Source: Eubacterium sp. (GTDB lineage: Bacteria; Bacillota; Clostridia; Lachnospirales; Lachnospiraceae). Taken from it: a stretch of DNA of 36,035 nt. Numbering within the stretch: the first letter of the stretch is position 1; each line of letters begins with the position of its first letter. Below, in pieces: positions 1 to 36,035 of this stretch. The stretch lies in the NCBI GenBank assembly GCA_022794015.1, contig JAAWDZ010000050.1, positions 1-36,035 of the forward strand, in the 5' to 3' direction. The position numbers and the translations under genes are program-made. The notes beneath the pieces are model-generated. The model did no database searches. It was given only the letters and a program-made list of their open reading frames with translations, and was not told where the DNA came from.

Positions 1-474
1 CCATTTAATCCACATTGTGAGAATTGTTTTAATCCTGAGACATGGGATTTCTCTGGTGGTAAAGAATGGACACAAGAAATAAGAGATAAATTTATAACAT
101 TAGCCAATAGATCATATATAAAAAGGATCTCAATTTTAGGAGGGGAGCCTCTTGCAGAAGAAAATCTTGACGATGTATTATATTTGGTCAATGAAATTCG
201 TCTTTTAAGTCCCAAAAAAACTATTTGGATTTATAGCGGATATCAATGGGAACACATATATACTCCTCAATTGCGTTATCATTCACAAACTCAGGAAAAA
301 TTATCAATAGAAAAACGGAAACAGATTATATCTCAGTGTGATGTATTAATAGATGGGAGATATATAGAATCTCAAAGAGATATAGCACTTAAATGGAGGG
401 GAAGCAAAAATCAACGTGTTATTGACATAAAAAAATCACTGCAAAAGGGAGAAATAATATTATGGGAAAGTTAA
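1..474 (+). CDS. nrdG: anaerobic ribonucleotide reductase activating protein NrdG (5' truncated by window)
   Basis: This is the C-terminal 157 residues of a radical SAM activase that installs the glycyl radical on class III ribonucleotide reductase NrdD. The frame is open from base 1 and begins PFNPHCENCFNPETWDF, which holds the last two cysteines of the CxxxCxxC iron-sulfur motif; the first cysteine lies upstream of the window. The ILGGEPL segment is the family's GGEP S-adenosylmethionine motif, and IWIYSGY is also typical of NrdG. NrdD should lie just upstream. The next gene starts inside its last codons (overlap 462-474), so the two are probably translationally coupled. Codon use matches the mobile element. 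Confidence 0.93.
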   Translation, partial: PFNPHCENCFNPETWDFSGGKEWTQEIRDKFITLANRSYIKRISILGGEPLAEENLDDVLYLVNEIRLLSPKKTIWIYSGYQWEHIYTPQLRYHSQTQEKLSIEKRKQIISQCDVLIDGRYIESQRDIALKWRGSKNQRVIDIKKSLQKGEIILWES

Positions 475-1025
475 TAAAACAATCTACATTATCAGGAATT
501 TTGATTGGCATAGGTGTTATTATGAACAATATGTCATACAATAAATATTTTGGAGCATTGCTATTTAGTTTTGCCATTTTAACAATTTTAAAATGCAACT
601 TAAAATTATATACTGGGAAAATCGGATATTATAAGCCATCAAAAACCATCCTATTATTAGTAATATTACTATTTAATTTTATAGGCTCATTATTGCCAAC
701 GGCATGTGTGTTTATAAGCAATAATGAATTTCAGCAAATGTTTATATCTATATCTAAAATGAAATTTTCATACGGATTTGCAGAGCTGTTTTTATATGGC
801 ATACTATGCGGTGTATTAATGTTTGTTGCTGTGTATACAAGAGAAAATATCATAACAATTTTTTGTATTATGATATTTATATTATCCGGATATGAACATT
901 GTATTGCAGATTTCCCATATTTAGCACTAAATTTTTCGTTTATTAATTTATGTAAATTTATTGTGATAATTTTTGGAAATTCAATAGGATCTATAATGAC
1001 AAATATTTTAATAGATGATAATTAA
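462..1025 (+). CDS. compact formate/nitrite transporter (FNT)-like membrane protein
   Basis: This predicted 187-residue integral membrane protein has about six hydrophobic segments, near residues 9-25, 30-50, 62-84, 105-124, 130-152 and 158-182. The pieces FGALLFSFAILTIL, NLYTGK-like LKLYTGKIGY and LSGYEHCIADFPYL resemble conserved stretches of the FNT family, which conducts formate, nitrite or hydrosulfide. It is much shorter than usual FNT channels (about 260-280 residues), mainly through shorter loops. The start overlaps the end of nrdG and has GGGAG upstream. Class III ribonucleotide reductases commonly use formate as reductant, so a formate channel beside nrdG makes metabolic sense; that link is inference. 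FNT membership is likely but rests on motif resemblance only. Confidence 0.72.
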   Translation: MGKLIKQSTLSGILIGIGVIMNNMSYNKYFGALLFSFAILTILKCNLKLYTGKIGYYKPSKTILLLVILLFNFIGSLLPTACVFISNNEFQQMFISISKMKFSYGFAELFLYGILCGVLMFVAVYTRENIITIFCIMIFILSGYEHCIADFPYLALNFSFINLCKFIVIIFGNSIGSIMTNILIDDN

Positions 1026-1041
1026 ATGAGGGTTACATATC

Positions 1042-1215
1042 ATGTCAGAGCGAATGATACTAACAAGCGAATGCGAAAATTGCAAATATTCATCAATAGA
1101 CGACTCAAATAAAGCACGGGTAAAAATATATTGTAGTGAAAAAGAAAAAACATACTACTGGGGACAATATGTTCCATGTGAAAATATAAATAAAAGAAAG
1201 GGTGATGAAAAATAA
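1042..1215 (+). CDS. small four-cysteine protein
   Basis: This 57-residue ORF begins MSERMILTSECENCKYSS. It has a CxxC pair (CENC, residues 11-14), a third cysteine in IYCSEKEK and a fourth in VPCEN, an arrangement expected for a small zinc or iron-binding knuckle. It lies 16 bases after the FNT-like gene in the same AT-rich operon. The upstream ATGAGGGTTA offers a modest ribosome site. I do not recognise a named family. Codon use agrees with its neighbours, and the regular cysteine spacing argues for a real protein. A structural or regulatory zinc role is a guess. Confidence 0.6.
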   Translation: MSERMILTSECENCKYSSIDDSNKARVKIYCSEKEKTYYWGQYVPCENINKRKGDEK

Positions 1216-1246
1216 AAAGTCTTGCTGAAAATACATATATAAAAAC

Positions 1247-1581
1247 ATGTAACTAAGAATTGGCTCGTAAAAAATAATTTTAAATATAATAGGATATTAA
1301 GTAATGAAGGTTGTGGCATTTTTTGCTATAGGTTTCCAGTTTATAAATATGGTGATGTCTGTACATTAGAATGTGAGCTTGCAATAAATGTGGATACTGG
1401 TGCAGTGGTAATCAATGTATATGACAATAATACACGAAACATATTTGCACCATTTTATCATATTGAATATGGAAATTATGACACACTTATTAATAAAATA
1501 AATACAAATATTAAAAAAGAACTTAAAAAATTAGGGATAAAAGAGGAGGAAGGACATGGAAGTAAATGTAAGAGTAAATAA
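1247..1581 (+). pseudogene. decayed or frameshifted small gene
   Basis: The frame that ends at 1581 is open from 1243 and reads like a continuous protein (TKNWLVKNNFKYNRIL, then EGCGIFCYRFPVYKYG, then CELAINVDTGAVVINVYD), well upstream of the first in-frame start codon, a GTG at 1390 with no ribosome site. An ATG at 1247 is followed by TA and then by this frame starting at 1252, so two extra bases (or one lost) directly after a likely start codon would explain the break. The C-terminal part could still be made from the GTG. The end overlaps dut by 26 bases. Family not recognised; a frameshift or sequencing error are both possible. Confidence 0.5.
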
Positions 1582-2023
1582 GATAATGGATGTGAAAATT
1601 AAGAAATTAAATAAAAAAGCGGTAATCCCGACAAGAGGAAGCAAGGATGCTGCTGGATACGATCTGTATGCATGTATCGAAAATAAAATTACAATTAACC
1701 CACATGAAACTGTAAAAATACCAACAGGGTTTTCGGCAGAAATGCATCCGGGGACAGTTGCGTTAATATATTCAAGAAGTGGGCTTGCAACTAAGAAAGG
1801 ATTAGTTGTTTGCCAAGGTACCGGGGTAATAGATAGTGATTATAGAGGGGAATGGTTTATACCATTACATAATGATACTAATATAGCGCAAACCATTTTT
1901 CCAGGTAAAAGAATTGCGCAGGTTATATTTACAGACTTTATTGTTCCTGATTTTGTGGAAACAGAACAATTATCTAGTACTGAAAGAGGGGATGGCGGTT
2001 TTGGGAGTACTGAAAAGCAATAA
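1556..2023 (+). CDS. dut: dUTP diphosphatase (dUTPase)
   Basis: This trimeric all-beta dUTPase hydrolyses dUTP to dUMP and pyrophosphate. All five family motifs are present in order: AAGYDLYA, YSRSGLATKKGL, GVIDSDYRGEW (holding the catalytic Asp), RIAQVIF, and the C-terminal P-loop-like STERGDGGFGST. The 155-residue length is normal. The start at 1556 follows a GAGGAGG site at about 8 bases; an internal ATG at 1586 (MDVKIKKL) is the alternative and would give the usual family N-terminus. It sits with nrdG on the element, and such genes are common on phages and conjugative elements, where they support DNA synthesis with low uracil content. Confidence 0.95.
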   Translation: MEVNVRVNKIMDVKIKKLNKKAVIPTRGSKDAAGYDLYACIENKITINPHETVKIPTGFSAEMHPGTVALIYSRSGLATKKGLVVCQGTGVIDSDYRGEWFIPLHNDTNIAQTIFPGKRIAQVIFTDFIVPDFVETEQLSSTERGDGGFGSTEKQ

Positions 2024-2129
2024 TTTATAGCATGAAATTTCTATATAAATAATTATAAGTTGTAATATTTTGTTTATTAAATTTTGAAGTATATATGGTT
2101 TTTAGAATAATGGAAAGGAAATTAGAATA

Positions 2130-2342
2130 ATGGAAAAAATAGTGGAAAAAGAATTAGTGCCAATTAGTAATAAAATAGCTTTAACGATAGAGGAAGCAGC
2201 AGAGTATAGCAATATCGGGCAAAACAAATTGAGCAAACTGTTAAAAATGCCGAGATGTCCATTTGTGTTGTATGTTGGTAAAAAGAAACTTGTAAAACGG
2301 AGAGAATTTGAGCGTTTTATCACTGAAAGTATAGAGATTTGA
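2130..2342 (+). CDS. xis: Tn916-type excisionase (Xis)
   Basis: This 70-residue protein has a winged-helix MerR-like DNA-binding fold typical of excisionases: LTIEEAAEYSNIGQNKLSKL (HTH) followed by FVLYVGKKKLVKRREFERF (wing and second helix). It should steer the neighbouring integrase toward excision. A GGAAAGGAAATTAGAATA leader with purine-rich ribosome site precedes the ATG. The 106 bases between dut and this gene are AT-rich and show no clear promoter or terminator. Position directly before the integrase fits Tn916-like xis-int pairs. Confidence 0.87.
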   Translation: MEKIVEKELVPISNKIALTIEEAAEYSNIGQNKLSKLLKMPRCPFVLYVGKKKLVKRREFERFITESIEI

Positions 2343-2376
2343 ATACTTTGAGTTGTCGGAAAATTTTAAAAACGGA

Positions 2377-2405
2377 TTGCGGACAAAGCCCTTTTATGGT
2401 ACACT
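2377..2405 (+). promoter_or_regulatory. possible integrase promoter
   Basis: TTGCGG, a 17-base spacer and TACACT lie between xis and int. Spacing is ideal and each box keeps about four consensus positions. It would start a transcript about 35 bases ahead of the integrase ATG, letting int be expressed apart from xis. Confidence 0.45.
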
Positions 2406-2448
2406 ATATGTTGCTATATTGGGGCTTCTTTATGGAAGGGGCTTAAAT

Positions 2449-3582
2449 ATGGGTAAAGATTTGAAAGGAAAGGAGCTAGGAGTTGGACTTTCACAGCAAA
2501 AGAATGGCTTGTATTGTGCCAGATTTGTTGACAAGTTCGGCAAGCGTAGATTGAAACGCTCAAAAAAATTGCAGGAATGTAGACAATGGATTGCAGATGC
2601 AACCTATATAAATGAGCATAGCAACATAGAAGAATCTAATGATTTTATTGTTGATGTATGGTTTGATTATTGGATTGGAATAAAAAAGAAAACAGTTCGT
2701 CCTAATACTGTTAGAAATTACACAGAAAGATATAATATGAATATTAAGGGCGTCATTGGAAAGAAGCTATTAACAGATGTGAAACCTATCCATTGCCAAA
2801 AAATCTTTTCTGATATGGCAGATGCAGAATATAGGACATCAACAATATATCAAACTAGAATTACACTATATAATATGTTGGAGTTTGCAAAAGAAAATGA
2901 TATAATTCGTTCTAACCCATGTAAGAAATCAGTTAAAAGTAACATGGGGAAACCTTCGGAAAAAAAAGAAGCACTTACAGTTGATATACAAAAAGTTTTT
3001 TTAGCAGGTGCAGAAGAGCAAAGTTATGAGAATCAATTTAGGTTTGTATTGCAGACAGGTTTACGGACAGGCGAACTTATTGGGCTTAGATGGGAAGATA
3101 TAGACTTTGAAAATAGGACTTTAAAAATTCAAAGGTCGATGGAGTATCGCTATTCGGTTGGCGAATGGCGTATAGGAGAACCAAAAAGCAAATCCAGCTA
3201 CCGAACTATACCATTGACAGATGAAGCTATTAGAATCCTAAAAGCTCAAAAAGAAAAAAATAAGAAGATAAAAGAAGAAATTCCTAGTGAGTGGCAAGAA
3301 CAAGTGTTTTTGTGTAGAAAGGGTACACCAGTTAAGAATAGTACCTATGATACGGCATTATTTAAAATTTGTGACAAAAAGGGTATTAATAGATTTTCGA
3401 TGCATGTATTACGACACACGTTTGCTACCAGATGCATTGAGGGTGGCATGAAGCCCAAGACACTGCAAAAGATTATGGGTCACTCAAATATAGGAATTAC
3501 TATGAATTTATATGTCCATGTAACAGAGGATGAGAAACAGAGAGAAATTGACCTTGTAGCAAATACTCTTAATGTGTTGTAA
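2449..3582 (+). CDS. int: tyrosine recombinase / integrase, Tn916 family
   Basis: This 377-residue site-specific recombinase catalyses integration and excision of the element. The N-terminus (KDLKGKELGVGLSQQKNG...YCARFVDKFGKR) matches the arm-binding AP2-like domain of Tn916-type integrases, followed by a SAM-like core-binding domain (about 65-155). The catalytic residues are visible: R206 in TGLRTGELIGL, H319 and R322 in HVLRH, the following GHS histidine, and the nucleophile Y355 in NLYVHV. I chose the ATG at 2449 because GGAAGGGG precedes it; the frame is open to 2353 but that extension is hydrophobic and unlike the family. The protein ends 84 bases before ychF. Confidence 0.94.
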   Translation: MGKDLKGKELGVGLSQQKNGLYCARFVDKFGKRRLKRSKKLQECRQWIADATYINEHSNIEESNDFIVDVWFDYWIGIKKKTVRPNTVRNYTERYNMNIKGVIGKKLLTDVKPIHCQKIFSDMADAEYRTSTIYQTRITLYNMLEFAKENDIIRSNPCKKSVKSNMGKPSEKKEALTVDIQKVFLAGAEEQSYENQFRFVLQTGLRTGELIGLRWEDIDFENRTLKIQRSMEYRYSVGEWRIGEPKSKSSYRTIPLTDEAIRILKAQKEKNKKIKEEIPSEWQEQVFLCRKGTPVKNSTYDTALFKICDKKGINRFSMHVLRHTFATRCIEGGMKPKTLQKIMGHSNIGITMNLYVHVTEDEKQREIDLVANTLNVL

Positions 3583-3604
3583 ATGGCGCACTAAATGGCG
3601 CACC
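3581..3604 (+). repeat. tandem direct repeat after integrase, possible arm-type site
   Basis: AAATGGCGCACT is followed directly by AAATGGCGCACC, two 12-base copies that begin at the integrase stop codon. Short direct repeats near the end of an integrative element are typical binding sites for the integrase N-terminal domain. The attachment core itself could not be identified without the other end. Confidence 0.5.
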
Positions 3605-3666
3605 AACTAATGAGTGGTGTACGCAAATACCGTAAAATTAAGGTTTTTAAGGAGGTATAATCAGAT

Positions 3667-4767
3667 ATGAAACTAGGAATCGTAGGACTTCCCAATGTGG
3701 GAAAAAGTACATTATTTAATTCACTTACAAAAGCAGGAGCAGAATCGGCGAATTATCCGTTTTGCACGATTGATCCGAACGTGGGAGTTGTTCCGGTACC
3801 GGATGAACGGCTAAAGCAGTTAGGGGATATGTACCATTCTAAAAAAGTAACTCCTGCCGTTATCGAATTTGTCGATATTGCAGGCCTGGTCAAAGGCGCC
3901 AGTAAGGGTGAGGGATTAGGCAATCAGTTTTTGGCTAATATTCGTGAAGTAGATGCGATTGTGCATGTCGTACGCTGCTTTGAAGACGATAATGTCGTAC
4001 ATGTAGATGGGAATATCAATCCACTGCGCGATATCGAAACTATTAATTTTGAGCTGATATTTTCTGATATTGAAATCTTAGAGCGCCGAATTGCAAAGGC
4101 ATCCAAAGGAGCCAGAAATGATAAAACACTTGCAAAGGAACTGGTTTTGTTAAAGGAAATAAAAGCGCATCTGGAAGGCGGAAATCTGGCAAAGACCTTT
4201 GCCGTACCGGACGACGAAGAGGATGCGGCATGGTTTGTGGAGTATAATCTTTTGACTGCGAAGCCGGTTATCTATGCGGCAAATGTATCGGAGGATCATC
4301 TGGCAGACGACGGTGTGTCCAACCCATTTGTGCAGGAAGTCAGAAAACAGGCTTCCACAGAGGATAGCGAGGTTTTTGTCATCTGTGCCCAGATTGAACA
4401 GGAAATTGCGGAGTTAGAAGAAGAGGAAAAGCAGCTGTTTTTAGAAGAACTGGGGTTAAAGGAGTCAGGTCTTGAAAAGCTCATTAAGGCAAGCTACAGC
4501 CTTTTGGGACTGATCAGTTACCTGACTGCAGGCGAAGATGAAACAAGGGCGTGGACAATTGTAAAAGGGACAAAAGCCCCACAGGCGGCCGGAAAAATTC
4601 ATACGGATTTCGAACGTGGCTTTATCCGTGCCGAGGTTGTAAACTATCAGGATTTGTTAGACTGCGGCAGTCTTTCTGCCGCCAAAGAAAAAGGCATTGT
4701 CGGCTTAGAGGGCAAGGAATATGTGGTCAGGGACGGAGATGTGATGCTGTTTCGTTTTAATGTATAA
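3667..4767 (+). CDS. ychF: redox-regulated ATPase/GTPase YchF (OLA1 family)
   Basis: This Obg-family P-loop ATPase of 366 residues is the normal length. The Walker A motif GLPNVGKST is at residues 7-15, followed by the DIAGLVKGASKGEGLGN switch II region and the NVSE variant of the G4 motif (AANVSED) that marks YchF's preference for ATP. The C-terminal TGS domain is present (GEDETRAWTIVKGTKAPQAA, ending RDGDVMLFRFNV). YchF is linked to ribosomes and oxidative stress responses. AAGGAGGT precedes the start. The mobile element ends immediately upstream, so its native promoter may have been displaced; no convincing promoter is visible in the 84-base gap. Confidence 0.97.
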   Translation: MKLGIVGLPNVGKSTLFNSLTKAGAESANYPFCTIDPNVGVVPVPDERLKQLGDMYHSKKVTPAVIEFVDIAGLVKGASKGEGLGNQFLANIREVDAIVHVVRCFEDDNVVHVDGNINPLRDIETINFELIFSDIEILERRIAKASKGARNDKTLAKELVLLKEIKAHLEGGNLAKTFAVPDDEEDAAWFVEYNLLTAKPVIYAANVSEDHLADDGVSNPFVQEVRKQASTEDSEVFVICAQIEQEIAELEEEEKQLFLEELGLKESGLEKLIKASYSLLGLISYLTAGEDETRAWTIVKGTKAPQAAGKIHTDFERGFIRAEVVNYQDLLDCGSLSAAKEKGIVGLEGKEYVVRDGDVMLFRFNV

Positions 4768-4834
4768 GAAACAGTATCAGGAATAGGACAAAAACAGTCG
4801 GAATAGACTGGATAAAAAAGCAAAGGCTATATAA

Positions 4835-5089
4835 ATGCGTTTTTGTCAGCTTCAGGAAAAAGAAGTCATTAATGTCTGTAACTGTAAATGCCTTGGAAAT
4901 GTAATTGATATTGATTTAGATGAAAAAACAGGCTGTATCAAAGCGATCATTGTGCCTGGGCCATGTAAATTTTTTGGAATGTTTGGGCATGAATTTGAAT
5001 TTTGCATACCCTGGAAATGTATTGTCCGCATTGGATCGGACATCATTCTGGTCGAAATCAAGGAAGAAGACGTCAGAAAAAAATTATAG
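4835..5089 (+). CDS. ylmC: YlmC/YmxH family PRC-barrel sporulation protein
   Basis: This 84-residue protein begins MRFCQLQEKEVINVCNCKCLG and continues with a PRC-barrel-like small beta domain (VIDIDLDEKTGCIKAIIVPG...FCIPWKCIVRIGSDIILVEI). It is the short YlmC/YmxH type found in spore-forming Firmicutes; the molecular role is not established. It is followed after 11 bases by nrdR, a pairing common in Clostridia. The ribosome site is weak (AAAGG). The 67-base gap after ychF shows only a short CAGTC/GACTG stem, too weak to call a terminator. Confidence 0.85.
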   Translation: MRFCQLQEKEVINVCNCKCLGNVIDIDLDEKTGCIKAIIVPGPCKFFGMFGHEFEFCIPWKCIVRIGSDIILVEIKEEDVRKKL

Positions 5090-5100
5090 GAGGAATTGCG

Positions 5101-5553
5101 ATGAAATGTCCATACTGCAGCAGTGAAAATTCACGGGTAATTGATTCAAGGCCCGTAGACGATAACTGCTCCATCCGCCGGAGGCGGTTGTGCGACGACT
5201 GCGGCAAGCGTTTTACTACATATGAAAAAGTAGAAACCATACCGTTAATAGTAATTAAGAAAGACAATAACAGGGAACAATATGACAGATCGAAGATCGA
5301 AGCAGGCATTTTGCGCGCCTGCCATAAACGTCCTGTTTCGGCGGCGCAAATTAATCAGCTGGTGGATGAAATAGAAACAGAAATTTTTGATCGGGAAGAA
5401 AAGGAAGTGTCAAGCTCCGTGATTGGAGAAATCGTTATGGACAAGCTGCGTGGCTTAGAAGCAGTTGCGTATGTGCGTTTTGCTTCCGTTTACCGGGAAT
5501 TTAAAGATATCAACACATTTATGAACGAGTTGAAAAAAATCCTCGATAAGTAA
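5101..5553 (+). CDS. nrdR: transcriptional repressor NrdR
   Basis: This 150-residue repressor of ribonucleotide reductase genes has an N-terminal zinc ribbon with CPYC (residues 3-6) and CDDCGKRFTTYE, and an ATP-cone domain from about residue 47 (VIKKDNNREQYDRSKIEAGI) that senses ATP and dATP. I chose the ATG at 5101, just after AGGAGGAATTGCG; the open frame runs further upstream through ylmC but that extension is not family sequence. Native targets would be chromosomal nrd operons. The mobile-element nrdG nearby may or may not be under its control; no NrdR box pair is visible in the window. Confidence 0.97.
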   Translation: MKCPYCSSENSRVIDSRPVDDNCSIRRRRLCDDCGKRFTTYEKVETIPLIVIKKDNNREQYDRSKIEAGILRACHKRPVSAAQINQLVDEIETEIFDREEKEVSSSVIGEIVMDKLRGLEAVAYVRFASVYREFKDINTFMNELKKILDK

Positions 5554-5565
5554 TAAGGAGTATAT

Positions 5566-6081
5566 ATGGGACGTTTTTTGTATCCGGATGCATACCTTGC
5601 ATCAGCATATCAGATTGATTATGACAGGCTTTATAAAAAGGGGTATCGAGGACTTATTTTTGATCTTGATAATACCTTAGTGCCTCATGGTGCGCCTGCG
5701 GATGAAAGAGCTGTAAACCTGTTTGCAAGATTGCGGGAAATAGGTTTTACCTGTGTACTGCTTTCCAACAATCAGGAGCCGAGGGTAAAATCATTTTGCA
5801 TGCAGGTAAAGGCCCTCTACATTTTTAAAGCGGGAAAGCCTATGCCAGGCGCCTATCGGCGTGCAATGGATATGATGCATACGAACTGCAGCAATACGGT
5901 ATTTATCGGAGATCAGATATTTACGGATGTTATGGGTGCGAATCTGGCAGGGATTCCTTCCATATTAGTGAAGCCCATCAACCCAAAGGAAGAGATTCAG
6001 ATTGTATTAAAGCGTTACCCTGAGAAGCTGGTGCTTTTATGTTACAGGATTGGACACAGACACAGACGGGAGGTCTTATGA
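5566..6081 (+). CDS. yqeG: YqeG family HAD-type phosphatase
   Basis: This 171-residue HAD subfamily IIIA protein has the nucleophile motif I at DLDNTL (residues 33-38), a LLSNN motif II and GDQIFTDVMGAN as the metal-binding motif. YqeG proteins resemble mitochondrial phosphatidylglycerophosphate phosphatase GEP4, but the substrate in Firmicutes is not settled. It follows nrdR by 12 bases with AAGGAG before the start. Its stop codon overlaps the rpiB start (ATGA, 6078-6081), indicating translational coupling. Confidence 0.93.
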   Translation: MGRFLYPDAYLASAYQIDYDRLYKKGYRGLIFDLDNTLVPHGAPADERAVNLFARLREIGFTCVLLSNNQEPRVKSFCMQVKALYIFKAGKPMPGAYRRAMDMMHTNCSNTVFIGDQIFTDVMGANLAGIPSILVKPINPKEEIQIVLKRYPEKLVLLCYRIGHRHRREVL

Positions 6082-6521
6082 AAATAGCAATTGCAAATGA
6101 TCATGCAGCCGTGGAATTGAAAAATAAGATTATGGAATATGTAAAAGAGCTGGGGCATGAGGTCATTAATTATGGTACGGATAGTTTGGAAAGCTGTAAT
6201 TATCCGGAATTTGGCGAGAAGGCGGCGCGGGCAGTGGCTGGTAAGGAGGCGGACTGCGGTATTTTGATTTGTGGGACAGGAGTCGGGATTTCCATTGCTG
6301 CCAATAAGGTAAAAGGAATCCGGGCGGCGGTGTGTTCGGAGCCGGTTACGGCAAGGCTTGTGAAGGAGCACAACAATGCAAATATCATTGCATTTGGCGC
6401 GCGCATTGTCGGAGAAGAAACAGCCAGGGAAATTGTAAAGGCGTATTTGGAGGCCGTTTTTTTGGGCGGCAGGCACAAGATGCGCGTGGATATGATTGCG
6501 CAGATGGAAGAAAGATTTTAG
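6078..6521 (+). CDS. rpiB: ribose 5-phosphate isomerase B
   Basis: This 147-residue RpiB/LacAB-family sugar isomerase interconverts ribose 5-phosphate and ribulose 5-phosphate in the pentose phosphate pathway. Catalytic features are visible: D8-H9 in ANDHAAVELK, C65 in CGTGVGISIAANK and HNNANIIAFGAR. I chose ATG 6078, which overlaps the yqeG stop and has GGGAGGT before it; a longer frame exists upstream but lies inside yqeG. The C-terminal GGRHKMRVDMI is typical for the family. Confidence 0.96.
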   Translation: MKIAIANDHAAVELKNKIMEYVKELGHEVINYGTDSLESCNYPEFGEKAARAVAGKEADCGILICGTGVGISIAANKVKGIRAAVCSEPVTARLVKEHNNANIIAFGARIVGEETAREIVKAYLEAVFLGGRHKMRVDMIAQMEERF

Positions 6522-6540
6522 GGAATAAAAGAAAAAAAGG

Positions 6541-6569
6541 TTGAAAAATCAATGCATTTAGTATAGAAT
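6541..6569 (+). promoter_or_regulatory. predicted efp promoter
   Basis: TTGAAA, a 17-base spacer and TAGAAT lie 44 bases before the efp start codon. The boxes keep four to five consensus positions each. This suggests efp is transcribed separately from rpiB. Confidence 0.6.
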
Positions 6570-6612
6570 TGTACAAGCGAATAATATCCAAATGTATTTA
6601 AGGAGGAAAGAT

Positions 6613-7170
6613 ATGGTTTCAGCAGGAGATTTTAGGAATGGGATTACGATTGAATTAGAGGGAAATATTTTTCAGGTGATTGAATTCCAGCATGTAAAAC
6701 CGGGTAAGGGTGCGGCGTTTGTCCGGACGAAGCTAAAAAATATCAAGAGTGGTGGTGTCGTTGAGAAAACCTTCCGCCCAACGGAAAAATGTCCACAGGC
6801 ACGTATCGACAGAAAGGATTATCAGTATTTATATGCAGACGGGGATTTATTCTATTTTATGGATGTTGAGACATATGATCAGATTGCACTCAGCCAGAGC
6901 GATATCGGTGACGCACTGAAATTTGTAAAAGAGAATGAAATGGTAAAGGTTTGTTCACATAATGGGAATGTATTTGCAGTAGAGCCGCCATTGTTTGTGG
7001 AACTGCAGATCACAGATACAGAGCCCGGCTTCAAGGGCGATACGGCGACTGGAGCGACGAAGCCGGCTGTTGTAGAAACAGGCGCTACCGTGTATGTTCC
7101 GCTGTTTGTCAATCAGGATGATGTGATTAAAATTGATACCAGAACGGGCGAGTATTTATCCAGAGTTTAA
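6613..7170 (+). CDS. efp: elongation factor P
   Basis: This 185-residue, three-domain beta-barrel factor relieves ribosome stalling at proline stretches. The tip of domain I reads VKPGKGAAF, with the lysine that can be modified at K32; an adjacent modification enzyme is not seen here. The [13 protein letters not shown] and [20 protein letters not shown] segments are characteristic, and the C-terminus [19 protein letters not shown] is the family signature. I chose ATG 6613, six bases after AGGAGG. Confidence 0.98.
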
Positions 7171-7212
7171 TTACTGGTGAAGATGCAGCAGAGGCGGGAA
7201 GACTTTGCTGTT

Positions 7213-7255
7213 AAAAAGCTGCCATGGCAGGAAGGTCCTGCTATGGCAGCTTTTT
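7213..7255. terminator. bidirectional rho-independent terminator
   Basis: A 20-base arm at 7213-7232 pairs with 7236-7255, with a single G-T pair and a 3-base loop. The stem starts with five A and ends with five T, so it works on both strands. It separates efp from the convergent YbjQ-family gene. Confidence 0.93.
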
Positions 7256-7261
7256 ATTGCT

Positions 7262-7573
7262 TTAGATGAATTTGACTGCTGTGCCGTAAGCAATTACTTC
7301 CGCAGCGCCCTGCATGACGGCGGAAGACGCATAGCGAATATTGACGATTGCGTCTGCGCCTAAGGATTGCGCTTCTTCGGTCATGCGTTTGGTGGCTAAA
7401 GCTCTTGCTTCATTCATCATTTCGTTGTAGGCTTTGAGTTCACCGCCTACGAGTGTCTTAAAGCTTTGGGTGATATCTTTGCCAATATTTTTGCTCTGGA
7501 TAGTACTGCCTTTTACAAGGCCTAACATTTCAAATTCTTTTCCGGTAATATAATCAGTATTTACTAAGATCAT
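7262..7573 (-). CDS. YbjQ / UPF0145 family protein
   Basis: This 103-residue protein belongs to the YbjQ family (putative heavy-metal-binding domain). It begins MILVNTDYITGKEFEMLGLV and has the conserved ALATKRMTEEAQSLGADAIVNIRY core. Function is not established; homologues assemble as small beta/alpha oligomers. I prefer the ATG at 7573, preceded by GGAGAAGAAG, over the ATG at 7585, which has AAGGA directly against it. It overlaps the end of the upstream membrane-protein gene by about 20 bases, so the two form an operon. Confidence 0.88.
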   Translation of the reverse strand: MILVNTDYITGKEFEMLGLVKGSTIQSKNIGKDITQSFKTLVGGELKAYNEMMNEARALATKRMTEEAQSLGADAIVNIRYASSAVMQGAAEVIAYGTAVKFI

Positions 7574-7787
7574 CTTCTTCTCCATTCCTTATCTCTTCAA
7601 TGCGTTCAAGTAATACATAAATGATAACAGATGCTAACGCTATGGGAATTACGGCAATGACTAACTTTAAAATCATGGGTATGCCGGGTAGAAACAGGCA
7701 TGAGGCTGATATGATTAAATAATATACAGTCAGTATCACTGCGATTAACAGAGGTGCAATTAGTTTCTTCCAATGAATTTGTTTCAT
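7554..7787 (-). CDS. small two-helix membrane protein
   Basis: This 77-residue protein has two hydrophobic segments (LIAPLLIAVILTVYYLIISA near residues 9-28, and MILKLVIAVIPIALASVIIY near 38-58) and a charged C-terminus (EEIRNGEEDD). It has AGAGGGG before the start codon. No family recognised. It is co-transcribed with and overlaps the YbjQ-family gene, so it may anchor or deliver that protein to the membrane; this is inference. Confidence 0.7.
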   Translation of the reverse strand: MKQIHWKKLIAPLLIAVILTVYYLIISASCLFLPGIPMILKLVIAVIPIALASVIIYVLLERIEEIRNGEEDDLSKY

Positions 7788-7827
7788 GTATCATCCCCTC
7801 TTTGTGTTATTATGTTAGTACAATAAT

Positions 7828-7856
7828 AGAATACATGATACAAAGGGATTTGTCAA
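7828..7856 (-). promoter_or_regulatory. predicted promoter for the YbjQ operon
   Basis: On the minus strand, TTGACA (7856-7851) is followed by a 17-base spacer and TATTCT (7833-7828). The -35 box is perfect. Transcription would begin about 30-35 bases before the membrane-protein start. Confidence 0.65.
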
Positions 7857-7886
7857 GAGAAGATGTGAAATTGGATTGTACAATTG

Positions 7887-7950
7887 CAACAGTTCAGCCC
7901 AGGACTTTGCACCTGCTGCAAAGTCCGTGAGAATGCGTAAAGGCTGGAGT
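7887..7950. repeat. dispersed hairpin repeat, copy 1
   Basis: A core of 50 bases (7897-7946) matches 31623-31672 at 49 positions. Its centre is a perfect 10-base stem GGACTTTGCA (7902-7911) and TGCAAAGTCC (7917-7926) around a CCTGC loop. The left flank CAACAGTTCAGCC is the complement of the right flank of copy 2, so the complete element would be one long nested hairpin. It sits between the divergent promoters of the YbjQ operon and the STM4015-type operon. Confidence 0.85.
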
Positions 7951-8006
7951 GGAATGATATGTCCGCCGGGGAAATCAAGACAGATACAGATGTTCGATTA
8001 TTTTTA

Positions 8007-8035
8007 TTGCCTGTAAAAGCCAGATGTAGTATAAT
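8007..8035 (+). promoter_or_regulatory. predicted promoter of the STM4015-4011-type operon
   Basis: TTGCCT, a 17-base spacer and a perfect TATAAT lie 67 bases before the first gene of the cluster. The region TGTAGTATAATAG is nearly shared with the promoter at 31713-31741 (GTAGTATAATAG). Confidence 0.72.
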
Positions 8036-8044
8036 AGATTTCGG

Positions 8045-8069
8045 CAGGCAGCGATATCCAGATTGCCTG
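8045..8069 (+). promoter_or_regulatory. inverted repeat just after the promoter, possible operator
   Basis: CAGGCA (8045-8050) and TGCCTG (8064-8069) form a short inverted repeat at about +3 to +27 of the predicted transcript. It could be an operator or a small leader hairpin. The match is only six bases per arm, so chance is possible. Confidence 0.3.
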
Positions 8070-8101
8070 TATAAATGCAAAAATATATGGAGGTGTTTTG
8101 A

Positions 8102-8977
8102 ATGGGAGCTGAAGCTACAGTAAAATCGAAGAAATATGCTTACGATTATGACCAGTACAAAGACGGCGAAAAGGGACCGGGCACGTTGATAGAGGATATT
8201 TTAGCGGACCCCGAATTTTTGGGACTGACGGAGATTGTCATTGGCGACTGGGGAAACACGTGGGAAGAAAGCTGCCAGAGTATTCTGGATGTGATTGCAG
8301 AACAGTCAGATCGTTTTTCCCATATTGAAAGCTTATTTATCGGAGACATGGGCTATGAGGAATGCGAAGTGTCCTGGATTAAGCAGGGAGATTACAGCAG
8401 GCTGTGGGAGGCTATGCCGCAATTAAAGGAGCTGACGATTAAAGGCAGTACGGATCTGAATCTGGGGCAGATTTGCCATAACGGCCTGGAGTCTTTGACC
8501 ATTATCTGCGGCGGTTTACCGGTATCTGTTATCCGTCAGATACAGGAGGCGAAACTGCCGAATCTGAAAAAGCTGCTGCTCTATATAGGAGTGGAATACT
8601 ATGGATTTGACGGAACTGCAGACACCATAAAAGAGCTGCTTGCAAATGCAGATTTTCCACGTCTTACTTATCTGGGGATTACAGACAGCGAAATGCAGGA
8701 CGAGCTGGCACAGATCGTTTTGGAAAGTAAATATATGGAGCAGATCGATACACTGGATTTGTCAAACGGCATATTGACAGACAAAGGCGGTGCGCTTCTT
8801 CTGGAAAAACTGTCTTCGTATCCGAATATCAAAAAACTGGATGTTCATTACAATTACCTGTCGCAGCAGATGGCCGATGATTTGGAGAAGCTTCCGTTCG
8901 ATATTGATGTTTCGGAACGCGAAGGGGCGGAAGTATATGATGGCGAAATCTATATGAGTGCCATGCTGACCGAGTGA
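8102..8977 (+). CDS. STM4015-family leucine-rich-repeat-like protein
   Basis: This soluble 291-residue protein has no signal peptide or membrane segment. The C-terminal two thirds show irregular leucine-rich repeats (LPNLKKLLLYIGVEYYG, FPRLTYLGITDSEM, MEQIDTLDLSNGILTDKGG, YPNIKKLDVHYNYLS), and the first third has the IEDILADPEFLGLTEIVIGDWG region of the STM4015 family. It is the first gene of a five-gene set in Salmonella STM4015-STM4011 order, which supports the assignment. Such a repeat protein probably binds another protein or a substrate peptide; that is inference. GGAGGTGTTTTGA precedes the ATG. Its stop overlaps the GTG start of the next gene. Confidence 0.82.
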   Translation: MGAEATVKSKKYAYDYDQYKDGEKGPGTLIEDILADPEFLGLTEIVIGDWGNTWEESCQSILDVIAEQSDRFSHIESLFIGDMGYEECEVSWIKQGDYSRLWEAMPQLKELTIKGSTDLNLGQICHNGLESLTIICGGLPVSVIRQIQEAKLPNLKKLLLYIGVEYYGFDGTADTIKELLANADFPRLTYLGITDSEMQDELAQIVLESKYMEQIDTLDLSNGILTDKGGALLLEKLSSYPNIKKLDVHYNYLSQQMADDLEKLPFDIDVSEREGAEVYDGEIYMSAMLTE

Positions 8978-10005
8978 GGCAGGAAGTTCTCCTGGGCGTT
9001 TCGGATACCAGGCGTACACAGTATTTTATGCAGGCGGCAAAGCAGGCCGGCCTGGCTCCTCTCTTCTGGGAATGGGGGAACTGGCAGGAAAAGATAAAGG
9101 AATCTGCGCAGACGGGGATAGTGATGAAAATCGATCCGCCCCGCTGGAATAGCTGTGATCTAATAGAGTTGGACAGTCTGGTGAGAGATTACAAAAAACA
9201 GCTGGATGAACTGGCTTATGCGGCAGACAAATATGATATACAGTTCTGGAACCATCCGTCGGCAATAGAAGCGCTGCTGGATAAGGCAAAATGCAAAGAA
9301 ACTCTGCGAAGCCTGAGGCTTCCCGTGACGGAGCCTGTAACGGAAAATGCTGTGCAGGATACGGGACAGCTTCTGGAAGCTATGCAGAGCCGGGGCGTTT
9401 ACCAGGTTTTTATAAAACCGGTAAACGGTTCCGGCGCAGCGGGTGTGTCTGCGTTTCGGTGGCAGAAGGGAAGCGGGCGGATGGCTTTGTATACCTGTAC
9501 TTTACATCAGCCGGGAAAGGGCCTTGTGAATACGAAACGGCTGCGGTATTTTTCGGATTCGTCGCAGATAATTTCTTTTTTGGATCGGCTTCTTGAGATG
9601 GAATGTGTCATAGAACGCTGGTATGCAAAGGATGAATATCAGGGATATTCCTATGATATGAGAGCAGTGGTACAGGATGGCAGAATGGATTATCTGCTTG
9701 CCAGGCTTTCTAAGGGGCCGATTACCAATCTGCAGTTAAATAACCGGCCTCTGGATATGGAATCACTGGGACTCTCCTCTGCCGTGCTGGATGAAATGGA
9801 AGAGGTATGTCTAAAAGCCATGGAGCCGTTTCCCGGCCTACTCGGTGCAGGGATTGATATTTTGCTGGAAAAAGGCAGCCGAAAGCCCAGAATCATTGAA
9901 ATGAACGGACAGGGCGATTTGATTTACCATGATATTTTCCATAAAAACAAGATATATCGGCGTCAGGCAGAGTTTATGAAACGGATGGGAGAGAAATATG
10001 AATGA
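8974..10005 (+). CDS. STM4014-family ATP-grasp enzyme
   Basis: This 343-residue ATP-grasp-fold protein is expected to activate a carboxylate with ATP and join it to an amine or thiol. Visible features are a Rossmann-like N-terminus (EVLLGVSDTRRTQYFMQAAKQ), the linker FWNHPSAIEALLDKAKCKETL, the nucleotide-binding strand VFIKPVNGSGAAGVSAF with its lysine, and the metal-binding end RIIEMNGQGDL. It starts at GTG 8974, inside the stop of the previous gene (GTGA), with no strong ribosome site, so it probably depends on coupling. The end overlaps the next start by 8 bases. The substrate is unknown; peptide ligation, tagging or small-molecule amide formation are all possible. Confidence 0.83.
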   Translation: MRQEVLLGVSDTRRTQYFMQAAKQAGLAPLFWEWGNWQEKIKESAQTGIVMKIDPPRWNSCDLIELDSLVRDYKKQLDELAYAADKYDIQFWNHPSAIEALLDKAKCKETLRSLRLPVTEPVTENAVQDTGQLLEAMQSRGVYQVFIKPVNGSGAAGVSAFRWQKGSGRMALYTCTLHQPGKGLVNTKRLRYFSDSSQIISFLDRLLEMECVIERWYAKDEYQGYSYDMRAVVQDGRMDYLLARLSKGPITNLQLNNRPLDMESLGLSSAVLDEMEEVCLKAMEPFPGLLGAGIDILLEKGSRKPRIIEMNGQGDLIYHDIFHKNKIYRRQAEFMKRMGEKYE

Positions 10006-10840
10006 TTACAGAGCCAGGGAACCGGAAAAGGCAGCACAACATGTGGATATGACACAGGTTGTGGGGAATTTTGACATACTGATGATTTGCCTGGATACCC
10101 TGCGTTATGATGCGGCAGTCCGGGAAGAAGCGGCAGAAACGACCCCGGTGTTAAATCAATACGGGCCATGGCAGAAATGCCAGGCGCCGGGGAATTTCAC
10201 CTGGCCGTCCCATCATGCTATGTTTGCAGGGTTTCTGCCTCTGCGGTACGATGCGAAGAAAATGGCAGACAGAGAGCGTTTGTTCTGCTCATCTGAGACC
10301 AGGTCCGGGAAAAAAACACCGGAAGGAGCCTATATGTTTTCCGGAGGCACGATTATGGAGGGGCTTGCAAAGGATGGCTATGAAACATGGTGCATAGGAG
10401 GCGTTTCGTTTTTTGATAAACGATCCGATCTGGGAAAGGTGTTTCCCGGATATTTTCAGAAAAGCTACTGGAATCCGTCTTTTAGCTGTCCTGTGAAGGA
10501 AAGTACGAAAAATCAGGTGGATTTTATACAAAATAAGATAATAAGCAGTAAAACGGACAAAAGGATTTTTCTTTATCTGAATGTGGATGCGATCCATTAT
10601 CCCAATTATTTTTATTTGGAGGGAGCTTCCCATGACTGTCTGGAAAGCCATGCGGCAGCGCTTCGGTATGTGGACAGAGAACTGGGAAGGCTGTTTGCAG
10701 AATGGAAAGAGCAGAGAGGAAGCGCATTTGTGATTTGCTGCTCGGATCATGGGACCTGTTATGGGGAGGATGGATGTTACTCGCATGGGATTGATCATCC
10801 TGTTGTAAATACGGTACCTTATAAGCACTTTTTTCTGTAG
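9998..10840 (+). CDS. STM4013/SEN3800-family alkaline phosphatase superfamily hydrolase
   Basis: This 280-residue cytosolic (no signal peptide) member of the sulfatase/alkaline phosphatase superfamily shows the metal-site motifs: ILMICLDTLRYD with D33, FTWPSHHAMFAG with T68 where sulfatases have Cys, SDHG with D250 and H251, and H263 or H267 in YSHGIDH. A threonine nucleophile is like lipoteichoic acid synthase and phosphodiesterases rather than arylsulfatases, so I expect phospho-transfer or phosphoester cleavage. It is complete, ending VPYKHFFL. It overlaps the ATP-grasp gene. A large hairpin begins at its stop codon and separates it from the radical SAM pair. Confidence 0.83.
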   Translation: MNDYRAREPEKAAQHVDMTQVVGNFDILMICLDTLRYDAAVREEAAETTPVLNQYGPWQKCQAPGNFTWPSHHAMFAGFLPLRYDAKKMADRERLFCSSETRSGKKTPEGAYMFSGGTIMEGLAKDGYETWCIGGVSFFDKRSDLGKVFPGYFQKSYWNPSFSCPVKESTKNQVDFIQNKIISSKTDKRIFLYLNVDAIHYPNYFYLEGASHDCLESHAAALRYVDRELGRLFAEWKEQRGSAFVICCSDHGTCYGEDGCYSHGIDHPVVNTVPYKHFFL

Positions 10841-10904
10841 AGTGTTTGAAAATCGCTTCTTGCCAGATGTATAACCTGCTTAGTGGTATTTTCAAACACA
10901 CTCT
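10839..10904 (+). repeat. long hairpin between STM4013- and STM4012-type genes
   Basis: AGAGTGTTTGAAAAT (10839-10853) pairs with ATTTTCAAACACACTCT (10888-10904), with a 2-base bulge and a 34-base loop. There is no T tract, so it is not a classic terminator. It overlaps the stop codon of the hydrolase and ends just before the next ribosome site GGGAGG, so it could tune expression or mRNA processing between the two halves of the operon, or be a mobile repeat. Confidence 0.7.
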
Positions 10905-10919
10905 GGGAGGGAATGATAT

Positions 10920-12293
10920 ATGAACCCTTATATTCAGTACATGTACAGTTATCCGCATAAAACCGCATACCGACCGTTAAAAGGTGTCTTTTTGAAAGAT
11001 TACGCCCATCTGCTGTCCGGCGGCGGCCATGGGCTGTATTTGCATATTCCGTTTTGTCAGGCAAAATGCGGATATTGCAATCTCTTTTCGGTGACCGGAC
11101 AGGGGGAAGAAGAGATGGGACGTTATCTGGATGCCGTAGAACGTCAGGGCAGGCAGTATGGCAGCATTTTATCAGATTATGATTCCTGTTTTTCGGAAGT
11201 GTCGGTTGGCGGAGGGACGCCGCTGCTTTTGTCGGAAGGACAGTTAGAGCGTATGCTTGGTATTCTGGAAACGTATTTTTCCTGCAGTGAGGACAGAACG
11301 TTGCTGATCGAAACGGCGCCGAATCAGACATGCAGAAAGAAACTGCAGATTTTAAAGCAGTTTGGTGTAACGAGGGTCAGTATGGGGGTGCAAAGCTTCC
11401 GGGAACAGGAGCTTATTGCGCTTGGCAGGCAGCATCATGCCAGGCAGGCAAGAGAGGCGCTTGCACTTTTGAAGGAATTTGATTTTCCCTGTGTGAATGT
11501 GGATTTTATTTACGGGATTTTAGAGCAGACAGTGCAGAGTCTTTTGAGTTCTTTGAAAGAGGCGCTCTGTTTTGAGCCGGACGAAATTTTTTTGTATCCT
11601 CTGTATCTAAAGCATGGGGCATGGCTAACGAGGAAGAAGGAGGAGCAAAAGATGCCGGATCCGGCTTTTGTTTACGGGCAGTATCGGGAAGCTTCGGCTT
11701 TTTTGAGAGACGCAGGCTACAGACAGGATTCCATGCGCAGGTTTGTAAAAAGAAAAAGTACCGTAAACGGACAGAATGGATCGGAATTGCAGAGAGGGGA
11801 AGAACGGCGTTTTTCGGAGTGCGGATTTGGAACTTCACTTGCTTTGGGGTGCGGGGGCAGGAGTTATCTGGGAAACCTTCATTTTTGTACGCCATATGCT
11901 GTTACGGGGCCAGAGTGCCTTCGCCAGCTAAAGCAGTTTGAGGAAATGGAGGATTATTCACAGATTACGCACGGCGTGCTGCTTTCGCAGGAAGAGATGA
12001 AACGCCGGTATGTGATACGTCATCTGTTTATTCGCCCAGGTCTTGCCCTCAGGCAGTATCAGGCACATTTTGGCACGGATGCAAGAAAAGATTTTCGGCT
12101 GCTTTGGGATTGGACCAAAGAGGGGTATGTCCGGATGGCCGGCACAGAAAAAGAGGAGTATCTGGCTTTGACAGAGAAGGGGCTCGGCCTGTCGGATTAC
12201 CTGGGACCTATGTTAATTTCCGGGCAGATATATGGGAAAATGAAGGAGTGGGAGGATATTTATGATGGGAAGGATGATATTATACAGGGGTAG
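10920..12293 (+). CDS. STM4012-family radical SAM protein (HemN/HemW-like)
   Basis: This 457-residue radical SAM enzyme has the cluster motif CQAKCGYC (C46, C50, C53) in LYLHIPFCQAKCGYCNLF, then VSVGGGTPLLL, NQTCRKKLQILKQFGVTRVSMGVQSF and VNVDFIYGI, all HemN/HemW-class features. The C-terminal part (about 355-450: MKRRYVIRHLFIRPGLALRQ, LTEKGLGLSDYLGPMLIS) resembles the HemN winged helix. It is longer than HemW and sits among STM401x relatives, so a heme role is not implied. GGGAGG lies nine bases before the ATG. It overlaps the next gene by 32 bases. Substrate unknown. Confidence 0.85.
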   Translation: MNPYIQYMYSYPHKTAYRPLKGVFLKDYAHLLSGGGHGLYLHIPFCQAKCGYCNLFSVTGQGEEEMGRYLDAVERQGRQYGSILSDYDSCFSEVSVGGGTPLLLSEGQLERMLGILETYFSCSEDRTLLIETAPNQTCRKKLQILKQFGVTRVSMGVQSFREQELIALGRQHHARQAREALALLKEFDFPCVNVDFIYGILEQTVQSLLSSLKEALCFEPDEIFLYPLYLKHGAWLTRKKEEQKMPDPAFVYGQYREASAFLRDAGYRQDSMRRFVKRKSTVNGQNGSELQRGEERRFSECGFGTSLALGCGGRSYLGNLHFCTPYAVTGPECLRQLKQFEEMEDYSQITHGVLLSQEEMKRRYVIRHLFIRPGLALRQYQAHFGTDARKDFRLLWDWTKEGYVRMAGTEKEEYLALTEKGLGLSDYLGPMLISGQIYGKMKEWEDIYDGKDDIIQG

Positions 12294-13692
12294 TTTAAAG
12301 AGCTGCAATTACCGCTGTTCTTATTGTCCTTTTTCCAAACACCCGATGGAAGAGGGGGAGCTTGAAACAGACAGGGAGCAATGGGAGTCTTTTGTGCAGG
12401 ATTTTGCAAAATGGGAGGATCGTTTCCATGTGCGGGCGCTGATGGTGATTCCGTATGGAGAAGCGCTGATTCATCCGTGGTACTGGGAAGGTCTGGCACG
12501 TATCAGTACATACTCCAAAACAGATGCCGCAGGGGCGCAGACGAATCTGAGCTTTCCTGTACAGGAGTCATTGACGCGTTTTGATGCGTGCGGAGGAAAG
12601 CGCGAAAAACTGCGTCTTTGGGCGACTTTTCATCCGCAGATGACGACAGTGGAAGAATTTGCAGGAAGATGCAAAAGACTTGCGGATGCAGGCATTACCT
12701 TATGTGCGGGAGCGGTAGGTGTGCCGGAGCATATCGGACTGATACAAAAATTAAGGGAAAAGCTGCCGAAGGATATTTATCTGTGGATCAATCGTATGGA
12801 TGGGATGAAACGGCCATATACCAGAGAAGAACAGGCTGCTTTTTTGGAGATTGATCCGTATTTTTTGCGTGAGCTTGCACCGGTCTTTGCAGATCCGAAG
12901 AAATGCAGGGAGAGGATTTTGGTGGAAGGCAGCGCAGGGATAGGTATCTGTAATATCTGTTTTCCAAAACGGCAATGCGAGCGCAGGATTTGTTCCTGTT
13001 ATCTGGCGTATGGCGGACGCGACGATTTTATGAATCAGATTTTGTTCGGTCCTTATTCCCTGTTTCGGATTCCGCGCCGCCCGAAAGCTGTCTTTTTTGA
13101 TATCAATGGGACGCTTTTGCCAAAAAACAGGAAGGAAGGTATTCCGAAAGAGATTTGGGCAGGCCTAATGGCGTTGTTTCTGGAAAAAATACCGCTGTTT
13201 TTTGCCACTGCTCTTCCGTATCAGGATGCGAAAAAGCAGTGTAGTCAGATATGGCATATGTTTTTGGGCGGAGTTTTTGCAGGAGGGGCGCACCTTGTTT
13301 TCGGAAAAGAAGACAGGGAGGAATTTTATTATCTGAAAGAATCTCTTATAGAAGAGCTTACGCGTCTTAAGCAGGAGTTTCATTTCCGGATACTGACGTA
13401 TCGAAACCAGGGCCGGATTTATAAAATTACACTTTGCCGTCCGTTGCACAGTCCGTGGAGCAGAAAGGAAATACAGGCGGCCATAGAAGCTGTTCCAGAG
13501 ATACAAAGCGGAATAGCGCGGTATTTTATAGAAGAAAGCTGTCTGCAAATTGTTTCTGCAAAAGCGGATAAAGCAGAAGGGGTGCGTAAAATCTGCAGCT
13601 GGATGGGGATTTCGCCAAAAGAAGCTGCTGCTGCCGGAGATTCTGCACAGGATGCTAAAATGCTGGAAATTTGCGCAGGCGGTATGGAATAA
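12262..13692 (+). CDS. STM4011-family radical SAM protein fused to a HAD-like domain
   Basis: Residues 1 to about 265 are a radical SAM domain with CNYRCSYC (C15, C19, C22). A second cysteine cluster follows, C230, C233, C239, C244, C246 (CNIC, RQCERRICSC), which may hold an auxiliary iron-sulfur cluster as in SPASM-like enzymes. From about 270 a Cof-type HAD domain begins: AVFFDINGTLL (D280, with N282 in place of the second Asp), then SAKADKAEG with the motif III lysine, and GDSAQDAKML (459-468). It ends abruptly at ICAGGME, before the usual GVAMGNA end of the family, six bases from the convergent lysR stop. The changed DxN and short tail suggest altered or lost phosphatase activity. Confidence 0.82.
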   Translation: MMGRMILYRGSLKSCNYRCSYCPFSKHPMEEGELETDREQWESFVQDFAKWEDRFHVRALMVIPYGEALIHPWYWEGLARISTYSKTDAAGAQTNLSFPVQESLTRFDACGGKREKLRLWATFHPQMTTVEEFAGRCKRLADAGITLCAGAVGVPEHIGLIQKLREKLPKDIYLWINRMDGMKRPYTREEQAAFLEIDPYFLRELAPVFADPKKCRERILVEGSAGIGICNICFPKRQCERRICSCYLAYGGRDDFMNQILFGPYSLFRIPRRPKAVFFDINGTLLPKNRKEGIPKEIWAGLMALFLEKIPLFFATALPYQDAKKQCSQIWHMFLGGVFAGGAHLVFGKEDREEFYYLKESLIEELTRLKQEFHFRILTYRNQGRIYKITLCRPLHSPWSRKEIQAAIEAVPEIQSGIARYFIEESCLQIVSAKADKAEGVRKICSWMGISPKEAAAAGDSAQDAKMLEICAGGME

Positions 13693-13697
13693 AACAG

Positions 13698-14579
13698 CTA
13701 TTCTTCTATCAGATGCACCATATCTGCAAAATCCTGCATCTGTGGCGTCACAGGATGGCACTGGTTATAACACAGGTAAAAATAACGCTTCATAGATACA
13801 TTTTCCAGGGGGCAGACAATCACGTCACCGGTTTCGACATAGTCGGTCACGCATCGCTCGGAGAGCACGCCAAGCCCCAGGTTGTGCCGGACGGCGTCTA
13901 TAATGGCGCAGCGGCTGCTGCATTCCCATTTTGTTACAAATGGGATGTGGTGGGTGAGCATAATATTTTCAAAAATAGCTCTGGTACCGCTGCCTTTTTC
14001 CCGCATTATAAAATCCTGATGCCGCAGATCTTCCATAGTCACGGAAGGTTTGCATGCAAACGGATGCTTTCTGCCGCAGATCAGGCAGAGAGAATCCTCT
14101 AAAACAGGTTCGGTTAAAATTTCCTGGCGGACAATAATTCCTTCTACCAGGGCAATATCCAGTTCGTTATGCATCATTCGATGTTCAAGAATCTTTGTAT
14201 TATCTACAAATACCGTCACGTCTATATCCGGAAATTTTTGGATGAGCTTTTCTACCAGAGATCCCATTAATGTATTGCCAATCGTAAGTGTTGCACCGAC
14301 ACGGAGCGGACGAAGCGCGTTGATATTCTGCATGGCCTGATCCAGATGGTCATGGATGGCGACGATTTCACGCGCATTATTCAAAAGCAGAAGTCCTGCC
14401 GGAGTAATTTTTAATTCTCTGGAAACACGTTCAAAAAGCCGGGCCCTGTATTCCGTCTCCAGATCGGAAATGATCTGGCTGACGGTAGGCTGTGAAATGT
14501 ACAGGCGTCTGGCGGCTTCGCTCATTTTCTTATATTCTGCAACTGCAATAAAGGTTTTCAGCTGTTTTAAAGTAGACAT
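13698..14579 (-). CDS. LysR-family regulator, YeiE/CysL-like
   Basis: This 293-residue regulator has an N-terminal winged HTH (LKQLKTFIAVAEYKKMSEAARRL, ISQPTVSQIISDLE) and a periplasmic-binding-like effector domain. The segment REKGSGTRAIFENIML and AVRHNLGLGVLSERCV resemble E. coli YeiE, whose neighbour yeiH has a homologue here at 17757. I use the ATG at 14579, nine bases after AGGAGG, rather than the longer frame to 14615. It is divergent from the sulfur operon and most likely controls it, sensing sulfite, a sulfur metabolite or a reduced-sulfur intermediate; the ligand is inference. Confidence 0.93.
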   Translation of the reverse strand: MSTLKQLKTFIAVAEYKKMSEAARRLYISQPTVSQIISDLETEYRARLFERVSRELKITPAGLLLLNNAREIVAIHDHLDQAMQNINALRPLRVGATLTIGNTLMGSLVEKLIQKFPDIDVTVFVDNTKILEHRMMHNELDIALVEGIIVRQEILTEPVLEDSLCLICGRKHPFACKPSVTMEDLRHQDFIMREKGSGTRAIFENIMLTHHIPFVTKWECSSRCAIIDAVRHNLGLGVLSERCVTDYVETGDVIVCPLENVSMKRYFYLCYNQCHPVTPQMQDFADMVHLIEE

Positions 14580-14629
14580 AGGAAAAATCCTCCTGGAACA
14601 GATATAAATGAACAAATTAACATAATAAT

Positions 14630-14647
14630 TATAGGGAAAAGCCTATA
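14630..14647. promoter_or_regulatory. LysR-type palindromic operator
   Basis: TATAGG (14630-14635), six bases, then CCTATA (14642-14647) form a perfect inverted repeat of the T-N11-A kind bound by LysR regulators. Its centre is about 60 bases before the lysR start and about 65 bases before the predicted start site of the divergent operon, the normal distance for an activating LysR site. A TATAAT on the lysR strand (14633-14628) overlaps it, which fits autorepression. Confidence 0.6.
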
Positions 14648-14668
14648 TTACTATTTGGATTTTACTAT

Positions 14669-14697
14669 TTTACCGGAAAATAAACAAGTGGTATTAT
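14669..14697 (+). promoter_or_regulatory. predicted promoter of the sulfur operon
   Basis: TTTACC, a 17-base spacer and TATTAT, with an extended -10 TGG directly before it. The weak -35 box is usual for a LysR-activated promoter. Transcription would start near 14704, giving a leader of about 355 bases that contains the whole tandem repeat. Confidence 0.5.
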
Positions 14698-14709
14698 GGT
14701 TTTACAGGT

Positions 14710-15024
14710 AAAAATTGGTAACTGATCAGCCTGCAACTGCGCATTTGCTGCGCAGTTAGCAGCCAGTAAAGCAGAAAAGCCAGGAATCCGCCCCCCTTTG
14801 CCGTAGGCAAACTTCAAATGGGGTGGATTCTGTAACAGTGAAGCCGTAGGCAAAACTGTTACAAAAATTGGTAACTGATCAGCCTGCAACTGCGCATTTG
14901 CTGCGCAGTTAGCAGCCAGTAAAGCAGAAAAGCCAGAAATCCGCCCCTTCTTTGCCATAGGCAAACTTCAAATGGGGTGGATTCTGTAACAGCGAAGCCG
15001 CAGGCAAAACTGTTACAAAAATTG
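14710..15024 (+). repeat. tandem duplication of a 153-base hairpin-rich unit
   Basis: Unit 1 (14710-14862) and unit 2 (14863-15016) are nearly identical, differing at a few positions and a one-base indel in the C-run, and a third copy of the first bases starts at 15017. Each unit holds three hairpins: AACTGCGCA/TGCGCAGTT around TTTGC (14735-14757); GAATCCGCCCC with GGGGTGGATTC enclosing TTTGCC-GTA-GGCAAA; and TGTAACAG with CTGTTACA. GCCGTAGGCAAA or a variant occurs twice per unit. It fills the gap between the LysR-type promoter region and the first gene of the sulfur operon, so it should be part of the transcript leader. No coding function is likely. Confidence 0.93.
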
Positions 15025-15060
15025 TAAATTTTTATCGTATTTTAATCAAGGAGGTAGAAA

Positions 15061-16683
15061 ATGAAGGTATTAGTACTTGGCGGGGTTGCCGCGGGAACGA
15101 AAATCGCGGCAAAACTGATGCGGGAAGACCGCGGCAATGAAGTAATTGTGCTGAATAAAGGAAAAGATATTTCCTACGCGGGCTGCGGCCTTCCCTATTA
15201 TGTAGGCCATGTCATTGAGGAAAAAGAACAGCTTATCGTGAATACGCCTGAAAAATATGCGAAACTGACGGGCGTAACTGTGCTGACGGAAACGGAAGCG
15301 ACAAAGGTCGATCCCACCGCAAAGCAGGTGACCGCCGTAGACGTCAATACGGGAGAAGAAAAGACATATGGCTATGATAAGCTGGTGATTTCCGTAGGAG
15401 CAAGCCCGGTGAAACCGCCGATTGAGGGCTGCGATTTGGAGAATGTCTTTTTTGTAAGGACTCCGGACGATGCTATCCGGCTGCGTGAAGTTGTGGATAC
15501 AGGCAATGTAAAAAAAGCAGTAGTAGTCGGCGCAGGTTATATCGGTCTTGAAATTGCAGAAAATCTGAAGTTAAAGGGTATCCGGCCGTTTGTGCTGGAT
15601 ATGGCGCCGCACGCACTTCCGGGCTTTGACGCGGAGATGGCGGAATATGCAGAGGGCAGGCTGCAGGAGAGCGGCATTCCGGTTGTGACAGGAGTTGCCG
15701 TTACAGGCATGGAAGGCGACGGTAAGGTAGAAAAGGTTATGACAAGCAAACGCGCCTATAAAGCGGATTTGGTAGTTTTAAGCGCGGGAATCCGCCCCAA
15801 TACCGCATTTTTGGAAGGCAGCGGAATTGAAATGTTGAAAGGCACGATTCTGACAAATGCGCAGGGGGAAACAAATCTTCCCGATATCTATGCGGCGGGC
15901 GACTGCGCAATGGTACATAATGCGCTGACCGAAAAAGCGGCCTGGTCGCCAATGGGTTCTACGGCAAATATTGCCGGACGTCTGATAGCACAGAATATAA
16001 TGGGAGCAGGCTTACACTACAGAGGAGCGCTTGGGACGGCGGTATGTAAGCTCCCTGGCTTCAATGCAGGAAGGACCGGGCTTACTGAGGCGCAGGCAAA
16101 AGAAGAAGGCTTTGAGCCGGTCAGCGTAGTTACGGTAGTGGATGATAAGGCGCATTATTTTCCGGGTGCAGGATCTTTTATTATCAAAATGATTGCGGAT
16201 AAGGCATCGCTTCGGCTCCTGGGCGTACAGGTGATTGGCGCGGGGGCTGTGGATAAGGTTGTGGATATTGCGGTGACGGGAATTATGTTAAAGGGAACGC
16301 TGCAGGATCTGGCAGATATGGATCTGGCGTACGCACCGCCGTTTTCTACGGCAATCCATCCGTTTGAGCATACCTTAAATGTGCTGATGAATAAGATAAA
16401 CGGCAGGTTTGAAACCTTTACGCCGGCAGAGTTTGCTGAGGGAATGGCAGAAGGATATAAAATTGTAGACGCCTGCCTGGTGCCATCTATTGAAGGAGCG
16501 CCGTATGTGGATTTGACTGCGGTAGAAGGCCCGGTAGAAGGACTGGATCCAAAAGAGAAAATACTTCTGGTATGTAACAAGGGCAAACGGGCGTATCTGC
16601 TGCAGAACCGGCTGAAATATTATGGCTATGAGAATACAAGGGTACTGGAAGGCGGTATTACTTTTAATGAAGTAGAGGTATAA
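15061..16683 (+). CDS. CoA-disulfide reductase / persulfide reductase with rhodanese domain
   Basis: This 540-residue FAD- and NAD(P)H-dependent pyridine nucleotide disulfide oxidoreductase has the N-terminal FAD motif VLGGVAAGTKIAAKL, the single redox cysteine C42 in SYAGCGLPYY typical of CoA-disulfide reductase and Npsr types, the NAD motif VVGAGYIGLEIAENL, and the FAD site LPDIYAAGDCA. A C-terminal rhodanese-like domain (about 455-540) carries a loop cysteine C505 in VCNKGKRAYLL. Such fusions reduce persulfides or polysulfide to sulfide. The ribosome site is GGAGGTAGAAA. It is the first gene of an operon with sulfite reductase and a YeiH exporter, so it fits sulfur handling in an anaerobe. 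Confidence 0.93.
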   Translation: MKVLVLGGVAAGTKIAAKLMREDRGNEVIVLNKGKDISYAGCGLPYYVGHVIEEKEQLIVNTPEKYAKLTGVTVLTETEATKVDPTAKQVTAVDVNTGEEKTYGYDKLVISVGASPVKPPIEGCDLENVFFVRTPDDAIRLREVVDTGNVKKAVVVGAGYIGLEIAENLKLKGIRPFVLDMAPHALPGFDAEMAEYAEGRLQESGIPVVTGVAVTGMEGDGKVEKVMTSKRAYKADLVVLSAGIRPNTAFLEGSGIEMLKGTILTNAQGETNLPDIYAAGDCAMVHNALTEKAAWSPMGSTANIAGRLIAQNIMGAGLHYRGALGTAVCKLPGFNAGRTGLTEAQAKEEGFEPVSVVTVVDDKAHYFPGAGSFIIKMIADKASLRLLGVQVIGAGAVDKVVDIAVTGIMLKGTLQDLADMDLAYAPPFSTAIHPFEHTLNVLMNKINGRFETFTPAEFAEGMAEGYKIVDACLVPSIEGAPYVDLTAVEGPVEGLDPKEKILLVCNKGKRAYLLQNRLKYYGYENTRVLEGGITFNEVEV

Positions 16684-16697
16684 CAGTTCAGACAAAC

Positions 16698-16733
16698 TTT
16701 CCTGTTACAAAAGCTGTGTCTGCGTACAGGAAA
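16698..16733 (+). promoter_or_regulatory. intercistronic hairpin
   Basis: TTTCCTGT (16698-16705) pairs with ACAGGAAA (16726-16733), an 8-base perfect stem with a 20-base loop, in the 98-base gap between the disulfide reductase and the sulfite reductase. It lacks a T tract, so it is more likely an mRNA processing or stability element than a terminator. Confidence 0.5.
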
Positions 16734-16781
16734 CATAAAGAAAAAAATTCACAAATATACAAATTAAGGAGGAAACGATAC

Positions 16782-17732
16782 ATGGGATGTACATTGAAAC
16801 CAGAAGAAGTAAAAAGAGTAAAGGGATTGGGGTTTTTAAACAACAAAGGGACAGATTTATTCAACGGACGTATCATTACCGTAAACGGTAAAATTACGGC
16901 GGAGCAGACAAAGGTGATTGCAGAGGCTGCAGAGAAGTTTGGAAATGGCGATGTGGAATTTACGACGCGTCTTACCGTAGAAGTAAGGGGAATTCATTTT
17001 GACAACATTGAACCGTTCCGTGAGTATATTGCAAAAGCAGGGCTTGAAACAGGCGGTACAGGTTCTCTGGTACGCCCGGTTGTATCCTGCAAGGGTACGA
17101 CCTGTCAGTATGGCCTGTATGATACGTTTGCTTTATCCGAGAAAATCCACGAGCGTTTTTACAAAGGTTATCATACGGTTAAACTGCCGCATAAATTTAA
17201 AATCGCAACTGGCGGCTGCCCGAATAACTGTGTAAAACCGGATTTAAACGACCTTGGTATTGTAGGCCAGCTTGTGCCAAACATAGATGAGGATATGTGC
17301 AACAGCTGTAAGAAATGCCAGGTGGAAAATGTCTGTCCGATGAACGCTGCAAAATTAGAAGACGGCATCTTAACTATCGACGGCGAAATCTGCAATAACT
17401 GTGGACGCTGTATCGAAAAGTGTCCGTTTGACGTCATTGAAGAAGGCACGCCGGGCTATCGTATTTACATCGGCGGAAGATGGGGCAAAAAAGTTGCGCA
17501 TGGACAGCCGTTATCCAGGATTTTTACCACGGAGGAAGAACTGCTTGATACCGTGGAAAAAGCGATTCTGTTATTCCGCGAGCAGGGAAAGACCGGGGAG
17601 CGTTTTGCAGATACCATTGCAAGGATTGGTTTTGCAGAAGTGGAAAAACAGCTTCTGGCAAATGATCTGTTAGACAGGAAGCAGGAAATTCTGGATGCGA
17701 AGCTGCATCTGGTAGGTGGGGCTACCTGTTAA
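16782..17732 (+). CDS. siroheme sulfite reductase with two ferredoxin clusters
   Basis: This 316-residue enzyme is expected to reduce sulfite to sulfide in the cytoplasm. The nitrite/sulfite reductase ferredoxin-like half-domain is at 15-90 (FTTRLTVEVRGI holds substrate-binding arginines). The siroheme/4Fe-4S ligands are C103 and C108 (CKGTTC) and C146 and C150 (CPNNC). Two 4Fe-4S ferredoxin motifs follow at C173-C185 and C204-C214 (CNNCGRCIEKCP). The compact single-subunit plan resembles the anaerobic small sulfite reductases of Clostridia and Asr subunit C. I chose ATG 16782, preceded by AAGGAGG; the longer frame reaches into the intergenic hairpin. The siroheme precursor genes lie downstream. 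Confidence 0.92.
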   Translation: MGCTLKPEEVKRVKGLGFLNNKGTDLFNGRIITVNGKITAEQTKVIAEAAEKFGNGDVEFTTRLTVEVRGIHFDNIEPFREYIAKAGLETGGTGSLVRPVVSCKGTTCQYGLYDTFALSEKIHERFYKGYHTVKLPHKFKIATGGCPNNCVKPDLNDLGIVGQLVPNIDEDMCNSCKKCQVENVCPMNAAKLEDGILTIDGEICNNCGRCIEKCPFDVIEEGTPGYRIYIGGRWGKKVAHGQPLSRIFTTEEELLDTVEKAILLFREQGKTGERFADTIARIGFAEVEKQLLANDLLDRKQEILDAKLHLVGGATC

Positions 17733-17756
17733 TCAGCATTCAAAAGGGAGAAAAAT

Positions 17757-18806
17757 ATGGAATCAAAGAAAAAATACGGCGCAATTGCTTTGTGCCTGAT
17801 CATTGGATTTCTTGCAACGAAATCCACGGACTTACAGTCTCAGCTGTTCGGGCGCGTAGTCATGGGCGGGCCTATGGTGGCGCTGCTGGTTTCCATGATT
17901 ATCTGCAATCTGATACCGGTGCTTGATACGGATTTTAAGGAAGGGACAACTTACAGCAGTAAACAGTTTTTAAATTGGGGAATTATTTTAACCGGAGGAA
18001 CATTAAGCTTTGCTTCGATTCTGGGAACTGGCGTAAAAGCTCTGCCCCTGATTTTATTTAACATCTGCCTGTCCTTTGCAGTAGCTCTTCTGGTTGGCAA
18101 AAAGATTGGCGTAACCAAAAATACCTCTGTGCTGGTGGGCGGGGGAACCTGCATCTGCGGTGGTACGGCAATCGCGACATTGAGCCGTATCATCAAAGCA
18201 ACAGATGCGGAAATTGCATTTGGTATGGCGGCCATTTTCCTGTTTGACACTATTTCCGCTTTTTCGTATCCATATATTGCTCCGGCAATCGGGTTTACGG
18301 ATAACCAGTTTGCATTTGTGGCGGGCACGGCCATCAACGATACTTCTTCCGTAGCGGGTGCGCAGGCAACATTTCAGGCAATGATCGGAAATCCGGATTT
18401 TAACGGAGCGCTGAATGTGAAGCTGGTACGTACGACAATGCTGATTTTCGTAGCGGTTGTCTGGACGATTCTGATGGCGCGTGATGCGAAAAAAAACGGA
18501 GAAGCGGGCAGCAACGACAGTGTTTTTGCAGTAGTAAAAAAGACATTTCCGATGTTTATTCTCTGGTTTGTAGTAATGGCAGGATTGAATACGGTGGGAG
18601 TGTTTACAGATAAAGGGATTAGCCTTTTGACAACAGCGAGTAAATTTTTGTTTGCATCTGCACTGGCGGGGGTAGGATTTAAGATTAAGTTTAAGGATGT
18701 ATTTTCCAAAGGGTTAAAGCCGATTGCATTAGGCGGAATTACATGGGCCTGTGTGGCAGCTTCGTCCTATATTTTCGCATTTCTTTTTGCAGGGTATATC
18801 GGATAA
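17757..18806 (+). CDS. yeiH: YeiH family putative sulfate/sulfite exporter
   Basis: This 349-residue integral membrane protein of the Cons_hypoth698 (YeiH) family has about ten hydrophobic helices. Typical pieces are GTCICGGTAIATLSRIIKA and INDTSSVAGAQATF. The family is annotated as putative sulfate exporter; association with YeiE-type regulators and sulfite reductase here suggests movement of sulfite, taurine-derived or other sulfur oxyanions, but direction and substrate are unproven. It follows the reductase by 24 bases with GGGAG before the ATG and is closed by a terminator. Confidence 0.93.
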   Translation: MESKKKYGAIALCLIIGFLATKSTDLQSQLFGRVVMGGPMVALLVSMIICNLIPVLDTDFKEGTTYSSKQFLNWGIILTGGTLSFASILGTGVKALPLILFNICLSFAVALLVGKKIGVTKNTSVLVGGGTCICGGTAIATLSRIIKATDAEIAFGMAAIFLFDTISAFSYPYIAPAIGFTDNQFAFVAGTAINDTSSVAGAQATFQAMIGNPDFNGALNVKLVRTTMLIFVAVVWTILMARDAKKNGEAGSNDSVFAVVKKTFPMFILWFVVMAGLNTVGVFTDKGISLLTTASKFLFASALAGVGFKIKFKDVFSKGLKPIALGGITWACVAASSYIFAFLFAGYIG

Positions 18807-18811
18807 GTCAG

Positions 18812-18857
18812 AAAAAGGGATCTTCTGTATCTTTGTGGATATGGAAGATCTTTTTTT
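18812..18857 (+). terminator. rho-independent terminator of the sulfur operon
   Basis: GATCTTC (18819-18825) pairs with GAAGATC (18844-18850), extended by two G-T pairs and an A/T run, followed by seven T. It closes the disulfide reductase, sulfite reductase and exporter operon. Confidence 0.85.
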
Positions 18858-18869
18858 ATGGGAGGGTAT

Positions 18870-18953
18870 ATGATGTATCCGCCAGGGAGGGGATTTGACA
18901 GAGGAAACCTCATTCCTCCTCAACCCGAAATTAAAGTCACACTATTTGTTTAA
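18870..18953 (+). other. possible 27-residue micro-ORF
   Basis: GGAGGG followed by ATGATG opens a 27-residue frame (MMYPPGRGFDRGNLIPPQPE then IKVTLFV) ending at TAA 18951-18953. The ribosome site and spacing are reasonable. It lies just after a terminator with no obvious promoter, and its 3' end is the 22-base motif described at 18922. It may be a remnant of a longer gene or chance. Confidence 0.25.
18922..18943 (+). repeat. 22-base dispersed motif, copy 1
   Basis: AACCCGAA, two variable bases, TAAAGT, one variable base, ACACT. It agrees with the copy at 23968 at 19 of 22 positions. It lies before the hemA promoter. Function unknown. Confidence 0.55.
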
Positions 18954-18958
18954 AGTTC

Positions 18959-18987
18959 TTTTGTGGAATTTTGTATCTGTTTATAGT
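18959..18987 (+). promoter_or_regulatory. possible hemA promoter
   Basis: TTTTGT, a 17-base spacer and TATAGT lie about 60 bases before hemA. The -10 is good, the -35 weak. An alternative -10 (TAGAAT, 18987-18992) overlaps. A promoter is expected here because a terminator closes the previous operon. Confidence 0.4.
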
Positions 18988-19049
18988 AGAATAAAGAAGA
19001 TAGTTTTTAAGAATGAGTTATATTGATATGATAAGAAAGGGTTTTAACC

Positions 19050-20276
19050 ATGCAGTTTGGTTTTTTGGGTGTTAATTATAAAGATGCGCAGCTTGCCGTC
19101 CGTGACAAAACATCTTTTACGGATGCGATGAAGCTTGCTTTTTTTCAGAAGGCGGAGATTGTTGGCATTGAGCAGTGTATGGTGCTTTCAACCTGCAATC
19201 GGAGTGAAGTTTTTTATTTTTATGTGCAGGAGATTCAAACAGTGCGGATTCGAAAGATTTATGAGGGGATGTTTCCGCAGGTAGATTTGTCGGGGTATCT
19301 TCAGGTACTGGATGGGGAAGAGGCGATGGCATATCTGTTTCGGATTGCAGCAGGGCTGGAATCTCTGGTGCTGGGGGAAGATCAGATTTTAGGGCAGGTG
19401 AAGGAAGCGCTTGACTATGCAAGGACGATGGGGTACAGCGGAAAAGAACTGAATAAAGTGGTAAGGGACGCTGTTACCTGTGCCAAACGGATTAAGACGG
19501 AACTTAAGATCAGTGAAAAACCGCTGTCAGCAAGCTATGTGGGAATTTGCAGGCTTAAGGAGCATTGTGGGATTGCAGGGAAACGGGTGCTTGTGATTGG
19601 AAGCGGGAAGACGGCGGCGCTTGCGCTGCGGTATCTGTATGAATATCAGGCGGGACATGTTGTGGCCTGCAGTCGGACATATGCGCATGCCAGACGGCTG
19701 CGGGAGGAGTTCCCGGAAACGGAGATCATTTCGTATGAAGAGCGGTATGATGTGATGCGGGCGTGTGATATTGTGGTTTCTGCAACGGCTTCCCCGCACC
19801 TGGTCGTGCGGAGAGAGGAATTTACGCCGCAGAAGCCAATTACGTTTTTGGATTTGGCGGCGCCGCGGGATGTGGATACAGATTTTGAAAAGGAGCCGCT
19901 TGTGGATTTGATCAACCTGGATACGCTGCAGGAAATTGTTTTTAAAAACCGGCAGGAACGGGAACGGTTAGTGGAAGAGAGCAGGCAGTTTATTGAAGAC
20001 GGAGTGAAGGAAACGCTTGTCTGGCTGTTACAAAGCAGGATGGATGCTACGATTGAGTCTTTGCAGCAGCGCTGCGGTGCGATTGTAGAGGATAGCTATG
20101 CATATCTGAACCGGAAAATGGAGCTTGGGCAAAGGGAGCAGAAGCTTTTGAAAAAAGTGCTGCATGCGTCGCTGCAGCGTCTTTTGCGCGAGCCGATACG
20201 GGAATTGAAGCGTTTGGATACCGAGGAGGAACAGGAAGAATACAGACGGATGGTCGGACAGCTTTTCCGGATTTAA
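19050..20276 (+). CDS. hemA: glutamyl-tRNA reductase
   Basis: This 408-residue enzyme makes glutamate 1-semialdehyde from Glu-tRNA, the first step of C5 tetrapyrrole synthesis. The catalytic cysteine C49 is in LSTCNRSEV; GLESLVLGEDQILGQVKEAL is the family signature; the NADPH fold begins at VLVIGSGKTAALALRYL; and the C-terminal dimerisation helix domain is present (about 310-405). Followed after 16 bases by the hemC fusion. hemB and hemL are not in the window and must lie elsewhere. Confidence 0.97.
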   Translation: MQFGFLGVNYKDAQLAVRDKTSFTDAMKLAFFQKAEIVGIEQCMVLSTCNRSEVFYFYVQEIQTVRIRKIYEGMFPQVDLSGYLQVLDGEEAMAYLFRIAAGLESLVLGEDQILGQVKEALDYARTMGYSGKELNKVVRDAVTCAKRIKTELKISEKPLSASYVGICRLKEHCGIAGKRVLVIGSGKTAALALRYLYEYQAGHVVACSRTYAHARRLREEFPETEIISYEERYDVMRACDIVVSATASPHLVVRREEFTPQKPITFLDLAAPRDVDTDFEKEPLVDLINLDTLQEIVFKNRQERERLVEESRQFIEDGVKETLVWLLQSRMDATIESLQQRCGAIVEDSYAYLNRKMELGQREQKLLKKVLHASLQRLLREPIRELKRLDTEEEQEEYRRMVGQLFRI

Positions 20277-20292
20277 GAAAGGAAACGGACAG

Positions 20293-22644
20293 ATGGAATA
20301 CATAATTGGAACGAGGGGTTCGAGGCTTGCGCTTGCGCAGGCGGACTATGTGAAATGCAGACTGCAGGAGGCATATCCGGAGCATGTATTTGAAATCCGG
20401 GTAATTCGGACAAAGGGAGATGTGATATTGGATAAGCCTCTGTACGAATTGGGGGATAAGGGTGTTTTTGTCAGGGAAATTGAAGAAGCGCTATTGGGCG
20501 GTAAAGTGGATATTGGCGTGCACAGTATGAAGGATATGCCGTCATATCCGGCAGAGGGACTTATGTTTACTAAGGCGTGGGAGCGGGAGGATCCGCGGGA
20601 TGTACTGATTTTGCGCGAAAAAAAATCTCTGGCAGAGCTTGGGCAGGGAGCAGTGATTGGAACAGGCAGCAGGCGCAGAGAATTTCAGCTAAAGCGTCAG
20701 CGGCCGGATCTGATGGTTGTAAATATTCGTGGCAATGTGGATACGCGGCTTAAGAAAATGGAAGAGGAAAAACTGGACGGTATTGTTCTGGCGGCGGCGG
20801 GTTTAAAAAGGCTCGGGATGACGGATCGGGTGACGGAATATCTGGATGAGGAGCAGTTTCTTCCAGCCCCCGCACAGGGAATTCTGGCATTGGAAATCCG
20901 TAAAAGGGACGAAACGCTTTTGGAGATGCTGGATGCACTCTGCGACACGGACGCAGTCTGTGCCGTTTTGATGGAACGGGGATTTTTGCAGGAAATCGGC
21001 GGCGACTGCCATGTTCCGGTTGGAGCTTTCGGGAAAAAGGGCGCAGACGGAAAATTCTCTCTTTCGGCCATGTTCGGCAATCATTCCGGAAGCAGGCAGG
21101 CGTATGTAACTGTTTGCGGGGAAGAACCTGAGGCTCTTGCGAAGGAGGCGGCAGTCCGAATCCGCCGGCAAATGGCGGGGGCAGTTTTTCTGGTCGGTGC
21201 AGGTCCCGGCGATCCGGGCTTAATTACAGTAAAGGGGCTTGCGGCAATTCGTAAAGCGGATTGTATTATTTATGACAGACTTTCCTCTCCGGAACTTCTG
21301 GACGAAGTGAAACCGGAATGTGAATTGATTTATGCAGGAAAAGAAAACCGAAATCATACGATGCGGCAAGAAGAAATCAACCGGCTGCTGGTGAAAAAAA
21401 GTATGGAGTATGAAAGAACAGTACGCTTAAAAGGGGGTGATGTATATGTATTTGGACGCGGAGGCGAGGAGGGGATTTACTTAGAGGAACATGGTGTGCC
21501 GTTTGAAGTGATTCCCGGTATTTCCTCTGCCATTTGCGGACCGGCTTATGCGGGAATTCCGGTGACGCACCGGGGGATGGCAGAAGGCTTTCATGTCGTG
21601 ACTGCGCATAACCGCAGGGACGAGCTGGCGGACATTGATTTCTACGCAATGGCAAAAGGGCAGGAAACCTGCGTTTTTCTGATGGGGTTAAGCAAGGTCA
21701 GGGAAATTGCAGACAGACTGATAAAAGCCGGGATGTCCGGTACAACCAAAGCAGCTGTCATTTCCCATGCCACAACGCCAAAGCAGAGAACATGCGTATC
21801 GGATTTGGCGCATATTGCAGAAGAAGCAGAAAAGGCCAAGCTTAGTTCTCCGGCAATTATAGTAGTCGGACAGGTAGTCACGCTGCGAAAGACGCTAAAT
21901 TTTTTTGAACAGAAACCATTGTTTGGAAAACGGTATCTGATTCCAAAGATTGGCTGTGGGAAGACCAGGCTGCGGGAGCTGCTGTGTGAAAAGGGAGCGG
22001 ATGTGGATGAAATTCAGGTAGGGGAGATTGCATATCCAAAATGGAAGCTTGCCGCTCATAAGCTGCAGTCAGTGGACTGGCTCATATTTACCAGCAAAAA
22101 CGGCGTGGAGGCGTTTTTTCGGAAAGCAGCGGAAAGCGGATTGGATATACGGCAGCTTTCCTGCTGTAAAATTGCGGTAATTGGGAAAAAGACAGCGGAG
22201 GAATTGAAAAAGCATGGATTGTACGCCGATTTGATACCGGGGCATTTTCACAGTGATGCGTTGGCAGAGGAATTGAGAAAGCGTCTGGATACGGATGAAA
22301 AGGTGTGGTATCTCAACGCAGGCAATGCAGACAGCCACCTGGAGAAAGCGCTCAGCAAATTCTGCTGTTTTAAAGAAATTACAGTGTATGAAAATAATGC
22401 GGTAAAACCCAATTTAGAAAAGATTGGCGCTGTGAGAGAATATGACGGTATTTTATTTACCTGTACTTCTTCGGCAGAGCGTTTTCTGACAGCTGCAGGC
22501 GAGCAGAGGCGGCAGTGCAAAAACGTTTACAGTATCGGACCAAAGACAACAGCATTTTTACAGTCATTTGGCATAGAAGACGTCACGGAGGCGGCAGAAG
22601 CTTCTTATGAAGAAATGGTAAAATCTGTAATCGGGCTCATGTAA
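20293..22644 (+). CDS. hemC/cobA/hemD: HemC-CobA-HemD triple fusion
   Basis: A 783-residue fusion that covers three consecutive steps from porphobilinogen to precorrin-2. Residues 1 to about 292 are hydroxymethylbilane synthase (GTRGSRLALAQADYV; GVHSMKDMP; dipyrromethane cofactor cysteine C239 in GGDCHVPVGAF). Residues about 296-535 are uroporphyrinogen III C-methyltransferase (VFLVGAGPGDPGLITVKG; VRLKGGDVYVFGRGGEE; the VIPGISSAICGPAYAGIPVT loop). Residues about 544-783 are uroporphyrinogen III synthase (WLIFTSKNGVEAFF; ending SYEEMVKSVIGLM). The product feeds siroheme (for the sulfite reductase upstream) and corrinoids. The precorrin-2 dehydrogenase and ferrochelatase are not in the window. 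Confidence 0.96.
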   Translation: MEYIIGTRGSRLALAQADYVKCRLQEAYPEHVFEIRVIRTKGDVILDKPLYELGDKGVFVREIEEALLGGKVDIGVHSMKDMPSYPAEGLMFTKAWEREDPRDVLILREKKSLAELGQGAVIGTGSRRREFQLKRQRPDLMVVNIRGNVDTRLKKMEEEKLDGIVLAAAGLKRLGMTDRVTEYLDEEQFLPAPAQGILALEIRKRDETLLEMLDALCDTDAVCAVLMERGFLQEIGGDCHVPVGAFGKKGADGKFSLSAMFGNHSGSRQAYVTVCGEEPEALAKEAAVRIRRQMAGAVFLVGAGPGDPGLITVKGLAAIRKADCIIYDRLSSPELLDEVKPECELIYAGKENRNHTMRQEEINRLLVKKSMEYERTVRLKGGDVYVFGRGGEEGIYLEEHGVPFEVIPGISSAICGPAYAGIPVTHRGMAEGFHVVTAHNRRDELADIDFYAMAKGQETCVFLMGLSKVREIADRLIKAGMSGTTKAAVISHATTPKQRTCVSDLAHIAEEAEKAKLSSPAIIVVGQVVTLRKTLNFFEQKPLFGKRYLIPKIGCGKTRLRELLCEKGADVDEIQVGEIAYPKWKLAAHKLQSVDWLIFTSKNGVEAFFRKAAESGLDIRQLSCCKIAVIGKKTAEELKKHGLYADLIPGHFHSDALAEELRKRLDTDEKVWYLNAGNADSHLEKALSKFCCFKEITVYENNAVKPNLEKIGAVREYDGILFTCTSSAERFLTAAGEQRRQCKNVYSIGPKTTAFLQSFGIEDVTEAAEASYEEMVKSVIGLM

Positions 22645-22677
22645 AAGGATACGACAAAAGATAAAGAGGAAGTTAAA

Positions 22678-23967
22678 ATGGATATAAATTTTGCATGGTA
22701 CATATTGGTATATTCCTTTCTGGGATGGCTGGCGGAAGCAGGCTGCTGTGCCGTTTTGAGAAAGCAGTTTTATAACCGGGGATTTTTGACAGCTCCGCTG
22801 ATTTTCTCCTACGGAAATTCATTTGGTGTGCTGATTCTGGTACTGCCGCAGCTGGGCAGGAATTATATACAGCAGTTTTTGGTTATACTGGCAGTTACAT
22901 CTGTTGTGTTTGGCGTAGCTGACGAGTTTTCAAAACAGGTCAGTAAATATGCGAGGTGGGAAAGTGGATACGAAGGAGTGCTTTCCGGAAACAAAAAAGG
23001 CGTATTGGCAGGGGTTTTGACGGCTGTCGTTTACCAGATCATATATTTGGTTGTGCACCCGCTTCTGATAGGAATTACTCTGCTGATTCCGCAGACAATA
23101 AAAACAGCTGTTGTAATTGCAGTATTTATTGTCATTGCAGTGGATTTTATTACGGTTGCCTATGCAGTGCGAACCGGAAGGACCGAGCAATATGAAAAGC
23201 GCCGGACAGACAGTATCTGGCGAAAGGCCAGCCAGTGGCTTACCAATTTTATCTGGAGCAGGCTGCAAAGGGCTTATCCGGGGTTTCGGGAAATGAGCAG
23301 CACAGAACAGGATAAATGCAGATTTGCGCAGGGATTTTGCATGGATAAGCTGATTTGGATATTTTTGAGCACAGCATTTCTGGGAGATCTGATTGAAACT
23401 GTTTACTGCGGTCTGATCGATGGAAAATGGATGAGCCGTTCCAGTGTGTTGTATGGTCCGTTTAGTTTTGTTTGGGGTATCGGAGCCGTGCTTTTAACCA
23501 TAGTGCTGCACCGCCTGGCAAGAAAAAATGACCGGTATGTATTTGTGGCCGGGTTTGTGATTGGAGGCGTTTATGAATACAGCTGCAGTGTTCTTACCGA
23601 GGTATTTTTCGGTACGGTATTCTGGGATTACAGTAAAATGCCCTTAAATATCGGAGGGCGCACCAACGTCATGTTCTGTTTTTTCTGGGGAACACTTGCC
23701 GTCATATGGGTAAAAGAAATTTACCCGCGCTTGTCGCGTCTGATCGAATCCTTTCCGCACCTTTTCGGGAAAATACTGACCTGGATGATATTGCTGTTTA
23801 TGGTGTGTAATGCGGCTTTAACCACGGCGGCTATGATAAGATACGGAACAAGGGATACACAGCGTAAGCCCGCGAATCAGTTTGAAGAATTTTTGGATCG
23901 TCATTATACGGATGCTTATATGCAGGATCGGTGGAGAAATATGAAGGCGGCGGATTTTAACCGGTAA
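22678..23967 (+). CDS. two-domain CmpB-family (PF06541) membrane protein
   Basis: This 429-residue integral membrane protein is annotated in this family as putative ABC-transporter type IV permease, although no ATPase is seen here. The family signature occurs twice: residues 12-50 (YSFLGWLAEAGCCAVLRKQF, then FLTAPLIFSYGNSFG) and about 231-270 (FLGDLIETVYCGLIDGKWMS, then SVLYGPFSFVWGIG), showing an internal duplication. About nine hydrophobic segments are present, with a charged loop at 165-215. It follows the hem fusion by 33 bases, so it may be co-transcribed, but no functional link to tetrapyrroles is evident. A 3'-end-like fragment recurs at 31561-31611. Confidence 0.82.
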   Translation: MDINFAWYILVYSFLGWLAEAGCCAVLRKQFYNRGFLTAPLIFSYGNSFGVLILVLPQLGRNYIQQFLVILAVTSVVFGVADEFSKQVSKYARWESGYEGVLSGNKKGVLAGVLTAVVYQIIYLVVHPLLIGITLLIPQTIKTAVVIAVFIVIAVDFITVAYAVRTGRTEQYEKRRTDSIWRKASQWLTNFIWSRLQRAYPGFREMSSTEQDKCRFAQGFCMDKLIWIFLSTAFLGDLIETVYCGLIDGKWMSRSSVLYGPFSFVWGIGAVLLTIVLHRLARKNDRYVFVAGFVIGGVYEYSCSVLTEVFFGTVFWDYSKMPLNIGGRTNVMFCFFWGTLAVIWVKEIYPRLSRLIESFPHLFGKILTWMILLFMVCNAALTTAAMIRYGTRDTQRKPANQFEEFLDRHYTDAYMQDRWRNMKAADFNR

Positions 23968-23989
23968 AACCCGAACGTAAAGTTACACT
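23968..23989 (+). repeat. 22-base dispersed motif, copy 2
   Basis: AACCCGAACGTAAAGTTACACT begins with the first base after the stop codon of the CmpB-like gene and lies before the uppP promoter. It agrees with the copies at 18922 and 31592 at 19 of 22 positions each. Confidence 0.55.
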
Positions 23990-24009
23990 GTCAATATCTC
24001 TAAATTTCA

Positions 24010-24038
24010 TTGATTTTGGAGGGAGTTTTGGATACAAT
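24010..24038 (+). promoter_or_regulatory. predicted uppP promoter with crossing inverted repeats
   Basis: TTGATT, a 17-base spacer and TACAAT. Three inverted repeats surround it: AACCCGA (23968) with TCGGGTT (24064), TACACT (23984) with AGTGTA (24039), and AATTTCAT (24003) with ATGAAATT (24046). The last two cross rather than nest, so they could be alternative structures or operator arms. Confidence 0.55.
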
Positions 24039-24123
24039 AGTGTAAATGAAATTCTCTGGTTGATCGGGTTATAAAATACCGGAAAATGCGATAGGATAAA
24101 CTATAAAAAGTATGGAGGTCAAT

Positions 24124-24951
24124 ATGTTAGAATTGTTAAAGGCAGTGTTTTTTGGAATCGTGGAGGGCATTACGGAGTGGCTTCCCATCAGCAGTACCGG
24201 GCATCTGATTTTGCTGAACGAATTTATCCGGCTGGACGTATCGGAGGAGTTTTTCAGCATGTTTGAGGTTGTGATTCAGCTCGGCGCTATTTTTGCTGTC
24301 GTGGCGCTGTTCTGGAAGGAGATCTGGCCGTTTTCTGCAAAGGAGAAATATTTTGTACGGCAGGATACGTTTGTCATGTGGTTTAAAATTGTGGTGGCGT
24401 GTATCCCGGCAGCTGTGGTGGAGCTGGCATTTGGGGACGTGATTGAAGAGATGTTTTACAATTATCTGGTGATTGCGGTCGCTCTGATTGTGTTTGGCGT
24501 GGCGTTTATCTGGATTGAGAACCGGAATAAGATAAGGCGGCCGAAAATGGAGGCGATTGCGGACATTACCTGGATGACGGCGTTTTGGATCGGGATGTTC
24601 CAGGTGATTGCGGCGGTGTTTCCTGGAACAAGCCGTTCGGGCGCTACGATTTTAGGCGGTATTTTGCTTGGGGTTTCGAGGGGAATTGCGGCGGAATTTA
24701 CTTTTTTTCTGGCAATTCCGGTTATGTTTGGCGCCAGCTTGATGAAGCTTATGAAATTCGGGCTGTCGTTTACTTCGTCGGAGCTTGTGATCCTGCTTAT
24801 TGGGATGGCGACAGCCTTTTTTGTGTCGTTAGCCGTGATTCGGTTTTTGATGGGGTATATTAAAAAGCACGATTTTAAGGTGTTCGGCTGGTACCGGATT
24901 GTGCTTGGGGCACTGGTGATTGTTTATTTTACATGGATAGCAGGGGTTTAA
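24124..24951 (+). CDS. uppP: undecaprenyl-diphosphatase UppP/BacA
   Basis: This 275-residue polytopic membrane phosphatase recycles undecaprenyl pyrophosphate to the lipid carrier used in cell wall synthesis, and often gives bacitracin tolerance. Both catalytic motifs are present: GIVEGITEWLPISSTGHL near residues 11-28, and FPGTSRSGATILGGILLG near 165-185. The ATG at 24124 is chosen because GGAGG lies directly before it; the longer frame to 24112 includes that ribosome site as coding. The glycogen gene follows after 15 bases. Confidence 0.96.
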   Translation: MLELLKAVFFGIVEGITEWLPISSTGHLILLNEFIRLDVSEEFFSMFEVVIQLGAIFAVVALFWKEIWPFSAKEKYFVRQDTFVMWFKIVVACIPAAVVELAFGDVIEEMFYNYLVIAVALIVFGVAFIWIENRNKIRRPKMEAIADITWMTAFWIGMFQVIAAVFPGTSRSGATILGGILLGVSRGIAAEFTFFLAIPVMFGASLMKLMKFGLSFTSSELVILLIGMATAFFVSLAVIRFLMGYIKKHDFKVFGWYRIVLGALVIVYFTWIAGV

Positions 24952-24966
24952 AGAGAGGAGATACAT

Positions 24967-27057
24967 ATGAAGACTATTTTACCAGAATCTAGGTATCATT
25001 TGATACCGCTTGACGAAATCGGCGGCTATAAGGTAAGGCCGGGGATTTTTGAAATCAATGGGGCGACGGCGATCCCTGGCGGGGTGAATTTTACGATTCA
25101 CTCCAATCAGGCGACCTGCTGCGAGCTGCTTTTGTACCACAGGACGGAGCATGAGCCGTATGCGGTGATTCCGTTCCCGGAAAATTACCGGGTCGGAAAT
25201 GTGTATTCGATGATTGTGTTCGGACTTCAAATCGAGGAGTTTGAGTATGCGTATCGTGTAGACGGGCCGCTCGATCCGAAGAACGGACTGATTTTTAACC
25301 GGGAAAACGTGCTCCTGGATCCGTATGCGAAGGCGGTGACCGGGCAGAGCGTCTGGGGACGGCGCATAGCGTCCGCAAAGAACCCGTACCATGCGAGGGT
25401 GGTCAGGGATGACTTTGACTGGGAGGACGCGAAGCCGCTTTTAACGCCTTTGGAGGATACGGTAATTTATGAAATGCATGTGCGGGGATTCACAAAGGAT
25501 GCGTCTTCGGGCGTGCGCAGCCCCGGAACATTTGAGGGCATTATTGAGAAAATCCCGTACCTTTTAGAGCTTGGCGTAACGGCGGTGGAGCTGATGCCGA
25601 TTTTTGAATTTGACGAAATGAAGGATTTCAGGGAGCATGACGGAAAGCATCTTCTGGACTACTGGGGATATAATACGGTCAGCTTTTTTGCGCCGAATAC
25701 CAGTTATGCGTCAAAGGTGGAGTACAACCAGGAAGGCAATGAGCTGAAGCACCTGATTAAAAAGCTGCATGAGAACGGGCTGGAAATTTATCTGGACGTG
25801 GTGTTTAACCATACGGCGGAGGGCAATGAAAACGGGCCTGTGATTTCGTTTAAGGGGCTTGACAACCAGATTTATTATATTTTGACGCCGGACGGCTATT
25901 ATTACAATTTCAGCGGCTGCGGCAATACGTTAAACTGCAACCATCCGATTGTGCAGCAGATGATTTTAGAGTGCCTGCGTTACTGGGTCATTACATACCG
26001 GATTGATGGATTCCGGTTCGACCTTGCAAGTATTTTGGGACGCAATGAGGACGGGTCGCCAATGAGCAAGCCGCCGCTTTTACAGTCGCTGGCGTTTGAC
26101 CCGATTTTGGGGAATGTGAAGCTGATTGCAGAGGCCTGGGACGCCGGAGGGCTTTATCAGGTGGGTGATTTCCCGTCCTGGAATCGCTGGGTGGAGTGGA
26201 ACGGGAGGTACCGCGATGATTTACGCTCGTTTTTAAAAGGAGACAATGGTAAGGCTGGGCTGGCAGTGACACGGATTTTTGGCTCGGAAGATTTGTATGA
26301 GGACCGGGTAGGATGTAAAGCGTCCGTGAATTTTATTACCTGTCATGACGGATTTACGCTTTACGATTTGTATGCGTATAATGAGAAGCATAATGAGGCG
26401 AACGGCTGGGACAATACGGACGGGTCGAATGACAATGTGAGCTGGAACTGCGGCGCGGAAGGGGAAACAGACAATCCGGATATTAACCGGCTGCGTATGC
26501 GCATGGTTAAAAATGCGGCGGCCGTGCTGTTTTTAAGCCGTGGGATTCCGATGTTTTTGGCAGGAGATGAATTTGGCAATACACAGTTTGGGAATAATAA
26601 TCCGTACTGCCAGGACAATATTATTTCCTGGCTGGACTGGGGGTTTTTAAAGAAGAATAAGGGGCTGTTTGAGTTTTTCAAATATATGATTGCGTTCCGC
26701 AGGCAGCACGATCCGGTGCGTATGCATACGGCTGCGTGCAGTTTTGGGTTCCCGGAGTTAAGCGCGCACGACGTGGCCGCCTGGGAGACGAATTTTTCGG
26801 CAGACGCTCATTATGTCGGGATTATGTATGCCGGACGTACAAAGGGAGAGGACGACTGCGTATATCTGGCAATCAATACGTACTGGGAAGCGCTTCAGAT
26901 TCATCTGCCCAAGCTGCCGTTAGGCGCCTGCTGGTATCAGGCAGTGGATACGTTTGAAGAAGATAGTGTTTTCCGCAGGGCGATAAAGCCGGAGGAGGAG
27001 ATTTGTATCCGGGAGCGGTCAGTGATGGTGTTTGAAGTGGGGAAGGTTTATGAATAA
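24967..27057 (+). CDS. glgX: glycogen debranching enzyme (GH13, isoamylase/GlgX type)
   Basis: This 696-residue alpha-1,6-glucan hydrolase has an N-terminal CBM48-like domain (about 20-130) and a GH13 catalytic barrel with the four conserved regions: DVVFNHT, GFRFDLAS (nucleophile D352), LIAEAWDAGG (acid/base E389) and TCHDGFTLYDL (D461). The C-terminal beta domain ends at VMVFEVGKVYE. No signal peptide, so it acts in the cytoplasm on glycogen or imported glucans. It shares the transcript with uppP by position only. The stop overlaps the start of the next gene. Confidence 0.93.
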   Translation: MKTILPESRYHLIPLDEIGGYKVRPGIFEINGATAIPGGVNFTIHSNQATCCELLLYHRTEHEPYAVIPFPENYRVGNVYSMIVFGLQIEEFEYAYRVDGPLDPKNGLIFNRENVLLDPYAKAVTGQSVWGRRIASAKNPYHARVVRDDFDWEDAKPLLTPLEDTVIYEMHVRGFTKDASSGVRSPGTFEGIIEKIPYLLELGVTAVELMPIFEFDEMKDFREHDGKHLLDYWGYNTVSFFAPNTSYASKVEYNQEGNELKHLIKKLHENGLEIYLDVVFNHTAEGNENGPVISFKGLDNQIYYILTPDGYYYNFSGCGNTLNCNHPIVQQMILECLRYWVITYRIDGFRFDLASILGRNEDGSPMSKPPLLQSLAFDPILGNVKLIAEAWDAGGLYQVGDFPSWNRWVEWNGRYRDDLRSFLKGDNGKAGLAVTRIFGSEDLYEDRVGCKASVNFITCHDGFTLYDLYAYNEKHNEANGWDNTDGSNDNVSWNCGAEGETDNPDINRLRMRMVKNAAAVLFLSRGIPMFLAGDEFGNTQFGNNNPYCQDNIISWLDWGFLKKNKGLFEFFKYMIAFRRQHDPVRMHTAACSFGFPELSAHDVAAWETNFSADAHYVGIMYAGRTKGEDDCVYLAINTYWEALQIHLPKLPLGACWYQAVDTFEEDSVFRRAIKPEEEICIRERSVMVFEVGKVYE

Positions 27058-27544
27058 GGAACGTCAGGTGCATGAATTTGGGCCCTGTTATGACCCAGAA
27101 TCAAATATTTTGATTCTGGGGAGCTTCCCGTCGGTGAAGTCAAGAGAGGAAGGGTTTTATTACGGACATCCGATGAACCGGTTCTGGAGGCTTCTGGCGC
27201 TCTTATATGGGGAGGAAACGCCGGATGGGATTCCACAGAAGAAAGCATTTTTGAAACGTTATCAGATTGCACTCTGGGATGTGATCGAAAGCTGTGAGAT
27301 TGCAGGATCGAGCGACAGCAGCATTGGGGATGTTGTGGTAAATGACGTTGGAAAGATTTTAAAGGAGGCCGGGATAAAGGCTGTCTATGCGAATGGAAAG
27401 AAGGCGGAGAGCTTATACCGGAAGTATCTGGAGCCTGCGACAGGGATAAAAGCAGTGGGGCTTCCATCTACAAGCCCCGCAAATGCAGCATTTTCTTTGG
27501 AGCGGCTTAAGGAGGCGTGGAGAAGGATTTTGAACTGTTCTTAA
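27050..27544 (+). CDS. DNA-deoxyinosine / mismatch uracil-DNA glycosylase family protein
   Basis: This 164-residue Mug/UDG-superfamily DNA repair protein has the first active-site motif in ILGSFPSVKSREEGFYYGHP followed by MNRFW, and the second in GLPSTSPANA. This pattern matches DNA-deoxyinosine (hypoxanthine) glycosylases of the superfamily. I chose ATG 27050, with GGGGAAGG before it and an overlap with the glgX stop; a TTG 18 bases upstream is the alternative. No functional link to glycogen; the operon position is probably incidental. Confidence 0.88.
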   Translation: MNKERQVHEFGPCYDPESNILILGSFPSVKSREEGFYYGHPMNRFWRLLALLYGEETPDGIPQKKAFLKRYQIALWDVIESCEIAGSSDSSIGDVVVNDVGKILKEAGIKAVYANGKKAESLYRKYLEPATGIKAVGLPSTSPANAAFSLERLKEAWRRILNCS

Positions 27545-27609
27545 GGAAAGTGTGCATAAAGCATCCTCCACCCCATTTGTCCCACGAACTACAGGAAGGA
27601 GAATTTCAA

Positions 27610-28113
27610 ATGTACGACGAACTGACGCAGAAGGACATACAAAAAATGGAAGAAGAGATTGAGTACCGTAAGCTGGTGGTGCGCAAGCAGGCAATAGAGG
27701 CCGTAAAGGAAGCAAGGGCTCATGGTGATTTGAGTGAAAATTTCGAATACCATGCGGCGAAAAAGGATAAAAACCAGAATGAAAGCCGTATTCGCTATTT
27801 GGAGAGAATGATTAAGACAGCCAAAGTAGTATCGGATGAATCCAAAGAAGACGAGGTGGGTTTAAACAATACGGTAGAGGTTTATTTTGAAGACGATGAC
27901 GAAACAGAAGAATTTACCATAGTGACTACCGTGCGCGGAAACTCTTTAGAAGGTCTGATCAGTACGGAATCGCCGATTGGAAAGGCTGTATTTGGGCATA
28001 AGGTGGGAGATCGTGTCAGGGTGCAGGTCAATGGGGATTACAGTTACTTTGTAATTATAAAATCTATTGGAAAACAGGTAGATGATGAAGCGATCCGAAT
28101 TCGGAAATTCTAA
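27610..28113 (+). CDS. greA: transcription elongation factor GreA/GreB family
   Basis: This 167-residue factor stimulates cleavage of the 3' RNA end in stalled RNA polymerase. The N-terminal coiled coil (residues about 8-78) carries the acidic tip EARAHGDLSENFEYHAAKK with D40 and E43, and the C-terminal FKBP-like domain includes STESPIGKAVFGHKVGD. I chose ATG 27610 after AGGAAGGAG; the open frame to 27517 is not family sequence and overlaps the glycosylase gene. The sortase gene starts inside its last codons. Confidence 0.95.
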   Translation: MYDELTQKDIQKMEEEIEYRKLVVRKQAIEAVKEARAHGDLSENFEYHAAKKDKNQNESRIRYLERMIKTAKVVSDESKEDEVGLNNTVEVYFEDDDETEEFTIVTTVRGNSLEGLISTESPIGKAVFGHKVGDRVRVQVNGDYSYFVIIKSIGKQVDDEAIRIRKF

Positions 28114-28906
28114 ACGGGGCAGATTTAAAACTTTCGTGGGTCTGCTGCTTGTGATAGTTGCTGTATGGAGATTGTTTTGTATTGGCATGGATTACAGAGA
28201 AGGGGAAGAAACTTACCGTAAATTGGAGCAGGCTGTCAGTATTCATTCAGAAATCCGTAAAGAATCTGTGCAGGCGGAAGATACCGCCGATACGCAGGAA
28301 ACGCAAGACAGAGGGCAGGCTGAGAAAGCTGCATTTGATTTTTCCAGTATAGAAATTGATTTTTCTTATCTACAAAGCTTAAATGAGGATATTATCGGCT
28401 GGCTGCTGTTTGATTACAACGGCATTAGCTATCCCGTTTTACAGGGAGAGGATAACCGGGAGTATTTGTATACGATGGCGGACAAGACAGAGAATCATGC
28501 GGGCAGTATTTTTATGGACTCTTTGTGCGGGCCGGATTTCGAGGATATGCATACGATTTTGTACGGACATAACCGAAAGGATCTGACGATGTTTGGCAAG
28601 CTGAAAAAATACGGCGCGCAGGCGGGGTATTACGAAAAGAATCGCTATTTTACGATATATACGCCGAAAAATATTTTTCGTTATGAAATTTTTGCCTGGT
28701 ACGAGGCGGCGGAAGACGACAAGGTGTACCAGGTGGGATTTTCGGCGGATGCAGCATTTGAGGACTTTACGACACAGATGAAAAAAAGGAGCTTTCAGAA
28801 TACACAGGCAGATGTAGGAAGAAAAGATAAGATTGTTACGCTGTCTACCTGTTCTGCCATGGGCAGGCGGTTTGTCGTTCACGGAAAACGGATTGGAGGA
28901 GAGTAA
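28082..28906 (+). CDS. srtB: class B sortase
   Basis: This 274-residue membrane-anchored transpeptidase has an N-terminal signal-anchor helix (about 17-36, TFVGLLLVIVAVWRLFCIG), a charged linker, and the sortase barrel. The catalytic triad is visible: H163 in LYGHNRKDLTMF, C257 in TLSTCS and R262 or R263 in GRRFVVHGKR. It should attach proteins to the cell wall. No LPXTG-like substrate is evident in the window. It overlaps greA by 32 bases and lacks a strong ribosome site, implying coupling; tandem ATGs at 28082 and 28085 make the exact start uncertain. Confidence 0.93.
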   Translation: MMKRSEFGNSKRGRFKTFVGLLLVIVAVWRLFCIGMDYREGEETYRKLEQAVSIHSEIRKESVQAEDTADTQETQDRGQAEKAAFDFSSIEIDFSYLQSLNEDIIGWLLFDYNGISYPVLQGEDNREYLYTMADKTENHAGSIFMDSLCGPDFEDMHTILYGHNRKDLTMFGKLKKYGAQAGYYEKNRYFTIYTPKNIFRYEIFAWYEAAEDDKVYQVGFSADAAFEDFTTQMKKRSFQNTQADVGRKDKIVTLSTCSAMGRRFVVHGKRIGGE

Positions 28907-28907
28907 G

Positions 28908-29357
28908 ATGAAACCAGAAGAATTAAAGCAGACATTGATAAGGATGCAAAAGGAGACGCAGGAGGGAAAGCTGAAATGGAAGATGGAAGTTCAGACAACC
29001 GAAGGAAATGAGGAGAAATATACGGTAACGGAAGAAGGGCAGGAGTGGACGGTAGACGAATGTTATGTGGCTTATACCTGCCATTACAGAGAAAAAGATT
29101 TTTGTCTGATTTCGTATGAGATGATAAAAACGACAGAAGAGCAGGTACGCACAATTAATTATATTTTTCTGCCGCCGCTTGGGGTAAGGCTGTTTTCACT
29201 GCATACGCTGCTGGAGCACAGCGTGAAGGCAGATGCTGTTTTGCTGTCGCAGGTACATGCGCTCTTTGTACTTCTGATGGATCTTGCGAAAAAGGGGAAC
29301 GGGCAGGTGGTATTGTCTCTTTCCCAGGCAGATGTGAATATTGAGGATGATGTGTAA
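28908..29357 (+). CDS. hypothetical protein, 149 residues
   Basis: I do not recognise this family. The protein starts MKPEELKQTLIRMQKETQEG and has no signal peptide or clear membrane helix; a moderately hydrophobic region lies at about 85-125 (IFLPPLGVRLFSLHTLLEHS, LLSQVHALFVLLMDL). The ATG at 28908 is one base after the sortase stop and follows GGAGGAGAGTAAG; the longer frame from 28833 is inside the sortase. It is probably co-expressed with srtB. The CysN-like gene follows after 73 bases. Confidence 0.75.
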   Translation: MKPEELKQTLIRMQKETQEGKLKWKMEVQTTEGNEEKYTVTEEGQEWTVDECYVAYTCHYREKDFCLISYEMIKTTEEQVRTINYIFLPPLGVRLFSLHTLLEHSVKADAVLLSQVHALFVLLMDLAKKGNGQVVLSLSQADVNIEDDV

Positions 29358-29430
29358 ACGAAAGGGACAACAGTTGGATGCGGGTCGCTGGGGAGATTCC
29401 GGGAGTACAAAAGGATAAGAGGAGGTATAT

Positions 29431-31314
29431 ATGGCGGAGCAGCAAAGTTTTGTGAATGAAATGGAACGGGAAGCGGTTTATCGAATTCGGGAATTGTGTT
29501 CGCAGGGGAAGGAGTCTGCTCTTTGTGCTGCGGATGAGAAGGAAGCGGCTCTGATTGGGGAGTTGTCAAAAGCGGCGCTTTACCCGGAAAAACCATTTTT
29601 TCCTTCTGTGAGAGAAAAACCGGAGGACGATTTTGGGGAAATGGAGTTTTTTCGTCTGGCAGGACAGTTTATGGGGAAGAAAACAGTTCAGAAATTTATT
29701 ACCTGTGGAGGGGTAGACGACGGGAAATCCACATTGATCGGGAGGATTCTCTATGATGTGAAGAGCCGAAAAGAGCAGGAGGAGATCAGAGCCAATCCGG
29801 TATTTTTGCGAAAGGACGGCAGTGTGGACTATGCTCTTTTGGCAGGGACGACAGAGGAAGAAGCCAGACAGGGGATTACCGTGCAGGTTTCTTACAGTGC
29901 TTTCGAGCGTGGAGGCAGCAGTTTTTTGATGGCGGATGTGCCGGGGCATGAGGAATATACGCACAATATGGCGTATGCGGCGGCAAAGGCGAATACGGCG
30001 GTGATTATGGTTGCGGCAAACAAAGGGATTGTGCCGCAGACAAGGAGGCATACCCGGATTTGTTATTTTATGGGAATCCGCAGTATGATATTTGCGGTCA
30101 ACAAAATGGATATGATGTCTTATCAGGAATCGGTATTCCGGCAGATTTCAGAAGAGATTGTACAGATGATGGAAGGCTATGCGGGCTGTGAGTGCAGAAT
30201 TGTACCGGCAGCTGCCAAAAGCGGAAAAAATATTATTGAACCTGCAAAAGAAATGTCCTGGTACAATGGAGGCACTCTTTTAGATGTACTGCAGCAGGCG
30301 GACTGTAAAACGCCTGTAAAAAAAGAGTATTTTTGCATGCCGGTGCAGAGGATCTGCAAATCCAGCCAAATGAAGGGAGCCGTTGTCGAAAAACGTGCCG
30401 TGCAGGGAGAGGTACTTTGCGGCAGTTTAACATGCGGAGATGAGATTTTTGTATATCCTACTGCAAAACGGGCCAAAATATCCACTCTGTACCGTCTGGC
30501 TCAGAAAACAGATACAGTCTGCGCCGGAGATCCGGTCAGCATAGAATTAGACCGTGAGCTGGATACTGCGCGGGGTTATATTCTGGCAGATCGGGATGTG
30601 TTAAATCTCACAGACCGCGTGGAAGCAGATCTGCTTTGGACATTGGACAATCGGCTGACACAGGGAAAACGTTATCAGATTCAGATTGGCACAGCTATGC
30701 AGACTGCCGTCGTCACTAAAATCTGTTATCTGGTGGATGTGAATACAGGAGATCACAGATATGCCGAATATATTACCAAAAACGAACTGGCACGCTGTGA
30801 ACTTTGTTTTTCAAGACAAGCTGCCGTGACCTGCGAAAAAGAAAATCGCACGTTGGGAACGTTACGTCTTTACGATCGAAAAACCGGTGCATTGGCTGCT
30901 TACGGCAATATTATACATACAATTTCAGAAGAAGTCTTAAAACGAGACAGCAGAGAAATCACGGCCCCGGAACGCGAATCCTGCCTTGGGCAGAAAGCAG
31001 GTTTGATTTTGTTTGATGTAAAAAACAGCTGCCGGGAGGTTATGAACTACATAGAACGTTATTTACTGCGCATGGGTTTTCATACGATTCAGGCAGCTTT
31101 TGACCAGATCGACAGAAAAGAATTGGGGCATATCCGCAGTCTGCTGGATGCAGGATTAATTGTGCTGCTTGCGCTGCAGGCTTCGGAAAAGAAAAAAGTA
31201 AAAGAACTGTTGGAAGAAAGGGAAAGGATTTTTGACGGTATGAGGTGCACAATGGACGAAGAGATGGGATATACTTTAAAGTGCGTTAAGGAGTGGGCGT
31301 CTGAATTGATCTGA
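29431..31314 (+). CDS. CysN-like translational-GTPase-family protein with degenerate APS-kinase-like tail
   Basis: This 627-residue protein resembles the sulfate adenylyltransferase large subunit. GTPase motifs are CGGVDDGKSTLIGRILYD (G1, 92-109), ARQGITVQVSY (G2), ADVPGHEEYTHNM (G3) and NKMD (G4); two beta-barrel domains follow. The last 110 residues align in pattern with APS kinase, but the P-loop GLSGSGKST position reads GLILFDVKNSCRE, so kinase activity is not expected. The first 75 residues are not family sequence. The catalytic partner CysD is absent from the window. RBS: AGAGGAGGTATAT. It may be a divergent sulfate-activating subunit or repurposed. Confidence 0.78.
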   Translation: MAEQQSFVNEMEREAVYRIRELCSQGKESALCAADEKEAALIGELSKAALYPEKPFFPSVREKPEDDFGEMEFFRLAGQFMGKKTVQKFITCGGVDDGKSTLIGRILYDVKSRKEQEEIRANPVFLRKDGSVDYALLAGTTEEEARQGITVQVSYSAFERGGSSFLMADVPGHEEYTHNMAYAAAKANTAVIMVAANKGIVPQTRRHTRICYFMGIRSMIFAVNKMDMMSYQESVFRQISEEIVQMMEGYAGCECRIVPAAAKSGKNIIEPAKEMSWYNGGTLLDVLQQADCKTPVKKEYFCMPVQRICKSSQMKGAVVEKRAVQGEVLCGSLTCGDEIFVYPTAKRAKISTLYRLAQKTDTVCAGDPVSIELDRELDTARGYILADRDVLNLTDRVEADLLWTLDNRLTQGKRYQIQIGTAMQTAVVTKICYLVDVNTGDHRYAEYITKNELARCELCFSRQAAVTCEKENRTLGTLRLYDRKTGALAAYGNIIHTISEEVLKRDSREITAPERESCLGQKAGLILFDVKNSCREVMNYIERYLLRMGFHTIQAAFDQIDRKELGHIRSLLDAGLIVLLALQASEKKKVKELLEERERIFDGMRCTMDEEMGYTLKCVKEWASELI

Positions 31315-31363
31315 GAGTTTATAAAAAAGACGTTTGACTCGCCCTGCCCTGTCTCACAAAAAA

Positions 31364-31387
31364 GAATGCAGCCTGCTGGCTGCATTC
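31364..31387 (-). terminator. terminator-like hairpin oriented on the minus strand
   Basis: GAATGCAGCC (31364-31373) and GGCTGCATTC (31378-31387) form a perfect 10-base stem with a TGCT loop. Six A precede it, so the T tract is on the minus strand (31363-31358). On the plus strand it has no T tract. It may still stop or stabilise the 3' end of the CysN-like transcript. No minus-strand gene is visible to its right. Confidence 0.6.
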
Positions 31388-31402
31388 CTAAGGGGAGAGT
31401 TT

Positions 31403-31501
31403 ATGAAAAAGTTTTATTTGCTATCAAATGAAGTAATGAGTGGGGGAACTTCATTTGATGGATTTAGTATATCCATAAAATGTGTTCATTTGGTGTCCTG
31501 A
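31403..31501 (+). other. possible 32-residue ORF containing a 12-base inverted repeat
   Basis: AGGGGAGAGTTT precedes an ATG that opens a 32-residue frame (MKKFYLLSNEVMSGGTSFDG and on). Inside it, ATCAAATGAAGT (31423-31434) and ACTTCATTTGAT (31448-31459) form a perfect 12-base inverted repeat with a 13-base loop. The hairpin may be the real feature, for example a regulatory site, and the frame chance. Not recognised. Confidence 0.3.
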
Positions 31502-31560
31502 AAATGAAAGGTTTATGAAGAAATTCTAAATATAAATGAAACGGAAGTTTAAGAAAAAAG

Positions 31561-31611
31561 AAAGCGGCGGATTTTGTGGATCCCAACCGGAAAACCGAAA
31601 GTAAAGTTACG
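31561..31611 (+). pseudogene. fragment resembling the 3' end of the CmpB-like gene
   Basis: GCGGCGGATTTT, AACCGG, AAAACC and GTAAAGTTAC occur here in the same order as at 23947-23985, the 3' end and following bases of the CmpB-like gene. In frame it reads KKAADFVDPNRK, compared with MKAADFNR at the end of that protein. Upstream bases give no continuing frame. It looks like the decayed tail of a paralogue or a copied segment. Confidence 0.4.
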
Positions 31612-31613
31612 GT
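31592..31613 (+). repeat. 22-base dispersed motif, copy 3
   Basis: AAACCGAAAGTAAAGTTACGGT matches copy 2 (23968) at 19 of 22 positions. It abuts the left arm of the dispersed hairpin repeat at 31612, suggesting that the motif is the outer flank of a larger element. Confidence 0.5.
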
Positions 31614-31681
31614 AATAGTTTGGCCCAGGACTTTGCACCTGCTGCAAAGTCCGTGAAAATGCGTAAAGGCTGAACTGTTAC
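31612..31681. repeat. dispersed hairpin repeat, copy 2
   Basis: This 70-base element has outer arms GTAATAGTTTGGCC (31612) and GGCTGAACTGTTAC (31668), which pair imperfectly, and a perfect inner stem GGACTTTGCA (31628-31637) and TGCAAAGTCC (31643-31652) with loop CCTGC. The core matches copy 1 (7897-7946) at 49 of 50 positions. It lies just ahead of the promoter for the Ig-like protein gene. Confidence 0.88.
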
Positions 31682-31712
31682 AGGTTACGCTGCCCCGTGT
31701 TTTGTTTAGGGA

Positions 31713-31741
31713 TTTTCAGATGAAGTATTTTGTAGTATAAT
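31713..31741 (+). promoter_or_regulatory. predicted promoter of the Ig-like protein gene
   Basis: TTTTCA, a 17-base spacer and a perfect TATAAT lie 32 bases before the gene. The 459-base gap 31315-31773 has no other gene that I can support; it holds the hairpin, small frame, gene fragment and repeat listed separately. Confidence 0.6.
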
Positions 31742-31773
31742 AGGCACAGGAACGAAAAAAGGAGGAATACAAT

Positions 31774-32835
31774 ATGCAGCAGAGAACAAAAAGTTCGACG
31801 GGCCGAATTCTCGCGCAGATGATATTTTTGTTTACTATCGTGTTATCATGTGTTTTATTTTCGGCTTCTTTTGTGCAGGCGGCTGTGCGGGTAAACTGGT
31901 ATAACGGAGAAAAGGAAACAGAAATTTCTGTTGAAGCAGGATCGAAGTTTTATATCGGTGATTACATCGGTATATATTCAGATACCGCGTCATCTACGGC
32001 TTCTTTGGAAAAAGCATCTTACCGGACGCAGGATAAAAAGATAGCGTCCATAAACGGCAAAGGCTATTTGGCCGCAAGGAAGGTGGGGACGACCGATATT
32101 ACGGTAGTCTGTCAGGGAAAGACGTTAATATGCCATCTTACTGTGGAAAAGAAAGGAACATTTGATCAGACCAGATCTGTAAAAGAACTGAAGGCAGCGG
32201 CGAAGACGCTTGCGAAGGGTATGCCGAAAAAACTGAATGCGTCAAAAGGATTTAAACTGTATCAGAAGCGTTCCGATTATCTGGAAATTTATGGCGGGAC
32301 TGCTTCGGAGCTTTCCTATGACGGTTTTGTTTATGAGAGAAACCGGCCGTCACGGGGGGAGGCGGATTATCCCAGAAGTTCGCGCCTGGCTGTGCCGGAA
32401 GCGGGACGCTATCTGACTGTAGATGCGTTGCTGCATCAGTTTATGCGCGCGAATAATCCTGCTTCCAAAAGCTCCAAAAAGACAATGAAAGTAGCGTCTG
32501 CATCTGCAAGCAGCAAAAGCGGAAAAATCATAATCAAGCTTACCGGGAAACTGGGTGCGGAACAGATTTTGGCAGCACAGCTTGCGTTTACCAGAGAAAA
32601 CTCGGTCGCCGAAGGCAAATCAAAGGCAAATTACACCATGACCGTTTATGATGAAACGGCAAATCGCTTTTACAGGGGAAAAACTCTACTGAAAAAAGGC
32701 AGCAGACAGCTTGAGGTAAAACTCACGGCAGCAAACCGCAGCCCGTCGGAGGAAGTGAAAATAGAAAAAGGGCATGTTTATATGCTGGGATCGCAAATGG
32801 ACTGGGCAAACGGGACAAAGGTGACTGCAAAATAG
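31774..32835 (+). CDS. secreted Ig-like (BIG2-type) domain protein
   Basis: This 353-residue protein has a signal peptide (residues 1-36, hydrophobic AQMIFLFTIVLSCVLFSASF, likely cleavage after VQA). Residues about 37-125 form a bacterial Ig-like group 2 type domain (YRTQDKKIASINGKGYLAAR, KVGTTDITVVCQGKTLICHL). The region 130-350 is not recognised; it has a SASASSKSGK linker and a C-terminal beta-rich segment. No LPXTG, SLH or choline-binding signal is seen, so it is probably released or held non-covalently. GGAGGAATACAAT precedes the start. Confidence 0.75.
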   Translation: MQQRTKSSTGRILAQMIFLFTIVLSCVLFSASFVQAAVRVNWYNGEKETEISVEAGSKFYIGDYIGIYSDTASSTASLEKASYRTQDKKIASINGKGYLAARKVGTTDITVVCQGKTLICHLTVEKKGTFDQTRSVKELKAAAKTLAKGMPKKLNASKGFKLYQKRSDYLEIYGGTASELSYDGFVYERNRPSRGEADYPRSSRLAVPEAGRYLTVDALLHQFMRANNPASKSSKKTMKVASASASSKSGKIIIKLTGKLGAEQILAAQLAFTRENSVAEGKSKANYTMTVYDETANRFYRGKTLLKKGSRQLEVKLTAANRSPSEEVKIEKGHVYMLGSQMDWANGTKVTAK

Positions 32836-32851
32836 AAAGGGGAGTATGGGT

Positions 32852-33085
32852 ATGAATCCGGCAAAGTTTTTTATGTTGAAAAATATATGGGACAGATTTT
32901 CATCCAATCATCCCAAATTTCAGAAATTTCTAAATGCCGCAGTGCGGTTGCCGATACGGGAAGGGACGATTTTGGAGGTGAAAATTATATATCCGGACGG
33001 AGAATCCATCGCCTCGAATATCCGTGTGACAAAAGAAGATATGGAGCTTTATGCTCAGATGAAGGATATTGCATCCAGAGAATGA
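32852..33085 (+). CDS. hypothetical protein, 77 residues
   Basis: This small cytoplasmic protein begins MNPAKFFMLKNIWDRFSSNH and ends with VRLPIREGTILEVKIIYPDG and a helical KEDMELYAQMKDIASRE tail. I do not recognise a named family, but it looks like a compact beta-plus-helix protein. I prefer the ATG at 32852, eight bases from GGGGAG; an ATG at 32846 lies too close to it. It sits between the secreted protein and the histidine kinase and may belong to either transcript. Confidence 0.7.
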   Translation: MNPAKFFMLKNIWDRFSSNHPKFQKFLNAAVRLPIREGTILEVKIIYPDGESIASNIRVTKEDMELYAQMKDIASRE

Positions 33086-33147
33086 GGAACATCCGATATA
33101 TGTAGTGAAGGATCAAACCCGCTTGAAACAGAAACAGGAGGACGGAT

Positions 33148-35295
33148 TTGGAGAAAAATATGAAAATGGAATACAATATAATGGAATACCTGCTTACATC
33201 ATTGGATTGTCCCGCGTTAGATGCATCTGGCATCTGTCAGTTATCCGAAAATCCTTCTGTGTCCGAAGAAATCGGAATACAGGCTGCCCGCCAGATGAGG
33301 CAGTTTATAGATGAGATGCCAGGCGGATTTTTGATTTATCATGCCGGCGGCAAAGAAGAAATCATTTATGCTAATAAGGCTTTGATTCGTATTTTTGGCT
33401 GTAGTACATTAGAGGAATTTCGGGAACTGACCGGCAATTCGTTCCGGGGGATGGTGCATCCGGAGGATCTGGATGCCGTAGAGGACAGCATCAAAGAGCA
33501 GGTTATCCAGAGTAAATACGATTTGGATTATGTGGAATACCGGATCATTTCAAAGAACGGGGAGATCCGTTATATCGAGGATTATGGCCATTTTATCCGC
33601 AGCAAGGCAATGGGAGATGTGTTTTACGTATTCATCGGTGATGCGACGGAAAAGAGAGAACGCCGGAAACAGGAAACACTGCAAAAGGAGAAGGAGTACT
33701 TTCAGCAGCTTGAAATGATTCAGGGGCTGAGTATGGAATATGAATCCATTTTTTATGCTGATTTGGATATGAACCGGATTCATGCATACCGGGTAAGTGA
33801 ACGGATGGTAAAAAAGTTCGGACAGGATGGCGGTATACAGGAGTATGCCGGCTTTGATGCAGATTATGTAGAAGAATGGGTCTATCCGGATGACAGGGAG
33901 CTTGTTTTATGTACTACGGATCCCGATTCTATTCGTAAAAAACTGGCTAATAAGAAAGAAATGCACATCTGTTACCGGATATACCAGGATAAGAAGCCTG
34001 TGTACATACAGCTTCGGATTGTAAACGTAGGCAGCAGTGAGCATATTTCCCAGATTGTTCTGGGATATCGGAATATAGATGATGAAATTTCACAGGAAAT
34101 GGAACGTAACCGTGTGTTAGAAGCAGCTTTAAGCGAGGCGCAGTCTGCTAACCGGGTAAAAAATGTATTCCTTTCCAATATGTCGCACGATATACGTACG
34201 CCCATGAACGGAATTGTCGGCTATGCGGTTCTGGCCAAAAACAATATAGATGATAAAAAAAAGCTGATGGAATATTTAAATATGATCACTTCTTCCAGTG
34301 ACGTACTCCTTCAGCTGCTGAACAATATTTTTGAAGTAGTGGGCATTGATTCGGATCAGATTCATTTAGAGGAAAACAAATGCAATCTGGTAGAACTGCT
34401 GCACAATATAAGGACGGCGATGAGTCTGCGTGCAGAAGAGAAGAATATTACAATTTATCTGAATGTATCTAAGGTGAGCCATGCAGCTGTTTTAGGAGAT
34501 CAGCAGAAGCTGAGCCAGGTGATGCTATATCTGATTGATAACGCTATAAAATATACTGATGTAGACGGTGAGATCTATATTTCGGCAACCGAGCAGACAA
34601 TGCGGGTAAAGGACCGGGCGATATTCCGTTTTGTTGTGGAGGATAATGGCATCGGCATTAGCAAAGAGTTTTTAAAGCGTATTTTTGAGCCGTTTGAAAG
34701 GGAGAAAAGTACGACGCTCGGAGGCGTATACGGCACAGGATTAGGACTTACCATCGCAAAAAAAATCGTAGAAATGATGGATGGGACGATAGAGGTTAGC
34801 AGTATTGTTGGAAAAGGCAGTAAATTTACAGTCACATTCTGTTTTCGGCTGCAGGAGGACGAGGACATGGATGATGACAATGAAAAACCAGGTTCAGACG
34901 CCAAAACAGGCCCAAAAACAATATTGATGGTAGATGATAATGAAATAAACCTGGAAATCGGAGTGGAATTGCTGAAAGAGGCCGGATATTTTGTAGATAC
35001 GGCTACAGATGGTCATATCGCTGTTGAAAAGGTAAAAAATTCAAAGCCCGGAACATTTGGTATGATTTTGATGGATATCCAGATGCCTGTGATGAACGGA
35101 CTGGATGCGGCAAAGGCTATCCGTGAGCTTTCGGATCCAAAACTGGCTAACATCCCAATCGTGGCTTTGTCTGCAAATGCATTAAAGGAAGATAAGAAGA
35201 TGGCATTAAACAGTGGGATGAACGCGCATCTTTCCAAACCAATTGACGTGGAACAGTTGTATGAAATTGTCCATCAGATTTTAGATGATATTTAA
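33148..35295 (+). CDS. PAS hybrid histidine kinase / response regulator
   Basis: This 715-residue cytoplasmic (no membrane helix) sensor has a PAS domain at about 45-170 ([52 protein letters not shown]), a second PAS-like region at about 185-315, HisKA with H347 in [12 protein letters not shown], HATPase_c ([25 protein letters not shown]) and a C-terminal receiver (MVDDNEIN; phosphoacceptor D643 in [12 protein letters not shown] in LSKP). Such Clostridia hybrids usually signal through an Hpt protein or act on their own receiver. The start may be TTG 33148 (after AGGAGG) or ATG 33160 (after GGAG). The stimulus is unknown. Confidence 0.93.
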
Positions 35296-35299
35296 AAAT

Positions 35300-35779
35300 A
35301 TGAAGATAACAATATTTTGTGTGGGTAAAGTCAAAGAAGATTTTTATCGGAAAGCCATAGCCGAATATGAAAAGCGTTTAAGCCGATACTGCAAGCTGAA
35401 GACAGTGGAGGTTTCGGATGAAAAAACGCCGGATTTGGCCAGTCAGACAGTCGAAAAACAGATTAAAGAAAAAGAGGGCGAACGCCTTTTAAAACAGATC
35501 AAAGAGGATATGTATGTGATCGCACTGGCGATTGACGGCAGAATGACCGATTCTGTCGGGATGTCCCGGAGAATAGAGCGGCTGGGGGTGTCTGGAAAGA
35601 GCAATGTTGCGTTTGTCATAGGCGGTTCATTGGGACTGTCCGAACAGGTGTTAAGCCGCGCGGACGAAAAGCTAAGTTTTTCGAAAATGACATTTCCGCA
35701 TCAGCTGATGCGGGTGATTCTTTTGGAGCAGATTTACCGGAGTTATCGGATTATGAATCATGAGCCGTATCATAAGTAA
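35300..35779 (+). CDS. rlmH: 23S rRNA pseudouridine1915 N3-methyltransferase RlmH
   Basis: This 159-residue SPOUT methyltransferase is the exact usual length. Characteristic segments are [34 protein letters not shown] (the trefoil-knot SAM site) and the C-terminal [17 protein letters not shown] chose ATG 35300; an in-frame ATG at 35285 overlaps the kinase stop. It modifies helix 69 of 23S rRNA in the assembled ribosome. Confidence 0.97.
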
Positions 35780-35810
35780 GGGCGAAAACAGGAAGAAAGT
35801 AGGTAAAGCT

Positions 35811-36035
35811 ATGGATAACATAGAGGATAAGCAGATAAAATGGGAAGAATTAAGCATATCCAATGATTTCCTGTTTGGAAAGGTCATGCAGGATTCCAAA
35901 CTGTGCAAAGAGTTATTGCAGAGGATTCTCCCGGATTTGAACATTGAACGCATTGAATATCCAGAATTACAGAAAAGTATCAACATGGATATGGATGCCC
36001 GCAGTGTGAGGCTGGATGTGTATGTAAAAGATGAG
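35811..36035 (+). CDS. Rpn / PD-(D/E)XK nuclease family transposase-like protein (3' truncated by window)
   Basis: The first 75 residues of a gene cut by the window end. WEELSISNDFLFGKVMQD, LCKELLQRILPDLNIERIEY and MDMDARSVRLDVYVKDE match the N-terminus of Rpn-family recombination-promoting nucleases, with the PD-(D/E)XK core beginning at RLDVYVKDE. Many copies of such genes occur in Clostridia genomes. GGAAGAAAGTAGGTAAAGCT before the ATG gives a plausible ribosome site. It is open to the last base. Confidence 0.87.
   Translation, partial: MDNIEDKQIKWEELSISNDFLFGKVMQDSKLCKELLQRILPDLNIERIEYPELQKSINMDMDARSVRLDVYVKDE

Follow-up and report, generated by a model that had tools for sequence, protein, structure and literature searches.

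A five-gene STM4015–STM4011-type cluster in Eubacterium sp. encodes a leucine-rich repeat protein whose C-terminal glutamate may be the target of a RimK-like ATP-grasp ligase

Results

Gene content of the cluster

We investigated a 36,035-nt stretch of DNA from Eubacterium sp. (GenBank assembly GCA_022794015.1, contig JAAWDZ010000050.1), referred to here as the window, which encompasses five consecutive genes on the forward strand with the following features:

8007..8035, + strand: sigma-70-like promoter match, TTGCCT-17-TATAAT; match count not above chance (6 found, 8.5 expected)
8102..8977, + strand: STM4015 family protein, 291 aa; ribonuclease-inhibitor-type leucine-rich repeat (LRR) fold; proposed carrier or substrate
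8948..8974, + strand: codons of the STM4015 C-terminal tail, IYMSAMLTE; last residue Glu291
8974..10005, + strand: STM4014 family protein, 343 aa, GTG start; ATP-grasp ligase, predicted fold nearest RimK/ArgX/LysX
9998..10840, + strand: STM4013 family hydrolase, 280 aa; alkaline-phosphatase superfamily, Thr nucleophile
10920..12293, + strand: STM4012 family radical SAM protein, 457 aa; HemN-like
12262..13692, + strand: fifth open reading frame, 476 aa; fusion of STM4011 and HAD-IIB
12262..13074, + strand: STM4011 family radical SAM domain, with five further invariant Cys
13084..13692, + strand: HAD-IIB phosphatase-like domain fused to STM4011; motif I DINGT, second Asp replaced

All five proteins score over the curated NCBIfam cut-offs for their families (STM4015, 324 bits against 275; STM4014, 313.5 against 175; STM4013, 381 against 250; STM4012, 483 against 380; STM4011, 264 against 200), which confirms the assignment of the genes to an STM4015–STM4011-type cluster made in a first-pass annotation of this DNA. 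The Salmonella-like gene order claimed there likewise matches an annotated Salmonella enterica record (L032). The open reading frames of genes 1 and 2 overlap by 4 nt, those of genes 2 and 3 by 8 nt and those of genes 4 and 5 by 32 nt, with a 79-nt gap separating genes 3 and 4. A strong TATAAT promoter had also been described; the TTGCCT-17-TATAAT match is indeed present, but such matches are no more numerous in the region than in shuffled sequence (6 found; shuffle mean 8.5, sd 2.7), so we rate this putative promoter as plausible rather than strong. The HAD-IIB domain on the fifth protein was absent from the annotation.

Conservation of the cluster across genomes

Family co-occurrence and gene order both back the earlier reading of the cluster as one conserved pathway. 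Counts in two genome families indicate that the five protein families are not mostly apart in genomes: in one actinobacterial family, sampled around a genome known to hold STM4015 (G087), all five occur in 58 of 121 genomes, and in the window's own family the identical 6 of 200 genomes (G000, G382, G464, G524, G546 and G547) carry STM4015, STM4014 and STM4011 over cut-off. Across the 121 actinobacterial genomes, STM4015 passes its cut-off in 62, STM4014 in 59, STM4013 in 68, STM4012 in 59 and STM4011 in 58. Incomplete sets that include STM4015 occur in four of these genomes; in G272, one of the four, STM4011 is present only as fragments under the cut-off. Another seven genomes have only an STM4013 relative. 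The system is present in gut bacteria, Salmonella and Streptomyces, and at wide range its distribution is patchy, with STM4015 found in 5 of 198 genomes of a phylum-wide sample centred on a known holder; among 61 genomes related to the window, 5 have STM4013 over cut-off.

We examined gene neighbourhoods in the best 80 of 567 STM4013 relatives obtained from an STM4013 alignment scan with one genome per species; because the best matches to the window were kept, this set is weighted towards the window's relatives. All five genes are present in 68 of these 80 loci, in the same order and on the same strand in 63 of the 68, and with the first and last starts at most 7 kb apart in 62. At least one gene is missing from the other 12, six of which are cut by a contig end (L052, L058, L074, L080, L098 and L101); the remainder comprise one locus with STM4013 alone (L055), two in which roughly 10 kb of downstream sequence contains neither STM4012 nor STM4011 (L059 and L088), one with no STM4011 in the remaining 2 kb (L104), and two in which STM4014 is missing from its usual position (L082 and L103). 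Five of the 68 complete loci failed the strict order test: three have a rearranged gene order (L091, L092 and L100) and two, by our reading, have two genes in one stop-to-stop open frame (L050 and L090). In L054, the order is kept across 11 kb.

An extra conserved gene within the cluster was considered and rejected, as the inserts read in seven loci looked mutually unrelated, except in two actinobacterial genomes (L191 and L192). These two carry alike inserts that, by reading, comprise an apparent sigma-factor gene and a second gene.

STM4015 is an acidic repeat protein with a near-invariant terminal glutamate

The STM4015 model is a ribonuclease-inhibitor-like LRR structure (pLDDT 96.3), for which the nearest solved structure is 2RA8 (TMq 0.89). 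A Pfam search of the window STM4015 returned no domain; a WGR domain is present in the one Bacteroides member tested.

The last residue of STM4015, with nothing after it, is Glu in 187 of 188 distinct sequences, a set from which matches below 100 bits and open reading frames cut by the locus end had been removed. The lone exception is a distant orphan that ends in V (L194, 209 bits). When no score floor was applied to one locus set, 79 of 81 distinct sequences ended in Glu, the two exceptions being L194 and a 75-bit match ending in H (L202), both away from clusters. The preceding positions are conserved in character: the penultimate residue is Thr in 89 of the 188 tails, Ser in 39, Ala in 29, Gly in 28, Asp in 2 and Glu in 1, 180 tails have Val, Leu or Ile at the third-from-last position, and aromatic residues are common six or eight places from the C-terminus. 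The segment preceding these positions varies in length and is mostly acidic, the last 35 residues having a median net charge of -6. Tails of the PMLTE or NAMLTE style occur in Bacillota, Bacteroidota and Salmonella relatives, and those of the RYVAVGE or RFVALGE style in Actinomycetota and Deinococcota. The final residues of STM4014, STM4013 and STM4012 are variable. When 2RA8 was aligned to a Bacteroides STM4015, its YPMITE matched the end of that protein, eight residues before the end of the construct.

In the STM4015 model, residues 281–290 have a mean pLDDT of 93 and the last residue 76. Because this model shows no free arm, an enzyme acting on the tail would need to reach it in place unless the tail opens.

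The median pI of STM4015 is strongly acidic (4.39, n = 177). Basic values prevail in STM4014 (median 8.64, n = 128, range 5.59–10.56) and STM4011 (median 8.24, n = 109) but not in STM4013 (median 6.23, n = 135) or STM4012 (median 6.10, n = 124). Two actinobacterial loci carry six (L191) and five (L192) STM4015 genes ahead of one STM4014, all ending in Glu, with a mean pairwise identity of 49% in the former and of 50% for the seven copies of the genome that holds the latter. Many STM4015 copies per STM4014 would be expected if STM4015 is the thing acted on.

STM4014 resembles ligases that act on protein C-termini

The predicted structure of STM4014 (pLDDT 93.9) is nearest to RimK, ArgX and LysX, with RimK as the top VIA row for the model; in a Foldseek search, PsnB appeared at ranks 3, 5 and 7. 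RimK, ArgX and LysX are ligases working on the C-terminal glutamate of a protein. Since matches of the STM4014 profile to PDB sequences are weak (the best, 9e-4, to D-Ala-D-Ala ligase; RimK, 0.0037), we take the ligase subtype from the predicted fold, by which STM4014 appears closest to a RimK/LysX/ArgX-type ATP-grasp ligase.

The remaining enzymes

The Thr nucleophile proposed for the third protein finds support in conservation: Asp33, Thr68, His200, Asp250, His251, His263 and His267 of STM4013 (window numbering; Thr68 is T54 of the aligned stretch) are invariant in 128 of 128 sequences, a pattern of the kind known from metal phosphoesterases and transferases that use a Thr nucleophile. Actinobacteria also have a second STM4013 subfamily, which lies in other neighbourhoods. 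One STM4013 relative (L219) adjoins genes for MoaA-like radical SAM, dTMP-kinase-like and NUDIX proteins, and two others (L211 and L218) adjoin a sugar nucleotidyltransferase gene, hinting at nucleotide or sugar-phosphate substrates for STM4013-type enzymes.

That the cluster encodes two radical SAM enzymes, as annotated, is corroborated by retention of the CxxxCxxC motif in 122 of 122 STM4012 and 109 of 109 STM4011 sequences. Solved proteins matched by STM4012 include HemN and NocN, a radical SAM methyltransferase. STM4011 has five further Cys in all 109 sequences, which likely form a second metal site; their spacing differs from that of the textbook SPASM motif, and the SPASM family was not among the family matches of the window proteins.

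The HAD-IIB domain begins at about residue 275 of the fifth open reading frame. An exact DxDGT motif is present in at least 27 of 55 fused HAD copies (DIDGT 13, DVDGT 10 and DLDGT 4 among the 12 commonest strings), and the second Asp of HAD motif I is usual for phosphatases. The window copy reads DINGT. From these counts, the domain may be partly degenerate. HAD is fused to STM4011 in 50 of the 68 complete loci (from the best 80 of 567), whereas the Salmonella enterica record has a separate Cof-type HAD-IIB hydrolase gene directly after STM4011, and a two-sequence HAD profile, an insensitive probe, gave no match in the Paenibacillus loci and none in the majority of the actinobacterial ones. 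Accordingly, HAD was set aside as an optional part and not a core one.

No peptidase family matched any of the five cluster proteins. The only PADLOC match, in a search for anti-phage defence, was a weak and partial one between STM4012 and PDC-M51A (9.3e-8).

Discussion

A proposed role for the repeat protein

The cluster unites five linked families with conserved catalytic motifs, in which a virtually invariant terminal glutamate on one protein accompanies the predicted fold of a ligase for such residues on the next. This combination suggests that STM4015 is itself the likely substrate or carrier. The first-pass annotation had the repeat protein recognise a separate peptide or small molecule, which is probably wrong or incomplete, given the near-invariance of the protein's own terminal Glu and the fit of the ligase fold; its broader proposal of ATP-driven ligation combined with radical chemistry stands in outline, from folds and motifs. 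We consider it probable, although well short of certain, that STM4014 joins a group to the terminal Glu of STM4015.

From these features we infer the action of STM4014 on the terminal Glu, an order of steps and radical chemistry on a tethered group. STM4015 would serve as protein substrate or carrier, and not as a recognition protein alone. STM4014 would activate Glu291 with ATP and join to it an amino acid or other amine; the HemN-like STM4012 and STM4011, with its extra Cys site, would then alter the attached group, the tail, or both; and STM4013, together with the HAD phosphatase in some lineages, would remove or transfer a phosphate-type group. The attached compound could either be released, in the fashion of LysW, or be kept on STM4015. 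In its boldest form, which we hold tentatively and at less than even confidence, the cluster would represent a second class of carrier-protein biosynthesis with no relation to the first: a RimK-like ligase would load the terminal Glu of an LRR protein, and on this bench two radical SAM enzymes would work with a phosphoesterase to build a compound or cofactor. Such a class would span five or more bacterial phyla, with Salmonella, Streptomyces and gut anaerobes among its holders.

Alternative explanations

The main rival, which we judge rather unlikely though worth serious weight, is that STM4015 is the end product and keeps the group built on its C-terminus, as a protein-bound cofactor or reactive tail, with the LRR body providing target specificity. 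The multiplicity of STM4015 copies feeds this reading as well: one genome (G288) has eight STM4015 matches, seven of them over cut-off, the tandem copies retain Glu at only about 50% identity, and copies away from the cluster also end in Glu; the lack of a peptidase family match among the cluster proteins points the same way. Against it, the copies share conserved residues (E89, S91, W92 and others), suggesting that they dock to the same enzymes, and such a product has no known partner or target. Nearer to the first-pass proposal, and unlikely in our estimate, is a docking role, in which STM4015 uses its terminal Glu to bind STM4014 or one of the radical SAM enzymes while the chemistry proceeds on a separate small molecule. 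This is consistent with the conserved character of the positions before Glu, the high confidence with which the model holds the tail, and the nucleotide and sugar-phosphate genes adjoining STM4013 relatives, which make a phosphorylated small molecule plausible; however, a docking motif seldom requires the exact last place, as seen here in 187 of 188 sequences, and the STM4014 fold suits ligation to a C-terminal Glu.

We place little weight on STM4014 being a graspetide-like ligase that crosslinks tail side chains, for example Thr or Ser to Glu: PsnB is among its Foldseek matches and Thr or Ser precedes Glu in 128 of 188 tails, but Gly or Ala does so in 57, and residues adjacent in sequence are poor partners for ring formation. 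Finally, a four-base overlap with STM4014 is common in STM4015, its pattern being found in 98 of the 188 genes, and we therefore examined whether the terminal Glu could be a by-product of this overlap. It is found in 98 of 98 genes with the pattern and in 89 of 90 without, which rules out an overlap artefact; both GAA and GAG are used, all three stops follow, and many different last residues occur in those STM4014, STM4013 and STM4012 genes that show this overlap pattern. With Glu also retained by paralogues of about 50% identity, an origin in overlap or common descent is exceedingly improbable.

Significance and comparison with known systems

The NCBIfam entries for STM4011–STM4015, represented in public genomes including Salmonella, are names without function, and in the open literature searched the STM401x names occur only in table lines; our search found no paper proposing a carrier reading or joining a carrier protein, LRR, ATP-grasp and radical SAM. 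By their scores, the five cluster genes belong to these entries, and in the window STM4011 is fused to HAD. The terminal Glu would give an orphan five-gene cluster its first testable idea of function. If the proposal is correct, a folded repeat protein, with radical chemistry on a tethered substrate, would join the few known protein carriers for molecule building, and the cluster would indicate an undiscovered metabolite or protein modification.

The closest parallels to this proposal are the amino-group carrier systems (LysW with LysX/ArgX; Vzb22), which likewise pair a Glu-ended, acidic carrier with a mostly basic ligase and have further enzymes encoded beside the carrier; LysX and ArgX form the nearest fold branch to STM4014, by predicted fold, the sequence match being weak. 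LysW, however, is a small carrier, whereas STM4015, at about 290 residues, has a ribonuclease-inhibitor-type LRR fold and falls outside the LysW type. The LysW lysine pathway employs a kinase, a reductase and an aminotransferase, in contrast to the radical SAM and phosphatase-type enzymes of the cluster. In the LysW system, a hydrolase frees the product from the carrier; none of the five cluster proteins matches a peptidase family. We know of no radical SAM enzymes in the RimK/S6 system.

Amino-group carrier proteins (AmCPs) are defined in PMC9303977. RimK is described in PMC7343187 as an ATP-dependent ligase for the C-terminus of a protein, ribosomal protein S6 (RpsF). STM4014 would share with it the ATP dependence and the protein C-terminus, with STM4015, rather than S6, as the proposed target. 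Pearlins (PEARL) are also built on a carrier that the ribosome makes, and one of their pathways includes a radical SAM enzyme (PMC9303977). They use carrier peptides and peptide aminoacyl-tRNA ligases; the cluster, in contrast, pairs a folded LRR protein with an ATP-grasp ligase. The principle that we propose is thus borrowed from LysW and RimK, whereas the carrier and the chemistry differ.

Recurrent neighbors of the cluster

In many Actinomycetota, and also in Deinococcus and Methylobacterium loci, the STM4015-STM4011 cluster is adjoined by a DUF6745 protein together with a small one, roughly 100 residues long, as in the following loci (L-numbers denote loci of related genomes, with coordinates within each locus) and in further actinobacterial and Deinococcus loci:

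L024, 4168-5632: DUF6745 and ~100-residue protein
L025, 10979-12276: same neighbors
L028, 4513-5838: same neighbors

Asp is the last residue of the small protein in each of the 37 complete copies among the matches listed (40 of 41 copies were listed, and the 3 of these that are cut were not counted), and the DUF6745 protein ends in YxPxx[EQ][TA] in 18 of 18 complete copies. Such termini might point to a second substrate bearing a tail.

STM4015 and STM4013 outside the full cluster

In L196, L197 and L198, the STM4015 genes keep the C-terminal Glu, with Glu, Asp or Thr as the penultimate residue; in these three genomes none of STM4014, STM4012 and STM4011 scores over the family cut-off. Separately, a second STM4013 subfamily (L211, L218, L219; similar loci L119, L033, L212-L217) occupies other neighborhoods, one kind comprising a MoaA-like radical SAM protein, a dTMP-kinase-like protein and NUDIX, and the other a sugar nucleotidyltransferase.

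Variation within and beside the cluster

Window 13084-13692: HAD-IIB domain joined to the STM4011 protein; its motif reads DINGT instead of DxDGT
Window 13698-14615: LysR-type regulator, convergent, past the end of the cluster
L191, 10414-12245: insert between STM4013 and STM4012
L192, 9439-11307: insert between STM4013 and STM4012

The copy on a Bacteroides finegoldii plasmid (L030, 9778-11733) apparently represents a decayed cluster, given that STM4013 is present only as a fragment and that no STM4012 match lies between STM4014 and the STM4011-HAD fusion. Altered HAD motifs recur in several further STM4011-fused copies. In L191 and L192, from genomes with STM4015 arrays, the insert separating STM4013 from STM4012 looks, by eye, like a sigma-factor gene with another gene after it.
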